A program made the translations under genes and the position numbers. This document shows positions 1 to 64,000 of a DNA stretch of 64,000 nt, piece after piece. The notes under the pieces are model-generated. The model made no database searches. It was not told the DNA's origin and was given only the letters and a program-made list of their open reading frames with translations. Within the stretch, counting starts at the first letter, position 1, and every line of letters starts with the position of its first letter. This DNA is from Labrenzia sp. R4_2 (GTDB taxonomy: Bacteria; Pseudomonadota; Alphaproteobacteria; Rhizobiales; Stappiaceae), in the NCBI RefSeq assembly GCF_017743865.1, contig NZ_JAGHRJ010000001.1, positions 930,001-994,000 on the forward strand. The letters are read 5' to 3'.

Positions 1-1
1 C

Positions 2-667
2 TTTGCTGAATACTTGCGGTTACCGGCGTTCAACGTGGTGCCGCTACCCGATGAGATTGACGACGAGATCGGCGCCATTCTCGATCCGCTCGGCAATGCA
101 GTCCACACGGCCTTGAGTTTTGATCTGGTTGGCGAAGACGTGCTGATCACCGGCGCAGGACCGATTGGCATTATGGCAGCTGCCGTCGCGCGCCATGTCG
201 GCGCCCGCAATGTGGTGATTACGGACGTTAACCAGGCCCGCCTTGATCTTGCAACGCGCGTTGTAGACGTCGTGCCCGTCAATGTCGCGCGCGAAGATCT
301 CAAGGGCATCGAGAAGAAGCTCGGCATGAAGGAAGGTTTCGACGTCGGGCTGGAAATGTCCGGCAATCAAATCGCGCTCGATCAAATGGTTGAAAACCTC
401 GTCATGGGCGGGCGGATCGCCCTGCTTGGTATTCCGCCAGGCAAATCACCGGTCGACTGGTCGCAGATTGTGTTCAAGGCGATAACGATCAAGGGCGTCT
501 ACGGCCGAGAGATCTTCGAAACCTGGTACAAGATGATTGCGATGCTGCAGAACGGCCTCGATGTGCGCAATGTCATCACGCACCGGTTTGGTGTCGATGA
601 CTTTGAAAAAGGCTTTGCGGCGATGAAATCCGGCGAGGCGGGCAAGGTGGTTCTAAGCTGGCAATGA
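2..667 (+). CDS. tdh: L-threonine 3-dehydrogenase, C-terminal part (5' truncated by window)
   Basis: This is the last 221 or so residues of a zinc-type medium-chain alcohol dehydrogenase. It oxidises L-threonine to 2-amino-3-ketobutyrate with NAD+ in the cytoplasm. The reading frame is open from base 2, so the start and the catalytic zinc domain lie outside the window. Visible are the [20 protein letters not shown] stretch, the Rossmann motif [22 protein letters not shown], and the substrate-side segment [12 protein letters not shown], all close to the E. coli Tdh pattern as I recall it. The partner kbl would be expected upstream but cannot be seen. The gene converges on the DUF2892 gene across about 200 bases. 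Confidence 0.93.
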
Positions 668-776
668 ATGGAAGCTAAACGGCGTTGGCCTGCTGATGTA
701 CACAGACCGAGGCCCATGATTGGAAGTCGGCATGCCGCGGCCGTTAGACTTGGATACGTGTTTTTGAAGAACAAAG

Positions 777-812
777 ACCGGATTGCCCAAGTGTGGGCTT
801 AGGCAATCCGGT
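777..812 (-). terminator. Inverted repeat, probable terminator of the DUF2892 gene
   Basis: Perfect 11-bp arms (ACCGGATTGCC and GGCAATCCGGT) enclose a 14-base loop. On the minus strand the hairpin is followed by a T-rich run (CTTTGTTCTTC), which suits Rho-independent termination of the leftward gene. A second hairpin, CTGCCCG/CGGGCAG, lies at 823-844. The stretch 668-871 holds no credible gene. Confidence 0.5.
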
Positions 813-871
813 GAGGCCAGGTCTGCCCGGTGGGCAACGGGCAGCTTGGCAATCGAAACTGCACGTGAGTG

Positions 872-1075
872 TCAGGAAAAACCGGGGCGTTGCGGCAGAC
901 CGAGTTTCTTCAAGGTCATGACCACCGGACAAAAGCCGGTGAAAGAGGCCTGCATCAAATGCACACCGAGAATGCCGGTCACCCAAAGCCAATTGATGTT
1001 CACGTAAACAGCCAGCAGCACAGTCGCCAGGACGAGCGCACCAACCACCAGAAGAATTCCCCGTTCGACTGTCAT
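872..1075 (-). CDS. DUF2892 (YgaP-like) small inner-membrane protein
   Basis: A 67-residue hydrophobic protein starting MTVERGILLVVGALVLATVL with two membrane segments (about residues 6-26 and 29-46). It ends in GFCPVVMTLKKLG, the Cys-Pro pattern of the DUF2892 / YgaP transmembrane family, often linked to rhodanese and sulfur stress. The start at 1075 is preferred over the longer frame to 1192 because GGAG sits about 6 bases upstream of this ATG. A TTCGAA-CT-TTCGAA repeat lies about 24 bases upstream. In other proteobacteria such proteins are often under BigR/YgaV-type ArsR repressors. One ArsR of that style is encoded at 38.5 kb, but no link is shown here. Confidence 0.8.
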   Translation of the reverse strand: MTVERGILLVVGALVLATVLLAVYVNINWLWVTGILGVHLMQASFTGFCPVVMTLKKLGLPQRPGFS

Positions 1076-1098
1076 GATCTTCTCCATTAATTGGATAA

Positions 1099-1112
1099 TT
1101 CGAACTTTCGAA
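1099..1112 (-). promoter_or_regulatory. Repeated TTCGAA palindrome upstream of DUF2892 gene
   Basis: Two self-complementary TTCGAA hexamers separated by CT lie 24-37 bases upstream of the DUF2892 start, in an AT-rich stretch. The position suits an operator or promoter overlap. The binding protein is unknown. Confidence 0.35.
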
Positions 1113-1201
1113 ATAATGAGATTAAAAACATCCTGGCACCAGCCAAAATTGTGCGGCAAAGCGACATGCGGCTTTGGTCGTAGGAAGCTCAACTGAGCGC
1201 T

Positions 1202-2413
1202 TTAAGAAACTCGCAGCCAGTCTGGCTCAAAGCTGACAGATCCGCAGTCCGCGAACCTGGCGATCCGATCGATTTCGCTTTCCAGTTTTCCAACCCGGCC
1301 CTTACCCATCCGGGTCTTTACCTCCGGCCAAAACGCTCTGACATGCAGTCGGTCATCGGCGCGGTAGGCCTTCATATCAATCCGGCCAATCAAACTGTCT
1401 CCTTCCAGGACGGGGAAGACGTAATAGCCGTATTGCCGCTTCGGCTCGGGAACGAAGACTTCGATCCGGTAATGAAAGCCGAACAAGCGTTCTGCGCGCT
1501 TGCGGTCCCGCAAGGCGGGATCAAAAGGCGAGAGAATACGCACCCGTGGGGGCAGAGGTGGCAGTTTGTCCAGGGTTGCCAGCGTTTCCGGCTTTAGGAA
1601 GCTTCTTCGAAGGGAGCCGTCGGCGCCTTCGATCAAAGTTTCAATAATGTCACCGGTTGCTAGCTTGGCCTCGCACCACGTTTTTGCTTCTGCAGGCGTG
1701 ATCAGATCCCAGAACGCCGCGATCTCTCCGGATGTTGCAAAGCCCAGCCGGTCCAGGGCCGACTGAGCAGCCCAATCGATTGTCTCGTCTACGTCGAAAC
1801 GCTGTGCCAAATGCGCTTGCGGAATGACACGTTCGGTCAGGTCGTAGATTTTCTGAAATCCGCGCCGGTTGCAGACAGACAGCTCACCCGTCCGCCACAG
1901 AAACTCAAGCGCTGTTTTCGACGGATGCCAGTTCCACCAGCCACCTTTGCTGCGGGCCTCATCTTCTCCCACCGTCGAAGAAGAAACAGGTCCATGGTCC
2001 GAAACCTGTTTCAGAACCTCGTTGAATTTCTCTTCAAAACCGTTTTGCCGCCAGTTGCGCCAGCGCAAGATCAGCTTTGCCCGGTCACGCTCAAATCGCA
2101 GGCGCCAATGAGGAAAAGAGGCTGTAGGTATCACCGAGGCATCATGGGTCCAGTGTTCGAAAAGCTGACGGTCTTTCTCAAGCAGCCGTTTGAGATGCGT
2201 TTCCTTGTAGCCGGGAAGCCGCGAGGAAAGGATCATGTGATGGGCGCGGGAAACAGTATTGATGCTGTCGACTTGGACAAAGCCAAGAGCGGAAATTGTT
2301 TCGCTTACACGATCGGTGTTCGTGCGGCCCGAAAGAACCGCAAGACCATGGCGATCCAGAAAAAGCTGGCGTGCGGTTGTATTGTCAATAATCGGGGTGG
2401 ATGCACTCATCAT
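1202..2413 (-). CDS. YcaQ/AlkX-type winged-helix DNA glycosylase candidate (HTH_42 family)
   Basis: A roughly 403-residue protein of the winged-helix crosslink-repair family (HTH_42), which includes E. coli YcaQ, a glycosylase that unhooks interstrand crosslinks. Seen here are the N-terminal GLAVLSGRTNT, the family motif FVQVDSINTVSRAHH (a Gln-x-Asp motif like the one reported as catalytic in YcaQ-type members), then FEHWTHDASVIP, WHPSKTALEFLWRTGEL, and the C-terminal ILSPFDPALRDR and YGYYVFPVLEGDSLIGRIDMK blocks. Length and motif order are complete. The start is uncertain: two ATGs at 2413 and 2410 fit better than the far upstream one at 2446. It is monocistronic, back to back with the solute-binding gene at 2570. 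Confidence 0.82.
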   Translation of the reverse strand: MMSASTPIIDNTTARQLFLDRHGLAVLSGRTNTDRVSETISALGFVQVDSINTVSRAHHMILSSRLPGYKETHLKRLLEKDRQLFEHWTHDASVIPTASFPHWRLRFERDRAKLILRWRNWRQNGFEEKFNEVLKQVSDHGPVSSSTVGEDEARSKGGWWNWHPSKTALEFLWRTGELSVCNRRGFQKIYDLTERVIPQAHLAQRFDVDETIDWAAQSALDRLGFATSGEIAAFWDLITPAEAKTWCEAKLATGDIIETLIEGADGSLRRSFLKPETLATLDKLPPLPPRVRILSPFDPALRDRKRAERLFGFHYRIEVFVPEPKRQYGYYVFPVLEGDSLIGRIDMKAYRADDRLHVRAFWPEVKTRMGKGRVGKLESEIDRIARFADCGSVSFEPDWLRVS

Positions 2414-2569
2414 GACATTATCTAACACTCCAAACATCGGTAACAAAACCCGATTTCAGCTCAGCGGCCTTAGAGGGGCTTACCAGGCCTTGGCAATTTT
2501 ACTTGACCTATCGTAAGCTATGTGAGCACTGTTCGTGTTATAAGTGTGGCTGGGGAGTGTGCAATTAAA

Positions 2570-3409
2570 ATGGGGCAAAGTATAAAGCCACGCAAGCGCG
2601 GGGGGCTTTTCGCTTTTCTTGTTGCGTATAGTGTTGTTCTGTTCGCTGGCGGCCCTGCATATGCAAGCTGCGACATTCTGAAGGTGAATGGCGCCAATGA
2701 ATGGCGGCCCTTTTCCTGGAGGACACCCGACCTTGGTGAAATGAAAGGCATATTCCCGGCAATAACGCATTCCGTTTCCGAGCAGGCACCTGTCAGGAGC
2801 GAATATGGGCCGGACCTGCCATGGAACCGGCTGTTTGCGCTTTTGGAGCACGGAAGTATTGATGTTCTCGCAGGAGCCTATCTGTCGGAAGAACGTCTCA
2901 ACAAGTTTGAACTTAGCAACCCTGTTCACGAAGATGAGGTGACTGTCTTTATCCGGACGGGCATGAAGACGATACCACGCGATCTGAATGGCCTCGTCGG
3001 ATTGCGCGGACGCGCGCCTTACGGGGTCCATCTTGGCGAAGACAACAACAAATTCGCTGCTGATAACCTTGTTATTGACAGCCAGTCGCTTGACGACATC
3101 GCCGCCGATCTGGAGATGCTGAAAGATGGCAGGTTCGATTACATCATGATGTCCCGCAGCTATGGAAAGAAAGCAGTGTCTACGTTTGGGTTCGACGGGC
3201 AGATCCAGGATGTCCCGTGGACAGCGGCGCGCCGGTCGGTGCATTTTATGTTTTCACGCAAATCACCCTGTGTTGATCTGCTCCCGAAGTTCAATGCGGT
3301 CATTGAAGAGCAGCTGCAGGCCGGTATCCTGGACGAGTATCAAGCCGGGTTTGAAACTGCAGGCGGGTATAAAAGCGCTGCGCCTCCGGCGGAAACCGCA
3401 GCAGAATGA
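2570..3409 (+). CDS. Periplasmic solute-binding protein, amino-acid-type (SBP_bac_3-like), paralogue 1
   Basis: A 279-residue exported protein with a Sec signal (KPRKR, hydrophobic core, AYA/S cleavage site) followed by a type II periplasmic binding fold of the SBP_bac_3 kind. The mature protein begins SCDILKVNGANEW and contains GSIDVLAGAYLSEER and a C-terminal SPC motif. The first Cys and this SPC Cys are conserved in the paralogue at 4345 and may form a disulfide. ATG 2570 is chosen because it begins a clean signal peptide; the in-frame GTG at 2522 would put 16 residues in front. No ABC permease or ATPase is nearby, so it may feed a sensor or a distant transporter. The ligand is unknown. 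Confidence 0.75.
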   Translation: MGQSIKPRKRGGLFAFLVAYSVVLFAGGPAYASCDILKVNGANEWRPFSWRTPDLGEMKGIFPAITHSVSEQAPVRSEYGPDLPWNRLFALLEHGSIDVLAGAYLSEERLNKFELSNPVHEDEVTVFIRTGMKTIPRDLNGLVGLRGRAPYGVHLGEDNNKFAADNLVIDSQSLDDIAADLEMLKDGRFDYIMMSRSYGKKAVSTFGFDGQIQDVPWTAARRSVHFMFSRKSPCVDLLPKFNAVIEEQLQAGILDEYQAGFETAGGYKSAAPPAETAAE

Positions 3410-3438
3410 TCATCCAAAAGAGGGCTGGTCGCTACTAG

Positions 3439-4194
3439 ATGAACAGCCCTGAACTTTATCTGATCGCAGCGGCCGTTTTTGTTCTGGCGGGGATTGTCAA
3501 GGGAACCGTTGGCATGGGGCTGCCGGCAATCAGCCTCGGTTTGATGACTGTGTTCGTCGGGGTTGAGGCGGCCATCGTCCTGATACTTTGGCCCACTTTC
3601 CTGACCAACCTCTGGCAAGCGGTCTACGGGGGGCACCTGAAGGCACTGACCAAACGGCTATGGCCGTTTCTTGCTGCTGCCTCTGCAACGCTTATGCTTG
3701 GAACTTTCATTCTGACAAAGGCTCCACAGGGTGTGCCGGATTTGATCCTGGGTGCCTTGATGATTGCCTATGCAGTGCCGATGCTTGCAGGTCTTCGCTT
3801 GCACATCCCGTTGGAATGGGAACGGTCCGTTGGTGTGGTCCTTGGGGCGTTGAACGGGATTTTTTCCGGGTTGACGGGGGCTTATACAGTCCCGGGAGTG
3901 ATGTACCTTCAGGCTTTGGGCCTTGATCGCGACGAATTGGTACAGGCCATGGGGCTGTTGTTCTTGTCTGCAACGGTCATGCTGGCGCTCGCGCTGGGCG
4001 GCTTCGGCCTTCTCAAATTTGAGGGAGCGGTCCAGTCTCTGCTCCTGACTGTTCCAGCCCTTACCGGTGTTTTTATAGGTCAGCGCTTGCGGGGGCGATT
4101 GTCCGACGCCGGGTTCCGCCGCGCGTTCCTTGGCGCAATTCTATGCCTCGGGCTCTATTTGGTGCCTCTGGGCCTCTGGCGCATAACGGGTTGA
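3439..4194 (+). CDS. TauE/SafE family sulfite/organosulfur exporter-like permease
   Basis: A 251-residue integral membrane protein with about eight hydrophobic segments and the family signature near the N-terminus (AGIVKGTVGMGLPAISLGLM), plus a second half-repeat around GIFSGLTGAYTVPGVMYLQALG. TauE/SafE proteins move small anions such as sulfite or sulfoacetate across the inner membrane; the substrate here cannot be read. It follows the first solute-binding gene by 29 bases and precedes its paralogue by 150, so the three may be expressed together. Whether the binding proteins work with this permease is inference. Confidence 0.83.
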   Translation: MNSPELYLIAAAVFVLAGIVKGTVGMGLPAISLGLMTVFVGVEAAIVLILWPTFLTNLWQAVYGGHLKALTKRLWPFLAAASATLMLGTFILTKAPQGVPDLILGALMIAYAVPMLAGLRLHIPLEWERSVGVVLGALNGIFSGLTGAYTVPGVMYLQALGLDRDELVQAMGLLFLSATVMLALALGGFGLLKFEGAVQSLLLTVPALTGVFIGQRLRGRLSDAGFRRAFLGAILCLGLYLVPLGLWRITG

Positions 4195-4344
4195 TCTCCC
4201 TGTCTCTACGTTAATGCAACCGGCTTGTTTTCAGAAGTTGTGTTTTGTGTTTTTTAGGAATGCATGCGCAGACTGTCTGAGTGTCATCGGAAAAAAATGG
4301 CGTTCTGGTTTTTAGAAAGCCGATAGGATCGAGGAACGGTATCT

Positions 4345-5199
4345 ATGGTTCGATACCCCGGGTACATGTGTCCTAAATGTAATACTTCTCTTAAATGGCG
4401 ACGTGGTTTTACTCGCCTGCTAGGAGTGCTGCTGGCGGCGTTGCTGATGTCTGCTGGCGGAGCAGGTATGGCCCAAGCCGCGGAACGCTGCGACAGAATC
4501 CGTGTGAATGGCACCGTGGATTGGTATCCGGTCATCATGCGACCTAGCGACACGGGCTTGGCGTCTGGAGTGCTGCCGGCAACAATGATCGAACTCGGGC
4601 GTCGCGTCGGGATCGATGTCGTCTTCCAACCTATAACGCCTTTCAAGCGGCAAATTGTTCAACTGGAAAACGGCAGTCTCGATGCTGTTCTCGGTGCATA
4701 CTGGACAAAAGAGCGCGCAGAAAAATTCCAGTACTCTTCCAGTGTGTTAGATGACGAAGTTGCCATTTTTGTTTTGAAGGGCAAGGAGTTTCCCTTGGCA
4801 AAGTGGGCAGACTTGGAGGGCCGGTTGGGCATCAGGCCGTTTGGCGGATCTTATGGTGAAGACTTTGACCAATATGCGCGTGAACATCTCGCGATGCAGG
4901 AAATTGCTCCCGTTCCAACGGATTTTAGACGCGACATGCTTGCGATGCTGCTGAACGAAAACGCGGATTATGCCGTCCTCGGCCGATTTCACGGGTTGAA
5001 AATCATTGAGGAGGGTGAGGGGGCGGATCAGCTGATCGACCTGAAATGGCCGGTTGTCTCCAATGGAGTGCATATTCTGTTCTCCGGGACATCGCCCTGT
5101 GCGCACCTTTTCGACCGCTTCGAAGAACAGCTCAAGGAGCTTCGGGCCGAAGGATGGATAGACACAGTCTTGGCAGATTACCGAAGGCCTGGACAATAA
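4345..5199 (+). CDS. Periplasmic solute-binding protein (SBP_bac_3-like), paralogue 2
   Basis: A 284-residue exported protein paralogous to the one at 2570. Shared landmarks are CDRIRVNGTVDW, GSLDAVLGAYWTKERAEKF, DDEVAIF, YGEDFDQYAREHL and VHILFSGTSPC. The signal peptide ends near AQA/A after an unusual N-terminus containing MCPKC. GAGGAAC lies 7 bases upstream of ATG 4345, which fixes the start; a later in-frame ATG at 4366 is possible. The two copies are diverged, so this is an old duplication, not a recent repeat. Transcription ends at the strong hairpin 5225-5252. Confidence 0.75.
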   Translation: MVRYPGYMCPKCNTSLKWRRGFTRLLGVLLAALLMSAGGAGMAQAAERCDRIRVNGTVDWYPVIMRPSDTGLASGVLPATMIELGRRVGIDVVFQPITPFKRQIVQLENGSLDAVLGAYWTKERAEKFQYSSSVLDDEVAIFVLKGKEFPLAKWADLEGRLGIRPFGGSYGEDFDQYAREHLAMQEIAPVPTDFRRDMLAMLLNENADYAVLGRFHGLKIIEEGEGADQLIDLKWPVVSNGVHILFSGTSPCAHLFDRFEEQLKELRAEGWIDTVLADYRRPGQ

Positions 5200-5224
5200 A
5201 GACTATCCCACTGGTTATAAATAG

Positions 5225-5252
5225 AAACGCCGCCCCAGTCGGAGCGGCGTTT
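5225..5252. terminator. Bidirectional terminator between solute-binding protein and GlxA-type regulator
   Basis: Arms AAACGCCGC and GCGGCGTTT (9 bp, perfect) around a 10-base loop lie between two converging genes, 25 bases after one stop and 20 before the other. Confidence 0.8.
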
Positions 5253-5272
5253 GCAAGTTGGAATGGCCGTAC

Positions 5273-6307
5273 TTACTTCGCGACAAGACGCATGGGGGTC
5301 GCCGTGCCAACATTCGATGTTGGTTTGGTGTTGGCCCATTGATAGGACTGACGCTCTTCTGTCGGGGTGCACAAGAAGCGCTCCCGGTAGCATTTCGTAA
5401 AGTGCGATGTGGATGCAAAGCCACAGGCAAGTGCGACGTCCAGAACCGGACGGCTCGTGCGCCGCAACAGATCGCGCGCGGTCTCAAGACGCAAACGCAA
5501 ATAATACTGACCTGGCGTGCAGTTGAAGTGCCGGCGGAACAACCGTTCCAGCTGACGCGGAGACAGGTTCACCGTCATGGCAAGCTGCTGGCAGCTGAGC
5601 GGGTCTTCAATGTGCAGATCCATAATTCGGATAGCATCGAGGATCTTGGCGTTGGAAATCCCGGTCCGGGCTTCAATGTCGTGGCGCTGGGCGGATTCGC
5701 CAGACCGCATGTTCTGATAGAGTGCAACTTCGGCCACTTCGTGCGCGAGGTAGGCGCCATGCTGAATAGCGATCAGCCGCAACATCATGTCCAAAGAGGC
5801 CATTCCGCCAGCGCAGGTAATGCAGTTGCGGTCAATCGAGAAGATATCTGATGTCACTTCAACGTCCGGGAATTCTTCGCGCAAGGAGCGGAGGTTTTCC
5901 CAGTGGATGGTGCAGCGCCGGCCATCGAGAAGATTGTAACGGGCCAGCAAATATGCGCCGGTACAGATGGCACCGAATGTCCGGCCAAGGGCATTGAGAC
6001 GGCGCAGTTTATTGCCGAGTTCCGGATCAAGAGGCAAGCGCTCGACATCGACGCCAGTACACAAAAGTGTAATGTCCGCATCGCCAAGGTCGCGAATAGA
6101 TTTTTTTACGGAAATTTCGCATCCGTTGCTCGCCACCACGGGATTACCGTCAAGGGAATAAGTTTCCCAAACGTAATAGTCCCTGCCAAGCATCCGATTT
6201 GCTATGCGAAGTGGCTCGATGACACTCGCGAATGCATTCATGGAGAAACGCTCCATGATCACGAATGCTATTTTTTGACAGCTGTCGTCGTGCGCGCGTC
6301 CGGACAT
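5273..6307 (-). CDS. GlxA family transcriptional regulator (DJ-1/PfpI domain + AraC HTH)
   Basis: A 344-residue regulator with an N-terminal amidotransferase-like domain (about residues 11-190) and a C-terminal AraC/XylS double helix-turn-helix (about 225-330). The elbow Cys is retained (GAICTGAYLL, Cys115). The helix-turn-helix shows LSPRQLERLFRRHFNCTPGQ and LDVALACGFASTSHFTKCYRERF. Relatives such as GbdR, CdhR and ArgR sense amino-acid or betaine-type metabolites. The gene diverges from fpr across 459 bases, but a regulatory link is only positional. Weak Shine-Dalgarno GAGGCAAAG precedes the ATG. Confidence 0.88.
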   Translation of the reverse strand: MSGRAHDDSCQKIAFVIMERFSMNAFASVIEPLRIANRMLGRDYYVWETYSLDGNPVVASNGCEISVKKSIRDLGDADITLLCTGVDVERLPLDPELGNKLRRLNALGRTFGAICTGAYLLARYNLLDGRRCTIHWENLRSLREEFPDVEVTSDIFSIDRNCITCAGGMASLDMMLRLIAIQHGAYLAHEVAEVALYQNMRSGESAQRHDIEARTGISNAKILDAIRIMDLHIEDPLSCQQLAMTVNLSPRQLERLFRRHFNCTPGQYYLRLRLETARDLLRRTSRPVLDVALACGFASTSHFTKCYRERFLCTPTEERQSYQWANTKPTSNVGTATPMRLVAK

Positions 6308-6766
6308 TTACTTTGCCTCATTGGAAGGTATTATTGAAGCTTATCTTTTGATTGCAGTAAGTTGTTGGTTTTTGACTTGGCTGTCAAATAAAATCCGACG
6401 TGAAGACGAATGTTCGTGATTTTGTCGTAAACCATCCACGGGTAATGCTTGAGGTTTGATCGCATTGATCAATTTCTGGCCGTCACCTGCCCAGAAGCTG
6501 AGCGGCAATACAAGATTGGTCTTGTCGTATGTCTGTAATAGACATGTTGCGCTGCGGTATTGCTTTGACGGTCAGACCGGGAAGGCCGCTGTTCCCAAGC
6601 CCGCCGGGCATTGCCGACGCCAGCGGATAAACCGCATTACACCGCTTTTTTGGATGTTTTTTTTGCCGAAAGCGCATTTCGTGGTCCCATGTTGCTTCAA
6701 GTCAAGGTGCACTTGGTGGTACACGGGCTTTAATTGCATGTGCCAAGACCCACGGATCGATCAAAT
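6308..6766. other. Long divergent intergenic region (regulator / fpr)
   Basis: This 459-base gap carries no convincing gene. It holds a TTTGAC/GTCAAA inverted repeat at 6371-6388 near the regulator start, an ATGTCT/AGACAT inverted repeat at 6529-6545, and a short AGCGG/CCGCT hairpin (6622-6646) followed by six Ts. That last pattern could end a small transcript arising inside the gap. No known RNA family was recognised. Confidence 0.35.
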
Positions 6767-7579
6767 ATGAACGTACTTGCCAAACCCGCAGATCTCGCAG
6801 ACGCCGCCCCAGCCGGTGTCTTCGTGGAAGAGGTCAAGACTGTCCAGCACTATACCGACCGGCTGTTCCGCTTCCGGATGACCCGGCCGTCCAGCTTCCG
6901 GTTCCGCTCCGGCGAGTTTGTCATGATCGGTCTGATGATCGATGGCAAACCGCTTTACCGCGCGTACTCGATCGCAAGCCCGGCATGGGATGAAGAGCTT
7001 GAGTTCTTTTCCATTAAGGTGCCGGACGGGCCGCTGACATCTCATCTTCAGAAGATCCAGCCGGGTGATGCGGTTCTGATGAAAAAGAAACCAACGGGCA
7101 CATTGGTCAACGATGCGCTCGTTCCGGGCAAGCGGGTCTACATGTTCTCAACGGGTACCGGGATTGCGCCGTTCGCCAGCCTGATCCGGGATCCAGACAC
7201 CTATGAGAAGTTCGATCAGGTGATCCTGACCCACACCTGCCGGGAAGTGGCTGAACTGAAATATGGTGAGGACCTTGTTCAGGAAACACTCAATGATCCG
7301 CTGATCGGTGAGTTCGCGAAAGACAAGCTGATTCACTACACCTCGGTCACCCGCGAAGACTTCCCGCGCAAGGGCCGGATCACCGACCTGATCCAGTCAG
7401 GCAAACTGTTTGAAGACCTCGGCGTTCCGCCACTTGATCCGGCGATCGACCGCGGCATGATCTGCGGCTCGATGGACATGTTGCGCGATACCAAGGCGTT
7501 ATTGGAAGAAGCGGGTCTCACCGAAGGCGCTAACAACAAGCCGGCAGAATTCGTTGTCGAACGCGCTTTCGTCGGCTGA
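6767..7579 (+). CDS. fpr: Ferredoxin-NADP+ reductase (bacterial subclass I)
   Basis: A 270-residue FAD enzyme that exchanges electrons between NADPH and ferredoxin or flavodoxin in the cytoplasm. The FAD-binding RAYS motif is at residues 65-68, followed by EFFSIKVPDGPLTSHL, the pyrophosphate-binding KKPTGTL, and the NADPH-side STGTGIAPFASLIRD and CGSMDM. The C-terminus AEFVVERAFVG is typical of the short bacterial type, often made under oxidative stress. ATG 6767 is preferred over the TTG at 6734, since the family starts here. The gene stands alone and ends at the terminator at 7607. Confidence 0.93.
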   Translation: MNVLAKPADLADAAPAGVFVEEVKTVQHYTDRLFRFRMTRPSSFRFRSGEFVMIGLMIDGKPLYRAYSIASPAWDEELEFFSIKVPDGPLTSHLQKIQPGDAVLMKKKPTGTLVNDALVPGKRVYMFSTGTGIAPFASLIRDPDTYEKFDQVILTHTCREVAELKYGEDLVQETLNDPLIGEFAKDKLIHYTSVTREDFPRKGRITDLIQSGKLFEDLGVPPLDPAIDRGMICGSMDMLRDTKALLEEAGLTEGANNKPAEFVVERAFVG

Positions 7580-7606
7580 TTCCAAAATATATGCATGAGA
7601 ATGATA

Positions 7607-7641
7607 GGGGTCCGCCAAAAAAGCGGGCCCCTCTTGGTTTT
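7607..7641 (+). terminator. Rho-independent terminator after fpr
   Basis: Arms GGGGTCCGC and GCGGGCCCC (one G-T pair) around a 7-base A-rich loop, followed by TCTTGGTTTT, 28 bases after the fpr stop. Confidence 0.8.
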
Positions 7642-7803
7642 AAGAAGGTTTTAAAGGTTTTCCAAAGAAACCTCTGGAGTCAATTTTACTACGGGTGCCA
7701 ATGGGTGGACATGCTCTTTGGTGAGTGTCAACAATCGGTTGTGTAATAAAAAATTGTCGCCGAACGCCCACAATGCGACTGGTGCACAAATTGGAGTCAA
7801 ACC

Positions 7804-8658
7804 ATGGATACCCGCAATAAGATCTACGTGATTGCCGAAATTGGCATCAATCACAACGGAGATTTGAATAAGGCTTTAGAATTGGTTCGCCAAGCCAAAC
7901 AAGCGGGGTGCGACGCAGTCAAATTTCAAAAGCGTACAATTGACGTCGTCTACACAGAGGAGGAGTTGGCCAAACCCCGCGAAAATGTTTTTGGCGCAAC
8001 AAATGGCGATCTAAAGCGTGGGCTGGAGTTTGGCAGTGTTGAGTACGACGCGATCGATGCAGAAGCCCGGAAAGTTGGCATAGATTGGTTCGCATCGCCA
8101 TGGGACGAACAATCCGTCGATTTCTTGCTGGGTTACGAGACACCGTACATCAAAATAGCGTCAGCCATGGTGACGGATCGGGAATTCCTCGTTCACTGCG
8201 CCAAGACCGAACGACCGCTTCTCGTGTCCACTGGAATGTGCGATTTGCCGGTAGTTCAGAAGGCTGTCCAGGTTATTGAAGATGCTGGTGGCACCGTTGC
8301 TTGTCTCTACCACTGCACGTCCACCTATCCGACACAAGATAGTGACATCAATTTACGAGGTATAGAGACACTGGCTTCGGCCTTCCCGCATATCCCGATC
8401 GGCTTTTCAGGTCATGAGCAGGGCACTTTGCCAAGTGTTTGCGCCGCAGCAATGGGCGCTGTTTCAATTGAGCGCCATGTTACATTGGATAGAGCGGATT
8501 GGGGATCGGATCAGAAAGCGTCACTTGAGATGCCGGAAGTCGCAGACCTTGTTGAGCAACTTAGACGGTTTGAAGTTGTTCGCGGCGACGGTGTGCTTCG
8601 CGTTTATGATGACGAAAAGCCCATCGCAGAAAAGCTTCGACGCAATGTAACGCTATAA
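7804..8658 (+). CDS. NeuB-like nonulosonic acid synthase, short form without SAF domain
   Basis: A 284-residue TIM-barrel synthase of the NeuB family, which condenses phosphoenolpyruvate with an amino-hexose to give a nine-carbon sialic-type acid. Visible are IAEIGINHNGDLNKA, VKFQKRT, FASPWDEQSVDFL, YIKIAS, LVSTGM and CTSTYPTQDSDINLRGIETL. The two metal-ligand histidines are retained (H204 in SGHE and H225 in ERHVTLDR). The chain stops at about the end of the barrel. The C-terminal antifreeze-like SAF domain of NeuB, PseI and LegI, which contributes an arginine to the partner's active site, is absent. GGAG lies 8 bases before the ATG. It opens a lower-GC cluster with a NeuA-like gene, so synthesis of an activated keto-sugar is likely, but the acceptor sugar cannot be named. 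Confidence 0.82.
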   Translation: MDTRNKIYVIAEIGINHNGDLNKALELVRQAKQAGCDAVKFQKRTIDVVYTEEELAKPRENVFGATNGDLKRGLEFGSVEYDAIDAEARKVGIDWFASPWDEQSVDFLLGYETPYIKIASAMVTDREFLVHCAKTERPLLVSTGMCDLPVVQKAVQVIEDAGGTVACLYHCTSTYPTQDSDINLRGIETLASAFPHIPIGFSGHEQGTLPSVCAAAMGAVSIERHVTLDRADWGSDQKASLEMPEVADLVEQLRRFEVVRGDGVLRVYDDEKPIAEKLRRNVTL

Positions 8659-8743
8659 TTCATCAGGTGTAGATTAGGGGAAACCTCATCGCCTAATCTT
8701 ACATCTTGAAAACCAATTTTCATTAACTTCGCAAGATCTACAA

Positions 8744-9499
8744 ATGTCTATCATCAACCAGTGTCTCGAGCTTGTTCGCGGAGAAGCTTACTACGTTACT
8801 TATCCGGCGCGTCCGCTGCCGCAAGACTATTGGGAAGCGAAACAAGATCCGGATGGGTTGGTTCGAGATCCAACCGGCGAGCGTGAGATGCGTAAGGAAG
8901 ATGTGCGCTACATTGCCGATTATATAAACGCGCGTGCGCCTGGAACTGTTCTCGACATTGGATTTGGTCTCGGGGAATTGCTGGAACAGATCGACGATAA
9001 GAACACCTGCCACGGTTTGGATCCTTCAGAGCTCGCAGTTGAGGTTGCGCAAAATTGGTGCTCTGCGAAGCTTCGGCGGGGCGTGTTGGAGAGGGGCCAT
9101 TATCCCGGTGAGATGTTTGATGTCGTCGTTGCAAATCATGTAATCGAACATGTTGACGAACCGCTGCCGTTTGTCTCCGAGATATTTAACATCTTGAAGG
9201 CTGGCGGAGATTTCATCTGCGGGACACCCAATTTTGGCAGTGCTGCAGCTCGCGTCTACGGCGAGCGGTTCAGGTTGCTGCACGACCCAACCCATGTCAG
9301 CCTATTCACCGATGATTCCCTGATACGTTTGTTGCGCGATACGGGGTTTATAATTGAGAAAGTCGAGTATCCGTTTTTCGGCACCCGGTTTGCTTCTGTC
9401 GATGCATTTGAATCGATGGTCCGGGGGGACGCGAAAGTCTCACCTGCATTTTGGGGATCTTTTGTAACGGTTGTGGCACGCAAACCGGATCACAAATGA
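8744..9499 (+). CDS. SAM-dependent methyltransferase (class I), glycan cluster
   Basis: A 251-residue class I methyltransferase. The SAM-binding motif I is VLDIGFGLGELL (residues 69-80), followed by CHGLDPSELAVEVA and the motif IV/V region FDVVVANHVIEHVDEPLPFVSEIFN and LKAGGDFICGTPN. Such Methyltransf_11/23 proteins in polysaccharide clusters usually O- or N-methylate sugars or cap glycan chains. It lies between the NeuB-like and NeuA-like genes (85 and 25 bases), probably one transcript. The substrate is unknown. Confidence 0.8.
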   Translation: MSIINQCLELVRGEAYYVTYPARPLPQDYWEAKQDPDGLVRDPTGEREMRKEDVRYIADYINARAPGTVLDIGFGLGELLEQIDDKNTCHGLDPSELAVEVAQNWCSAKLRRGVLERGHYPGEMFDVVVANHVIEHVDEPLPFVSEIFNILKAGGDFICGTPNFGSAAARVYGERFRLLHDPTHVSLFTDDSLIRLLRDTGFIIEKVEYPFFGTRFASVDAFESMVRGDAKVSPAFWGSFVTVVARKPDHK

Positions 9500-9524
9500 A
9501 ACCACGAACATCAGAGAGCTGCCA

Positions 9525-10706
9525 ATGAAAATCGTTGCGGCGATTCCGGCCAGAGGGGGGTCTGTTGGACTTCCAGGCAAAAATATCCGGCCCTTGAACG
9601 GGGTGCCACTAGTGGGACGAACCGTTCGCGCGGCCCGGGGGTCGCGATTCGTGTCTGATGTGTTTGTCTCCAGTGACTCGCAAGACATATTATCAATTGC
9701 AAGCAAGTATGGTGCGATACCAGTGAAGCGTCCTGACGAGCTCTCAGGTCCGAAAGCAAGTTCTGAATCCGCGCTTTTGCATTTGTTGACCTCCCAGCTT
9801 TCGCTTGTCACCGAGCCGCCGGACATTCTTGTGTTCTTGCAATGTACGGCGCCTTTCACACAGGCTCACCATGTTGATCAGGTGATCGAGGCCTTGCTGA
9901 CCAAGGATGCCAACAGTGCGATCTCTGTGGTTGACGATCACGGGTTTTATTGGGAAATCGGCGAAAACGGTGAGGGGCTTGGTATTAACCACGACCCCAA
10001 AAAGCCACGTATCCGCAGACAAGACATCTCGGCACGCTACCGCGAAAATGGAGCAGTTTATGCAATGCGTGTGCCCGAGTTTCTGACGGAAGAGAATCGC
10101 TATTGCGGAAAGACAATTCTCGTTCCTGTAGACTCGACCTGGATAGAAATCGATACCTCGCAAGACTGGGATATGGCGGAAGCCTTTATTCGCACGGAGC
10201 CGTTTACCGGAGAAATCTCAAGACCATTTTCAGGATCAGTAAAAGGGCTCGTAACAGGATTTGCAGGTGTGCATACGAACAATTCGGTCTTCCTCAATCA
10301 GGACGGAACGGAGTCCATTATTTGCAACCGATATGACGAGATCGGTCTGGATCGGCTGATTGGCCATGGAGTTAGCCTGTTGATGGTTGACCGAGAGGAA
10401 GACAAACTGGCGTCCCAGCGCGCGCGTAAGTTGGCAATGGAGTATAAATATCACGCCTTTGATAAAATGCAGATCGTGTCGACCTGGCTGCAAAAACGAC
10501 AGCTTAATTGGTCGGAAATTGCTTATATCGGTGCCGATGTCGCCGATATCAAATGTATGGAAGCCTGTGCCTTTAGTGCAGCGCCGCGGAACGCTTCTTC
10601 CCAAGTAAAAGCCGTTGCTGATGTTGTCCTCGATGCATCAGGAGGCGACGGGGTTTTAAATGAATTGAGTGAGTTATTGATTTCGCACAGTATCGTGCCA
10701 GCATGA
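9525..10706 (+). CDS. CMP-nonulosonate cytidylyltransferase (NeuA-like) fused to a degenerate HAD domain
   Basis: A 393-residue two-domain protein. Residues 1-225 are a NeuA/KdsB-type cytidylyltransferase: IPARGGSVGLPGKNIRPL, FVSSDS, FLQCTAPF, ENGAVYAMR and WIEIDTSQDW. The usual Lys in the GGSKG loop is Val14. Residues 238-390 match the KdsC/HAD phosphatase domain found in some sialic-acid synthetases (GVSLLMVDREEDKLASQRARKL, DKMQIVSTWL, IAYIGADVADIKCM). The motif I aspartates of DxD are Gly245 and Ala247, so phosphatase activity is not expected; K314 and D341 remain. A comparable inactive HAD tail is known in vertebrate CMAS, where it is structural. The start is ATG 9525 with GAGAG upstream; the longer frame from 9471 overlaps the methyltransferase. 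Confidence 0.82.
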   Translation: MKIVAAIPARGGSVGLPGKNIRPLNGVPLVGRTVRAARGSRFVSDVFVSSDSQDILSIASKYGAIPVKRPDELSGPKASSESALLHLLTSQLSLVTEPPDILVFLQCTAPFTQAHHVDQVIEALLTKDANSAISVVDDHGFYWEIGENGEGLGINHDPKKPRIRRQDISARYRENGAVYAMRVPEFLTEENRYCGKTILVPVDSTWIEIDTSQDWDMAEAFIRTEPFTGEISRPFSGSVKGLVTGFAGVHTNNSVFLNQDGTESIICNRYDEIGLDRLIGHGVSLLMVDREEDKLASQRARKLAMEYKYHAFDKMQIVSTWLQKRQLNWSEIAYIGADVADIKCMEACAFSAAPRNASSQVKAVADVVLDASGGDGVLNELSELLISHSIVPA

Positions 10707-10815
10707 ATTTAAAGGCATTGCTACCTGACCGATACTGTGGTTGCACACTGGTCCATGGGTTCGTAATTCTACTGAAGGATAGTGAAGGATTTCTTTGGAG
10801 GGGTAAGGGATTTCG

Positions 10816-11697
10816 ATGACAGATGTATTCCAAATGCTGTCTGATATAGGGGCGGTGGCTAAAGAACATCAGGAATTGTTTGCGCATCGAACGAGGGACC
10901 GTGAGGACCTCAACGTCTATCGAGACCGTTTGTCCGGTGTGATTTACATTGATGGGTTCTACGCTGGAGACGAGGTCTACGAAGACGGTGACTATAGAAA
11001 AGCCAGTCTTTCACGCGCGGGATCACGTGACTATGAAATCATGTGTGATGTGGAACGTAGAGCTGCTGCCTATAGAGCGTTTGTTGCAGGGCGATCAGTA
11101 TTGGAATTTGGCTGCGGCGACGGGGCATTTCTACAGAGGGTACGTGGAGAGGTAACCACTTGTATTGGTGTTGAACTACAGCGGGATTATGTATCAGCAC
11201 TCAACGAAGATGGCATTGAATGCTGCTCTTCTTTAGATAGTTTAGAGGGTTCAACGTACGATACTGTCGTCAGCTTCCATGTGCTGGAGCACCTGCCAGA
11301 TCCAATGTCTGTTCTTTTTGAATTGAAACGCGTTCTGAAACCGGGCGGTATTCTTGTTGTCGAGGTACCTCATGCCAGGGATCTGCTAATCAGCGAACTC
11401 AAAAACAAGGCGTTTACTGACTTTACTCTTTGGAGCCAGCACTTGGTGTTGCACACACGAGAAAGCCTCCGACGTCTTCTGACTGCTGCAGGTTTTGAGA
11501 ACATCATTGTGGAGGGGGTACAGCGCTATTCGCTCTCAAATCACTTGACGTGGCTGTCTAAGGGGGCTCCCGGAGGGCACAAATCTGCCCTTTCTGCAAT
11601 TGATACGCCAGATCTAAAAAAATCATATGAAGCGGCGCTAAACCGGATCGATGCCACCGACACTCTCGTAGCCATTGCTCGTGCACCAGCCCAATGA
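10816..11697 (+). CDS. SAM-dependent methyltransferase, second in the glycan cluster
   Basis: A 293-residue class I methyltransferase with motif I VLEFGCGDGAFLQ (residues 95-107), CIGVELQRDYVSAL, and VVSFHVLEHLPDPMSVLFEL then LKPGGILVVEVPHARD. The first 90 residues form an extra N-terminal region of unknown role (KEHQELFAHRT...YRDRLSGVIYIDGFYAGDEVYEDGDY). TTTGGAGGGG precedes the ATG. Base composition is low for the window: 26 of 60 are G or C at 11,221-11,280. Likely substrate is a sugar nucleotide or a growing glycan, by context only. Confidence 0.78.
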   Translation: MTDVFQMLSDIGAVAKEHQELFAHRTRDREDLNVYRDRLSGVIYIDGFYAGDEVYEDGDYRKASLSRAGSRDYEIMCDVERRAAAYRAFVAGRSVLEFGCGDGAFLQRVRGEVTTCIGVELQRDYVSALNEDGIECCSSLDSLEGSTYDTVVSFHVLEHLPDPMSVLFELKRVLKPGGILVVEVPHARDLLISELKNKAFTDFTLWSQHLVLHTRESLRRLLTAAGFENIIVEGVQRYSLSNHLTWLSKGAPGGHKSALSAIDTPDLKKSYEAALNRIDATDTLVAIARAPAQ

Positions 11698-11713
11698 CTG
11701 GGGTCCCTTCGTT

Positions 11714-13567
11714 TTAAAGACCGAGCCGAGCGTTTCTCTGGTCAGGCGACCAGTCAGACAATTGTTTATCCAGTTCTTTGATAATCTCGGGTACAAACTC
11801 TGCGCATGCTCGATCAGTGTACGAATACATGTAGATCATTGAAGGATACCAAGGTGGATTGTCCTGGCCCAAGAGCAGGGCAGGCTCTTGCGGACCAAAA
11901 CGGATCGTAGGGACATTGTAAATTCCACAGATATCCGCAACGCTCGTATTGGCCGAAACCACAAAGTCGCAGCAGTTTGTGAGAGCAGCTGCACCCAGCA
12001 AGTCGTCAAATAGGTCAACGTCTTCGAAAAAGTTGAATTTTTCCGGAAAACGTTTTTGAAAGTATTGGATCTCCTTGGCGACGGTTGCGTATTGCAAATT
12101 CACAAAGATGGCATCCCTAGATTCAAGAATTGGTGAAAACTCAGGCGCTGACAGATAGAAGCGGGCGCGACTGGCCGCCAGGTTTCGCGACCGCCAGGAG
12201 AAACCGACAACCGGCTTTTCTTCATACCCCTTCAAGCGTTTCAGATAAGAAATCGCTCGGTCTTTCTCGAAAGAATAGACCGGACATCGTGCGTCTTTGA
12301 AAGATTGAAACGTTGGCCGTAAGACACCAGCTAAATCGGCCATACTCATGTGGTAGTCGTAATCGAAAGCTGTTTGCTCTTTGTCTGCATTCATTTTGGC
12401 AAGGCGGGCGGTTGCCTCGGGAAAGGAATAACTAAAGAACTTGGCACCTTTCTCTGAGGTCTCAATAATGACCTTTTCGGCTTTGGCGATAAGTTCAGGT
12501 AGAACCGTTCCGGATTTCAAGGCGTCGCCGAGTCCCTGATCGCCCCATATCATTATCGTTTTGTTCGAGAGGTCTTCGCCGTTCCACAATGGAACTTCAA
12601 ATTTGCGTTTCATCACCGTACCTGACGGATCATCAAAACGTGCCCTGTGAAGCGGCCACCCTCTCTTTAGGTCGCCATTTGCAAGATATGCCAGCGACAA
12701 GTTCCAATCGATAGTAGGCGCGTGATCAGGTGCATTTTTTCTAGCTTTTTTAAGGGCTTTGAGTGATTCCTCGTTTTGCCTGCTCATTAGCAGGCTGACG
12801 CCTAGCGTGACACCTTTGTGATGGTCATAAGGATCAAGCTCGTAAGCTTGCTTCGAATAGTCGACCGCCATACTTGCCTCGTTCATAGAAAACAAAAGGC
12901 GGGCGGCTTCGTGTTTGATATCTGCGTTAGTGGGAAAGCGCTCCAAGGCCTCAGTTAACTCATATTGGCTGGGCTCATACTGCTGCAATTTTAGCCTGCA
13001 TCGGGCGCGTAAAATGTAGTTCTTAGGGTTGTCCGGCTCCAATATCACGGCCTTGATGAAGAAGTTTATTGCATGGTGTGCACGATCGGCAGCGAGAAGT
13101 AGGTTGCCGAAGTTACGGTAAGCGTCTTCGTTATCCGGATCCTCAACGAGCAGGCTTTGAAAGATATACTCAGCCTCTTCGAATTGCTTTTTGTCTGTAA
13201 GTGCAATGCCAGCTATATTTCGTGCTTCGCGTTCTTTGGGGTTAATCGTCAAAGCCTTGTTGCAAACTGCAAGCAGACTATCAGCATCCGCCCCCAGATC
13301 CATCATCGTGCGCGCAAGATTTGCGTAAAAAGGAGCCTGGTTCGGGTCGATCTCAATCGCCTTTTGGATGTATTCAAGTGCGCGTTTCGGATAGCCGAGT
13401 TGGCGGTATGTCACCCCGAGAAGGTGGACAGCATCTGCGTTGTTTGGAGCTTTTTTTACCGCTTGTTTGTAGATGCGCTGGGCTTTTTCGAATTCGCCGG
13501 TCTGTTGCAGAGCGATGCCCTTCAGCAGTCTGTCTCGAATGGTATTGGGCGCTGTTTGCGTTGCCAT
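11714..13567 (-). CDS. TPR protein with C-terminal glycosyltransferase-like domain
   Basis: A 617-residue protein with about seven tetratricopeptide repeats in residues 10-300 (patterns such as AVHLLGVTYRQLGYPKRALE and IEIDPNQAPFYANLA). A C-terminal GT-B-like domain follows, starting at IMIWGDQGLGDAL (residues 338-350) and continuing through VGFSWRSRNLAASRARF, FVNLQYATVAKEIQYF, CDFVVSANTSVADICGIYNVPTIRFG and PPWYPSMIYMY. This layout is common in alphaproteobacteria for TPR glycosyltransferases of uncertain target. It converges on the second methyltransferase with only 16 bases between stops. ATG 13567 is preferred because GAGG lies 9 bases upstream; an earlier ATG at 13582 lacks one. It is the best candidate for the transferase that uses the cluster's activated sugar. 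Confidence 0.72.
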   Translation of the reverse strand: MATQTAPNTIRDRLLKGIALQQTGEFEKAQRIYKQAVKKAPNNADAVHLLGVTYRQLGYPKRALEYIQKAIEIDPNQAPFYANLARTMMDLGADADSLLAVCNKALTINPKEREARNIAGIALTDKKQFEEAEYIFQSLLVEDPDNEDAYRNFGNLLLAADRAHHAINFFIKAVILEPDNPKNYILRARCRLKLQQYEPSQYELTEALERFPTNADIKHEAARLLFSMNEASMAVDYSKQAYELDPYDHHKGVTLGVSLLMSRQNEESLKALKKARKNAPDHAPTIDWNLSLAYLANGDLKRGWPLHRARFDDPSGTVMKRKFEVPLWNGEDLSNKTIMIWGDQGLGDALKSGTVLPELIAKAEKVIIETSEKGAKFFSYSFPEATARLAKMNADKEQTAFDYDYHMSMADLAGVLRPTFQSFKDARCPVYSFEKDRAISYLKRLKGYEEKPVVGFSWRSRNLAASRARFYLSAPEFSPILESRDAIFVNLQYATVAKEIQYFQKRFPEKFNFFEDVDLFDDLLGAAALTNCCDFVVSANTSVADICGIYNVPTIRFGPQEPALLLGQDNPPWYPSMIYMYSYTDRACAEFVPEIIKELDKQLSDWSPDQRNARLGL

Positions 13568-13750
13568 CGTTTTCAGCCTCATCGGGAATCAATCATCCCA
13601 GATTAACAGGCTGTGAAAAATGTGACAGTTGTGCTGATGAAACTGGGCAATTCCCTTGGGGATTGCCTTAGTTTCGAGAGCGGCGAAGAGCGAGCGCAGA
13701 TGAAGCAGGCAAGAGTAGGCTACGAAGACAGGCGTATAAAGCCTCGGCGC

Positions 13751-13824
13751 GGTGGGCGAAACTGGGATTGAACCAGTATCCTTTCCGTCGTGACCGGAAT
13801 GCTCTCCCGCTGGGCTAGTCACCC
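13751..13824 (-). tRNA. tRNA-Val(CAC)-like gene, possibly degenerate
   Basis: The minus strand folds as a cloverleaf: acceptor GGGTGAC/TTCGCCC, D arm GCCC-AGCGGGA-GAGC, perfect anticodon stem TTCCG/CGGAA with loop GTCACGA (anticodon CAC), and a perfect T arm ACTGG-TTCAATC-CCAGT. The conserved U8, A14, G18G19, U33 and TTC of the T loop are present. Odd features are a C-U pair at the base of the acceptor stem, a C-A pair in the D stem, G at position 32, and a 3' end reading ACCG, not ACCA. It may be a functional divergent tRNA or a decaying one. It lies 86 bases downstream of gph and its 3' end faces the glycan cluster. Confidence 0.55.
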
Positions 13825-13910
13825 GCAACATAGAATGTAAACAGGTCTCCATCTAGCGATTTTGGGAAAGACAAGAGCCACTTAGCCTTCTCCCGGCTTT
13901 AGTCATCGTT

Positions 13911-14573
13911 TCAGGTTCGAAGGTCGGCGACTGCATCCGCAAGTTCGTCAAAATGGGAAATGATGCGATCCGGACCAAGTTCACTAACCGGTACAGGCGT
14001 ATATCCAAAATCAACGGCGACAACGGGAATGCCCGCGGCGCGGGCAGCTTTGATGTCGGTTACACTGTCGCCGATCATGATTGAGCCGTCCGGGGTGCCG
14101 CCAGCGCGCTTTATGGCACCCAGGACTGGTTCTGCATAGGGCTTGGAAACGGCGAAGGTATCGCCTCCGACCACCGCATCGAAGTGATCTGTCATATTGA
14201 GCGCGGCAAGCAAGGGCAGCGTAAGGCGCTCGCTCTTGTTGGTGCAAACCGCCAGCTTCCAGCCATCGGCACGGAAACGGTCTAGGGCTGGAACAACACC
14301 ATCGAACGGCCGTGTGTGAACAGCGATGTTGGCAGCGTAGTACTCCAGGAAGTCTTCATAAAGCGGTGTGATCGTCTCGTCCGACCAGGCAATTTCAAGA
14401 TAGTCCAAGCCGCGCTGTAAAAGCACCTTGGCTCCCATGCCAACCATGTTGGCGACCTTGTCCTGAGGAACAGTCCCATGACCAGCGTTGTCCAGAACCG
14501 CATTCAAGCTCGCAACAAGATCTTCCATGGAAGACACGAGTGTGCCGTCCAGATCGAACACAAGTACAGACAT
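13911..14573 (-). CDS. gph: Phosphoglycolate phosphatase-type HAD hydrolase
   Basis: A 220-residue HAD phosphatase with all motifs intact: FDLDGTLVSS (nucleophile Asp, residues 6-15), VCTNKSE, the Lys in VSKPYAEP, and MIGDSVTDIKAARAAG. The helical cap begins SMEDLVASLNAVL. This matches the Gph family, which removes phosphate from 2-phosphoglycolate formed during DNA repair or oxygenase side reactions; other small phosphate esters are possible. It lies downstream of the chemoreceptor gene on the same strand, 125 bases away. Confidence 0.87.
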   Translation of the reverse strand: MSVLVFDLDGTLVSSMEDLVASLNAVLDNAGHGTVPQDKVANMVGMGAKVLLQRGLDYLEIAWSDETITPLYEDFLEYYAANIAVHTRPFDGVVPALDRFRADGWKLAVCTNKSERLTLPLLAALNMTDHFDAVVGGDTFAVSKPYAEPVLGAIKRAGGTPDGSIMIGDSVTDIKAARAAGIPVVAVDFGYTPVPVSELGPDRIISHFDELADAVADLRT

Positions 14574-14698
14574 GAAACCCTCAGCTATAAGAAAACAGGG
14601 TTCTGCCTAGCGGTCTTTGTGGCTTCCCGCAAGATCCCGCAAGCGATTGGACGCCTGGCTTTGAGGCGAAAATCAAAGTGTAAAAAGGCCGCTGCTTG

Positions 14699-16468
14699 TC
14701 ACAGCTTATAGGCCGTGCGGAACCCGCCCCAATGGCGGCCTTGCACCAGGATCGGCGCATCAATTTCCTGCATCCAGATGATGTTTCCGCCTCCCATGTC
14801 CCTTGGATAGGACTGGACAAGGTAAGGCCGCATGTTGCGGGCAGCGCTCAAGCCAGCCCGGTCATCAAAGATCCGTTTGTTCCGGCTGTTGGCAGTGTTC
14901 CAGGCGGGATCATCCGGTTTTTGCGGTTTTGAGAAGATGAGGTTGTGAACCGGTAGGTACCCGTTGCGGTCGACTGCTGCGCAAAAAGCCATACCAGAGC
15001 TGTTTTTCAGGATCTCCTCCTGAATGTCCGGCAGCGCGCGTTCCAAGGAGCTGAGAGCTCTTGTCGAGACTTGGAGAGGGTCGGTGCCGTCTATCGGCTT
15101 GTAGTCTGTGTCAAAGAGAGCGTCCAGGGACAACGCGCCACTTTCAATCATGTGTTCCATTGCCAAGGCGACCCGCGCCGCACCAGATTGCGCTGTTTCA
15201 ATCTGCTTGGCGAAGCCTTGCTTCAAAGACGCTATCCGTTGTTCGAGCGCGCTCCTGAAATCCCCCGCCGAAGACGTGAAGGCGCAATGACATCCGCCAT
15301 CTGAAACGTTTACGACCTTTGCTTCCGTCGCGCCGATCCCACTCAAGTCAAGACGCAGCACAGCGCCTGTGTACGGGAGAGTGTCAGCGTCGGTAATGAA
15401 CAAAACGCCGCCCATGGAAATGTCTCGCGTTTCGATCCGCATTGTGACATTTCCACTGGTCGCCGTTCCTGACAATTTCAGCGGCAATCGATCATCAACC
15501 CTACGGTCACCAACATCCGTCTGCCGGATCATCATGGCAAAGCGGGCCTGGAGCGCCTTGGTGCTGGCGCTCATATTGTCACCGGCATCGCGAACCAGCG
15601 TACCACTTTGCTCAGCCTCGGCGGCAGAGGCGTTAATCCGGTCGACGTGGCGCACGACGTCTTGAACGAAGCTTTTGGTATCTTCGGCTTGCCGGCTCAC
15701 TGTTTCGGTGGTTTCGACCTGCGCCTGCACCGCTTGTTCGACTGCCGCGAAACTTGGACGAATTTGGCCGATCACGTCAATGATCCGACCAACGGATCCA
15801 ATACTCATTTCAGCGGATTGGTTCAGCTTGTTGATATTGGCAACGATCTGTTCTGTGGCAGATTGGGTTTCCACGGAGAGCGACTTCACCTCGCCGGCAA
15901 CCACGGCAAATCCCTTGCCGGCGTCCCCGGCACGTGCCGCCTCAATGGTCGCATTCAGAGCCAGAAGGTTGGTCTGCTTTGCGATGTCGGAGATGAGACC
16001 GACAACATTTGCGATATCTTCGATTGCGTTTTTAAGCTCTAGAACACCTTGATTGGCTTGGTCGGCAATATCGCGGGCCTCAACCGCCAAATCATTTGAA
16101 ACGCTAACCTGGGAGCCGATTTGTGCGCTGGCGGCGGAGAGTTCCTGAATGGAATGCGTCAGCTCGCCAACATTATCGTTGGCTTTGGCTGCTTGATCGG
16201 TCAGGACTTGGCTTTCAGATATGATGGATCCCAAGGTGCTGGCCTGCTCCACCAAGCGGTCCTGCACTTTGGTTGCCGCAGCATCAATGCTTTTCGCCGC
16301 AACTTGAAGGTCATCTTCCAGACTGTCGAGGGCACGGCTCAAACCGCTGGATGCGTTCTCAGTTTTAGCGTCGCCATCTGAGACTGGATTCTCGTGTGCT
16401 TGAGTGTCGTCAGGCACCAAGTCGACTTCGCCAACAGAAGTCTTCCGCCGCATCTTAACACTGAACAT
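14699..16468 (-). CDS. Soluble methyl-accepting chemotaxis protein with PilZ domain
   Basis: A 589-residue chemoreceptor without a membrane segment. An N-terminal coiled coil leads into the signalling hairpin ([20 protein letters not shown] then [26 protein letters not shown], about residues 155-205). Around residues 316-400 comes a PilZ-like domain with the c-di-GMP pattern RRVDDR and DISMGG. The last 150 residues hold a globular sensor-like domain with [15 protein letters not shown] and [17 protein letters not shown], a block I recall from other alphaproteobacterial receptors. AAGGG precedes the ATG. The layout suggests that c-di-GMP modulates a cytoplasmic receptor; several GGDEF proteins are encoded nearby. 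Confidence 0.85.
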
Positions 16469-16708
16469 TTGTCGCGCCCTTATAGAGTGTTCTGCGATTC
16501 AATCAGGCAATATTTCCAGAAGGGTCTGAACCTTACGTTAACCATGCCCAATATGTTGGCAGGCGCCGTTCTTGGTTGAAAACTGGAAACGATCTGGACC
16601 CGTGCTTGCCTGACATGTTAAGGACCGCGCGGCCATCTGAACTGATCGGAGGGCAAGCGCTGGAAGTGCGGCGCTAACCAGCGACGCAGAGGCCGGAAAG
16701 GGCGAGGC

Positions 16709-17407
16709 ATGAGCGACAACCTGAAACAGCAGGCAGCTGAACGCGCGGCGGAAGATGTCACCTCCGGCATGCGCCTTGGTATCGGCACAGGGTCGACTGC
16801 AGAGTTCTTCGTTCACGCCCTTGCAAAACGTGTCGCAGACGGACTGGATGTGATCGGCGTTCCGACCTCTGAGCGCACAGCAGAGCTTGCTGCCAGTTTG
16901 GGAATAAAACTCACCACCTTGGAAGAGTTGCCCGAGCTGGATCTTACCGTTGACGGTGCAGATGAGCTGGATGCCAACCTGGCCCTGATTAAGGGCGGCG
17001 GCGGAGCCTTGCTGCGGGAAAAGATTGTCGCAGCTGCTTCCGGCAAAATGATCGTCATCGCAGATGGCACAAAGAATGTTGATACGCTCGGGCAATTTCC
17101 GTTGCCGATTGAAGTTGTGCCGTTTGGTCAAGAAGCCACGCGGCGGGCCATCCTGTCGCTGTTTAAGGAAATGGGCTTGCCTCAAGACCTACAGCTGAGA
17201 ATGGCCGGGGGGCATCCTTTTGTCACAGATGGCGGGCATCACATCTTTGACGCCCATCTTCTGAAGATCGAAGAACCTGAAACGCTTGCACAAGCTCTGG
17301 TAAAGATCCCGGGCGTTGTTGAGCATGGTCTTTTCCTCAATCTTGCCTCCAAGGCTTACGTGGCCGGTGAAGATGGGGTAAAGACGATTACGCCTGCGTC
17401 GATTTAG
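16709..17407 (+). CDS. rpiA: Ribose-5-phosphate isomerase A
   Basis: A 232-residue enzyme interconverting ribose-5-phosphate and ribulose-5-phosphate in the pentose phosphate pathway. The family blocks are all present: [65 protein letters not shown] (catalytic Asp and Lys region), and [18 protein letters not shown]. The length is standard. It precedes the DUF2059 gene by 51 bases on the same strand, and gor follows after a terminator. Confidence 0.96.
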
Positions 17408-17458
17408 CGAATTTTGGTTGCCGGATCGCCTCCGGAAAACCGCCAAGGAGTCAAGGAA

Positions 17459-17971
17459 ATGAAGTCAGTGAAGTTTGCCGGTGTTGGTCTCGCCATGTTG
17501 GCGTGGGGCGCGATCTCCGGCGGTGCGGTTGCTCAGGACAGCTTTTCAGAAAGTCATTTGGAAGCTGCAAAAGCTGTTGCCTTGGAAACCAAAGTCCTGG
17601 AACCGTTCGACGCCATCTTGTTCGTAATGGCGGAACAGACCCTGTCCGCTTTCACGCAGAATGAACCGACGCGTGCGGAAGAAATCGCAGAGGTCGTGGA
17701 ACAGGTCGCGTTGGAGCTCGCTCCGCGCCGTGCCGTATTAAATGAGCAGATCTTCCGCATTTGGGCGACCGCCTTTACCGAAGAAGAGCTGGTCCAGCTG
17801 GCTGAATTCTATCGTACCCCGCTCGGTATGAAATTGCGCGACAGTGTCGCCGACATTACAGCTGCATCTGTGGAAGCCAGCCGCGAATGGCAGGATCGGT
17901 TGAGCGTCGATATCGTTGCGATGGTGCAGGAAGAATTGGACAAGCGCAGCGCTGCGGCCACAAACCAATAA
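17459..17971 (+). CDS. DUF2059 exported protein
   Basis: A 170-residue protein with a Sec signal peptide (MKSVKFAGVGLAMLAWG... cleaved near AVAQ/D) and the DUF2059 helical domain, recognised by FTEEELVQLAEFYRTPLGMK near residues 108-127. The family is periplasmic and of unknown function, often beside rpiA in alphaproteobacteria as far as I recall. AAGGAG about 10 bases upstream favours ATG 17459 over the earlier in-frame start at 17414. Confidence 0.85.
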   Translation: MKSVKFAGVGLAMLAWGAISGGAVAQDSFSESHLEAAKAVALETKVLEPFDAILFVMAEQTLSAFTQNEPTRAEEIAEVVEQVALELAPRRAVLNEQIFRIWATAFTEEELVQLAEFYRTPLGMKLRDSVADITAASVEASREWQDRLSVDIVAMVQEELDKRSAAATNQ

Positions 17972-18052
17972 GTGATCAAGGCGTGAGCAATGAGTTTGCG
18001 CATGCTTTTTCAGATCTTGAGACGGGGCAATCGTCCGCACTGTCTGCAAATC

Positions 18053-18074
18053 GGGCCGCGAAAGCGGCCCTTTG
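18053..18074 (+). terminator. Terminator after rpiA-DUF2059
   Basis: Arms GGGCCGC and GCGGCCC around a GAAA tetraloop, then TTTG, 82 bases after the DUF2059 stop and upstream of gor. Confidence 0.75.
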
Positions 18075-18205
18075 TGCAATAAGGTATGCGTTTCAGGACA
18101 CCGAGCTGACCAAGGCCAAGCCTTGTGAATGGGGACTGAGAGCTTATCTGGGCTTCATGGCCGCGTCCGCTGGCCGTTCAAATACCAAATCCCGAGGGGC
18201 ATTGA

Positions 18206-19582
18206 ATGAGCGATTTTGACTATGATCTGTTTGTGATCGGTGGCGGTTCCGGTGGCGTTCGTGCGGCCCGGATTGCGGCTACACATGGCGCTCGGGTCGG
18301 TATTGCAGAAGAATACCGTTACGGCGGAACCTGTGTGATCCGCGGCTGTGTACCCAAAAAACTGTTCGTCTACGCATCCAAGTTTTCCGAAGAGTTTGAA
18401 GATGCTGAGGGCTTTGGCTGGAGTGTCGGCGAACGCAGCTTTGCCTGGGACAAACTGATCGCGGCAAAGGATCAGGAGATCACGCGCCTGGAAGGGATCT
18501 ACCGCCGGAACCTTGACAACACCGGCGTCGAAATTCACGACAGCCGCGCCGTTATCGAAGACGCCCACACGGTTCGTTTGTTGTCCACGGGTCAGACGAT
18601 CACCGCGAAGTATATCCTTGTAGCGGTCGGAGCCTCGCCAAATGTCGATAACAGCTTGCCGGGCGGTGAGCACGTCATCACGTCAAATGAAGCATTTCAC
18701 TTGGGCGAATTACCGAACCGTGTGGTGGTTGCCGGCGGCGGCTACATCGCCGTGGAGTTTGCCGGCATTTTCAATGGCCTCGGTGTCGACACGACACTGA
18801 TTTATCGGGGTCCTGAAATCCTGCGTGGATTTGATATGGACCTGCGCCGGACTGTACGCGAGGAAATGGAAAAGAAGGGGATCAAGGTTGTCTTGAATGA
18901 TACCTTCTCGTCCATCGAAAAGCAGTCGGACGGATCCCTGATCGGGCGCACCAATGGCGGCGAAAACCTGGCTGCGGACCAGATCATGTTTGCGATTGGC
19001 CGGAGCCCGCATACGCGGGAGCTCGGACTTGAAAAAGCAGGCGTTGAGACCGATGCCATCGGTGCGATCAAGGTCAATGAGGAGTCTCGCACAAATGTTG
19101 AGTCCATCTATGCCGTTGGCGATGTGACCAACAGGGCAAACCTGACCCCGGTCGCAATCCGGGAAGGCCATGCGTTCGCGGACACCGTATTCGGCAACAA
19201 ACCCTGGACGGTGGATCACAGCCTCATAGCGACAGCAGTGTTTTCTCAGCCGGAAATGGGCACAGTCGGTCTGACACAGGAAGAAGCGCTGGAGCGCACA
19301 CCGAACCTGGACATTTACAAGTCCAGCTTCCGGCCAATGAAGCATACGCTGTCTGGCCGGGATGAGAAGATGCTCATGAAGATGATCGTCGATGCGGACA
19401 GCCAAAAAGTGCTTGGGGTTCACATTGTTGGCCCAGACGCTGGTGAGCTTGCGCAAATCCTTGGAATAACGCTTGAGATGGGCGCAACCAAAGCTGACTT
19501 TGACAGGACGATCGCGGTGCACCCGACCGCAGCGGAAGAACTCGTGACAATGCGCGAGCCAACAGAACGCTTGCGCGGCTGA
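18206..19582 (+). CDS. gor: Glutathione-disulfide reductase
   Basis: A 458-residue FAD/NAD(P)-disulfide oxidoreductase that reduces GSSG with NADPH. The FAD motif IGGGSGGVRAARIAA is at residues 11-25 and the redox Cys pair is in GGTCVIRGCVPKK (C43 and C48). The NADPH-binding VVAGGGYIAVEFAG, the second FAD motif YAVGDVTNR, and the C-terminal catalytic HPTAAEE follow. GAGGGG precedes the ATG. The gene ends at a strong hairpin at 19609. Confidence 0.95.
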   Translation: MSDFDYDLFVIGGGSGGVRAARIAATHGARVGIAEEYRYGGTCVIRGCVPKKLFVYASKFSEEFEDAEGFGWSVGERSFAWDKLIAAKDQEITRLEGIYRRNLDNTGVEIHDSRAVIEDAHTVRLLSTGQTITAKYILVAVGASPNVDNSLPGGEHVITSNEAFHLGELPNRVVVAGGGYIAVEFAGIFNGLGVDTTLIYRGPEILRGFDMDLRRTVREEMEKKGIKVVLNDTFSSIEKQSDGSLIGRTNGGENLAADQIMFAIGRSPHTRELGLEKAGVETDAIGAIKVNEESRTNVESIYAVGDVTNRANLTPVAIREGHAFADTVFGNKPWTVDHSLIATAVFSQPEMGTVGLTQEEALERTPNLDIYKSSFRPMKHTLSGRDEKMLMKMIVDADSQKVLGVHIVGPDAGELAQILGITLEMGATKADFDRTIAVHPTAAEELVTMREPTERLRG

Positions 19583-19608
19583 TCACGAAGCCGCTGATGC
19601 CAACACAA

Positions 19609-19640
19609 AAAAGCCGCTGCAAGCGTTTGCGGCGGCTTTT
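19609..19640. terminator. Bidirectional terminator between gor and the first GGDEF gene
   Basis: Arms AAAAGCCGC and GCGGCTTTT around a 14-base loop, with A and T tracts on both flanks, lie between two converging genes. Confidence 0.85.
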
Positions 19641-19656
19641 ATTGAACGGAACAAGA

Positions 19657-21246
19657 TCAGGCGCTGAGCGAAGACAATCCGGTTTTCGCTGGAGCGGCAT
19701 CTTCCTGGATGAAGGTGTCCTTCAACAGATCCTCGTAGAACGCGTGCACACCACGCCCGCGATCTTTTGCCCGGTACAGTGCAGCATCAGAACGGGCAAC
19801 CAAGTCTTCCGGTTCCGTACCATCCGCTGGGGCAACGGCTACGCCGATACTCAGTCCGACATGCGCCGTATTGCCGCCTTCGATTTGAATGGGCAAGAGC
19901 GCCTTGTTGATCAACGCGCGGCAAAGTGTGTCCAACTCCTTGCGGCTTGTGCCTCCGCGGTAAATCACCATGAATTCGTCACCGCCGATCCGGCAGACCA
20001 AACCTGGCTTGCCGACAGTTTCGTTGAGACGTTTGGCCATGATCTTGATCACGGTGTCACCAGCAGCATGCCCGTAGGTGTCGTTGACTGCTTTGAATTT
20101 GTCGAGGTCGCAATGCAAGACAGCAAACCGTTTCTGCGGCAGTTCGGCAGCTGAGGTTTCGAGCACCCGGTTAAACTGTAGCCGGTTGGCAAGGCCTGAC
20201 AGATTGTCGTGCAGAGCCAGGTAGCGGTTCTGCTCCTCGCTCTTTTGAAGTGACCGGGTCAATTGGCCGATCCGCCAGGCAATCCCGAACGCAAGCGCTC
20301 CCAAAGTCAGGCTGAGCATAGCAATGACCGGAATGACCGTCGGCCAGATCGAGTCGATAACGGTCTGGCTTTCCCATCGGAAAGAGCCGACATCAACGCC
20401 TTCCTCGCTTGTGACCAGATGCGAAGGGCCGTCTTCAGGCTCAAATGCCCTGGGCTCAAAACGGAGCCGGGCGAAGTTCAACTGCGAGTTCAGGCGTTCC
20501 AGAAGTGCGTCGTCAATGTATTTCACCGAGATCATCAAGGTCGGCCCACCGTCAGGTAGGGTCGCGGTGTACTCATCGGGCATGATGGGCATCGCGGAGA
20601 AAAGTGCCGGTTTGCCATCAAGCCGAATAACGCCCATCAACGCATATTGATCTGTATCCAGGCCTTGAAGTGACCGGTGGCCAAACCCGCCGGGCACGCG
20701 GACGCGATTGGCCGCGAAGAGAGCCTGCGTCTTGCGGATGACCGGGGCCAATGCGGGCGTCTCACTCGACGGGCGTTTGGTTATGTGGGTGTAGTCCTGA
20801 AATGACTCGGCCAAAACCTGATTGTTTCCCGAGATCAGGATGACCTTGTTGTGCCGGTACCTGGACCAGAGCGCGTGGAAGTGCTGGCGGGCATAGACCG
20901 GATCGAACGTCCGGACCAGTTTCCGGACGGTCTCATCGGATACGGTCACGGTGCGTTGTTCACGGACAATGTCCCGGAGCCGTTCCTCCAGGGCATTGCG
21001 GAACAGGCGCTCTTCGTTGGCAATAGCTTGCTGGGTGGATGCATGAGAGGCGACAAAACCAACGAACACCAGTGAGGCCGATGTAACCGCGATCAAAAGA
21101 GCTGCCAGAAGAAAGGCAAGTCTTGAGATATGGATACGGGACTCACTGTCCGATTTGTCTGAGTATCTCCGTCGAAATTCCGCCAACGTTTGTTCTTCCC
21201 ACCTTCGCCGGCCTTTTAAATGGCCACTAAACAACCGGCGGAGCAC
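19657..21246 (-). CDS. Membrane diguanylate cyclase with extracytoplasmic sensor, copy 1
   Basis: A 529-residue GGDEF protein. The N-terminus has an arginine-rich cytoplasmic stretch and a membrane helix near residues 44-66. A periplasmic domain of CHASE4 style follows (EERLFRNALEERLRDIVREQ, ending near SIWPTVIP), then a second membrane helix, then GGDEF with VCRIGGDEFMVIYRGG in the last third. The motif is intact, so c-di-GMP synthesis is expected. No RxxD inhibitory site is seen before the motif, so product inhibition by that route is not expected. The GTG start at 21246 lacks a clear ribosome site and is uncertain. It is a paralogue of the gene at 21478, in the same orientation. Confidence 0.88.
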   Translation of the reverse strand: MLRRLFSGHLKGRRRWEEQTLAEFRRRYSDKSDSESRIHISRLAFLLAALLIAVTSASLVFVGFVASHASTQQAIANEERLFRNALEERLRDIVREQRTVTVSDETVRKLVRTFDPVYARQHFHALWSRYRHNKVILISGNNQVLAESFQDYTHITKRPSSETPALAPVIRKTQALFAANRVRVPGGFGHRSLQGLDTDQYALMGVIRLDGKPALFSAMPIMPDEYTATLPDGGPTLMISVKYIDDALLERLNSQLNFARLRFEPRAFEPEDGPSHLVTSEEGVDVGSFRWESQTVIDSIWPTVIPVIAMLSLTLGALAFGIAWRIGQLTRSLQKSEEQNRYLALHDNLSGLANRLQFNRVLETSAAELPQKRFAVLHCDLDKFKAVNDTYGHAAGDTVIKIMAKRLNETVGKPGLVCRIGGDEFMVIYRGGTSRKELDTLCRALINKALLPIQIEGGNTAHVGLSIGVAVAPADGTEPEDLVARSDAALYRAKDRGRGVHAFYEDLLKDTFIQEDAAPAKTGLSSLSA

Positions 21247-21477
21247 CTTTGTTTCGTTCGCCTTCCGTCAAGACAGTGCCCCTCCAAAGTTCCCTAGCGT
21301 TTAGCTGGCGGGACCCCGGCTGTCTCTGAGGCGTTCAGGCACTAATCCTAGCTTGGAAAGTGTTAATTAGTAGTGGTGATGACCCGAGAGAGTCGGGCGC
21401 AAATATTAAAAAAAGCGATTGTTCCAGAGTGACTTCTGATACGGTAGAGCAACTTTAAGTAAATTCTGAAATTAAAC

Positions 21478-23016
21478 TCAACCCGCACTCTTCGCGCGGC
21501 GATCCGTTTCGCCTCGGCGATCGAATACAGTGTCAGGTTCCGCATGTGCAAAGGCAAAAGCGTTTCTGCCTGCATCTTTGGCACGGTAGAGCGCTGTATC
21601 AGCTGCCCGGATTAGATGTTTTTCAGACATCCCTGAGTCTGGAGCCAGCGCAATGCCAAGACTGATGCCGATACTCACACTTTGTTCTGGACTGATTTCA
21701 ATCGGCTCTGCGACGGAAGCCAGAATCTCATTGGCAATTGTCTCAAGCTCCGCCTGATCCCGATACATCATCAGTAAGATGACAAATTCGTCGCCGCCAA
21801 TGCGCCCGACCACACCCTTGTCGCTGATAATGTCCTGCAATCGCGAGGCCGTCACGCGCAACACGATATCTCCGGCCTCATGACCGTGTGTGTCGTTAAC
21901 AGGTTTGAATTTGTCGAGGTCACACGCAATGACAGCAAACCCTTTTTCGGGAAGGCCATCGATTGCGTAGGCAAGGCGGTCAGAAAAGTGGTGCCGGTTC
22001 GGCAGACCGGTCAGGCTGTCGTGATGCGCAAAGTAATGATTGCGGCGTTCGCTTTGTTCCAGCGTTGAAGACAAGCGGCCAATCCTGCGGGCGACAATCA
22101 CAGAAATTGCCGCAATCAAAACCGCCAGGATCACGATCAGTGGAAGGGCGCGCATCCAGACCCTCAAACCGGGTTTGGAATGGTCCCATTGAAAATAGCC
22201 GACAAGGCTGCCGTCCGGACCATAGGCCCGCAGTTGCGTCGGGTGTTCGCGGGCAGGCGCACCTTCGGTGAAGGTCAGATCACGAAACCCATAGTGATCC
22301 GACATCGACTGAAACCAGGCCTCCCCAAGGGAGTAGACGCTGACAAGCAACCGGGGATTGGCGTCTGAGAGTGCGGTCAGCGGTGTTTCCATCTCAACCG
22401 GAACCGCGCTCAGCAAAGCGGGGGTGCCATCGATCACGGCCAGAGCCGCGATGGAGGCGTCAAACATGGCACGTGGCGGCGGGAAGGGGCCCTGAGGGCG
22501 GTCGCGCCGCGGGAAGCTTGGAGACCGGAAGGCAGCGGTGAAGAGCTCAGACAGTTTTTCGGTGTCTTCCGATGGGGTGGATGATCCGATCTGATTGTGA
22601 CCAACCGTTTCTGAAAGAGCCATGAGGTCACCGTTCTCTTCCAAGAGATAGGTGCGCTCCAGATCACTGACAGCTTTGAAGCGGTTCAATATGGAGGTGG
22701 TGACGGCAGACCTGTCCATTGGGCCTGTCAGCATCGCTTGAACATCTTGGTGCTGGATGGCGGTCATCTGGTGGCGGGCAATTTCCCAATACTGATCTTC
22801 CACAGTGTCGAGGAAACGCATTTGCGCTGTTTCAAGTGCATGCCGGTCGGCGGCCCGCCACGCGAACTGTGCGATCAGGGTGAGTGCGCCGCTGGACAAG
22901 ACTATCAGTAAGGCTGCGAGCCCATAGACCCACATGGTGATTTGACGGCCGGATACGGTGCCGCTGCCGGAACCGGGGATAGGCCCGCGGTCAGGTTGCG
23001 CCTGTCGTGTCGTCAT
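21478..23016 (-). CDS. Membrane diguanylate cyclase with extracytoplasmic sensor, copy 2
   Basis: A 512-residue paralogue of the neighbouring cyclase, with the same plan: membrane helix, CHASE4-like periplasmic domain (RFLDTVEDQYWEIARHQM; LTAIQ-type helices), second helix, and GGDEF domain (VVGRIGGDEFVILL). It too lacks an RxxD inhibitory site. Sequence identity is clear in the GGDEF half (HDSLTGLPNRHHF against HDNLSGLANRLQF) but weak in the sensor, so the two probably respond to different cues. ATG 23016 has GGAGGAG about 12 bases upstream and is preferred over GTG 23064. The 231 bases between the pair hold a CCCGA/TCGGG hairpin but no gene. Confidence 0.88.
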   Translation of the reverse strand: MTTRQAQPDRGPIPGSGSGTVSGRQITMWVYGLAALLIVLSSGALTLIAQFAWRAADRHALETAQMRFLDTVEDQYWEIARHQMTAIQHQDVQAMLTGPMDRSAVTTSILNRFKAVSDLERTYLLEENGDLMALSETVGHNQIGSSTPSEDTEKLSELFTAAFRSPSFPRRDRPQGPFPPPRAMFDASIAALAVIDGTPALLSAVPVEMETPLTALSDANPRLLVSVYSLGEAWFQSMSDHYGFRDLTFTEGAPAREHPTQLRAYGPDGSLVGYFQWDHSKPGLRVWMRALPLIVILAVLIAAISVIVARRIGRLSSTLEQSERRNHYFAHHDSLTGLPNRHHFSDRLAYAIDGLPEKGFAVIACDLDKFKPVNDTHGHEAGDIVLRVTASRLQDIISDKGVVGRIGGDEFVILLMMYRDQAELETIANEILASVAEPIEISPEQSVSIGISLGIALAPDSGMSEKHLIRAADTALYRAKDAGRNAFAFAHAEPDTVFDRRGETDRRAKSAG

Positions 23017-23182
23017 GCGTCCGGCACTCTCCTCCTGTCCGCAAAGAACGCTGGTCTTTCTCACTATCCAAGCGGATTAAACGATCAGCGTATATCCTAC
23101 GGGAGATTCCTTACGGAAGAGTGCTTGGAACCCGATGTTTTCAACACTTTACGACACTGTTTGTTTAAGAATTGGGCCGCTT

Positions 23183-24370
23183 CTAATCTGCCAGGAGCTT
23201 CACCATAAGTTCCAGCTCGCTCTCCGTATTGAAAGCGTGCAGCGAGGCGCGAACCACCGCGTCCAGACCGCGCATCGGCAAGTCAATCCGGGCTGAGCTT
23301 GCCTGACTGACCGAGACATTGATATGGTGATCGGCAAGCCGCGCCTTCGTTGCCGCCGGCGTCTCTCCATCAACAGCGAAGGTCACGATGCCGCCTTTCC
23401 GCGCGCCTTTGTCATGAAGGGTGATACCAGGAACAGCGGAAAGTTCGGAGCGGAGCTGCGCGCCCAAGGCACAAATTCGGGCGCCGATCCGGTCCATCCC
23501 GAAGCCGATAGCGTAGCTGGTGGCAACGCCCAGGCCGACCTGCCCGGCGACATAACGTTCCCAGTTCTCATAGCGCTGTGCATGCGGTGCCAAACGGTAA
23601 GAGGACTCGTCCAGCCATTCGGTCGCCTGGAGATCTACAAAGGGCGGTTCCACCTGATCGAGAACTTCGTCACTGACATAAAGAAAACCTGTTCCGCGCG
23701 GTCCCCGCAGATACTTGCGGCCAGTGCCCGAGAGCATCTGGCACCCGATTTCCTTGATGTTGAGCGGGATCTGTCCGGCAGATTGGCAGGCATCGAGGAG
23801 GTAAAGAAGTTTGTGCCGGGCAGCAATCTGGCCGACATCTTCTGCCGGATTGATCAGCCCGGAAAAGGTCGGAATGTGGGTCAGGGCGATCAGGCGTGTT
23901 TTTGGCGTGACGGCTGCCTCCAAAGCCTTGAGATCGATCTGTCCGGTCTCGTCATCTTCGATGAGATCGATTTCAATGCCCTTCCGCTTCTTCATCTGCA
24001 GAAGTGCCACGTAATTGGAGACGTATTCAGCGCGTCCTGTGATGACACGGTCACCTTTACGGAAGTCGATCCCGTAAAACGCCATATCCCATGCGCGGGT
24101 TGCATTTTCGATGAAGGCGATCTCGTTCGGAGTGGATCCGATCAGCGCCGCAATCGATGTATAAAATGCGTTCGTTTCCGACTGCGCCGCCGCGGCTGCC
24201 TCATATCCACCGAGCGTGGCTTCCAGATCAAGATGGTGTTTGACAGCATCCAAAACCGGTGTTGCAGCAAGACCTGTTCCGGCATTGTTAAAGTGAATGC
24301 ATCTGTTTACACCGGGGGTCTCGTCCCGCATCAGGTCTATTTCGTTCTGGCTGAGGGAAGGGACGATCAT
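23183..24370 (-). CDS. Class V PLP-dependent aminotransferase / cysteine-desulfurase-like
   Basis: A 395-residue fold-type I PLP enzyme. The PLP-binding aspartate is in LLDACQSAGQ (D193) and the Schiff-base lysine in GTGRKYLRGPRGTGFL (K219). The N-terminal FNNAGTGLAATPV and ENATRAWDMAFYG are typical of the isopenicillin-N epimerase / SufS-like branch. A mobile active-site Cys of true desulfurases is not evident, so an aminotransferase, lyase or epimerase role is as likely. It diverges from the GGCT-like gene with 49 bases between starts, suggesting shared control. Confidence 0.82.
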   Translation of the reverse strand: MIVPSLSQNEIDLMRDETPGVNRCIHFNNAGTGLAATPVLDAVKHHLDLEATLGGYEAAAAAQSETNAFYTSIAALIGSTPNEIAFIENATRAWDMAFYGIDFRKGDRVITGRAEYVSNYVALLQMKKRKGIEIDLIEDDETGQIDLKALEAAVTPKTRLIALTHIPTFSGLINPAEDVGQIAARHKLLYLLDACQSAGQIPLNIKEIGCQMLSGTGRKYLRGPRGTGFLYVSDEVLDQVEPPFVDLQATEWLDESSYRLAPHAQRYENWERYVAGQVGLGVATSYAIGFGMDRIGARICALGAQLRSELSAVPGITLHDKGARKGGIVTFAVDGETPAATKARLADHHINVSVSQASSARIDLPMRGLDAVVRASLHAFNTESELELMVKLLAD

Positions 24371-24419
24371 GGGGAGCCTTTCCGGTCACGGGACGCAATC
24401 GATTGGATGTAAAACAAAA

Positions 24420-25013
24420 ATGATCACAATCACATATTTTGGATATGGGTCCCTCGTCAACGCCGCAACGGTACCTGATGGGGCCGAGATCATTCCCGGG
24501 CGATTGAAAGGCTGGGTCCGGGAGTGGCGTGTGTGCGGCGTCTGGGAAAACGGTCAGGGCCGATGTGCCTTGAGTGTACGTCAGGAGCCGGGGTCGGAAA
24601 TCCGGGGCGTGATGACCCGGGAGCAGCAAAGCCGGTTGCAGGCCCTGGAGCAGCGTGAGAGCCGGTATGAAAAGATTGGGCAGATCGGCACGTCCTTCCG
24701 GTGTGAGGCGGAGAGCAAACCGGGACCGGAAGAGCTGTTTCTCTTCAAGGCAACGCCGGAAAACGAACGCTGGGGATGCGACCGGCACCCGATCCTGCAA
24801 AGTTATCTCGACTGCGTTTTAGCCGGGTTTCATCAGATCTGGGGCGAGGAGGGCGTTAGCCACTTCTTCGACACAACCGACGGCTGGCATGTTCCTGTCC
24901 TTCAGGACCGGGCAGCGCCGCTTTACCCCAGAGCGGTCAAGATCGACACGAAGCTTTTGCAACTGTTTGACGACCAGATTGAACGCCAGAAGCTGACCCT
25001 GATATCTGCTTAA
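24420..25013 (+). CDS. Gamma-glutamylcyclotransferase-like protein
   Basis: A 197-residue protein beginning MITITYFGYGSLVN, the GGCT/AIG2-fold signature (FGYGSL at residues 7-12), with ALSVRQEPGSEIRGVM and the acidic segment LEQRESRYEKIG, where the catalytic Glu is expected. The family cyclises gamma-glutamyl compounds to 5-oxoproline. The longer in-frame start at 24297 would overlap the divergent aminotransferase gene; ATG 24420 fits the family. Pairing with a PLP enzyme hints at glutathione or cysteine metabolism, by inference. Confidence 0.75.
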   Translation: MITITYFGYGSLVNAATVPDGAEIIPGRLKGWVREWRVCGVWENGQGRCALSVRQEPGSEIRGVMTREQQSRLQALEQRESRYEKIGQIGTSFRCEAESKPGPEELFLFKATPENERWGCDRHPILQSYLDCVLAGFHQIWGEEGVSHFFDTTDGWHVPVLQDRAAPLYPRAVKIDTKLLQLFDDQIERQKLTLISA

Positions 25014-25177
25014 CCTTCTGTTTTAATGAAAAAATATTTCGGGGGATCTCCCGATCCCAAGGTGCCGCCATATCGGGCGGAGGCCTGCGCGTACGCAAAT
25101 TTAAATTTCCCTTTACGTAAACTGAAGCTCCTGATAATTGATTGCATATATCAAAAATGCAATCTAGGGAGGAGTGC

Positions 25178-26632
25178 ATGGGTTTCTTTGAGTACAAGGG
25201 GCAAGAGGCTCTGGATCTCGTGTCGGAAGCGCGGGATCTAATGATCTACAGCTTTCACGGCATTGAGGACATCCTGCAGCCAGGCAACAGTGAAGAGGCT
25301 GCAAGGCAAGAAATCGAAGCCAAAGGGTGGACGGTGCTCACCCCTGATGATCTCGGCATCCTGGCGGCAGACATTGACCGGAACGGCACATTTCAAGGCG
25401 AAACGACCCAGTTCAAGGATGCCCAGGCCGATGTGCTGGCTAGATTTGATGAGACCGGTGCCATCACCCAGATCGGTTTGGCTTTTCGAGGAACGACTGG
25501 CACGATCGACAACATCATCAGCGATACGGTTGGCGACGTTATCGATTACCTGGAATTCCTGAGCGCAGATCCGAACTATGCTTTCGGGGCGTTTCCGGAG
25601 TTGATGGGGGCCATAAAGACGCTTCTGAAATCCAACGGTCTCACCGCAGCAGACTTGATCGTAACGGGTCATTCGCTTGGCGGTGGTGCTGTCACCAACA
25701 TGGCCGAGCGCAGCGATGATTTTTTCGACGGGTTTTACAAAGCCGCCGACTATATCGGTTTCGCAGCTCATTATACGCCGGAAGACGGCGCCTCCGTATT
25801 GGACAGCGGCGCGGAAGTGCTCAGCGTGGATATTGAAAATGATCCGGTTCCCTCGGTCATTTCCGAAGGCCAGATCAACCTCTTTGGCAACGATACCGAC
25901 TACGCGTATGAGACGAGCAATCTGGTGCTTTTCAACGATTTCTATGCAACACCCGCCTATTGGGATGGCGGCAACATAACCAACCTGATCGCCTGGACTG
26001 CTCATTTGCCGTCCAACTACAAACAGGTTGTTGAGGCAATCGCCGGATCAGAATTCTACACCGAGATGTCGCGTGACAGCGTTGTCATCGTCTCGGACCT
26101 GTCCGATCTCACCCGCGGCGTTGTCTGGGTTGAAGACATAAACCCCTTGTTTGATCCAACTGGCCATCAGGGCGACGATGCCTTCATCCTTGGCTCCAGC
26201 AAAGACGATTTGCTTGCGGGCAAATCCGGCAAGGATGCGCTTGAGGGATTTGCGGGGGACGATCACCTGAAAGGCGAGGGCGGCGCAGACCGGTTGCTCG
26301 GCGGGGCTGGAAACGACACACTGGAAGGTGGCGCTGGAGACGATGTCATAGGTGGCGGAGCCGGTGCAGACATCCTTTATGGCGGGGCTGGCGCCGATAT
26401 CTTTGTCTTTTCAACCGGTGAAGGTGCAGATGAGATCAAGGATTTTGAGATCGGGATCGACAAGATCGATGTGAGCGGTGCCGGCGTGACGCAATTCTCC
26501 GATCTTTCCATAACGGCCAATGGTTGGTGGACCGATGTCAGAATTGAGTTTGGTAGCGAGACATTGCGCCTTGATACAGGCTGGCGTCCTTCCTTACCGG
26601 ATCTGACGGCCGGCGATTTCCTTTTCGCCTGA
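25178..26632 (+). CDS. RTX-type lipase/esterase-like exoprotein
   Basis: A 484-residue protein without a Sec signal. Residues 1-330 are an alpha/beta-hydrolase lipase domain with the nucleophile elbow VTGHSLGGG (Ser166). Residues 345-425 carry glycine-aspartate nonapeptides (GGAGNDTLEGGAGDDVIGGG and similar) that bind calcium. A short C-terminal domain ending in DFLFA suits type I secretion. This plan matches family I.3 lipases and polyurethanase-like enzymes. GGGAGGAG just before ATG 25178 sets the start. No type I secretion genes lie in the window, so export must use one encoded elsewhere. Confidence 0.83.
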   Translation: MGFFEYKGQEALDLVSEARDLMIYSFHGIEDILQPGNSEEAARQEIEAKGWTVLTPDDLGILAADIDRNGTFQGETTQFKDAQADVLARFDETGAITQIGLAFRGTTGTIDNIISDTVGDVIDYLEFLSADPNYAFGAFPELMGAIKTLLKSNGLTAADLIVTGHSLGGGAVTNMAERSDDFFDGFYKAADYIGFAAHYTPEDGASVLDSGAEVLSVDIENDPVPSVISEGQINLFGNDTDYAYETSNLVLFNDFYATPAYWDGGNITNLIAWTAHLPSNYKQVVEAIAGSEFYTEMSRDSVVIVSDLSDLTRGVVWVEDINPLFDPTGHQGDDAFILGSSKDDLLAGKSGKDALEGFAGDDHLKGEGGADRLLGGAGNDTLEGGAGDDVIGGGAGADILYGGAGADIFVFSTGEGADEIKDFEIGIDKIDVSGAGVTQFSDLSITANGWWTDVRIEFGSETLRLDTGWRPSLPDLTAGDFLFA

Positions 26633-26691
26633 GATGAGCAGCACTCAAGATCGGTTTGATCCATTGATTGGGGTGGGCGTTCCTGCCTGCC

Positions 26692-27426
26692 TCACCCGCC
26701 GAACACTTGCTGCAGGCCATGGCCGGCAAGAAAGGCGATGGCCGCGGCCACCATGCCGATAGCCGTTGTTTCCAGCCCGCAGCCAACCCAGTGCCGCTGC
26801 GACCAGCGGGCTCTCAAAGACCCGATCGCGAAGAAAGCGCATGCGGTGAGACCGGACGCAAGCGCGGCGCTTGCCTCAATGTCAGCGAGAAAGGGCAGGA
26901 GCGGCAGTGCACCGAATAGGACGAAGGCGGCGAAGGTATAGAGCGCTGCTTTCAAGGGCGCGCGACCTCCATCCGAAACGCCATACTCGGCCAACATCAT
27001 GGTTTCAATCCAGGTGGTCCGGTTGGACGTTACCAGGCGCACGATGTCGTCCAGATCATCGCCCTCGTACCCCTTGGCCTTGAAGATCTGTCTGATTTCC
27101 TCGCGTTCTCCATCCGGTTCAACCTGGATGTGTTTTTCCTCGATCGCACGAAGCCTTTGAAAGTCTTCATTCTCGGACTTGGAGCCGCTATAATTGGCAG
27201 CGGCCATTGAAAAGCCGTCGGCTAAGAGATTGGCAACACCAAGGATCAAGATGATCCGTGTTGATAAGTTGGCTCCGACAGAACCGGCAACAATGGCAAA
27301 GGTGGTCACAGCGCCGTCGATGCCGCCATAGACCCAGTCGCGCAAATAGCTCGTATCCGGCCCCCGCGCCAATCTGTCGGCGATATCATGAGGCTGGTGG
27401 CTGTGTTCGAGTGGTCGGTTCGGCAT
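26692..27426 (-). CDS. VIT1/CCC1 family Fe/Mn transporter
   Basis: A 244-residue membrane protein of the VIT/CCC1 family. It shows YGGIDGAVTTFAIVAGSVGA and NLLADGFSMAAANYSGSKSE in the first membrane pair, a cytoplasmic Glu/His-rich helical segment (EEKHIQVEPDGEREEIRQIF), and three more hydrophobic segments. The family moves Fe2+ or Mn2+ out of the cytoplasm in bacteria and plants. It is monocistronic and converges with the lipase gene over 59 bases. AGGGAAA precedes the ATG. Confidence 0.85.
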   Translation of the reverse strand: MPNRPLEHSHQPHDIADRLARGPDTSYLRDWVYGGIDGAVTTFAIVAGSVGANLSTRIILILGVANLLADGFSMAAANYSGSKSENEDFQRLRAIEEKHIQVEPDGEREEIRQIFKAKGYEGDDLDDIVRLVTSNRTTWIETMMLAEYGVSDGGRAPLKAALYTFAAFVLFGALPLLPFLADIEASAALASGLTACAFFAIGSLRARWSQRHWVGCGLETTAIGMVAAAIAFLAGHGLQQVFGG

Positions 27427-27701
27427 GGCTGGTTTCCCTGGCTAGCGTCGGCCAAGTTTAGGGTGATCTGATCGTCAAAACCTTGATACGCCGCAATCGC
27501 CCGTGGGCTTTGGGCAACACTATTTGGCCAGCGTTCCGTAAGGGGCATTTTTGCGGCGAAGCGTGGGTGGCAATCAGGCTGAACGCCGTGTATAAGGCCG
27601 CACGTTTGCTCTGTTTGAGTGGGCGGAAACGAACAAAAATATCGCGGGACGTGTGTCTGGAGTTCGAATTGAACAGACCGTCCCGATGAGGAGTTGGTAA
27701 T

Positions 27702-29084
27702 ATGGCGGACAAGTGGAGCCCGGACAGCTGGAGATCAAAACCGATCCTGCAGGTCCCGGAATATCCTGATCAGGCAGCTTTGACAGATGTTGAGCAGCGC
27801 CTGTCGACCTATCCGCCGCTGGTGTTTGCCGGTGAAGCGCGGGCTCTGAAGAGCCAGCTTGCGGATGTTGCCAACGGCAAGGGGTTTCTGCTGCAAGGCG
27901 GTGACTGCGCCGAAAGCTTTGCCGAACACCATCCGGACCACATTCGTGACTTCTTCCGTGTGTTTCTGCAGATGGCGGTTGTGCTGACCTATGCAGCGAG
28001 CCAGCCGGTGGTGAAGGTTGGCCGGATCGCCGGTCAGTTCGCCAAGCCGCGCTCTTCCAATATCGAGAAGAAGGGTGATGTTGAGTTGCCGAGCTACCGC
28101 GGTGACATCATTAACGACATCAACTTCACCTCGGACAGCCGTATTCCGGATCCGACCCGTATGTCGATGGCGTACCGTCAGTCGGCGGCAACGCTGAACT
28201 TGCTGCGTGCCTTCTCGCAAGGTGGGTTTGCCAATCTGGACCAGGTGCATCAGTGGATGCTCGGTTTCATCACCGACAGCCCGCAGGGCCACCGTTACAA
28301 GGAATTGGCAGACCGCATCAGCGAGTCGCTCGCTTTCATGCGAGCATGCGGCATTAATGGCGACAGCGTTCCACAACTGCGCGGCACAGATTTCTTCACC
28401 AGCCACGAAGCACTTTTGCTGGGTTATGAAGAAGCTCTGACCCGCGTCGACTCGACGTCCGGTGACTGGTACGCAACGTCCGGCCACATGCTGTGGATCG
28501 GCGACCGGACCCGCCAACCAGACCATGCGCATGTCGAGTTTTTCCGCGGCATCAAAAACCCGATTGGCCTGAAGTGTGGTCCGTCCCTGACGCCGGATGG
28601 CCTTCTGGAGCTGATTGACGCTTTGAACCCGGACAATGAGCCAGGCCGTCTCACCTTGATCGCCCGTTTCGGCTCCGACAAGGTGTTCGATCATCTGCCG
28701 CAGCTCGTGCGTGCTGTTGAGCGGGAAGGCAAGTCGGTGGTTTGGTCATGTGACCCGATGCATGGCAACACAATTTCTGCCGGTGGCTACAAAACCCGGC
28801 CGTTCGACCGGATCTTGAAGGAGGTGGAAGCCTTCTTCGCCGTTCACCGTGCGGAAGGAACCCATGCGGGTGGCGTACACGTTGAGATGACCGGCCGGAA
28901 CGTCACCGAATGCACCGGCGGTGCCCGGGCCCTGACCGAAGAGCAACTCGGTGATCGCTACCACACCCATTGCGATCCGCGTCTCAATGCGGACCAGGCT
29001 CTTGAGCTGGCTTTCCTGATCGCTGAAAACCTCAAGAAAGAGAAAGACGGCAAGCAGAAAGAACCCCTGGCTGCGAGCGCTTAA
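27702..29084 (+). CDS. aroG: 3-deoxy-7-phosphoheptulonate synthase, class II
   Basis: A 460-residue class II (plant-type) DAHP synthase that makes the first committed shikimate intermediate from PEP and erythrose-4-phosphate. The metal-binding Cys is in [14 protein letters not shown] (C69). [50 protein letters not shown] and HCDPRLN are the family's PEP and metal blocks. GAGGAG sits about 8 bases before the ATG. The symbol aroG is used by convention; aroF or aroH are equally possible names. The gene is alone and ends at a textbook terminator. Confidence 0.95.
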
Positions 29085-29114
29085 GACCGCACTTTTCCGG
29101 TGTTTGATAGTTTT

Positions 29115-29146
29115 GAGGGGCAGCTTCGGCTGCCCCTCATTTTTTT
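29115..29146 (+). terminator. Strong terminator after the DAHP synthase gene
   Basis: Perfect 10-bp arms GAGGGGCAGC and GCTGCCCCTC around a TTCG tetraloop, followed by ATTTTTTT, 31 bases after the stop. Confidence 0.95.
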
Positions 29147-29283
29147 ATATCGATTTTTGTCAATTCTCCCGCTGCGGTAACAGGCGGTTAAGGCTCCAGA
29201 TGCATATGTGCGACGTGGGATATTTGCACCGCAGAGGGGGCGGTGCTCGTCAACCGGACGCTCTGGGTAGGGGATTTTGAAGC

Positions 29284-29817
29284 GTGCGCGGACCGTGGGA
29301 TCTTTCTAAGATTTCGTGCCTGGTGGTGGAGGACAATCCACACATGCGCACGATCTTGCGCTCCGTTGTCGGAGGGTTTGGTGTTCGCACGATCTGTGAG
29401 GCCACCGAAGGGGCTGAAGCCCTTGAATTGGTCGTCGACCGCAAACCCGATATTGTCTTGTGCGATTGGAACATGAGCCCGTTTGGCGGCGCCGATTTCC
29501 TCAGAATCCTGCGCAAGGACACGGACCCGATCATCAAGACAACGCCAGTCCTTGTGATCACAGCCCACGCGCGCCGTCCGATCATCCTGGAAGCGCTTAA
29601 TATCGGTATTCATGGCCTTGTCGCCAAACCTGTGGCGCCCGCAGTTCTTTACAGGCATATCGGCGAAATTCTACAGCGTCAGGAACTGCAGGGACGTAGC
29701 ACGGGAATTTCCATGCCGGGGATGCCCGGCCACACAGGCGGCAGTGTGCTGGACTTGTCCTCAATGGCGCCGGATCAGCCTGCTGATGCCGAAGACCAAT
29801 CTCTCGCACTTCTTTGA
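29284..29817 (+). CDS. Single-domain response regulator (CheY-like receiver)
   Basis: A 177-residue protein with one receiver domain (residues 10-130) and a Pro/Gly-rich tail without a known output domain. The acid pocket is VVEDN (E16, D17), the phosphorylation Asp is D61 in LCDWNMSP, and the conserved Lys is K115 in VAKPVAP. It starts with GTG and a GGGGA about 10 bases upstream. No histidine kinase is adjacent, so its partner is unknown. It precedes nadE by 119 bases on the same strand. Confidence 0.82.
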   Translation: MRGPWDLSKISCLVVEDNPHMRTILRSVVGGFGVRTICEATEGAEALELVVDRKPDIVLCDWNMSPFGGADFLRILRKDTDPIIKTTPVLVITAHARRPIILEALNIGIHGLVAKPVAPAVLYRHIGEILQRQELQGRSTGISMPGMPGHTGGSVLDLSSMAPDQPADAEDQSLALL

Positions 29818-29936
29818 GCTGGCGCACCTCCCAGGTGGTTGCGGCCAATCCGGTGCTCGTTTCAGCATTTGCATGATTGCAACCCATTGTTCTTGACGGT
29901 ACATCTCGGATCTCTTCTTTTTCCGGCACGAGATTC

Positions 29937-31604
29937 ATGACCATCAACTCCTTCCGCCTTGCCGTTGCTCAGCTCAATCCGACCGTCGGTGACGTCGCCG
30001 GGAACGCGGAGCTTGTCCGTCAGGCGCGTGCCGACGCAAAAGCGCAGCAGTCGGATCTGGTTTTGACGTCAGAGCTGATGCTGGCCGGCTATCCGCCGGA
30101 AGATCTTGTTCTGAAACCGGCCTTTGTCCGTGAATGCATGGAAACAGCGCGCGCGCTTGCCGAAGAGACCGGCGATGGAGGACCTGCGGTTATCCTCGGA
30201 ACGCCGTGGTATTCCGATGCAGGCGATCTCCACAACGCCGTCCTTCTCATCGATCAGGGCGAAGTGAAGGCGGTTCGCTACAAGAGTGATCTGCCAAACT
30301 ACGGAGTTTTTGACGAAAAGCGCGTGTTCAAGGCAGGGCCGCTTCCTGGGCCCGTTGACTTCCGTGGTGTGCGCATCGGGTTGCCGATCTGCGAAGACAT
30401 TTGGAACGACGAGGTCTGCGAGTGCCTTGAGGAAACCGGCGCGGAAATCCTTCTGGTTCCGAACGGATCCCCTTATTGGGAGAACCGGGCCGAAGAGCGC
30501 CTGCAAGTGGTCGTGGCCCGTGTGGTTCAGACAGATCTGCCGCTCGTCTATTGCAATCAGTTGGGCGGCCAGGACGAGCTGGTCTTTGACGGTGGATCCT
30601 TTGCCCTTCAGGCGGATCGGAGCCTTGCGTTCCAGATGCCGCAGTTTAAGACAGCGCTCGGCATCAGCGACTGGAAAAGGGCCGGCGAAACTTGGGTTTG
30701 TACCAGCGGTCCGGTGGCAAAGCTTCCCGATCTTGATGAAGCCAACTGGCGGGCCTGTGTGCTCGGGCTTGGTGATTATGTCACCAAGAACGGCTTCCCA
30801 GGTGTCGTGCTTGGCCTTTCGGGCGGCATCGACTCTGCCATTTGCGCGGCGATGGCTGTTGATGCGCTGGGGGCAGATAAGGTGCACAGCATCATGCTTC
30901 CCTTTCGTTACACCTCGGAAGAAAGCATCAAGGATGCCGCGGACTGCGCCAAGGCGCTGGGCCTAAGGTACGACACGGTACCGATTGCCGAGCCGGTCGA
31001 AGGATTTACCAAGGCACTAGACGGGCTGTTCGCTGGCACGGAAGCGGGTGTGACGGAAGAGAACCTTCAGTCCCGAACACGCGGCGTCATCCTGATGGCC
31101 GTCTCCAACAAGTTCGGCCATATGGTTATGACCACGGGCAACAAGTCCGAAATGTCGGTTGGCTACGCAACGCTCTATGGCGACATGAACGGCGGCTACA
31201 ATCCGATCAAGGATCTCTACAAGACCCAAGTCTATCATCTGGCAGCCTGGCGTAACGTCAACAAACCGGCGGGCCTGCTCGGACCGGAGGGTGAGGTGAT
31301 ACCGTCCAACATCATCACCAAGGTCCCGACGGCCGAACTACGTGAAAACCAGACGGACCAGGATTCCTTGCCGCCGTATGACGTGCTCGACGACATTCTG
31401 GAATGCCTGGTCGAAAAAGAGATGTCGGTCGGTGAAATCGAAAAACGTGGCCATTCCCGTGACCTGATTCATCGCATTGAGCATTTGCTCTACATCGCTG
31501 AATACAAACGCAGACAAGCCCCTCCCGGTGTCAAGATCACGGAGCGCAATTTCGGCCGCGACCGCCGCTACCCGATCACCAACCGCTTCCGCGACCGGTC
31601 TTAG
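29937..31604 (+). CDS. nadE: Glutamine-dependent NAD+ synthase
   Basis: A 555-residue two-domain enzyme that amidates nicotinic acid adenine dinucleotide to NAD+. The N-terminal nitrilase-type glutaminase has its Glu in TSELMLAGYPPEDL, Lys in YKSDLPNYGVFDE and Cys in LPICEDIWND. The C-terminal ATP pyrophosphatase domain has GLSGGIDSAICAAMA, TTGNKSEMSVGYATLYGDM and the C-terminal basic block. ATG 29937 starts the nitrilase domain directly; the in-frame start at 29877 would add a non-conserved leader. An MFS gene follows after 24 bases. Confidence 0.95.
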   Translation: MTINSFRLAVAQLNPTVGDVAGNAELVRQARADAKAQQSDLVLTSELMLAGYPPEDLVLKPAFVRECMETARALAEETGDGGPAVILGTPWYSDAGDLHNAVLLIDQGEVKAVRYKSDLPNYGVFDEKRVFKAGPLPGPVDFRGVRIGLPICEDIWNDEVCECLEETGAEILLVPNGSPYWENRAEERLQVVVARVVQTDLPLVYCNQLGGQDELVFDGGSFALQADRSLAFQMPQFKTALGISDWKRAGETWVCTSGPVAKLPDLDEANWRACVLGLGDYVTKNGFPGVVLGLSGGIDSAICAAMAVDALGADKVHSIMLPFRYTSEESIKDAADCAKALGLRYDTVPIAEPVEGFTKALDGLFAGTEAGVTEENLQSRTRGVILMAVSNKFGHMVMTTGNKSEMSVGYATLYGDMNGGYNPIKDLYKTQVYHLAAWRNVNKPAGLLGPEGEVIPSNIITKVPTAELRENQTDQDSLPPYDVLDDILECLVEKEMSVGEIEKRGHSRDLIHRIEHLLYIAEYKRRQAPPGVKITERNFGRDRRYPITNRFRDRS

Positions 31605-31628
31605 AGCTTTTCAATCCGGCGGAGACGC

Positions 31629-32852
31629 ATGACCTATCTGACGTTTCTGCAAACCAATGCCCGCTGGCTCGCCGGCGGGTTTCTGCTGGCAGCATTTTCC
31701 GGGTTCGGACAGACCTTTTACATTGCACTCTCATCGGGACACCTGCGCGAAGAATTCAATCTTAGTCACGGTGATTTCGGTCTTCTCTACATGGCTGCGA
31801 CGCTAACCAGCGCGTTATCGTTGCCCTGGATCGGACGCAGCGTCGACGTGTTTCCCCTTCGCATTGTCGGGCTCGCAACATGCGTCACACTTGGCCTTTT
31901 CTGTCTGTCGATGGCTCTGGTGAATTCGGTCTTCATGTTGTTTGTGGTGCTGTTCGGACTACGGCTGTCCGGGCAGGGCATGATGACCCACGTCTCCATG
32001 ACCGCCATGGGCCGCTGGTATTCAGCGCAGCGCGGCCGAGCGGTGTCTGTCGCGCAGATGGGATTTCCCGTTGCCGAGAGCTTGTTTCCGGCCAGTTTTG
32101 TGTTGATTTCGGCGGTCGTGGGATGGAGGACCAGCTGGGCGCTTTCCGCCGGCATCATGGTGCTTGGGGCGCTGCCTATGCTCGCCCTGTTGTTTGCCAA
32201 AGATCGCATCCCGCAATCAGACGAACAGGGCTCGGGGGCAATCGAAGGGCGTCAATGGACGCGCGGCGAGGCGCTGCGAGACCCGATTTTCTGGCTTTTG
32301 ACAGCCGGTGTGCTGGCGCCGCCGTTCATCGGAACCGCCATCTTGTTCAATCAGGTGTATCTGACTGAGTTGCGAGGCTGGCCGCTTGAGCTCTTCGCCT
32401 CCGCCTTTCCGGTCATGGCCGGCACTGCAATTGCCACGGCGCTGGTGCTTGGGCCGCTGATCGACAGGTATTCCGCGCGGGCACTGCTTCCGGCCGTGCT
32501 GCTGCCGCTCTTCTCCGGGTGTCTTGTGCTTGCATTGCTCCCGGCCGCACCAACAGCCTTTTTGTTCATGGGGCTTCTCGGCATCAGCAGCGGATTTACC
32601 GCCGCAATGTCCGGTGCCCTCTGGCCGGAGCTTTATGGCAGCCGTCATATCGGCGCGATCCGCTCTGTCGCATTTGCTTTGATGGTGTTCTCGTCGGCCG
32701 CTGGCCCGGGCTTGGTCGGCGTTCTTATCGATGCCGGTGTCGACTTTGATCGTCAGCTTCTGGTGATGAGCGGGTACTGCGCGCTCATGACAGGTGGACT
32801 TGCAATAGCGTCGCGCAAGCTTCGTGACCGACAAAACGGTCCGTTGGCTTGA
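31629..32852 (+). CDS. MFS transporter
   Basis: A 407-residue major facilitator with 12 predicted membrane helices. The first half has the family pattern LPWIGRSVDVFPLR between helices 2 and 3 and GRWYSAQRGRAVSVAQMGFPVAES in helices 4-5. A mid loop of charged residues (FAKDRIPQSDEQGSGAIEGR) separates the halves. The substrate cannot be told; this branch is widely annotated as a drug or metabolite exporter. It follows nadE closely and precedes gltX by 83 bases, all rightward. Confidence 0.85.
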   Translation: MTYLTFLQTNARWLAGGFLLAAFSGFGQTFYIALSSGHLREEFNLSHGDFGLLYMAATLTSALSLPWIGRSVDVFPLRIVGLATCVTLGLFCLSMALVNSVFMLFVVLFGLRLSGQGMMTHVSMTAMGRWYSAQRGRAVSVAQMGFPVAESLFPASFVLISAVVGWRTSWALSAGIMVLGALPMLALLFAKDRIPQSDEQGSGAIEGRQWTRGEALRDPIFWLLTAGVLAPPFIGTAILFNQVYLTELRGWPLELFASAFPVMAGTAIATALVLGPLIDRYSARALLPAVLLPLFSGCLVLALLPAAPTAFLFMGLLGISSGFTAAMSGALWPELYGSRHIGAIRSVAFALMVFSSAAGPGLVGVLIDAGVDFDRQLLVMSGYCALMTGGLAIASRKLRDRQNGPLA

Positions 32853-32935
32853 AAAGCTGAAATCTGGCCCGGCCAAACGGGGTAAAATCACCATTTGCAC
32901 TTGCAGAGCTCAAGGGAGGCGGGTACCTGAGGCGC

Positions 32936-34297
32936 ATGACTGTTACTGTACGCTTCGCGCCGTCTCCGACCGGCCACATTCACATCGGCAATAGCCGTCC
33001 GGCCCTCTATAACTGGCTTTATGCCAAGAAGATGGGCGGGCGCTTCATCCTGCGTTTCGACGACACCGATCTTGAACGCTCCAAGAAGGAGTATGCGGAA
33101 GCGATCGAAACCGATCTCCGCTGGCTCGGCATTTCACCCGACGTGATTGAGCGGCAATCTGACCGGGTGGCTGCCTATGAGGCGGCTGCGGAAAAGTTGA
33201 AAACCGCAGGCCTTTTGTACCCGTGCTACGAAACACCAGACGAGCTGGAGCGTCGTCGCTCCCGCCAGCGCGCGCTTGGCCGCCCTCCGGTCTATGACCG
33301 CGCCGGCCTGAAGCAGACAGAGGAAGAGCGGGCTGCGTTTGAAGCGGAAGGCCGCAAGCCGCATTGGCGGTTTGTTCTGCCGAACCATGATGGCGATCCG
33401 TTCCAGACCAAACGCACCGAAGTGTCGTGGAACGATCTTTGCCGTGGTGACCAAACGGTAGACTTGGCCTCCATGTCCGATCCGGTCCTGATCCGCGCGG
33501 ACGGCACGTTTCTCTACACGTTGCCATCGATTGTCGACGATATCGATATGGGGGTGTCCCATATCATCCGCGGTGAGGATCATGTGTCGAACACCGGTGT
33601 CCAGATCGCGATCTTCGAGGCACTGGGCGCAAAAGCGCCTGTCTTCGGTCACCATAATCTGCTGACCACGCGGGATGGCGAAGGGCTTTCAAAGCGCAAG
33701 GGGGCCTTGTCGATCGGGTCGCTGCGGGAATCCGGTGTTGAGGCGATGGCGGTCTGTTCGCTTGCTGTCCTGACCGGCACCAGCCAAGCCGTTGAAGCTG
33801 TTCCAAGCATGGACGCCCTAGTGGAGAAATTCGATCTGACCAGCGTGTCCCGGTCCTCCGCCAAATTCGATCCGGAAGATCTCAAAGGCCTGAATGCGCG
33901 CCTTGTGCATGAAATGCCGTATGCAGATGCCAAGGATCGGCTCGATGAGATGGGTGTCGGCGGCGGCGAGGCCTTCTGGACCGCCATTCGCGGCAACTGT
34001 GAAACCGTCAATGATGCCAAAGGCTATTGGCAGATTGTCGGCGGTCCGGTTGAAAGCCGAATTGAAGACGAAGACCGGGATTTCATCGCCAAGGCAAAAG
34101 AGCTTCTTCCTGATGGTGAAATGACCCTAGAGACCTGGGGGGCATGGACATCTGCGCTGAAGGCGGAAACCGGCCGCAAGGGGCGGGGGCTGTTCATGCC
34201 GCTTCGCCGTGTGCTCACGGGTCTCGATCACGGTCCTGACATGAAGGAAATGCTGCCGCTTATTGGGCGTAAAAGTATTCTGGACCGACTACCCTGA
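32936..34297 (+). CDS. gltX: Glutamate--tRNA ligase
   Basis: A 453-residue class I aminoacyl-tRNA synthetase. The HIGH-type motif is [16 protein letters not shown] (residues 9-24) and the KMSKS-type motif is [33 protein letters not shown] and [20 protein letters not shown] are glutamate/tRNA-binding blocks. At 453 residues it is of the shorter of the two GltX types often found together in alphaproteobacteria. GGGAGGCGGG lies upstream of the ATG. Its last 38 bases overlap, antisense, the 3' end of the DUF2865 gene. Confidence 0.95.
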
Positions 34298-35597
34298 CAG
34301 GGACATCACGATCCGGGGCCGGACGGAACCCCGGGTCGTCCGACTTGAAGACCGGCGGGATCGAAGCTGTTTCAAGGTTCTCATCCCCCAGAGATCTGCG
34401 ATTTCCAAGCAACGGCAGCTCACCAGGTTTGCCATTCGAACCGTCGCCTTCAGTGGCAGCCGGTTTGAGCTGTTCAGCGGCTTTCGCGATCGACGCTGTC
34501 ACATCAAAACCTTTTTCCAGGTTCGCGCGGGTGTCAGGGTCTTCATAGGCCGGCAGTTGCTCTTTTGTCAGCGGCGTCCGGGACAGCGTTGAGTTGGAAT
34601 CAAGATTCACCGGCCTCGAAGTGCGGATGTTTTCAGCTGTGTAGCTTGGCGGCAGCCCACTGCTGATGTCTGAAAACGCAATTCGCCGTCCGGATGCGCC
34701 GGGGTTACTGACTTCTGTCCAGCCAGAGCGGCTCTTCGCCTTCCCCGTCAGCCGGCAGCTGCATCCCTCGACAAACTCGCTTTTGTAACGATCAGCAAAC
34801 GGTTGTTCGGAATAAAGATCACCTGCGAGCGACATCATGTCGGACCGGTCGCCGCCCGGGTTCTTGTAGACGTAGAGCTCGGTTTCAGAGGCTGGGCAAA
34901 TCTCGTTGCAGCGGGCAGCATCATTGGCAAACTGTCGTTTTCCGGTCGCAAAACTGACCGGGAAAAAATACCCATCGCACGTGCGCACACACAGGGTCCG
35001 AAACGTTCCGCCAGATGGGATCCTGCGCTTGCCGCTGGAATTGGTGCGTTTCTTGGTGCTTTGAGCAGACCCTTGTTGCTTGGTTTGAGCCGGCGTTTGC
35101 TGCGGGTTGAAAAGACGGGCCAGCAGCGAACGCGGCGCATCTCCAGAGTTCGGATTGGCGGCCGCATTGCGCGTATTTGCCGGGGCGCCGCAGCTTTGGC
35201 GCTTGAGGGCCGCCTGTACCTGCCGGATGCGTTTTTGATTGCTGGCGTTTCCACCACCTGCCTTTGCCAATTGACGATCGATGGCTCTTAAATTGGAACG
35301 CATGCGCTGAACTTTGCCAGACAGTGCCTGGCACTGCGGACTGGCGTTGCTGTTGCAACCAAGATAGCTGAAGTCCCGCTCTGCCGCGCTGAGGGCCTTT
35401 TGCTGCTGGCTTTTAGCGGTTTGCCATTTTTGAGCACCCGCGGACGGACGGTTGCCGCGAGACTGAAGTTGCCGCAGTTCCGATGTCAAGCTGGCACAGC
35501 TTGCAGCCTCTGCCGGGACAGCAATAAGCAGTTGCACCGGCGCAAACGCCAGCGCGCATGACATTGCCAAAAACGCGGCATGACTGCGAAGCTTCAT
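34260..35597 (-). CDS. DUF2865 exported protein
   Basis: A 445-residue exported protein of the DUF2865 family typical of Hyphomicrobiales. A Sec signal ([20 protein letters not shown]...AEA/A) leads to a coiled-coil-like Gln/Arg/Ala-rich region containing [15 protein letters not shown] and paired cysteines. The family core follows, with [37 protein letters not shown] and CSCRL. The C-terminal 150 residues are low in order. ATG 35597 has GGGGA 7 bases upstream and starts the signal peptide; the ATG at 35618 would add seven residues. The function is unknown; a cell-envelope role is likely from export. Confidence 0.82.
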
Positions 35598-35726
35598 CAC
35601 TTTTCCCCACCGGCGCATATCATCCCCGCGCCTTGCTGCTCAAACAGCCAGACCAGTATCCTCTCGAAGCCAACCCATATCAAGGAAAGCTCTCATGTTC
35701 GGTTAATGGCGGGCAGGGCGGCAGGC

Positions 35727-36191
35727 TTATTTTTCCGCAGCGGCATGAAGACGTTGAAAGATCTCGTCCAGAGCGATGCGCTGCTCTTCGCTCAAGGCCG
35801 CTTCCAAGTGACGGGAATAGCCCAACGCTTTTGGCACGAGGTCCTCATACATGGCACGGCCATTATCGGTGAGTTGCAAGAGTTGTTCGCGCTGGTCATC
35901 CGGGTTCGCGCCGCGGCTGAGATGTCCTTTTTTCTCCAGAGCGGCGACGGCGCGGCTCACCTTCGTTTTGTGCATGGACGTCGCTTTGCCGATGTCGCGC
36001 GCTGTCATTGCTACATGTTCGCCGAGTGTTGCCACCACGCGCCATTCCGGGATCCCGATCCCGAAATCATCCGCGTAGATCTTGGACAGCGACCGGCTGA
36101 CGGTCTCTGCCAGATGGTTCAGCCGGTAGGGAAGAAACTCATTGAGTTTCAGCACTGCTGTTTCTTGGGGCGCATTGCTGGTTTTGGGCAT
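35727..36191 (-). CDS. MarR family transcriptional regulator
   Basis: A 154-residue winged-helix regulator: LPYRLNHLAETVSRSLSKIY (dimer helix), IPEWRVVATL, DIGKATSMHKTKVSRAVAAL (recognition helix) and LSRGANPDDQREQLLQLTDNGR (wing). The length is standard. It is monocistronic, with a 401-base gap upstream toward the MBL gene, so targets cannot be inferred. Confidence 0.88.
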   Translation of the reverse strand: MPKTSNAPQETAVLKLNEFLPYRLNHLAETVSRSLSKIYADDFGIGIPEWRVVATLGEHVAMTARDIGKATSMHKTKVSRAVAALEKKGHLSRGANPDDQREQLLQLTDNGRAMYEDLVPKALGYSRHLEAALSEEQRIALDEIFQRLHAAAEK

Positions 36192-36592
36192 GAGAACTCA
36201 GGTCTTGTTGGGACATGCTTCACGCAAGATACGGATCGCATGCTGGAGAGGCGCAGCACCCCGTCAAGCCGATTGGTTTTCGGTGATCAGGGCCTCAATG
36301 GTAACCAAGCAGAAGTATAGCTGGTCAAAACAGAGGGGAAAGCACTCGGCGGTCATTTTGCAAATCTACGGAGCGTTTGCTTCTCGTTGTCCGGTTCAAT
36401 GCCATAGAAATGCCTGTATGAGGCGCAATTACTGGACCTATCTGTTGATAAGAAAGAAACGTTTAACGAAATAATGCACCAAAATTTGCGAATCGATGCC
36501 GTAACAAGTGACGCTGGTGTGGCAAGAACATATTCACACCCTGAGACCGGTGAATTGCTCATCGGGTTGGCTGGCAGGAAAGCGAGGCTGTC
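36192..36592. other. Divergent intergenic region (MarR / MBL hydrolase)
   Basis: A 401-base gap between divergent genes with AT-rich patches near 36,420-36,490. It presumably holds both promoters. I see no gene with a ribosome site, no strong hairpin and no known RNA element. Confidence 0.4.
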
Positions 36593-37816
36593 ATGACTAC
36601 GGCAGACACATCATCTGAACGTGAACTCGGACAAGACGCGAAGATCCATGACCTTGGATCCGGGTGCTATGCCATTTCTGCCGAAGGATGTCCGAACACC
36701 GGTGTGATCGTTGGCGAGCGCGGTCTTCTGGTTATCGACGCCCAGCCGACGGAAGAACTCGGCCAGATTTTCCTCAAGAAGATCCGCGAGATCTCTGACA
36801 AACCGATCAAGGTCCTGCTGCTGACGCATTTCCATGGCGACAGCACGGCTGGTGCCGCAGCCTTTGAGGCTGGCGAGGTGATCGCGTCTGATCTGACCAA
36901 ACGCATGATGGAAACCCGCGGTCTTGATGATCGTGAAGTTCTGAAAGCCCGGTATCCGGACTTTTATCCTGCTGGTCATGCGCTCCCGGCGCTGGCGATG
37001 CCGACCATGACAATCGCATCATCCATGTCGATCGATCTTGGCGGCCGCGAAGTGCGTTTGATGCATCTTGGACGGGGACACACCATGGGTGATCTCGTCG
37101 TTTGGGTCTCAGACAATTCCGTGCTCTATGCTGGCGGTCTGGTTCAATCAAACACTGCTCCTTATTGCGGCGACGCGCACCTTGCCGATTGGCCGCGGGC
37201 ACTGGACCGGATCATGGCGTTCCGGCCTTCTGCGTTGGTCCCAGGCCATGGCCGTCCGGCAATCGGGTCTGCAGCCGTCGCAACCGCGATTGAAACAACC
37301 CGCGATTATGTCGTGACTTTGCGCGATGCGGCTGCAGCTTGTGCCGAGAGCAAGTTGGGCCTGCACGACACCTTCCAATCCCTCAACGATGCGCTTCAGC
37401 CGAGATTTGGCAGCGCGCTGCTCTTTGATGCGCACCTGCCGTTCAACGTCGCAAGGGCGTATGATGAAGCGCAGGGGCTGGACCAGCCGCAGATCTGGAC
37501 ACGGGAACGTTGCGACGATCTGGAAGATGCGCTGACCCGCACATCGCCGGTTTCTCAGAAAACGGAAGTCGCCTCAGCAGTAGATGAGCCAGTGGCCGTC
37601 GATGAGATAGTTGCAGACGACTCTAGCGCGGATGTTGAACAAGACACGGGCGAGACCGCAGAAGCACCTTCAGAAGCTTCAAATGAACTCGTAACTGACA
37701 GTGACTTTGCAGCGTCTCTGCTCGCTGTCGGTGAAGAGGCGGCTCCGGACGATGAACTCCTTTTGGAAGAAGAGATTGACCAGGACGAGAAGGTTCTGGA
37801 AAAAGCCGGCGCCTAA
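36593..37816 (+). CDS. Metallo-beta-lactamase-fold hydrolase with acidic C-terminal tail
   Basis: A 407-residue MBL-fold protein. The zinc motif is LLTHFHGDSTAG (H79, H81, D83), with further ligand regions in MHLGRGHTMGDLVVWV and VPGHGRPAIGS. The fold covers about residues 20-290. There is no signal peptide, so it is probably cytoplasmic. The last 90 residues are highly acidic (VDEPVAVDEIVADDSSADVE; DDELLLEEEIDQDEK), unusual for this family and possibly a protein-binding or disordered tail. GAGG lies 6 bases before the ATG and a terminator follows. The substrate is unknown; glyoxalase-II-like or B3-like hydrolases are alternatives. Confidence 0.8.
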   Translation: MTTADTSSERELGQDAKIHDLGSGCYAISAEGCPNTGVIVGERGLLVIDAQPTEELGQIFLKKIREISDKPIKVLLLTHFHGDSTAGAAAFEAGEVIASDLTKRMMETRGLDDREVLKARYPDFYPAGHALPALAMPTMTIASSMSIDLGGREVRLMHLGRGHTMGDLVVWVSDNSVLYAGGLVQSNTAPYCGDAHLADWPRALDRIMAFRPSALVPGHGRPAIGSAAVATAIETTRDYVVTLRDAAAACAESKLGLHDTFQSLNDALQPRFGSALLFDAHLPFNVARAYDEAQGLDQPQIWTRERCDDLEDALTRTSPVSQKTEVASAVDEPVAVDEIVADDSSADVEQDTGETAEAPSEASNELVTDSDFAASLLAVGEEAAPDDELLLEEEIDQDEKVLEKAGA

Positions 37817-37839
37817 ACAGCAGGCAATACTCGATAAAT

Positions 37840-37873
37840 ACCGCTCGGGTCCTATCATGGCCCGGGCGGTTTT
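37840..37873 (+). terminator. Terminator after MBL hydrolase gene
   Basis: Arms ACCGCTCGGG and CCCGGGCGGT (one G-T pair) around an 11-base loop, followed by TTTT. Confidence 0.85.
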
Positions 37874-37955
37874 GCTTTCTAAGGCCTCCGCTGCTTGATA
37901 CCTTGCAGTCGGTTCCCACATTGAAGTCAACTTTTTCGACACTTGGAGTTTTATC

Positions 37956-38471
37956 ATGCGGTTCCGCACTGCAGCCATCCTCTTTCTCACCCTTTGTATG
38001 CAGGCCGCTGCCCCGGCACTTGCCAACGATGAACCGGATCTGATCTTCAAAAAATCGACCGTCTGGAAGTTTTTGACCCCGGACCACAAGCTGGCGACCT
38101 ATGCCATCGATGACCCGCTGATTGACGGAGTGTCCTGCCACTTCACCGTTCCGGAAAAGGGCGGGGTTTCCGGTTGGCTGGGTGTTGCAGAAGAAGTCTC
38201 TGATGTATCGCTCGCATGCCGTCAGGTCGGCCCGGTGCAGATCAAGGAAAACTTCGAGCAAGGCGAAGAAATGTTCCGCCAGGGCCGTTCGTTCATGTTC
38301 AAGAAGATGCGGATCGTGCGCGGCTGCGATGTGACGCGGAATACGCTCGTTTATATGGTCTATTCCGACAAGCTGATCGAAGGTAGCCCGAAGAATTCAA
38401 CATCGACCGTGCCGTTGATGCCTTGGGGAACCCAGGAACCACCGCGCTGTGGAGACTACTTGGAGAGCTAA
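37956..38471 (+). CDS. creA: CreA family exported protein
   Basis: A 171-residue CreA homologue with a signal peptide (MRFRTAAILFLTLCMQAAAP...ALA/N). The family core contains IDDPLIDGVSCHFTVPEKGG, AEEVSDVSLACRQVGPV, and RGCDVTRNTLVYMVYSDKLI followed by STSTVPLMPWG. Four cysteines are present. CreA is widespread in proteobacteria and of unknown function. TTGGAG precedes the ATG. It converges on an ArsR gene across 23 bases. Confidence 0.92.
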   Translation: MRFRTAAILFLTLCMQAAAPALANDEPDLIFKKSTVWKFLTPDHKLATYAIDDPLIDGVSCHFTVPEKGGVSGWLGVAEEVSDVSLACRQVGPVQIKENFEQGEEMFRQGRSFMFKKMRIVRGCDVTRNTLVYMVYSDKLIEGSPKNSTSTVPLMPWGTQEPPRCGDYLES

Positions 38472-38494
38472 GTCGGGAGGCCGCAGCTTGCGCC

Positions 38495-38854
38495 TTATTG
38501 GCGTGAGCCCTGCTTGTCACCTTCAAGCGTTTCGAGATGGTGGGCGACCGGCAGTTCGGCGTCCGCACAAAAATGCTTGTAAAGCATGGCCATCACATCT
38601 TTGACCGGTTCGCTGGCCAGCCGGTAATAGATGGTGGTGCCTTCGCGTCGTGTTGAAACAAGCCCTTGCGCGCGTAAAAGAGCAAGCTGCTGAGAGACAG
38701 TCGGCATGCGCATACCGGTCTTCTCGGCCAGTTCACCAACGCTGCGCTCTTCGTCCATCACATGGCACATCAGTAGCAAACGGGGCGCGGAAGCCATCAG
38801 CTTCATGAATTCTGCGGCAGTTTCCGCTTTTTCTTCCAGCGCTTTGTAGTCCAT
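38495..38854 (-). CDS. ArsR/SmtB family repressor, BigR/YgaV-like
   Basis: A 119-residue winged-helix repressor with MASAPRLLLMCHVMDEERSV, GELAEKTGMRMPTVSQQLALLRAQGLV (recognition helix) and REGTTIYYRLAS (wing). Two cysteines, C30 and C96, occupy places like those of the redox pair in BigR/SqrR/YgaV sulfide-responsive repressors; classical metal-site motifs are not seen. A perfect 8-bp inverted repeat lies 38-57 bases upstream, a candidate self-operator. The small membrane-protein gene upstream on the same strand may share its transcript. Sensing of persulfide is inference. Confidence 0.82.
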   Translation of the reverse strand: MDYKALEEKAETAAEFMKLMASAPRLLLMCHVMDEERSVGELAEKTGMRMPTVSQQLALLRAQGLVSTRREGTTIYYRLASEPVKDVMAMLYKHFCADAELPVAHHLETLEGDKQGSRQ

Positions 38855-38891
38855 CTAGAGACCTTGCCAAACTTCGTTGTGGGACGCAATC

Positions 38892-38911
38892 AAAGAACAT
38901 CCGTGTTCTTT
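38892..38911 (-). promoter_or_regulatory. Perfect inverted repeat between small ORF and arsR-type gene
   Basis: Arms AAAGAACA and TGTTCTTT with a 4-base spacer lie 38-57 bases upstream of the ArsR start and just after the stop of the small upstream gene. It could be an operator or a short terminator hairpin ending in TTT. No long U-tract follows. Confidence 0.45.
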
Positions 38912-38918
38912 GGCGCTT

Positions 38919-39107
38919 TTATATGCGGCTGGCAACGGTGACAACCAGGTTTCCGTTTCCACAACCGGTTCCGGTCATCAGGCAAACGCTTTTCTGTTGA
39001 ACTTCGTTGCCGAATGCCTTTGTTCCGTCCGTAATCGCCAAGAGCGCGATGAACGGACCGCCGAGGACAATAGCCAGGAAGATGATCACAAAAAGGCGGT
39101 TCAACAT
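38919..39107 (-). CDS. Small membrane or exported protein, 62 residues
   Basis: MLNRLFVIIFLAIVLGGPF opens a 62-residue protein with one N-terminal hydrophobic helix and a short polar tail with two cysteines (SVCLMTGTGCGNGNLVV). CTGGAG stands 8 bases before ATG 39107, the best ribosome site in the area and the reason to reject the longer frame from 39173. I do not recognise the family. It lies 64 bases upstream of the ArsR gene on the same strand. Confidence 0.6.
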   Translation of the reverse strand: MLNRLFVIIFLAIVLGGPFIALLAITDGTKAFGNEVQQKSVCLMTGTGCGNGNLVVTVASRI

Positions 39108-39246
39108 TTTCTTTCTCCAGAAGGCAACGCTGTGTTGTTGATCCGGAGAATAATTTTTGCGCCTTGAACCCATGCTGAGTGGCGTATTCAGCTACCGTTC
39201 AGGTTTATGAACTTCATTCAAGATATTGATAAATTAGAGAAAATAT

Positions 39247-40935
39247 CTATAGATTCTCTGTCATGGCGGTCCGTAGCGCGTCCAGAAGCTTCTCGTCCCG
39301 GCCATAAATGTCTTTTCTGAAGTGAGTCGAACCGTCCTTGTTCATCCATGCAGTCAGATAGGTGAGGTGTACTTCGATCGGCACGCTGGGTTTGACGACG
39401 GTCCGCTTTTCTGAATCCCGAATTTTCTCCCAATGCCCTTCATCCGCATTCTTATGGGCCAACAGGACATCAGCGAGTGCAAAGGGATCTGATACCCGGA
39501 TGCAACCATGGCTGAAGGCCCGTTCGGCCCGGGAAAACAGGGATTTTGATGGAGTGTCGTGGATGTAGATGTTGAACTCGTTCGGGAACATGAACTTGAT
39601 CCGGCCGAGCGCATTGCTGTTTCCCGGATCCTGCCGCAGCCGGAAGGGGAAATTGCCGCGCGCATAGCTGTTCCAGGCTACCTGCGTTGGGGCGATTTCT
39701 GTCCCGTCCCGGAACACCCGGATGTTTTTGCTCGTAAGAGCGGAGGGATTTTGCTTCAGCTTCGGCAGATACTCGGACGTGGCAATGGAATAGGGGACGT
39801 TCCAAAAGGGATTGATCTCCACGTAGTCGAGCGTATCGGAAAACACCGGTGTGGCGTGGTAAGGCTTGCCAACTACCACCGGCGCGGTGTGGATGGTCTT
39901 GCCCTCCTTGACCACTTTGAGCTCCTGGTCGGCCAGGTTGACGAACACATAAAAGCTGCCGAGATCGTCCCGCATCCAGCGCCGGCGCTCCATGTTGAGC
40001 TCCATCTGGACCAGTTTTTCTTCCAAGGGAATGTTCAAGCGGGCGAGGGTTTCCTTGCCGATGACGCCATCGTTGGCTAGGCCGTGGTGATCCTGGAAGG
40101 TTGTGACGGCTTCGATGAGAACACCGTCGTAAACATCGCCGCTGTGTTCGGCTGCTCCGGGAATGTCTTCTTCAATCAGCCGCTGCCGGAGCGCAGCAAC
40201 ACGCGGATCGCTCATGCCGGGCTTGAGCACATCTCCGTCCGGAACACTGGTGAAGGGGCCTGTCGCTGCTTTTTCGCGATACTGGGCAAGACGCCGTTTC
40301 AAGCGCGCGTAATTATCTGACCTTGGTGCAAGACCCTCCAGGAACGCGCTAAAGTCAATCGCCTCCACAGCCTGTTCAAGCAGCATGGTTGGGTCTGGAC
40401 GGTCCGGAAAGAGGTTCAGGGCCTTGTTGACCTTGTTAGGCTGAACACGGCCGGAGGAGAGGTGCGTGGCATAGCGCAGATACTGCTTGGTGAGTTCCAG
40501 CTCAAACTGAGCCCAGTCGTCTGCTGTCTGGGCAGAGGAAGCCATATCCACTAGACCCAGCGGGCCATAATTTTCCGGATTGAGCGCGTGCTCGTTGGCT
40601 GCCGCCATCGCCGCAACGGCCAAATGCGCGTTTTCGCTCATGCCTTCCGCGGAAAACCAGATCGGAGCAAACGCCCTCTGCCCGTAAAACAGGACAGCTT
40701 TTTCCGAGACATCCGGTGACATCGCCGCTTGCAGCGCTTTGGCGATTGGCGTTTCCGGTTCCAGGAAGACGGGCGCCGGGACTTCCACGTTTTCCGCGGT
40801 ACGTTGCGGCTTTGAGGTTGGTGCCGGAGCCGATTGGGCAAATCCGGCCATGGGCTGTATCGCGATCACCGCTGTTGTCAGCGTGATCAGTGCCGCGTGT
40901 CGAATGTACCGGCTCGCATGATCTGTCCTGTGCAT
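39247..40935 (-). CDS. L,D-transpeptidase (YcbB-like) with peptidoglycan-binding domain
   Basis: A 562-residue exported enzyme that forms 3-3 peptidoglycan crosslinks or anchors proteins to the wall. After a Sec signal (AALITLTTAVIAIQPMAGFA) come an N-terminal scaffold domain (ALQAAMSPDVSEKAVLFYGQ), a PG_binding_1 domain (DPRVAALRQRLIEEDIPG; TFQDHHGLANDGVIGKETLA), and the YkuD catalytic domain ending in ERAFSHGCIRVSDPF, with the nucleophile Cys in SHGC. Order and length match YcbB/LdtD. GGAGGGG lies about 8 bases before ATG 40935; the longer frame from 41091 lacks a site and runs into the cysS leader region. Confidence 0.92.
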   Translation of the reverse strand: MHRTDHASRYIRHAALITLTTAVIAIQPMAGFAQSAPAPTSKPQRTAENVEVPAPVFLEPETPIAKALQAAMSPDVSEKAVLFYGQRAFAPIWFSAEGMSENAHLAVAAMAAANEHALNPENYGPLGLVDMASSAQTADDWAQFELELTKQYLRYATHLSSGRVQPNKVNKALNLFPDRPDPTMLLEQAVEAIDFSAFLEGLAPRSDNYARLKRRLAQYREKAATGPFTSVPDGDVLKPGMSDPRVAALRQRLIEEDIPGAAEHSGDVYDGVLIEAVTTFQDHHGLANDGVIGKETLARLNIPLEEKLVQMELNMERRRWMRDDLGSFYVFVNLADQELKVVKEGKTIHTAPVVVGKPYHATPVFSDTLDYVEINPFWNVPYSIATSEYLPKLKQNPSALTSKNIRVFRDGTEIAPTQVAWNSYARGNFPFRLRQDPGNSNALGRIKFMFPNEFNIYIHDTPSKSLFSRAERAFSHGCIRVSDPFALADVLLAHKNADEGHWEKIRDSEKRTVVKPSVPIEVHLTYLTAWMNKDGSTHFRKDIYGRDEKLLDALRTAMTENL

Positions 40936-41211
40936 CGGAAAGCCCCTCCTTGATTCCCGCAGCGTCAGATTAAAGGTTCCCGGCCGGTGCGCCAACGCCA
41001 GAACCTGAAGGAAGGACTGTTTGCATGAAAAAGTGATCTTGACCGCTCTGATGAAACCGGTCCATAACCCTTGCCATGATGACGGCCACACGGAACATCA
41101 TTATCACCATCATTATTTGCAGCTAGCGACACCGCTGGCTGTGGCCGTTCCCTCTTGGCAAATTTCCTTGTAGACGGACCGCCCGGCCAGCCGGCCAGGA
41201 GACCGTTTAAT

Positions 41212-42639
41212 ATGAGCGCCGCTGACCCAGCGAAATCCGGCACCTTCAAGGGCTTGAAGCTCACCAACACATTGACCCGCCAGAAGGAAGACTTCTGCGC
41301 GATCGATGATAGCAACGTGCGTCTCTATGTCTGCGGACCGACCGTTTACGACTTTGCCCATATCGGCAATGCGCGTCCGGCGATTGTGTTTGACGTTTTG
41401 TACCGGTTGCTGCGCCATCTCTACGGCGCTGAACACGTTACCTATGCCCGCAACATCACGGACGTTGACGATAAGATCAACGCCCGTGCGCTGCGCGATT
41501 ATCCGGATATGCCGCTCAATGAGGCGATCTCAAAGGTCACCAAAAAGACGGCGGATCAATACCAAATGGATGTGGCATCCCTTGGCTGCCTGGAGCCGAC
41601 GGTCCAGCCGCGGGCAACCGAGCACATCGATGGCATGGTCAAGATGATCGAACTGCTCATCGAAAAAGGGCATGCCTATGTGGCTGAGACCGCGGATGGC
41701 GGCGAGGTGCTGTTCGACACGGTTTCAATGCCGGATTACGGCGGTCTGTCCAAGCGCAAGCTGGATGAGCAGATCGCGGGTGCCCGCATTGCGGTGGATA
41801 GCCACAAGAAGAACCCGGGAGACTTTGTGCTCTGGAAACTGTCCTCACCCGAAGAGCCCGGCTGGGACAGCCCCTGGGGGCGCGGGCGTCCGGGCTGGCA
41901 CATCGAGTGCTCCGTCATGAGCGAGCACCATCTCGGCAAGGTCTTTGATATTCATGGCGGAGGGCTGGATCTCATCTTTCCGCATCATGAAAACGAGATC
42001 GCCCAATCGTGCTGCGCCAACGGCACAAAGACCATGTCGAATTATTGGGTTCACAACGGTTTCGTGCAGGTTGAAGGCCGGAAGATGTCCAAGTCCGAGG
42101 GCAACTTCTTCACAATCCACGAGCTTCTGGAGACGGAGAATTTCGGCGGCCGCAAATGGCCGGGCGAAGTGCTGCGCCTTGCCATGCTGATGACCCACTA
42201 TAAGGAGCCAATCGACTTTTCCGTCCGCAAGCTGGAAGAGGCGGAGAACCTTTTGGACAAATGGCCGGATCTTGTCGAGACTGATGCGGCTCCGGCAGCA
42301 GACGTGCTTGATGCCATGAACGATGATCTGAATACGGCTGCCGCCATTCAGGCCTTGCATGGGCTTGCAGGCGAGGCGAACAAGGACCCGGTTAAACTGG
42401 CCGAGTTTTCAGCTTCTGCAGCTCTGTTGGGTCTCAAGCCTGTTGCAGCGGATATGTCCGGCATCGACGAAGCCGCAATCAAGGCTGCCATCACTGCCCG
42501 GCTGGAGGCGCTCAACGGAAAGAACTGGGCCGAAGCCGACCAGATCCGCGATGAACTGGCATCTCAAGGCATAGCGCTAAAGGATTCAAAAGACTCTGAA
42601 ACCGGCGCCCGCGTGACGACCTGGGAACTCAAGCGGTGA
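41212..42639 (+). CDS. cysS: Cysteine--tRNA ligase
   Basis: A 475-residue class I synthetase. The zinc-ligand Cys and HIGH motif are in [19 protein letters not shown] (C41; HIGN at 50-53), the second zinc block in [15 protein letters not shown] and [11 protein letters not shown], and the KMSKS motif in [17 protein letters not shown] about 10 bases upstream supports ATG 41212. A 276-base gap upstream contains a possible short leader frame with a run of Ile codons and one Cys codon (41076-41126). The gene ends just before a pair of palindromic repeats. Confidence 0.95.
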
Positions 42640-42664
42640 GTTTGATGGAGCTGCATGGCGCGGG

Positions 42665-42712
42665 TACCCCCCTCTGTCCCTTTCAGGGACATCTCCCCCT
42701 CAAGGGGGGAGA
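42665..42712 (+). repeat. Palindromic intergenic repeat, copy 1
   Basis: A 48-base element: TACCCCCCTCTGTC, then a hairpin (GTCCCT/AGGGAC), then CATCTCCCCCTCAAGGGGGG and AGA, which is itself a stem (CTCCCCC/GGGGGAG, loop TCAA). The same element recurs inverted at 42832. Such elements, read as peptide fragments like SPLEGEM, are common between genes in Rhizobiales. Confidence 0.85.
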
Positions 42713-42831
42713 GGGGAGCTTGCGGCATGGCTCGACTTATTTTGGATCCCGCACTTGCCGCCAAGTTTCTGTAGTTGGTTATCCTCAGAGCAAAGCGCCG
42801 GCAATGGGCCAAGCGGAGCTACACCCGCCCG

Positions 42832-42880
42832 TCTCCCCCCTTGAGGGGGAGATGTCTGCACGAGCAGACAGAGGGGGGTA
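42832..42880 (-). repeat. Palindromic intergenic repeat, copy 2 (inverted)
   Basis: This is the reverse complement of the copy at 42665, identical in both flanking blocks but with a different inner hairpin (GTCTGC/GCAGAC here, GTCCCT/AGGGAC there), so base pairing is kept while sequence changes. The two copies are 119 bases apart, and the gap between them holds no gene. Confidence 0.85.
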
Positions 42881-42932
42881 TACAGCCTCTCTGATAAATG
42901 ATGGCATGCCGCTTCCATTTGGGAGCTACATT

Positions 42933-43301
42933 ATGCCTCACCGGGATATTCCGAACCAAAACAGACGAAACGCCAAAGCTCTCCGCTCAAACATGACCGA
43001 AGCCGAAAAGAGACTTTGGCGGGTTATTCGCGCGCATCGGTTAGAGGGCATTTCCTTTCGGTGGCAGATGCCGATTGCCGGCTACATAGTTGATTTTGCG
43101 GCACCCCAACACCGGTTAATCGTCGAGTTAGACGGTTCGCAGCACGGGGATCAGCAGCATGTCGAGCAGGACAAACAGCGGGATGAAGCGCTGGCGAGTG
43201 CGGGATGGACGGTTCTGCGGTTTTGGAATGCGGATGTGCTTCAAGACCTCGACGCGGTGTGCTGCAAGATTTTGACGGTGTGCGGGAGGGAAGTTTCATG
43301 A
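42933..43301 (+). CDS. DUF559 endonuclease-like protein
   Basis: A 122-residue DUF559 protein of the Vsr-like/restriction-endonuclease fold. NAKALRSNMTEAEKRLWRVI is the N-terminal signature. The putative metal site follows in AGYIVDFAAP and RLIVELDGSQH (Asp, then Glu-x-Asp), and the family's C-terminal WTVLRFWNADVLQDLDAV completes it. ATG 42933 has GGGAG 7 bases upstream; upstream in-frame starts only read through the palindromic repeats. Its stop overlaps the next start by ATGA. Such genes are often mobile and of unproven function. Confidence 0.85.
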   Translation: MPHRDIPNQNRRNAKALRSNMTEAEKRLWRVIRAHRLEGISFRWQMPIAGYIVDFAAPQHRLIVELDGSQHGDQQHVEQDKQRDEALASAGWTVLRFWNADVLQDLDAVCCKILTVCGREVS

Positions 43302-43780
43302 ACCTTGAAAAAACAGACATCAAGTCCGGCGGCTGCCAGTGCGGGGCGGTGCGGTACTGTGCTGAAGGGTTCAAACGGCCGTCGATCTGCCATTGCCGCA
43401 TGTGCCAAAAGGCGGTCGGCGGCCCGTTTGCAGCGCTTGTCGTCGTTGAAAACCTCAGTTGGACGCGGGGAGAGCCAGCTTACTTTCAAAGCTCCAACCT
43501 CGTTCGGCGCAGGTTTTGCCGGGATTGCGGCACACCGCTGACCTATGAGTTTGAAGGCTCTCATATCGACATAACGATCGCGAGCCTCGATCAGCCGGAT
43601 CTTGTGGCTCCGGAAATCCAGTTGGGACTGGAAAACCGCTTGTCCTGGTGCGAGGGACTTGCGGATCTACCCACCCGAACGGAAGAAGCAGAGGCTGCAG
43701 CGCAGGACGTGTTTTCCAACATCCGCAATCACCAGCATCCGGATCGGGATACGGAAGCCTGGCCGGAGACCACCCGATGA
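43298..43780 (+). CDS. GFA-domain (CENP-V/GFA) zinc protein 1
   Basis: A 160-residue GFA-family protein, named for glutathione-dependent formaldehyde-activating enzyme. Zinc cysteines are visible in GGCQCGAVRYC, ICHCRMCQKAVGGPF and FCRDCGTPLTYEF. The start overlaps the DUF559 stop (ATGA) with GGGAGGG upstream, so translation is coupled. Most family members lack a proven enzymatic activity. It is paralogous to the next gene. Confidence 0.88.
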   Translation: MNLEKTDIKSGGCQCGAVRYCAEGFKRPSICHCRMCQKAVGGPFAALVVVENLSWTRGEPAYFQSSNLVRRRFCRDCGTPLTYEFEGSHIDITIASLDQPDLVAPEIQLGLENRLSWCEGLADLPTRTEEAEAAAQDVFSNIRNHQHPDRDTEAWPETTR

Positions 43781-44283
43781 GCGAGTCCTACACCGGGGGC
43801 TGCCAATGCGGCGCGGTCCGTTTTCGCATTGAGGGAACACTTGGCGAAGCGAGCATTTGCCATTGCCGGATGTGCCAGAAAGCATTCGGCAATTTCTTCG
43901 CGCCACTTGTCGATGCGCGCCACGAAGATCTGACCTGGACCCGTGGGCAGCCAACTTATTACGCCTCCTCGGATGTGGTCGACCGCGGGTTTTGTAGCCG
44001 GTGCGGGACACCGCTTGTTTTTGCCTATCGCGATTATCCATTGATTGGGCTGGCGATCGGCGCATTCGATGAGCCGACCCGGGTCCTCGTTACGAAACAA
44101 CACTGGAAGCGGGACAAGATCTCGGGCGTTGACACATTGCATGCGTTGCCGGGCGGGCCCGAAGATGACCCGGAATTTGCAGATGTGATCGCCGAAATTG
44201 ACGCCAGCAACCACCAACATCCAGATCACGATACGAAAGAGTGGCCCATAGCGCCGCAGATGTCCGACGGAACAGACAGATGA
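43777..44283 (+). CDS. GFA-domain (CENP-V/GFA) zinc protein 2
   Basis: A 168-residue paralogue of the preceding gene with the same metal motifs: GGCQCGAVRFRIEG, ICHCRMCQKAFGNFF and FCSRCGTPLVFAY, plus the C-terminal SNHQHPDHDTKEWP that mirrors NHQHPDRDTEAWPE in the first copy. It overlaps its neighbours on both sides by ATGA. The pair is clearly a tandem duplication kept in one operon. Confidence 0.88.
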   Translation: MSESYTGGCQCGAVRFRIEGTLGEASICHCRMCQKAFGNFFAPLVDARHEDLTWTRGQPTYYASSDVVDRGFCSRCGTPLVFAYRDYPLIGLAIGAFDEPTRVLVTKQHWKRDKISGVDTLHALPGGPEDDPEFADVIAEIDASNHQHPDHDTKEWPIAPQMSDGTDR

Positions 44284-45875
44284 CCAAAGATCGCCTCTAC
44301 CTTTTCGACACGACCCTGCGCGACGGCGCGCAAACTAGCGGTGTTGATTTTTCCGTAAACGAGAAGATCGTTATTGCAGAACTGCTGGAGCGGCTCGGGG
44401 TCGACTATGTGGAAGGCGGTTATCCTGGAGCAAATCCGGCCGATACCGAGTTCTTCTCTCAAAAGCGGACACAAAGCGCGACGTTCACTGCCTTTGGAAT
44501 GACAAAGCGGGCAGGGCGGTCGGCGTCGAACGATCCCGGCCTTCAGCAGATCCTGGCCAGTCAATCTGACGCCTGCTGTTTCGTGGCAAAGGCCTGGGAC
44601 TATCACGTCGATGTCGCCCTTGGCTGCACCAATGAGGAAAACCTCGAAGCGATTGAGGACACCGTCAAGGCTGCGGTCACGGCCGGCAAGGAAGCCATGA
44701 TCGACTGTGAGCACTTCTTCGACGGCTACAAGGCCAATCCGGATTACGCGCTCGCATGCGCCCGCACTGCCTATCAGGCCGGAGCCCGCTGGGTTGTTCT
44801 GTGCGACACAAACGGCGGCACATTGCCCGACGAAATCCACTCTATCGTGACGAAGGTTCAAGAGATCGTGCCCGGCAGTCATCTTGGCATTCACACGCAC
44901 GATGACACAGGTCATGCGGTGGCCAATTCCCTGGCCGCGGTTGATGCCGGTGTGCGCCAGGTCCAGGGGACCTTGAACGGTCTGGGGGAGCGCTGTGGCA
45001 ACGCCAACCTGATCACGCTGATCCCGACCCTGAAACTGAAATCACAATATGCCGACCGGCTGGAAATCGGTGTCAGCGAAGACCAGCTTCAAGACATAAC
45101 CGCGATCTCCCATGCCTTTGATGAGATCCTCAACCGCTCACCCAACCGGCATGCACCCTATGTGGGGGAAACGGCTTTTGCCACTAAGGCCGGCATTCAT
45201 GCCTCGGCGATCCTGAAAGATCCGCAGACCTATGAGCATGTGGCCCCGGAGACCGTGGGCAACCAGCGCCGTGTGCTGGTTTCCGATCAGGCCGGGAAAA
45301 GCAACCTGCTGGGCGAGCTGGCACGTGTCGGCATCACGGTCGACAAGGCCGACCCTCGTCTGGACCGGCTGCTGGCCAAGGTCAAGGAACGGGAAGCGCT
45401 GGGCTATGCCTATGAGGCAGCGGATGCATCTTTTGAACTGCTTGCGCTGCGCGAACTCGGAGAGGTGCCTGACTTTTTCCAGGTAGATTCCTTTAAAGTC
45501 ATGGTCGAGCGTCGGTTTAATGCCATCGGTGATCTAATCACGGTCTCCGAAGCGGTGGTCAAGGTAAACGTCGATGGTGAAACGCGCATGTCCGTTGCGG
45601 AAGGCAACGGACCCGTCAACGCGCTCGACATGGCCCTGCGCAAGGACCTTGGAAAGTATCAGGCCGCGATTGAAGGGCTGGAGCTGATCGACTATAAGGT
45701 GCGCATCTTGAACGGTGGTACCGATGCGGTGACCCGGGTTCTGATCGAAAGCCATGATGCCAGGACCCAGCGGCGCTGGTTCACCATCGGTGTCTCCTCC
45801 AATATCGTCGATGCGTCCTTTCAAGCGCTGGTCGACTCCATCACATTCGCGCTTGTCAAGGCTCAGGAGAGCTAA
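44280..45875 (+). CDS. cimA: (R)-citramalate synthase
   Basis: A 531-residue enzyme of the isopropylmalate/citramalate synthase family, which condenses pyruvate and acetyl-CoA on a threonine-independent route to isoleucine. LYLFDTTLRDGAQTSGVDFS carries the metal and substrate residues; GIHTHDDTGHAVANSLAAVDAG and the LeuA-type C-terminal regulatory domain follow (residues 390-525). DTTLRDGAQTSG without extra leucine-specific insertions suits CimA over LeuA. The start overlaps the second GFA gene by ATGA, so cimA is translated from the same message. The reason for pairing with GFA and DUF559 is not known. Confidence 0.9.
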   Translation: MTKDRLYLFDTTLRDGAQTSGVDFSVNEKIVIAELLERLGVDYVEGGYPGANPADTEFFSQKRTQSATFTAFGMTKRAGRSASNDPGLQQILASQSDACCFVAKAWDYHVDVALGCTNEENLEAIEDTVKAAVTAGKEAMIDCEHFFDGYKANPDYALACARTAYQAGARWVVLCDTNGGTLPDEIHSIVTKVQEIVPGSHLGIHTHDDTGHAVANSLAAVDAGVRQVQGTLNGLGERCGNANLITLIPTLKLKSQYADRLEIGVSEDQLQDITAISHAFDEILNRSPNRHAPYVGETAFATKAGIHASAILKDPQTYEHVAPETVGNQRRVLVSDQAGKSNLLGELARVGITVDKADPRLDRLLAKVKEREALGYAYEAADASFELLALRELGEVPDFFQVDSFKVMVERRFNAIGDLITVSEAVVKVNVDGETRMSVAEGNGPVNALDMALRKDLGKYQAAIEGLELIDYKVRILNGGTDAVTRVLIESHDARTQRRWFTIGVSSNIVDASFQALVDSITFALVKAQES

Positions 45876-45901
45876 GGTTCGGCGCCAGAAAGGCACGCGC
45901 T

Positions 45902-46834
45902 ATGTCTGAGCCCGTGACACGCACCGAGGCGGAAAACGAACTCCGCCGTGGCCTCCTCTTTGGCCTGGCGGCTTACGGAATGTGGGGGTTTTTTCCGGCC
46001 TACTACAAGCTGACCGATACGGTTTCGGCGGACCTTGTCGTAGCGCACCGGATTGCCTGGTCTGTGTTGTTTGTCGGCGGCTTTTTGTATCTCCGGGGCC
46101 GCTGGCAGGAAGTTCTTGATGTCTTTGCCGACCCTGCGATCCTGAAAAAGTTGGCGATGTCCGCGTCGTTCATTTCGGTCAATTGGCTGGTGTTCGTTTG
46201 GGCGATTGCGAACGAGCAGGTGCTGGACGTATCGCTCGGCTATTTCATCAATCCGCTCGTCAGCATTCTGGTAGGGCTGATCGTTCTGCGCGAACGCATG
46301 ACGAAATGGCAGTACATTGCCGTTGCCATGGCCGGATTTGCCGTTGTCCTGCAGGCGGTACTGGCGGGTGGGCTGCCCTGGGTGTCTCTGGTGCTCGCGT
46401 TCTCGTTTGCAGGCTATGGCTACGTGCGGAAGGTGACCCCCGTCAAGGCAACGCCCGGCCTGTTCGTTGAGACGGTGCTGCTGTTTCCGATTGCCATCGG
46501 ATACCTGCTTCTCAGCCTTTCATGGGGGGTGGACGCGCTGATCCTGGATGATATTCCAGTTCTCATTGCGCTTGCAGGCACAGGCATTGTTACGGCGTTG
46601 CCGCTGATCTGCTTCAGCTCGGCCGCACGCCGGCTACCACTTTTTATGCTCGGTTTGATGCAATACATCGCGCCGTCCATACACTTCTTGATGGCAGTTT
46701 ATGTCTGGGGAGAGCCGCTCGATCAGGCCAAGTTGCTTGGATTTGTCATGATCTGGTTTGCGCTCGTGGTCTTCACATTCGACAGCTGGCGGAATGCACG
46801 AAACGCCAGAAAAGCGCAGCAGGCAACGGTCTAA
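45902..46834 (+). CDS. rarD: EamA-family transporter RarD
   Basis: A 310-residue, ten-helix member of the drug/metabolite transporter superfamily. GLAAYGMWGFFPAYYKLTD, AHRIAWSVLF, NWLVFVWAIANEQVLDVSLG and YFINPLVSILVGLIVLRERM are typical of RarD. Its substrate is unproven; the name comes from chloramphenicol sensitivity in Pseudomonas. It follows cimA by 26 bases and probably shares its transcript. Confidence 0.92.
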   Translation: MSEPVTRTEAENELRRGLLFGLAAYGMWGFFPAYYKLTDTVSADLVVAHRIAWSVLFVGGFLYLRGRWQEVLDVFADPAILKKLAMSASFISVNWLVFVWAIANEQVLDVSLGYFINPLVSILVGLIVLRERMTKWQYIAVAMAGFAVVLQAVLAGGLPWVSLVLAFSFAGYGYVRKVTPVKATPGLFVETVLLFPIAIGYLLLSLSWGVDALILDDIPVLIALAGTGIVTALPLICFSSAARRLPLFMLGLMQYIAPSIHFLMAVYVWGEPLDQAKLLGFVMIWFALVVFTFDSWRNARNARKAQQATV

Positions 46835-46846
46835 TCTGCTGGTCTG

Positions 46847-48106
46847 TCATCCGTCGGAGGCGACGGCGAGCATTTCAAACCCACTCCGCTTGGAGGCGTA
46901 AAGATGTTTGTCGGCGATGCTGAGCGCGTCGGAGATCTCTCCGCCCTCGAGCTTCGCAATGCCGACACTTGTTTGGCACAGAAGGTCGGTTCCCGAATGC
47001 CGGATCGGGTGTGTGCTGAGGCTCTTCATGAACCCGGCCAGTTTCAGGGTCAGGCTGTCGCGTGTTTCCGATCGGAAGATCATGCAGAACTCGTCGCCGC
47101 CCAGCCGGATGATCATGTCCTCAGGTCCGGCGAGGGCTCGAAGCTGGCGCGCAAAACCTAGAAGGACACTGTCGCCGACATCATGTCCGTATTCGTCGTT
47201 GATCTGTTTGAATGAATCGAGATCAAACACCGCAATCCAGGACGCCTTATTACCCGAATGTGCCCAGGACTCGATTTGCTTCACGGCCTTTGTGAAAAGG
47301 AAGTGCCTATTGTGAACCCCGGTTAGCGCATCCTGCATGGCTAGGGTGTTGAGCTCCGCGATGCGGTCCATCATGTCCAGGTTCAACGAAATCCGAAGAA
47401 GAATTTCCTCCGGCGCATAGGACTTGTCGATGAAATCGGCAGCGCCGTACTTCAAGAAGCGGATGCGGTTATCTGAGTTCGATAGCGACGACATGCCAAT
47501 CACGCTCAGACGTTCGCGGCTGTATTTCCGCCGCACCGTCTTCAGAAATGCAAAACCGTCTTCGTCCGGCATGTAATAATCGGCAAGAACAAGCCGGATG
47601 TGCGGGTGATCCCGCAACATCTGCAGGGCTTCAGCCGGCGTGCTGGCCTGGTAAGTCTGATAAAGATGGTGCGATGTGATCTGGGCGATCCGCTCCCGGT
47701 CGACAGAGGAATCATCCAGAATCAAGATGCCGATCTTGGGATTGTAGGACAGCCGTTTCAGCAGTTCAGCCACATAATCGAGGCTTGCGGGTGTATCCTT
47801 CAGGACGTAGTCGATCACCCCTTTTGCAAGGGCCTTTTCACGGACATCGTTGTCGAACTTGCTTGTGAAGATGATCGTCGGGATGTTTCTATTGCGGCAA
47901 AGGTCAACGATTTCGCCGTTTGGCGCGTCCGGCAGTGTCAGATCCACCAATGCAAGATCGGGTTCGCAGATCGGCATGTCCAGGCAGCTTTCCGCTTCAC
48001 TGAAGTTTCGGGCGACCATGATCTGGTGACGTCCGATATCCTGAAGCCGGTCAACGATCGCCTTTTCAAAGAACGATGCGTCTTCCACCAGAAGCATAGT
48101 GCGCAT
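46847..48106 (-). CDS. PleD-like response regulator: two receiver domains plus GGDEF
   Basis: A 419-residue regulator. REC1 (residues 1-120) has VEDAS, the acceptor Asp in ALVDLTLPDA and Lys in YVLKDTP. REC2 (about 125-245) has ILDDSSVDRE, Asp in LADYYMPDEDG and Lys in IDKSYAP. The GGDEF domain (255-415) has MIIRLGGDEFCMIF. The order matches PleD, a phosphorylation-activated diguanylate cyclase. No RxxD inhibitory site is evident in front of the motif. No cognate kinase is adjacent. Confidence 0.9.
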   Translation of the reverse strand: MRTMLLVEDASFFEKAIVDRLQDIGRHQIMVARNFSEAESCLDMPICEPDLALVDLTLPDAPNGEIVDLCRNRNIPTIIFTSKFDNDVREKALAKGVIDYVLKDTPASLDYVAELLKRLSYNPKIGILILDDSSVDRERIAQITSHHLYQTYQASTPAEALQMLRDHPHIRLVLADYYMPDEDGFAFLKTVRRKYSRERLSVIGMSSLSNSDNRIRFLKYGAADFIDKSYAPEEILLRISLNLDMMDRIAELNTLAMQDALTGVHNRHFLFTKAVKQIESWAHSGNKASWIAVFDLDSFKQINDEYGHDVGDSVLLGFARQLRALAGPEDMIIRLGGDEFCMIFRSETRDSLTLKLAGFMKSLSTHPIRHSGTDLLCQTSVGIAKLEGGEISDALSIADKHLYASKRSGFEMLAVASDG

Positions 48107-48266
48107 GTAAGCTGATCCGCCCGTGTGATTTGCTTGTCAAATTTACAAGGGAAGAAGCTTCCAAGACCTTAACCCGAGGGTCAAAACATATCGAAAAGAC
48201 CAGAGAGAATCGTCGTCCAGTCGCCGAACACTTAACGTTTGGAGAGTTTCGTTATTTTTTTGCCGG

Positions 48267-48902
48267 CTAAAGATCTGCGGCCGCCGCGCCACCTTCGAAC
48301 GGCGCATCCGAACCATCGCCGATACTTTTTTCCAGCATGGGGATGATCTGGTCCACTTGTTTGGCAATTAGGTAAGGGACTTCAGTGTCTGGCCGGATGT
48401 ATCCTTGTGCGCGCATGTGATCGAGCAGTTCAAGAAGGGGGGACCAAAAGCCGTTGATATTCGCAAGAACAACCGGCTTGCGGTGCTGACCCAGCTGAGC
48501 CCAGGTCATCATCTCCACGGCTTCTTCCAGCGTGCCAATCCCACCGGGCAGTGCAATGAAGGCATCCGATTTCTCAAACATCAGATGTTTGCGTTCGTGC
48601 ATGTTCTGGGTGATCACCAGATCTTCAACGGTGTCCAGCATCACCTCGCGTTTTTCAAGAAACTGCGGAATAATTCCCGTCACTTGCCCACCGCATTCCA
48701 TGGCAGCGCGCGCGACGGTCCCCATCAGGCCAACCGAGCCCCCGCCATACACGAGCCGCAATCCGGCTTCGGCAATCAACTGGCCAAGCCGAGCGGCTGC
48801 CGCCTCATGTGCAGGGTCCGATCCGAAGCTCGAGCCGCAATAAACACAAACGCTTTTGAGATGCTTAGGAGAATTTGTCGTCATAACGACATGATGTGGC
48901 AT
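48267..48902 (-). CDS. LOG-family Rossmann protein (TIGR00730 type)
   Basis: A roughly 211-residue LOG/lysine-decarboxylase-like protein with VCVYCGSSFGSDPAH, LVYGGGSVGLMG and the PGGxGTxxE motif in LPGGIGTLEEAVEMMTWAQL. Characterised members are nucleoside 5'-monophosphate phosphoribohydrolases that release cytokinins or adenine. The start is uncertain: ATG 48902 has AGGG just upstream, while ATG 48884 gives a shorter N-terminus closer to the family norm. It diverges from the LysM gene over about 200 bases. Confidence 0.85.
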   Translation of the reverse strand: MPHHVVMTTNSPKHLKSVCVYCGSSFGSDPAHEAAAARLGQLIAEAGLRLVYGGGSVGLMGTVARAAMECGGQVTGIIPQFLEKREVMLDTVEDLVITQNMHERKHLMFEKSDAFIALPGGIGTLEEAVEMMTWAQLGQHRKPVVLANINGFWSPLLELLDHMRAQGYIRPDTEVPYLIAKQVDQIIPMLEKSIGDGSDAPFEGGAAAADL

Positions 48903-49098
48903 TGAGCCCTGTGTAAGGTCAAGCATTCTGTTCGAAAGGCCGGTTGGTGATCCGCGGTTTTCTTGCCGCGGCACAAAAAGGCCGTTATGCATGGATGAAG
49001 AATATCCAATGGGGCAAGCAGACAAATACTGCCGTCTGCCAAGGGGAAGATACGAAAGCAGCGGCCGGTCAGCCGCATTGCTTTCGATGGGAAGAGCA

Positions 49099-50742
49099 AT
49101 GAGCAAGCAGACCCTGATCCGGACTTTGATAATCGCCGTGCCTGTTGGCGTGGCGGCATTGATCACCGGTTACTTTTATCGTGACAGTGGCGAGATGCCG
49201 GTGGAGCAGGAGCGCGCAGATAGCCAGGTTGCTGGGACTACAAACGAGTCCTCCAAAGGCGATCAACAGGCAAGTGCTGCTCCGGACCAGCAGGCCGTCA
49301 CGTCTGAACCCGCAGTTCAGCAAGAAGAAAACCCGGCCGCCACACCTGACGAACCCGAGGCGTCTGAAACTGCGGCAGTGTCAGACAAGCCGAGTTTCGA
49401 CGTGGTGGGTGTGGAACCAACAGGCGAGACGGTTGTCGCTGGTCGGTCGGAAGCCGGAGCCATCGTGGCGCTGACAGCCAACGGTGAGGTGGTTGGCAAA
49501 ACCATTGCGAACCCGGCCGGCGAATGGACGATCATTTTGGATGAGCCATTGAAGCCTGGCGACTATGACGTTGCTCTGGAAGTTCATGATCAGGGCGGAG
49601 AGCAGCTGTCCACGTCTGATGAACGGGTTGCCATCTCCATTCCGGACGGTGGAAAACAACAGCCGCTCGTGGTCCTGAATTCGCCTGATGGACCGTCCAA
49701 TATCTTGCAAAAGCCGGAAGCGCCGGTCGCAGTCGCTGAAGCGCCAAAGGCTGAGGAAACTGTTGTGGCCGCGGCACCGGCCGCTGAAGCAGCAAGAGAC
49801 ACACCGAGCTCCTCGAGTTCTGAGAACCTCACAGCAGAGGCTGGCGACTCTGAGGGAGCTGCTCCGGCAGCCGCTGAAACGACTGTGTCGGCAGCTACAT
49901 CGAGCACTGACGCTGACACAGCTTCGAACGGAACTGCGACCGCAGACACACAACAACAAACTTCTGACATCGGTTCCCAAGCGTCTGAGCAGACGGCACA
50001 GGTGGCCGCAACCAGTGCAGCTTCAGAAACGGAAGCAACCACGGCGCCCGCAGAGACGACAGCAGCCTCTGCCTCCGATGCTCCGGATAGTTCCGGTGAT
50101 GCGGCTCCAACTGACACAAACCAGCAAGTTGCCGCGGCCTCTCAGGGCGAGACGAGTGCATCTGCCGAAACCGGCACTGAGGGCGGTAACCCGCCTGTTA
50201 CGGTTGAAGCAGTGGAGTCGGAAGAGAACAAGGTCTACGTCGCCGGCACCGCAGAACCTGGATCGTCTGTCCGTGTCTATGTCGGTGATGACTACCAGGG
50301 CGAGGCCACAGCAAATTCCAGCGGCCGGTGGCTCCTTGAAGGCGACAAGTCGGTTGCGGAAGGCAATGTGGAAGTCCGGGCTGACATGATTGCCGAAGAC
50401 GGAAAATCAGTGGATGCGCGCGCAGCCGTGACCTTCGAAAAACAACAGGATGAACAGATCGTCCTGACGAAGGTCGTTGCTAGCGGAACCTCCGGCTCGG
50501 CAGACGGTGACGGCGCGGACGTCAAGAAGGCGCTGCCTGTTGTGATCATTCGCAAGGGGGACAATCTCTGGCGGATCTCCAGGCGCCTTTATGGGGACGG
50601 TATACGTTACACCACAATCTACCAAGCCAACAAAGGCCAGATCCGCGATCCGGATCTGATCTATCCGGGACAGGTGTTCCTGACACCGGAAGGAGACCTG
50701 AACTGGCCCGCACCTACCTCGGATACCGGGCGGAACGGCTGA
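49099..50742 (+). CDS. Membrane-anchored LysM protein with low-complexity linker
   Basis: A 547-residue protein. An N-terminal helix (TLIRTLIIAVPVGVAALITG) anchors it with the bulk in the periplasm. A bacterial Ig-like domain (about 95-170, VVAGRSEAGAIVALTANGEV), a long Ala/Ser/Thr/Glu-rich linker (about 200-370), a second Ig-like domain (PPVTVEAVES... VAGTAEPGSSVRVYVGDD) and a C-terminal LysM (VIIRKGDNLWRISRRLYGDG and DPDLIYPGQVFLTPE) follow. LysM binds peptidoglycan. GGGAAGAG lies just before ATG 49099. Similar proteins are common in Hyphomicrobiales; no enzyme domain is present. Confidence 0.83.
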   Translation: MSKQTLIRTLIIAVPVGVAALITGYFYRDSGEMPVEQERADSQVAGTTNESSKGDQQASAAPDQQAVTSEPAVQQEENPAATPDEPEASETAAVSDKPSFDVVGVEPTGETVVAGRSEAGAIVALTANGEVVGKTIANPAGEWTIILDEPLKPGDYDVALEVHDQGGEQLSTSDERVAISIPDGGKQQPLVVLNSPDGPSNILQKPEAPVAVAEAPKAEETVVAAAPAAEAARDTPSSSSSENLTAEAGDSEGAAPAAAETTVSAATSSTDADTASNGTATADTQQQTSDIGSQASEQTAQVAATSAASETEATTAPAETTAASASDAPDSSGDAAPTDTNQQVAAASQGETSASAETGTEGGNPPVTVEAVESEENKVYVAGTAEPGSSVRVYVGDDYQGEATANSSGRWLLEGDKSVAEGNVEVRADMIAEDGKSVDARAAVTFEKQQDEQIVLTKVVASGTSGSADGDGADVKKALPVVIIRKGDNLWRISRRLYGDGIRYTTIYQANKGQIRDPDLIYPGQVFLTPEGDLNWPAPTSDTGRNG

Positions 50743-50877
50743 CAATTAAAGGTTTTTAAAGCGATTATTGGGGCGGGTGCCGTTTTGGTGTCCGCCCGAA
50801 TTCGTGTTGGATCTTGTCTTTTTGGGTATTGATCGCATATTTACGATTATTGGCGCCGCCCGAAAGGAGTTCCCCGC

Positions 50878-51267
50878 ATGAGCGATCAGGTTTGCCCGCA
50901 CACCGCAAGCGGCGAAAACGCGTCCGGTTTGTCGGGATGTGAAAGCCTGGCTGCACAGTTCCGGGCGCTTGGGCACCCTGCGCGACTTGCGATCCTGCGG
51001 CGTTTGGCCGGTGAGAAAGAAGCTTGCTGCGGCGAAATCGTCAGTGCCTTACCGCTCGCTCAATCGACTGTGTCTCAGCACCTTCAGGTCCTGAAAGATG
51101 CGGGGTTTCTGACTTGCGACACCCGTGGGCGCAATTGCCATTATGTTTTGAACTGGGATCAGATTTCAAAAACGCAGGAAGCGTCGGACGCATTCTGGAA
51201 GCTTTTGAACTCCGAGCACGACCACGGCGTTCTTGGCGCGGTGAACGAATTGGCGGCAAACGAATAA
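50878..51267 (+). CDS. ArsR family transcriptional regulator
   Basis: A 129-residue winged-helix repressor with ALGHPARLAILRRLAGEKEA, CCGEIVSALPLAQSTVSQHLQ and LKDAGFLTCDTRGRNCHYVLN. It holds six or more cysteines, including CC before the recognition helix and Cys in the wing, so thiol or metal sensing is plausible. AAAGGAG precedes the ATG. The Atm1-type exporter follows after 40 bases and is probably co-transcribed and controlled by it. Confidence 0.87.
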   Translation: MSDQVCPHTASGENASGLSGCESLAAQFRALGHPARLAILRRLAGEKEACCGEIVSALPLAQSTVSQHLQVLKDAGFLTCDTRGRNCHYVLNWDQISKTQEASDAFWKLLNSEHDHGVLGAVNELAANE

Positions 51268-51307
51268 GTCACCGGAACGGCCCGCAAAGGGCATCGGGAG
51301 AGAATAC

Positions 51308-53263
51308 TTGACGCAATCACATGGGACGTCGGCCGGTTCGGCCCCGTCAAACCCTGCTCATGCACAAAAAAACGCGCCCGCACAAAAGGCTGTTAGTGCG
51401 GATGAAGGTGACACGCTTTCAACGCTCAAAAACCTTTGGCCGTATATCTGGCCGGCTTCACGGCCTGATCTGAAAAAGCGGGTTTTGCTGGCAGTTGCTG
51501 CGCTTGTGGTGGCGAAGTTCATTACCGTTCTATCGCCCTATTTCTTCGCCTGGGCCACAGATGTCCTCGCTGGCGAAGATGTTGGCCTGCCAGCTTTCCT
51601 TTTGGCTCCGGTCATGCTGGTTTTGGCCTACAACGCGGCTCGTGTGATGGCCGTTGCGTTCAACCAGTTGCGCGATGCCTTGTTTGCCCGCGTCGGCCAG
51701 CACGCCGTCCGGCAGCTGGCCAAACTGACCTTTCGCCATTTGCATCAACTTTCCTTGCGGTTTCATCTGGCCCGGCGAACCGGTGGCCTGAGCCGGGTTA
51801 TTGAACGTGGGGTCAAGGGGATTGAGTCGATCGTCCGCTTCACAATCCTCAACGGGATTCCGACCGTTCTGGAATTCGCGCTTATGGCTGGTGTGATCTG
51901 GTTCCAGTTCGGCTTTGCCTATGTCGTGATCGTTGCCGTGATGATTGTGGCTTACGTCTGGTTCACGATTAAGGCGTCCAACTGGCGGATTGCCATCCGC
52001 CGGGAAATGAACGACAGCGACACGGACGCCAATTCGAAGGCCATTGATAGTCTGCTTAATTTCGAAACCGTCAAATACTTTGGCAATGAGAAGATGGAAG
52101 CCGAACGCTTCGATGTCTCGATGGCCAAGTATGAAAAGGCGGCGACAAAAACCTGGACGTCGCTTGCCTGGCTCAACTTCGGTCAGGCAGTGATCCTGGG
52201 GCTCGGAATGGCGGCCTGTATGGGGCTTTCCGCTCGCGCGGTCATGGCCGGGGAACAGAATATCGGCGATTTTGTTCTGATCAACGCACTGCTGATGCAA
52301 ATCTCCATGCCGCTCAATTTCATCGGCTTTCTCTACCGTGAAATCCGTCAGGGTCTGGCCGATATTGAATCGATGTTCGATCTTCTGCTTGTGCCGGCCG
52401 AGATCAAGGACAAAGAGGGGGCGGCTCCGCTGAAGGCCGTCGCAGGTACGATCCGTTTCAAAGATGTCGAATTCCACTACGATGCCGATCGGCCGATCCT
52501 CAAGGGCGTGGATTTTGATGTTCCGGCCGGCAAGACGATCGCCATTGTCGGCCCGTCCGGGGCAGGAAAATCGACGATCTCAAGACTGTTGTTCCGGTTC
52601 TATGATGTGACCGGCGGCGCCGTTGAGATCGATGGACAGGATGTTCGCGATGTCACCCAGGAAAGTGTGCGCCATGCGATTGGTATGGTCCCGCAGGACA
52701 CTGTCCTCTTCAACGACACCATCGCGTACAACATCCGCTACGGACGGCCTGATGCGTCCGATGATGAGGTGAGGGACGCGGCGCGTATGGCGCAGATCCA
52801 CGACTTTATCGAAAACCTGCCGCAAGGCTACCAGTCTGAAGTTGGTGAGCGCGGGCTCAAGCTGTCCGGTGGCGAAAAGCAGAGGGTCGCAATCGCCCGG
52901 ACGATCCTCAAGGCACCGCCGATCTTGATTCTCGACGAAGCAACCTCGGCTCTGGACACCCATACGGAACGCGAGATCCAGTCGGCGTTGGATCAGGTGT
53001 CAAAGAACCGCACGACGCTGGTGATTGCTCACCGTTTGTCGACGGTCGTGAATGCGGACCAGATCATTGTGCTCGAAGCTGGTGAAATTGCAGAACGGGG
53101 AACACATTCGGAGCTGCTGGCCAACGATGGACTGTATGCATCGATGTGGGCGCGCCAGCGTGAAGCCGATGAGGCGGAAGAGCGTTTGCGGGCAGCGCGC
53201 GAAAACGACGATCTCGGGATTATTACCCGAGGGCAACCGGCAGATTATGTGCCTGCAAAATAG
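51308..53263 (+). CDS. Atm1-type ABC exporter (fused membrane and ATPase domains)
   Basis: A 651-residue half-transporter of the ABCB7/Atm1 branch. Six helices fill residues 60-345. The ATPase has Walker A VGPSGAGKST, the signature LSGGEKQRVAIAR, Walker B ILILDEATSALD and the switch HRLS. Atm1 proteins export glutathione-linked or persulfide sulfur species and metal-glutathione conjugates. It starts with TTG at 51308, with GGGAGAG 7 bases upstream. The ArsR gene in front suggests metal or thiol stress induction. The extra N-terminal 40 residues are Ala/Ser/Pro-rich. Confidence 0.88.
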   Translation: MTQSHGTSAGSAPSNPAHAQKNAPAQKAVSADEGDTLSTLKNLWPYIWPASRPDLKKRVLLAVAALVVAKFITVLSPYFFAWATDVLAGEDVGLPAFLLAPVMLVLAYNAARVMAVAFNQLRDALFARVGQHAVRQLAKLTFRHLHQLSLRFHLARRTGGLSRVIERGVKGIESIVRFTILNGIPTVLEFALMAGVIWFQFGFAYVVIVAVMIVAYVWFTIKASNWRIAIRREMNDSDTDANSKAIDSLLNFETVKYFGNEKMEAERFDVSMAKYEKAATKTWTSLAWLNFGQAVILGLGMAACMGLSARAVMAGEQNIGDFVLINALLMQISMPLNFIGFLYREIRQGLADIESMFDLLLVPAEIKDKEGAAPLKAVAGTIRFKDVEFHYDADRPILKGVDFDVPAGKTIAIVGPSGAGKSTISRLLFRFYDVTGGAVEIDGQDVRDVTQESVRHAIGMVPQDTVLFNDTIAYNIRYGRPDASDDEVRDAARMAQIHDFIENLPQGYQSEVGERGLKLSGGEKQRVAIARTILKAPPILILDEATSALDTHTEREIQSALDQVSKNRTTLVIAHRLSTVVNADQIIVLEAGEIAERGTHSELLANDGLYASMWARQREADEAEERLRAARENDDLGIITRGQPADYVPAK

Positions 53264-53304
53264 CCTTGTGATTGTGCCGCGTTTGCACTCTTCAAGTGAA
53301 AAGA

Positions 53305-53329
53305 CTCCCGCGCTTAAGCCGCGCGGGAG
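53305..53329 (-). terminator. Terminator of the small protein gene 53314-53496
   Basis: Arms CTCCCGCGC and GCGCGGGAG around a 7-base loop. On the minus strand TCTTTTC follows, and the stop codon of the small gene lies inside the loop. It may also end the exporter message from the other side. Confidence 0.7.
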
Positions 53330-53496
53330 GTTGGAAAGTCCTTGTCATTGGCGCTTGTGAGCCGGTTCGGCATCTTGGCGGCTGTCTCGACAGTCCGGCC
53401 GAACAAAAGGCCGGACAGGGCATGTCTCAAGCGGCGCAGCTCGTAGTGACGTTCAGCGCGGGCGCGGTTTTCAAATTCGTCTCCGGTGTGGAACAT
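53314..53496 (-). CDS. Small basic protein, 60 residues
   Basis: MFHTGDEFENRARAERHYEL opens a 60-residue Arg-rich protein containing RRLRHALSGLLFGRTVETAA. AAGGAG lies 7 bases before ATG 53496, and a terminator hairpin ends it, so a real gene is likely. It is divergent from lysR over 96 bases. It resembles the many short basic proteins of Hyphomicrobiales with helix-rich RRL patterns; a DUF1127 assignment is not supported by its C-terminus. Function unknown. Confidence 0.6.
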   Translation of the reverse strand: MFHTGDEFENRARAERHYELRRLRHALSGLLFGRTVETAAKMPNRLTSANDKDFPTSRAA

Positions 53497-53592
53497 GGTG
53501 GTCTCCTTCGTTTCGGTGGAGACGTTGTCCCATATTGCGTTCATTTGAAGAATGTGGCTTATATCGGAAGGATATTTCGAAAGTTTAGTATA

Positions 53593-54585
53593 ATGCGTCT
53601 GGACGATTTGGAGTTCTTTATCAGGGTCGCTGAGCTTGGCAGCCTGTCAGGTGCCGGACGGGAGATTGGATTGTCGCCGTCGGCAGCAAGTGCGCGTCTG
53701 ACCAATCTTGAAAAGACGTTTGGAGCACAACTTTTTGCAAGAACAACCCGGAAGACAACACTGACTGAAGCCGGCCGCGTCCTTCTTGATCACGCGCGGT
53801 CTGCTGTTCATGAGTTGCAGCAGGCACGGCAAGCGCTCGAGGCGACGCAGGATTCGCCTCAAGGCGCGTTGCGCATTTCGTGCAACACCTTCTTCGGCCG
53901 GAAACACATTCTTCCGCATCTTGTCGAATTCCGGAGCCTTTACCCGGATGTCCAGATTGAAATGGATATCTCTGACCGCATGGTCGATGTGGTTCAGGAA
54001 GGCTATGACATGGCCATCCGGGGCGCGCCGCTTGCCGACAGCTCACTTCTGGCCCGTAGGCTGGGCGGAAATCCAAGAGCGTTGTGCGCATCGCCCGATT
54101 ACCTTGCCCGGAAAGGCCGGCCCAAAACCCCTGAAGACCTGAACAACCACGATTGCATCAGCATGGCGTCCGTCCCGGTTTGGTATTTCGATGGTCCGGA
54201 CGGGGAGGTTGGTTTTGAATTGAAGAACCCGGTGATCAAGGGTGACAGCGGTGACCTGACGTATGATGCTGCCATCCATGGCCTTGGACTGAGCCTGAAA
54301 TCGTTGGCGCATGTTTGGGAGGATCTGCGGGACGGGCGTCTCGTGGCTGTGATGGAAGATTATCCAGTCGCCCGTGTCGGGGCAATTTGGGCGGTTTATC
54401 CGCCAACACGCTTTGTGCCGCCCAAGGTCAGTGTCTTCGTCGATTTTCTGATCTCCAAATACGGCAAACCAGCCTACTGGGAGAGTGATTACCGGGGTGC
54501 CGGGGCATCCGGTATCGGCACTGCTCCGGCAAAAAGCGCTTTAACTGCCCCGAAAACGGTTCTCATTGAGAAAAAAAGCTTTTAG
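53593..54585 (+). CDS. LysR family transcriptional regulator
   Basis: A 330-residue LysR regulator. The HTH is MRLDDLEFFIRVAELGSLSG through GLSPSAASARLTNLEKTFGAQLF and FARTTRKTTLTEAGR. The effector domain shows LRISCNTFFGRKHILPHLVEF and ISDRMVDVVQEGYDMAIRG. The frame is open from 53272, but the family start is ATG 53593. That ATG overlaps a TATAAT, so a promoter at this exact place or a nearby unusual leader is possible. The neighbours offer no clear target. Confidence 0.88.
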   Translation: MRLDDLEFFIRVAELGSLSGAGREIGLSPSAASARLTNLEKTFGAQLFARTTRKTTLTEAGRVLLDHARSAVHELQQARQALEATQDSPQGALRISCNTFFGRKHILPHLVEFRSLYPDVQIEMDISDRMVDVVQEGYDMAIRGAPLADSSLLARRLGGNPRALCASPDYLARKGRPKTPEDLNNHDCISMASVPVWYFDGPDGEVGFELKNPVIKGDSGDLTYDAAIHGLGLSLKSLAHVWEDLRDGRLVAVMEDYPVARVGAIWAVYPPTRFVPPKVSVFVDFLISKYGKPAYWESDYRGAGASGIGTAPAKSALTAPKTVLIEKKSF

Positions 54586-54702
54586 AAGCGGGGGCAGTGG
54601 CCCTGCGCATTAGGTGCGCTCGGCGACCAATGAGCAATTAGCGGTAAGGTCTTCGCCGCTCGTAAATGATCCTGCCCGTTTGTGGATGCTGAAAGCAGAA
54701 CT

Positions 54703-55407
54703 ATGTCGATTGTCGATTCCGTAACGAAATCCCTGGTCCCGGTTCATCGTGAAGGCTGGCCATTTGTGGCCATAGCGCTGGTTGCGACCCTGGTTGTCGG
54801 CTGGTTCGTGGATCCCTTGTTTTGGATCGGTCTCTTCTTCACAGGCTGGGTCTGCTATTTCTTCCGCGATCCGCAACGGGTGACCCCGGTGGGCGACGGG
54901 TTGGTGATTTCCCCGGCAGATGGTGTCGTAAGCCATGTGGGTCCGGTTCGCCCGCCAGAAGAACTTGAGCTGGGTGCGGAACCTTTGGTCCGGGTCTCGA
55001 TCTTCATGAATGTCTTCAACTGCCACGTGAACCGGGCCCCGGTTGGCGGCAAGATTGTTCGGGTCGCATACCGGGCGGGCAAGTTCCTCAATGCGGAGCT
55101 CGACAAGGCCAGTGACGACAACGAGCGCAACGGTCTGGTGATTGATCACAACGGCACGAACATTGGTGTTGTTCAGATTGCAGGCCTGGTCGCGCGCCGG
55201 ATCGTCTGTTTTGTGAAGGAAGGCGAAAACCTTTCCGCTGGCGAACGCTTCGGTTTGATCCGCTTCGGTTCCCGGCTTGATGTCTATTTTCCTGCAGGAA
55301 CAGTGCCGAAGGTCGCGCTTGGTCAAACCATGATTGCGGGTGAAACAGTCCTGGCAGACCTCAACCAGCCGCAGGCTCCGGCACCCACACTAACCCGGGT
55401 GAGTTAA
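54703..55407 (+). CDS. psd: Phosphatidylserine decarboxylase
   Basis: A 234-residue proenzyme that converts phosphatidylserine to phosphatidylethanolamine at the inner membrane. It has two N-terminal hydrophobic segments ([35 protein letters not shown]), [34 protein letters not shown] and the self-cleavage Gly-Ser in [12 protein letters not shown], which yields the pyruvoyl group. The short size is the archaeal/alphaproteobacterial type. ATG 54703 is preferred over an in-frame GTG at 54682. pssA follows after 9 bases. Confidence 0.95.
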
Positions 55408-55416
55408 GGCGCGACC

Positions 55417-56289
55417 GTGATCGAGGATACTGGCCCCACATCCATCAAGACCAAGCGGCAGCCGCGTTTTCGCAGGGTGCCACTGCGCCTGATCGTGCCG
55501 AACATGGTGACGCTCCTGGCATTGTGTTCCGGATTGACGGCAGTCCGTATGGCGTTTGAGGGGCGTTGGGAGTTTGCCGTTGGTGCAGTTTTGATTGCCG
55601 CAGTTCTGGATGGGTTGGATGGCCGGGTTGCCCGCCTGATGAAGGGCACGTCGAAATTCGGCGCTGAACTGGACTCACTGGCGGATTTTGTCAATTTTGG
55701 CGTCGTGCCGGCGTTGATGCTCTACATCTGGATCCTGAATGAGGCTGGATCTCTCGGCTGGATTTCCGCTCTGATTTTTGCCATTTGCGCCGCTCTGCGT
55801 CTGGCAAGGTTCAATGTGGCCTTGGACGACCCGGATAAACCAACCTGGGCTTCTAGGTTCTTTACCGGCGTGCCAGCTCCCGCCGGTGCATTGACCGTGC
55901 TTTTGCCGCTTTATTTCGACTTTCTTGGCCTGTTTCCGCACTGGTTTGCAGACAGTGCCGTGGTCGCGGCATACACCATTGCAATTGCTTTCCTTCTGAT
56001 CAGCCGGCTGCCGACATTCTCCGGCAAGAATTTCGGTACGCGGGTGCGCCGGGACTATGTTCTGCCGTTGTTTGTCTTTGCTGTTCTGATTGTTGCGCTG
56101 ACGGCCAGTTATCCATTCCGGATGCTGGCGGGCGGGTCAGTGCTCTATCTCTTGAGCATTCCCTTTTCCTGGCAGCAACATCGCAAACTCGTTTTGGCCG
56201 ACACGGGCCAGAGCATCGATGAAGATGGCGATGAAAGCGACACCGACCTCGACAACATTGCAGACCGTGACAAGGACCACGGCAGCTAA
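55417..56289 (+). CDS. pssA: CDP-diacylglycerol--serine O-phosphatidyltransferase
   Basis: A 290-residue membrane enzyme that makes phosphatidylserine from CDP-diacylglycerol and serine, feeding the adjacent psd. The CDP-alcohol transferase motif is GLDGRVARLMKGTSKFGAEL then DSLAD. About eight membrane helices follow. It starts with GTG at 55417 with AAGGCG upstream. The acidic C-terminal tail (DEDGDESDTDLDNIADRDKD) is an addition to the family core. Confidence 0.93.
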   Translation: MIEDTGPTSIKTKRQPRFRRVPLRLIVPNMVTLLALCSGLTAVRMAFEGRWEFAVGAVLIAAVLDGLDGRVARLMKGTSKFGAELDSLADFVNFGVVPALMLYIWILNEAGSLGWISALIFAICAALRLARFNVALDDPDKPTWASRFFTGVPAPAGALTVLLPLYFDFLGLFPHWFADSAVVAAYTIAIAFLLISRLPTFSGKNFGTRVRRDYVLPLFVFAVLIVALTASYPFRMLAGGSVLYLLSIPFSWQQHRKLVLADTGQSIDEDGDESDTDLDNIADRDKDHGS

Positions 56290-56310
56290 CCGCGGTAAGG
56301 TACAGGCGAT

Positions 56311-56817
56311 ATGATCTTTCGGGAAAGCACCACAGAAGATCTGCAAAGCCTGGAGCGGATCTATCCGGCTGCATTTCCGGATGAGGATCTCTTGCCAGTG
56401 GTCCGGTCTTTGTTGACTGGATCCGTCGATGTTCTTTCAATCGTTGCGGAAGACAATGGCAAAGTCGTTGGCCATGTCGCGTTTACGATTTGCAGTGTTG
56501 GCGATGTGTCTGTCGGCCTCTTGGCTCCGCTCTGCGTGGACCCGGCTCAGCACAAACAAGGGATCGGCACCGCGCTGGTTCGCGAGGGGTTCAAGCGTCT
56601 TCAGGAGCGCGCGATCGACAAGGTACTGGTGCTTGGGGATCCGTCATATTATGGCCGTTTCGGCTTCGCGACAGAGCACGCCGTCCGCCCGCCTTATCCG
56701 ATGCCTGATGACTGGGCGGATGCCTGGCAGTCCGTGTCGCTGGGGGCAGGAGCGGATCAGATGGAAGGCCCTCTGATCGTACCTGACGTCTGGCAGGATC
56801 CGTCCCTCTGGGGCTAG
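56311..56817 (+). CDS. GNAT family N-acetyltransferase
   Basis: A 168-residue GNAT protein. IFRESTTEDLQSLERIYPAAF is the N-terminal strand and helix, LLAPLCVDPAQHKQGIGTALVREG contains the acetyl-CoA loop (Q-x-x-G-x-G/A type), and VLGDPSYYGRFGFATEH is the YhbS-like C-terminal block. It is 21 bases downstream of pssA and likely in the same operon. Its acceptor is unknown. Confidence 0.88.
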   Translation: MIFRESTTEDLQSLERIYPAAFPDEDLLPVVRSLLTGSVDVLSIVAEDNGKVVGHVAFTICSVGDVSVGLLAPLCVDPAQHKQGIGTALVREGFKRLQERAIDKVLVLGDPSYYGRFGFATEHAVRPPYPMPDDWADAWQSVSLGAGADQMEGPLIVPDVWQDPSLWG

Positions 56818-56929
56818 AACTCTCCGTCCGCTAAAACTGTAATCCATTAGAAAGGGGCTCGGAAATCGGGTTTCTCGGTGGAGAATTGTGCGTCAATTAG
56901 GCCCTCTCACGTCAATGAGGGACTTAAAA

Positions 56930-57679
56930 ATGTTGCAGGACAAAACAATTCTTATCACGGGTGCCAGCAGTGGAATCGGCGCATCGGCTGTGAAGCTGTT
57001 TGCCGAAGCGGGAGCCAAACTGGTGATCACGGCAAGGCGAGCCGATCGTCTCGAAGAGGTCAGGAAAAGTGTGGGCGCTGACGCGGATCGGGTGTTGATT
57101 GTGCCCGGCGACGTAAACGATCCGCACTGCGCGAAAGGCCTTGTTGAGGCTGCAAAGGATTATTTCGGCGGACTTGACGGTGCATTCAACAACGCAGGAA
57201 TCCTGGGCGATCTTGGTCCCGTTGAGGACATGCGTCAGGAAGCGTGGAACACCGTTTTGAATACGAACCTGACAAGCTGTTTTCTTGCTGCCAAGTACCA
57301 GGTGCCTGCTCTTCGGGAAAACGGCGGAGGAGCAATCGTATTCACATCCACTTTTGTCGGACACACGGTAGGCATGCCGGGGATGGCAGCGTATGCCGCG
57401 TCAAAGGCAGGATTGATTGGCTTGACCCAGTGCCTCGCAGCGGAATGCGGCCCCGCCAATATTCGGGTCAATGCACTGCTTCCTGGAGGGACGAAAACGG
57501 ATATGGCTGGGGATGATCCCGAGTACCTTGAGATCGTCAAAGGTATGCATGCGCTGAAACGTATGGCCGAGCCGGAGGAAATCGCCAGAGCGGCGATGTT
57601 CCTCTTGTCGGATGCGGGCTCGTTTGTCACCGGGTCTGCAATGTTGTGTGACGGCGGCAATTCCATTTCCAAAACATGA
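56930..57679 (+). CDS. Short-chain dehydrogenase/reductase
   Basis: A 249-residue classical SDR. The nucleotide-binding TGASSGIG is at residues 10-17, NNAGILGD follows, and the catalytic Ser, Tyr and Lys lie in VFTSTFVGHT and YAASKAGL. FVTGSAMLCDGG at the C-terminus is typical of the 3-oxoacyl-ACP-reductase-like branch; the actual substrate is open. GAGGGAC 8 bases upstream fixes ATG 56930 over the in-frame GTG at 56888. It converges on the MarR-GNAT gene. Confidence 0.88.
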   Translation: MLQDKTILITGASSGIGASAVKLFAEAGAKLVITARRADRLEEVRKSVGADADRVLIVPGDVNDPHCAKGLVEAAKDYFGGLDGAFNNAGILGDLGPVEDMRQEAWNTVLNTNLTSCFLAAKYQVPALRENGGGAIVFTSTFVGHTVGMPGMAAYAASKAGLIGLTQCLAAECGPANIRVNALLPGGTKTDMAGDDPEYLEIVKGMHALKRMAEPEEIARAAMFLLSDAGSFVTGSAMLCDGGNSISKT

Positions 57680-57688
57680 TCCTGGCAC

Positions 57689-57709
57689 CGGCCCGCACTA
57701 AGCGGGCCG
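57689..57709. terminator. Hairpin at the SDR / MarR-GNAT convergence
   Basis: Arms CGGCCCGC and GCGGGCCG with a 5-base loop. It overlaps the stop of the leftward gene, and no T tract follows on either strand, so it is only a weak terminator candidate. Confidence 0.4.
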
Positions 57710-58651
57710 CTTCCGGATGAATTTCTGTTCCATGACTTCCCGACCCCACTGATCGCCGAGGTATTCTTCCGCTAGATCAAAGCCGCTTTTTTCATAAAGT
57801 GCTCTCGCGGCGTCCAACCCCTTCAGGGTCCAGAGATGAATTTCGTCGAAGCCGAGCCGGTCGCAATGCGCCAACGCTTTGTTGAGGAGCACTTTGCCGA
57901 GCCCCTTGCCGCGCAAGCGTTCAGACAGGATGAACCAGCGCAGGTGGGCAATGTTGTTGCCCAGATCTTCGCCGTCGATCGTGATGGACCCGATCACGGC
58001 TCCATTTTCCAGAACGCTCCAGCTGTTGTTCATTGGACGCTCGACCCGCGGCATGAATTCCGCCATGGCTTGAGAAACAACACTTTCAAAAGCCGGTCCC
58101 ATGCCGACAATCGGGCCATGTGTCCTGGCATGCAGGGCCGAGATGTCACCGATCATGCCGGTCTGGTAGCCTTCGACGACCGGATATTGTGTTCCGTCAG
58201 GCATAGCATTGGAGGCGTCGCTGCCAAGGGCCTGGGCATAAGAGGTGAGGGCGTTGGCGATTGTTGCCGTGTCGACGCCCGTGATGTTGGCAAGCGCGGT
58301 GCGGGCCTGGTTGTCTCCGAACCGGTTGATCGCAATCCAAGTGTCTTTGCCCTTTGGGGTGAGATTGAGTTGGAACGCCCGTCCGTCGGCCTTTGATTGT
58401 GTTTGTACGATTTCGCCCCGAGTTTCTAGCGACTTCAGAAGACGGCTGATCGTGGACTTTTCCAGCTTGAGCCGCGCCCCCAACTCCTTTGCAGTCAGGC
58501 CGGGAGTGAGGCCAATTTCTATGATTGCGTGAACCCCCGAGCCGGACAGATCTGTTCCGGCGATCGTCTTTTCCAGAAAGCCAAACTCGCGCACCAACTT
58601 TCTGGACGCTGCGCGAATATCTTCGATGAGGTGAGGGGCTTGAGGTGCCAT
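57698..58651 (-). CDS. MarR-GNAT fusion: transcriptional regulator and N-acetyltransferase
   Basis: A 317-residue two-domain protein. Residues 1-150 are a MarR winged helix (GLTAKELGARLKLEKSTISR and LLKSLETRGEIVQTQSKADG). Residues 160-317 are a GNAT acetyltransferase with LSERLRGKGLGKVLLNKAL as acetyl-CoA loop and GLDAARALYEKSGFDLAEEY. Such fusions are common in proteobacteria, and the two activities are rarely defined. ATG 58651 fits the MarR family; a TTG at 58684 would extend into the operator. A perfect palindrome lies just upstream. Confidence 0.88.
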   Translation of the reverse strand: MAPQAPHLIEDIRAASRKLVREFGFLEKTIAGTDLSGSGVHAIIEIGLTPGLTAKELGARLKLEKSTISRLLKSLETRGEIVQTQSKADGRAFQLNLTPKGKDTWIAINRFGDNQARTALANITGVDTATIANALTSYAQALGSDASNAMPDGTQYPVVEGYQTGMIGDISALHARTHGPIVGMGPAFESVVSQAMAEFMPRVERPMNNSWSVLENGAVIGSITIDGEDLGNNIAHLRWFILSERLRGKGLGKVLLNKALAHCDRLGFDEIHLWTLKGLDAARALYEKSGFDLAEEYLGDQWGREVMEQKFIRKRPA

Positions 58652-58667
58652 GGCTCTAACATCCAAA

Positions 58668-58688
58668 ATAGTTGTATTAAACAACTAT
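58668..58688 (-). promoter_or_regulatory. Probable MarR operator upstream of MarR-GNAT gene
   Basis: Arms ATAGTTGT and ACAACTAT, perfect over 8 bp, with a 5-base spacer ATTAA, lie 17-37 bases upstream of ATG 58651. Half-site length, AT-rich sequence and placement fit a MarR-family autoregulatory operator. Confidence 0.75.
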
Positions 58689-58725
58689 GTAGACGGTGAG
58701 CGGTCAGACGGCAAGCTGAAAAAGA

Positions 58726-58752
58726 AAAGGCCGCCGGAAACCGGCGGCCTTT
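58726..58752 (-). terminator. Terminator of the RND efflux operon
   Basis: On the minus strand AAAGGCCGCCGG and CCGGCGGCCTTT arms pair perfectly over 12 bp around a TTT loop, followed by TTTTCTTTTTC, 25 bases after the RND stop. Confidence 0.93.
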
Positions 58753-58776
58753 CCGCGAGCGGCGTCTACTGGAGGT

Positions 58777-61700
58777 CTACTCAGCCGCGTGCGGGAGTTC
58801 TTCCTGGTTCGGAACCTTCGGCGGCGCAGGTTTTGGCATCGACACCACTTTGGCAGCCGGGCGTTCCTTCTCTTGTTCCGGATCCGTCCACTCCACATCC
58901 TGATCAGCGTCAGTGGTGGGTGCAGCAGCCGGAACAGGCTTGCGCCGGAACCGCTGTGCGATGGACCGCGCTGAACCGACCCAGACACTTGGCAACGCAA
59001 TCATGACCGGGATCATGATCAGTGTCAGGATTGTGGAGAAGGCGAGACCAGAAATCACCGCTGTCGACAACTGGACCCACCAAACGGCGGTGATGCCGCC
59101 ATAGGCCGTAACCTGGTTGGCGAAGTCGAAGTTGATCTGTGTCGCCATCGGGATCAGACCGGCAATCGTGGTGATGGTTGTCAACAGAATCGGCCGGATC
59201 CGCTGCGCAGAGGTTTTCAGGATCGCTTCCAGCGGATCAAGCCCATCATCGATAAACCGGTTATAGGTATCGATCAGAACAATCGCGTTGTTTACGACAA
59301 TCCCGGCAAGCGCCACGACCCCGGTCCCTGTCATGATGATCGAGAATTTCTGGCCTGTCACCATCATCCCGAGCAGCACACCGAAGACCGACAGGACCAC
59401 CGTCGAGAGGGTCAAGAAGGTCTGATAGAACGAGTTGTATTGCGTCAGCAGGATGAGGAACATCAGGAAGAGCGATCCAACCATCGCCTTCATCAGGAAT
59501 TCACCCGATTCCTTCTGATCCTCATCAGCGCCGCGGAACTGTAAATACACGTTGTCCGGCCAGGTTTGCGCGTCCAGCCACTTCTCCAACTCGCCAACCT
59601 GTTCATCCGGTGTGGACCCGGAAGCAGGGTTGACGGTTGCCTTGACCATCATGGAGTAGAGGCCGTCACGGCGGACGATTTCCGAAACCTTCTGGGCCGG
59701 AGAGCGATCGACGAAGTTTGCCAGCGGCACAAGTCCGAGCGAGGTTTGAAGACGCAGTTGGTCAAACCGGTCGATCGTGCGTTCGTCTTCCGGCAAGCGG
59801 ACACGAATATCGACCTCGTCTTCGCTGTCATTCGGGCGGTACTTGCCGATCAAAACGCCGTTGGTCACCAGCTGAACCATGTTGCCGACCGAAGCGATAT
59901 GAGCCTGGTAACGGCCAGCCTGTTCGCGGTCGATGGCGATTTGCCATTCGATGCCCGGCAGCGGACGGTCGTCTTCCTGGTCAATCAGCGCTTCGACGCC
60001 ATTCAGATGATTGCGGACACGGGCAACGTTCTCAACAAGCGTATCGTAATCCGTCGACTTCAGCTCAAGCTGGATGTCCTTACCGGTCGGCGGGCCACCC
60101 TCGATCTTCCGGGTCTCCACCTTGATGCCCGGAATGGAGGACGTGCGTTCGCGGATCTCTGCAAAGATCTCCTTGGCTTCACGCCGGCAGCAGAAGTTTG
60201 CAAGTTCGAGCTGTAGCTCGCCCATGACATCGGCAGGCTTGTCCTGGACACCGCCAACCGACGGGCCACCCGAAGAGCCGCCCGGTGTGAAGGCAGTGGT
60301 GACGATGTGGGCCACACCTGCGACCTCCATCACTTCCGCTTCCACCTTGGCAACCTGCTCAAGCGCTTCCGCAGCCGACATGTTGCCACGGCCAGAGATC
60401 AGAACAACCGCCTGGTCTGGCTCTTCATCAACGAAGAATTCCACGCCGGTCGGATTGGAGGCGAAGGACATCATGATGTAACCGCACACGGCTATCATTG
60501 CCACGATCGTTACGATGTTGCCGATCGGGTTCCCGGCCAGCAGCTTCAGGAAGCGGACATAAAAGCCAGTGAAGCCTTTGACCTTTTTCACATCGAAGTG
60601 GGCCTTGCCGGAAAGGAGCTCCGCTTCCGCCCGGTCTTTTGCGGCACGAACAGCAGCCCGTTCCTGGGACCAACGCACGAATGGGCGCAAGATCCGATAA
60701 GAGACGTAGCCAAGTCCAACGAACGTGACCAACCCGGCCAAAATGCTGACCGGCGGAACCATGCCCTCAGGAAGGGCACCTGCCAGAAGACCCGGCACCA
60801 GCGGACCGCTTCCGATCGCAAATGCACCGCCTGCCGCGATTGTTGCAGCCAGCAAGGCAGCTGCGTGACGGCCGAGCCAATGCGAGACATCTGCCAGCAC
60901 GCCACCGGTCACCGGCAGGAACACCATCGCAGTGACCAATGAGGCCGCCAGAACGATGATCACCATGATCGGCAAGTAGCTCATGAATTCACCGGCTACA
61001 CCCGGCCACAGAAGCATGGGCAGGAAGGCCACCAGTGTTGTCGCGGTGGACGAGACAATCGGCCAGAACATGAGCTTTGCAGCACGGATATAGGCCTCAC
61101 GGTCCTCCATGCCCTCATGCACCTTCCGGTCGGCATACTCCGTCATCACGATGGCACCATCGACGAGCAGGCCGACGGTCAGAACGAGGCCGAACATGAC
61201 CATCGTATTGACCGTGTAGCCAATGCCGCCAAGGATCAGGAAGCCCACCATGAAGGATGTCGGGATTGCGAGACCCACGAGCAGGGCAGACCTCATGCCG
61301 AGCGCCGCAAGAACCAGGATCATGACCAGGAAGATCGCAGTCAGGATCGAGGACTGCAGAGAGCCAAGAACCTCATAGATGTTGTCGGATTGATCAAGCA
61401 GGATGTCGACCTGGATCGTCTCGGGCCAGTCTTTCGAGGCTTCCTCAACAACAGCACGCACTGCCGCGTTGTTCTCGATGATGTTCGTGCCAATCCGCTT
61501 GGTGACTTCCAGCGCGATAGCCGGTTTGCCGTTTACGCGGGTGTAAGAATCCGCATCCTTGAAGGTTCTGCGGATCTCGGCAACGTCTGCCAGCGTGACG
61601 ACGCCTTCACCGCTTTGTTTCAGCGGCAGGCTGTAAACGTCGGCCGCGTTTTCAATGAGGCCAGGAACCTTGACGTTGAAGCGCCCTTTGCCGCCGTCGA

Positions 61701-62352
61701 TGAAGCCAGCTGGAACCAGCTGGTTGTTGGCGGTCAGTGTGTTCAAAAGCTCTTGCTGGGTGATCGCATAAGATTCCAGCTTCTGGGTGTCGATCAGGAC
61801 TTCCAGAAGTTCTTCCCGGTGGCCGGAAAGATCGGCAGAGCGGACGGTGTCGACCGCTTCAATCTGGTCCTTCAGACGCCGGGCATGCTGATAGAGCGTG
61901 CGTTCAGGCACATTGCCGGAGAGCGCCACGAACATGGTCGGGGCGAGGGCAAAGTTCATTTCTGTGATCGTTGGCTCTTCAGCGTCCGCGGGCAGCTCCC
62001 CCTTTGCCTGGTCGACCTTGTCGCGAACGTCTGCAAGAGCCTCGTCCTTGTCGAACGAAATGTCGAACTCCAAGACGATACCGGCATGGCTTTCAGAGGC
62101 AATCGCCGTGATTTCCTTCAGGCCATCCAACCCGCGCAGTTCGGTTTCCATCGGCCGCACGAGCAGGCGCTCGGCGTCTTCCGGAGAAATGCCCTGCTGG
62201 GTGATCGAGATGTAGAAGATCGGGAGATCGATGTCGGGGCTGTCTTCCTTGGGGATCGACACATAGGTCATGACCCCTGCGGCCAGCAGCGCAAGCATCA
62301 ACACGAAGACCGTCTTTGGACGGCGCAGAACGCCTTCAAGCATGTTGATCAT
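58777..62352 (-). CDS. RND efflux transporter permease, long form
   Basis: A 1191-residue inner-membrane proton-driven exporter of the AcrB/HAE type. Residues 1-30 hold helix 1 (RRPKTVFVLMLALLAAGVMTY), then the first porter loop (ISPEDAERLLVRPMETELRG). Helix 4 carries the relay Asp in GLLVDGAIVMTEYADRK, with Gly where AcrB has a second Asp. The second loop and helices 7-12 follow (IMTGTGVVALAGIVVNNAIV). AcrB homologues are near 1050 residues. The excess includes an insert with two extra hydrophobic stretches between helix 6 and helix 7 (ALLAATIAAGGAFAIGSG; SILAGLVTFVGLGYVSYRIL). The start overlaps the adaptor stop by ATGA. Confidence 0.92.
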   Translation of the reverse strand: MINMLEGVLRRPKTVFVLMLALLAAGVMTYVSIPKEDSPDIDLPIFYISITQQGISPEDAERLLVRPMETELRGLDGLKEITAIASESHAGIVLEFDISFDKDEALADVRDKVDQAKGELPADAEEPTITEMNFALAPTMFVALSGNVPERTLYQHARRLKDQIEAVDTVRSADLSGHREELLEVLIDTQKLESYAITQQELLNTLTANNQLVPAGFIDGGKGRFNVKVPGLIENAADVYSLPLKQSGEGVVTLADVAEIRRTFKDADSYTRVNGKPAIALEVTKRIGTNIIENNAAVRAVVEEASKDWPETIQVDILLDQSDNIYEVLGSLQSSILTAIFLVMILVLAALGMRSALLVGLAIPTSFMVGFLILGGIGYTVNTMVMFGLVLTVGLLVDGAIVMTEYADRKVHEGMEDREAYIRAAKLMFWPIVSSTATTLVAFLPMLLWPGVAGEFMSYLPIMVIIVLAASLVTAMVFLPVTGGVLADVSHWLGRHAAALLAATIAAGGAFAIGSGPLVPGLLAGALPEGMVPPVSILAGLVTFVGLGYVSYRILRPFVRWSQERAAVRAAKDRAEAELLSGKAHFDVKKVKGFTGFYVRFLKLLAGNPIGNIVTIVAMIAVCGYIMMSFASNPTGVEFFVDEEPDQAVVLISGRGNMSAAEALEQVAKVEAEVMEVAGVAHIVTTAFTPGGSSGGPSVGGVQDKPADVMGELQLELANFCCRREAKEIFAEIRERTSSIPGIKVETRKIEGGPPTGKDIQLELKSTDYDTLVENVARVRNHLNGVEALIDQEDDRPLPGIEWQIAIDREQAGRYQAHIASVGNMVQLVTNGVLIGKYRPNDSEDEVDIRVRLPEDERTIDRFDQLRLQTSLGLVPLANFVDRSPAQKVSEIVRRDGLYSMMVKATVNPASGSTPDEQVGELEKWLDAQTWPDNVYLQFRGADEDQKESGEFLMKAMVGSLFLMFLILLTQYNSFYQTFLTLSTVVLSVFGVLLGMMVTGQKFSIIMTGTGVVALAGIVVNNAIVLIDTYNRFIDDGLDPLEAILKTSAQRIRPILLTTITTIAGLIPMATQINFDFANQVTAYGGITAVWWVQLSTAVISGLAFSTILTLIMIPVMIALPSVWVGSARSIAQRFRRKPVPAAAPTTDADQDVEWTDPEQEKERPAAKVVSMPKPAPPKVPNQEELPHAAE

Positions 62353-63452
62353 TGGCTGATCTCCGCGGTTTCAAACACCGGATCAACAAGAACGCCATCA
62401 GAGACATATTCCTGTCCGACCACGATTGCATTGACGGTTTCCGGAAGGCCGCCGACCCACATGCCGTCCTGCTCTCCGCCGAGAACAGTGACTGGATAGA
62501 ACACGGTGACATTGTCTTCGCCAACGCCGCGAATGCCGACCTGGCCGGTATCGTTCAGCGTCAGGATTGCCGGCGAGATCTTGTGCGCCTTCTCAACCGG
62601 CAATGGCAGGCGGCTAACGGCCGTGACGCCATCACGGGCAACACCGTCTTCATTCGGGATTTCAACTTCGATCCGGAAGGTACGGGTGTCCGGATTGGCA
62701 GAAGGCGAAATGTAACGGACATGACCTTCCAAAGTCTCGCCCGTCACAAGGACGACCTCAGCCGGCATGTTCAGGGAGATCTGGGCGATGTTCAGTTCGC
62801 TCACATCACCGATAGCAATCATCGGATCGGAATTCACGACGGTTGCGCAGATGCTGCCCTTGTCGAGTTGGGCACCAATCTCTGCCATCGGGCTTTCGAT
62901 CACACCATCAATCGGAGAACGGATTACGGTCTGGCGCAAGGCTCGTTCGGCTTCTTCCAACCGAGCCTTAGCCGCATCATGTTGTGCCTGAACCGTCATA
63001 ACCCGTGTCTCGGCAGTGAAACCCTTGCTACTCAGCTGCGTAGCTGCCTCTTTCAGCATCTCCGCCTCTGCAACTGCAGCCTTGGCTTCAAGGACCCGCG
63101 ATTCCCGCGCGCCGCGGTCAAGAACACACAGGATGTCTCCAGCAGCGACACGCGCACCCTCCCGGGCGGGACGGTCGACCACGTCATCTGTAATGTGTGA
63201 GCGAACGGCAACCTTTGCCTCGGCTTCCGTCCGGCCACGCACTTCCAGAACGGCTTGGCGTTCTTGCGCGGTGAGAGCCACAACCTGGACCTTGAACAGC
63301 TTGTCGGTTGCTTGCGCAACACGCTGAGCAGGAGAGGGCGCAGCATTTTCACCGTCGCCCACGCCACCGATCACCACGGTGCCGCTATACATCCACGCGC
63401 CAATACCGGCTGCAAGGCCGGCTGCAAGGATGTAGGAAAACTTGATACGCAT
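62349..63452 (-). CDS. RND efflux periplasmic adaptor (membrane fusion protein)
   Basis: A 367-residue HlyD/AcrA-type adaptor. The N-terminal anchor (YILAAGLAAGIGAWMYSG) is followed by the lipoyl half-motif VDRPAREGARVAAGDILCVLD, an alpha-hairpin with coiled-coil heptads (about 105-165), the second lipoyl half (IDGVIESPMAEIGAQLDKGS) and the beta-barrel (VTGETLEGHVRYISPSANPD). ATG 63452 has GGAG 9 bases upstream; the in-frame TTG at 63467 is less likely. It is translationally coupled to the permease downstream, and no outer-membrane channel gene is present. Confidence 0.93.
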   Translation of the reverse strand: MRIKFSYILAAGLAAGIGAWMYSGTVVIGGVGDGENAAPSPAQRVAQATDKLFKVQVVALTAQERQAVLEVRGRTEAEAKVAVRSHITDDVVDRPAREGARVAAGDILCVLDRGARESRVLEAKAAVAEAEMLKEAATQLSSKGFTAETRVMTVQAQHDAAKARLEEAERALRQTVIRSPIDGVIESPMAEIGAQLDKGSICATVVNSDPMIAIGDVSELNIAQISLNMPAEVVLVTGETLEGHVRYISPSANPDTRTFRIEVEIPNEDGVARDGVTAVSRLPLPVEKAHKISPAILTLNDTGQVGIRGVGEDNVTVFYPVTVLGGEQDGMWVGGLPETVNAIVVGQEYVSDGVLVDPVFETAEISQ

Positions 63453-63474
63453 TTCGGAGGTCTCCAAATCGGGC

Positions 63475-64000
63475 TTACTCGGCAGCGGCCTGGGAGGGGG
63501 CAGCTGCGTCTTCGGCGATCTTAATAAGGGCTTCCCCGTGGTCTTCGAGGTAGCGCAGTGTGAAATTCATGCAGGCAATCCCGTAATCGCGGGTCCAATC
63601 GGAGCCTGCATGTGTGCATCCGTTCTCATCATCAATTCCGCTTAACAAGCGGAGCTCTTCGTGAACCTGCGCCTTACGGCGTTCAAGGGCGCGGCGCAGG
63701 ACATCCGGCGGAAGTTTGGCAGCATTCAAGGCAATCAAGAGGAATGGGGACTTGAAGGTGTCCGGCGCTTGCGGTTCGCACAAGGACCGAATGAACTCGT
63801 CCCGCCCTGCCTGCGTTATGGAATAGACCTTGCGGGATGGTTTTCCAGCTTGCGGCTCTTCACGGACAGTCACCATGCCTTCCGCTTCCAGGCGCGCGAG
63901 GGCAGGGTAGATGGAGCCAAAGCTGGCGTCGTCGAAATAGCTGAACCGGCCTTCTGTCGATTCTTTGCGTATTTCGTATCCGGTGGCGTCCCCACCGGAC
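63475..64000 (-). CDS. PadR family transcriptional regulator (N-terminus cut by window end)
   Basis: The minus-strand frame is open to the window edge and gives a partial PadR protein of about 174 residues. ATGYEIRKESTEGRFSYFDD, SFGSIYPALARLEAEGMVTV and GKPSRKVYSITQAGRDEF are the HTH and wing of PadR. A C-terminal helical domain of the Vir_act_alpha_C type follows (RRALERRKAQVHEELRLL). It precedes the adaptor gene by 22 bases, so it probably controls the efflux operon it heads. The true start lies beyond 64000. Confidence 0.9.
   Translation of the reverse strand, partial: SGGDATGYEIRKESTEGRFSYFDDASFGSIYPALARLEAEGMVTVREEPQAGKPSRKVYSITQAGRDEFIRSLCEPQAPDTFKSPFLLIALNAAKLPPDVLRRALERRKAQVHEELRLLSGIDDENGCTHAGSDWTRDYGIACMNFTLRYLEDHGEALIKIAEDAAAPSQAAAE

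Follow-up and report, generated by a model that had tools for sequence, protein, structure and literature searches.

Genes and borders of the locus

The window analysed here is a 64,000-nucleotide stretch of the Labrenzia sp. R4_2 genome (contig NZ_JAGHRJ010000001.1, positions 930,001 to 994,000). Between positions 7804 and 13567 it carries five genes in 5.8 kb, which the original prediction had read correctly as a NeuB-like synthase, two methyltransferases, a NeuA-like cytidylyltransferase and a TPR protein; all frames are open and each assignment is backed by Pfam in place. Four of the genes are on the forward strand: NeuB-short (7804..8658), a PEP-condensing nonulosonate synthase without a SAF domain; MT1 (8744..9499), a class I SAM methyltransferase (PF13489, E 2.5e-20); NeuA-HAD (9525..10706), a CMP-sugar synthetase fused to a pseudo-phosphatase HAD (PF02348, with weak NF058599/KdsC-type matches); and MT2 (10816..11697), another class I SAM methyltransferase (PF13489, E 1.3e-25). 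The fifth gene, TPR-GT (11714..13567, with an alternative start at 13582), is on the reverse strand and encodes an FlmG-type glycosyltransferase with an N-terminal TPR half and a C-terminal GT half. The exchanged segment (see below) is bordered on the left by an FNR-type reductase gene (6734..7579, forward strand) and on the right by a tRNA-Val gene (13751..13824, reverse strand; found by ARAGORN and Rfam). A phosphoglycolate-phosphatase-like HAD gene follows in the conserved right flank (13911..14573, reverse strand; TIGR01449, 181.6 bits, cut-off 180) and is found at this site alongside unlike cassettes.

The names FNR, gph, MCP, NeuB-short, MT1, MT2 and TPR-GT and the cassette letters are labels coined in this analysis. 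For the relatives' loci a simple script picked out the genes, and their names come from BLAST comparison with reference proteins; some of these assignments were checked against Pfam. TPR-GT is encoded in all 45 genomes of the genus. Nine types of adjoining sugar genes can be told apart, the window's being type A, and four genomes have no sugar genes there.

The G/C counts first given for two 60-base stretches (26 at 11,221-11,280 and 36 at 28,501-28,560) are correct, and the cassette region as a whole has 49.9% G+C versus 56.5% in the rest of the window. Of the genus loci with this left border, 42 with the window counted in, only 28 have an inner segment lower in G+C than its flanks, and the mean difference is 0.9 points. 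Low G+C therefore characterises the cassette of this genome and was rejected as a general mark of the locus.

A SAF-less synthase and its likely sugar

NeuB-short (284 aa) matches PF03102 with an E-value of 2.3e-69 and nothing else in the genome matches NeuB at E 0.001; according to Pfam NeuB-short has no SAF (antifreeze-like) domain (PF08666). Aligned to PDB chains it retains the catalytic residues (the catalytic roles of the aligned positions are our assumption), and its predicted structure is a TIM-barrel (pLDDT 89) whose best PDB match is 6ncs (TM 0.85). Its scores are far below the equivalog cut-offs of TIGR03569 (233.4 of 399.65 bits) and TIGR03586 (PseI; 200.4 of 340.25 bits), which counts against the main interpretation given at the end. 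The SAF-less NeuB class is present in many phyla, and in the portions of the literature available to us we found no paper naming a substrate for it. Outside the Stappiaceae a FliO-like gene lies near NeuB-short in 36 out of 79 loci, and in Motiliproteus the NeuB-short cluster also contains Maf and flagellin. The few positions that tell HAD-linked from HAD-less NeuB-short proteins have no known role.

The NeuB and NeuA families support the proposal that a CMP-activated nonulosonate-type sugar is made, and the lack of NeuC, first noted for the cluster, extends to the whole genome (no NeuC/WecB, PF02350). Our search for precursor routes covered PF02350, NanE, PseB and PF01041, so ManNAc might still come from a GlcNAc 2-epimerase (PF07221): NanE was not found in the genome, PseB gave nothing over the cut-off, and the 12 DegT (PF01041) matches over a low cut-off each extend over 73–175 of 360 positions and are read as other PLP enzymes. 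Since neither an epimerase nor N-acyl precursor genes were found in this search, we infer that the product is a Kdn-type sugar. Kdn can be made without NeuC and without an N-acyl precursor and would suffice here, so the sugar 'of undescribed type' that had been proposed is not needed. Bacteria that make Kdn exist; for example, the Serratia Kdn capsule (KL1/KL2) is made with neuA and a neuB carrying an isomerase domain (PMC9000132), and Kdn biosynthesis is described in Bacteroides and Prymnesium (PMC6200933). As far as the available parts of these reports go, the two share with the window the pairing of NeuB with NeuA without NeuC, but their acceptors are different (capsule in Serratia, PMC9000132), and in the window NeuB-short has no SAF domain and the HAD is dead.

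An ordinary sialic acid (Neu5Ac), destined for flagellin or a surface glycan, is improbable. The NeuB and NeuA families would be compatible with it, and at the g3, G009, G044 and G122 loci the same transferase family does have NeuC and a SAF-containing NeuB as neighbours; however, the window genome is without NeuC/WecB or NanE (in the search of PF02350 and NanE), the SAF domain is absent, and a look for the standard epimerase beside orthologues, as had been suggested, located NeuC within 8 kb in none of 104 NeuB-short loci (a count that includes some short contigs). NeuC stands beside SAF-containing NeuB, next to the same transferase family, in eight out of eight loci of one close group, and within 8 kb of none of eight more distant SAF-containing NeuB genes; SAF-containing NeuB is not always paired with NeuC.

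The alternative that, in line with the original prediction, the sugar is of an undescribed type, here an ulosonate built at the same flagellin locus on some other aldose (e.g. an octulosonate or a heptose-derived sugar), has more in its favour: the aldose is not fixed by the present evidence, a GmhA-like phosphoheptose isomerase is found within 3 kb of SAF-less NeuB in 12 out of 79 other loci, and the position matching E134 of the Neisseria enzyme is acidic in none of the 105 aligned NeuB sequences. We nevertheless consider it unlikely, as no isomerase or other aldose-making gene was found by Pfam in the window cassette, Kdn is simpler, and the NeuA halves of types A and C are 79–86% alike (see below), which suggests a common activated sugar across the two types.

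The NeuA-HAD fusion has a dead HAD half

The NeuA part of the fusion (residues 1–227) matches PF02348 (CTP_transf_3; E 3.1e-20, 73.4 bits, cut-off 22.6) and falls short of the PseF equivalog cut-off (115.6 of 205.7). For the HAD part (residues 231–393) the best NCBIfam HAD match is the Kdn-9-phosphate phosphatase family NF058599, below its cut-off (85.6 of 180 bits). The original prediction named the fusion but missed the loss of the HAD catalytic nucleophile: the DxD motif is replaced, with G245 and A247 at the two positions. The nucleophile is gone in all 12 type A and C fusions at this site (the window's among them), and is retained in seven out of seven standalone HADs of types C and D and in all 14 fused HADs of loci L122–L135. 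Because the loss is common to the 12 fusions, it is probably old and tolerated. The window protein is 79–86% identical to the other type A and C proteins in its NeuA half, versus 49–66% in its HAD half.

With its nucleophile lost, the fused HAD was rejected as the pathway phosphatase. An active phosphatase lies within 6 kb of NeuB-short in 67 out of 79 non-Stappiaceae loci, and no working phosphatase was found within the window cassette, an absence that speaks against a Kdn cassette; the HAD gene of the right flank (13911..14573) is a conceivable unlinked source. The lost nucleophile and the missing linked phosphatase could also mean that the cassette is decaying and no sugar is made. This seems very improbable, given that all frames are open, that the NeuA half is far better conserved across types A and C than the HAD half, and that the same loss is seen in every one of the 12 fusions, as in the vertebrate CMP-sialic acid synthetase (PMC8636478). 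That enzyme, according to the part of the source available, is likewise a cytidylyltransferase whose C-terminal part is a HAD-like domain with no phosphatase activity (PMC8636478). The window fusion differs in being bacterial and in having relatives that keep the nucleophile, and since these related bacterial fusions keep it, the loss looks independent of the vertebrate case. NeuA-HAD is a bacterial counterpart to the silent HAD domain of the vertebrate enzyme.

Two methyltransferases with different company

Copies of MT1 with at least 50% identity are found in all nine type A loci and in the single type H locus, and copies of 56–62% identity in 10 out of 13 loci of the sister genus g4. Copies of MT2 at the same threshold of at least 50% are found in 31 of the 45 genus loci (types A, B and C, and two without a cassette). 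MT1 keeps company with the SAF-less NeuB (types A and H), and MT2 with the transferase, even at the two sites that lack sugar genes. The window's MT2 is on a long branch of the MT2 tree, which leaves its origin unsettled. The gene content makes it plausible that the sugar is methylated by these cassette enzymes.

TPR-GT and its link to flagellin

TPR-GT is 622 aa long, or 617 aa from codon 6; its homologues mostly align from codons 4–6, and codon 6 corresponds to the end (13567) first given for the gene. Pfam finds TPR matches, and an AlphaFold model built from two sequences predicts a TPR solenoid to about residue 300, with most of the GT half below pLDDT 50. The GT half has no Pfam match even at E 10, so Maf (PF20157) and any other Pfam-named glycosyltransferase were rejected for it (L034 alone among the proteins run against Pfam had a PF20157 match), and a PDB sequence search with it gave only eight chance matches (E 0.48 or worse). 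Compared with FlmG-like proteins from Caulobacter sp. Root1455 and S45, used here rather than C. crescentus FlmG itself, the GT half proved homologous (hhalign probability 100 and E 3.6e-40, whereas three controls stayed below 0.5). The Root1455 protein was taken as FlmG because of its length (598 aa), its architecture and the presence of a GNAT gene two positions downstream.

In sister genera TPR-GT is encoded beside flagellins in all 13 g4 and all three g7 loci: it lies between FlgI and flagellin genes in all 16 (with FlaG in 14), and sugar genes lie in between in 13. Flagellin is found in 69 out of 70 genomes with TPR-GT versus 62 out of 81 without. The FlmG-like homology and this neighbourhood bear out the proposal that the TPR protein is a transferase, and make flagellin its most likely acceptor. 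The window genome has its flagellin genes on different contigs, which speaks against a flagellin cassette; the acceptor in this strain is probably flagellin all the same, and TPR-GT would transfer the nonulosonate to it.

That TPR-GT does not adjoin flagellin genes here, and that in Acidobacteria, among other groups, NeuB-short also has SDR, aminotransferase and further sugar-type genes as neighbours, would also fit a sugar added to lipopolysaccharide or capsule, with TPR-GT acting there. This is hardly to be expected, however, in view of the flagellin neighbourhood in all 16 g4 and g7 loci, the homology of the GT half to FlmG-like protein, and the absence of a flippase, polymerase or second glycosyltransferase among the five cassette genes.

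FlmG of C. crescentus, as the available part of the source describes it, requires a nonulosonate and an N-terminal flagellin-binding domain; it too has a TPR half and a GT half in about 600 aa and needs NeuB and a cytidylyltransferase, but its sugar comes from a pseudaminic acid route whose genes are spread over several loci (PMC7591256). In the window, by contrast, a SAF-less NeuB, a NeuA-pseudoHAD and two methyltransferases make up a compact cassette that is exchanged at a single site. FlmG-dependent glycosylation has reportedly been reconstituted in E. coli K-12. Reprogramming of the FlmG donor was reportedly the subject of work in 2023.

Exchange of sugar cassettes at one site

The near kin G004 and G007 have another cassette at this site. 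Their left flank is 90–100% identical to the window in DNA (per 60 bases) up to a breakpoint just after the FNR gene, where identity drops to 25–52%; the right breakpoint lies near codon 65 of TPR-GT (approximately 13370..13400), with 97–100% identity to G007 before it and 52–77% after. Variable sugar genes are thus swapped at a conserved place, which is what marks a flagellin glycosylation island. A NeuB fused to an isomerase domain is also found at the site, clearly in type D2 and weakly in type B, where the isomerase match and the SAF match are both under Pfam cut-offs. Variable flagellin glycosylation islands have been described in Enterobacteriaceae and Geobacillus; in the parts of these studies available, variable sugar genes are likewise exchanged horizontally, and methylated glycans are predicted in Enterobacteriaceae (PMC4875605, PMC5109656). 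What differs here is that the sugar genes are replaced beside a FlmG-type transferase that stays put, at a site apart from the flagellin genes.

In the GT tree the window falls in with the type B cassette transferases, apart from the remaining eight of type A, which goes against our main view and contradicts the pattern of the GT half following the sugar in type A; the window was left out of the type A group after the trees had been inspected. Since all cassette labels together need 11 changes on the GT tree and 12 on the TPR tree, that pattern comes from type A alone.

A proposed function for the cassette

We consider it probable that the locus is an exchangeable flagellin-glycosylation cassette that makes and attaches a Kdn-type sugar. 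NeuB-short would form a Kdn-type nonulosonate by condensing PEP and a neutral aldose, with mannose or mannose-6-phosphate the likeliest candidates. The NeuA half of the fusion would activate this product with CTP, the dead HAD half being presumably structural. MT1, and perhaps MT2, would O-methylate the sugar, and TPR-GT would bind flagellin via its TPR half while its GT half transfers the sugar to it in the cytoplasm, prior to export.

More tentatively, the genus may have kept its FlmG-type transferase while the donor was repeatedly changed by cassette swaps (at least nine types, from a NeuC-type sialic acid to a SAF-less methylated Kdn-type sugar). Within the main type A clade it would be the GT half that follows the sugar, and not the TPR half that binds flagellin. 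The window lineage might then have switched donor recently, keeping a type B lineage of the transferase whose GT half changed fast. How glycosyltransferases choose and change their donors is hard to study, and the 45 genomes offer homologous transferases paired with differing sugar pathways, including near kin with mapped exchange breakpoints.

Gene content of the locus

Between an FNR-type reductase gene (6734–7579) on the left and tRNA-Val (13751–13824) on the right, the window carries four genes on the plus strand (NeuB-short, MT1, NeuA-HAD and MT2) and TPR-GT on the minus strand. In Pfam searches NeuB-short is assigned to PF03102 (E 2.3e-69) without a SAF domain, both methyltransferases to Methyltransf_23, and NeuA-HAD to CTP_transf_3 joined to a HAD domain; TPR-GT has TPR repeats, and its C-terminal half received no Pfam family name. 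The cassette region has 49.9% G+C, versus 56.5% in the remainder. Genome-wide there is a single NeuB match (at E 0.001), a single NeuA-HAD match (at E 1e-5) and one full-length TPR-GT (plus two partial TPR matches); the five flagellin matches all lie on contigs other than the cassette's.

A probable FlmG-type transferase, linked to flagellin genes in sister genera

Against the glycosyltransferase (GT) half of FlmG-like proteins from Caulobacter sp. Root1455 and S45, the C-terminal half of TPR-GT gives an alignment of 277 columns with 26% identity (probability 100, E 3.6e-40); the controls NeuA, MT2 and FNR all stayed below 0.5 probability. We call the Root1455 protein a putative FlmG on the strength of its length (598 residues) and architecture, together with a GNAT gene lying two genes downstream; FlmG of C. 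crescentus, as described in PMC7591256, has 596 residues and shares the flmGH operon with the acetyltransferase FlmH.

At E 1e-30, TPR-GT is found in 70 of 151 genomes (its own included): 45 out of 45 in the window's genus versus 25 out of 106 outside. Flagellin is present in 131 of the 151 genomes and in 69 of the 70 with TPR-GT (Fisher p 4.6e-5, taking genomes as independent despite their kinship); the sole exception, G101, has the weakest TPR-GT match. In two sister genera, g4 (13/13 loci) and g7 (3/3), the transferase sits between FlgI and one to three flagellin genes, with FlgI in 16/16 loci and FlaG in 14/16 (one protein each of FlgI, FlaG and FliX and two flagellins were Pfam-tested; the others were named by similarity). 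Sugar genes separate the transferase from flagellin in all 13 g4 loci, and include NeuB-short in 12.

Other flagellar neighbourhoods were also seen. In Motiliproteus sediminis (L034:9974-16849) a SAF-less NeuB is lined up with genes for a pyruvyltransferase-like protein, a HAD, NeuA, Maf and flagellin; the NeuB-short synthase class here adjoins Maf, the other known flagellin transferase type. Among L035-L107, mostly Gastranaerophilales, a FliO-like gene lies close to the SAF-less NeuB (36 out of 79 non-Stappiaceae loci), many of these loci having a HAD phosphatase gene on the opposite side; a flagellar sugar may therefore be common among these non-photosynthetic cyanobacterial kin.

Variable cassettes at a conserved site

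For each of the 45 genomes of the genus, the window and L032 (Stappia sp. BW2) included, we examined the genes around TPR-GT and lettered the sugar-gene sets: A (nine, with the window), B (17), C (three), D (four), D2 (one), E (one), F (three), G (two), H (one) and none (four). The FNR flank is seen in 42, the right flank gph/MCP in 37, both in 34 and at least one in 45, counts limited partly by the length of stretch fetched; in both type G loci other genes intervene.

The type B NeuB (607 aa) has SAF and isomerase-like matches below the Pfam cut-offs (20.3/21 and 22.9/31.1 bits) and is accompanied by a GDP_Man_Dehyd protein; in D2 both domains are above cut-off. Types C and D have a different NeuB plus a standalone HAD. 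PF04230 proteins occur in E and F (E additionally has an aminotransferase class IV and an SDR), and G021, scored as D, has a pyruvyltransferase-like gene in common with F. A B12-binding radical SAM protein is found in three of four D loci, in D2 and in H; it lies within the cassette adjoining the flagellin-type transferase in L144 (11045-12781), L143, L146, L181 and L199. NeuC is present in type G and in genus g3. In eight loci (L177, L182, L183, L203-L206, L221) NeuC, SAF-NeuB and NeuA, the classical sialic-acid set, stand beside the same transferase family, which therefore suggests flagellin sialylation. At other places in genomes of this family and order there is a second cluster family (L122-L135), which combines a different NeuB with a NeuA-HAD fusion that is active.

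MT1 goes with NeuB-short (type A 9/9, type H 1/1, g4 loci 10/13) but is not tied to it in types E or F; MT2 goes with the transferase (31 of 45 genus loci, two of them without sugar genes). The nonulosonate glycan of Shewanella flagellin bears O-methyl groups, assigned to an outer moiety in PMC3765264. MT1 or MT2 may act on the sugar, in line with the methylated sugar of the original prediction.

Exchange of the cassette and possibly of the transferase

The near kin G004 and G007 have FNR DNA 90–100% identical to the window's, yet carry a type B cassette. Directly past FNR identity drops to 25–52%, and in TPR-GT the first 180–200 bases are 92–100% identical and the remainder about 50–82%; the swap would thus have included most of the transferase gene along with the cassette, or else the transferase diverged fast.

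In the GT-half tree the eight non-window type A genes form one clade (SH-aLRT 100, 1 change); on the TPR-half tree the same eight take 4 changes, and their monophyly is rejected (AU p 8.6e-5). The window was excluded from this group after the trees had been inspected. The FNR tree likewise needs 4 changes. This fits a GT half that would read the donor and a TPR half that would read the acceptor. Against such a split, all cassette labels together need 11 versus 12 changes on the GT and TPR trees, hardly different, and the GT half of the window belongs to the clade of type B; monophyly of all nine type A genes is rejected (AU p 5.4e-5). The terminal branch of the window measures 0.027 on the TPR-half tree and 0.21 on the GT-half tree (0.058 and 0.15 for its type B sister, G001), a pattern that fits a putative recent donor switch; recombination could also produce it. 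A tandem pair of TPR-GT genes at the same site in G034 (L190:8740-12513; sharing 53% and 63% identity with the window's copy) is a possible step in donor switching.

Identity of the sugar

Eleven NeuB-short residues, which we take to be counterparts of catalytic residues of Neisseria NeuB (E12, K40, Q42, K117, S120, S142, Y175, S202, H204, H225 and D236, window numbering), are conserved throughout, or almost throughout, the 105 aligned sequences; opposite E134 the alignment has M, S, C, L or A, and opposite D214 it has Gly in 104/105. The predicted fold is a TIM barrel (model pLDDT 89; nearest structure 6ncs, a 285-residue chain). Arg314 of the SAF domain contacts the N-acyl group. Because NeuB-short lacks this domain, it has no counterpart of that residue (mutated in 4ipi/4ipj, per the structure titles).

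NeuC was found within 8 kb of NeuB-short in none of 104 loci (79 non-Stappiaceae and 25 Stappiaceae including L032; several contigs are short). A close group of SAF-NeuB genes beside this transferase family (at least 72% identity) has NeuC in 8/8, and more distant SAF-NeuB genes have it within 8 kb in 0/8. The window's genome has no PF02350 match, no NanE and no PseB above cut-off (best 195 of 408 bits); 12 DegT matches above a low cut-off (best 49 bits), each spanning 73–175 of 360 positions, we read as probably other PLP enzymes. On these searches the known ManNAc, pseudaminic and legionaminic routes seem absent from the genome, PF07221 left aside. Kdn synthesis needs none of them. As PMC9000132 describes, a Serratia Kdn capsule (about one twentieth Neu5Ac) is made with neuA and a neuB bearing an isomerase domain, an architecture found in D2 and weakly in B. 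In 12 other loci (L038, L040, L060, L068, L069, L083, L089, L091, L094, L095, L102, L110) a GmhA-like phosphoheptose isomerase lies <3 kb from the SAF-less NeuB, a possible sign of a ten-carbon keto-sugar derived from a heptose.

Among NCBIfam HAD models, that for Kdn-9-P phosphatase (NF058599) matches the fused HAD best, at 85.6 of 180 bits. A DFDG motif is present in 7/7 standalone HADs (types C and D) and 14/14 fused HADs of L122-L135; the window's fused HAD, predicted to be inactive, has GFAG, and the nucleophile position is G, A or S in 12/12 type A/C fusions. In these counts 'fused' was judged by distance, and L142, whose match stopped short of the motif, is left out. A standalone active HAD occurs in type C and in no type A locus. 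An active HAD lies within 6 kb of NeuB-short in 67/79 non-Stappiaceae loci versus 0/26 Stappiaceae loci (window included), the loci not being independent. Two explanations are conceivable: the substrate of the Stappiaceae enzyme is an unphosphorylated sugar, or the phosphatase comes from an unlinked gene; the window's genome has two further weak KdsC-type matches. Prymnesium likewise has no recognisable Kdn-9-P phosphatase according to PMC6200933, and vertebrate CMP-sialic acid synthetase also has a silent HAD-like domain (PMC8636478).

Relation to known islands

The listed open-licence papers on FlmG, on flagellin glycosylation in Roseibium, Labrenzia and Stappia and on related subjects included none on this locus. 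Because variable flagellin glycosylation islands are already known in other groups, as PMC4875605 and PMC5109656 describe, we regard the window locus as a variant of that kind.
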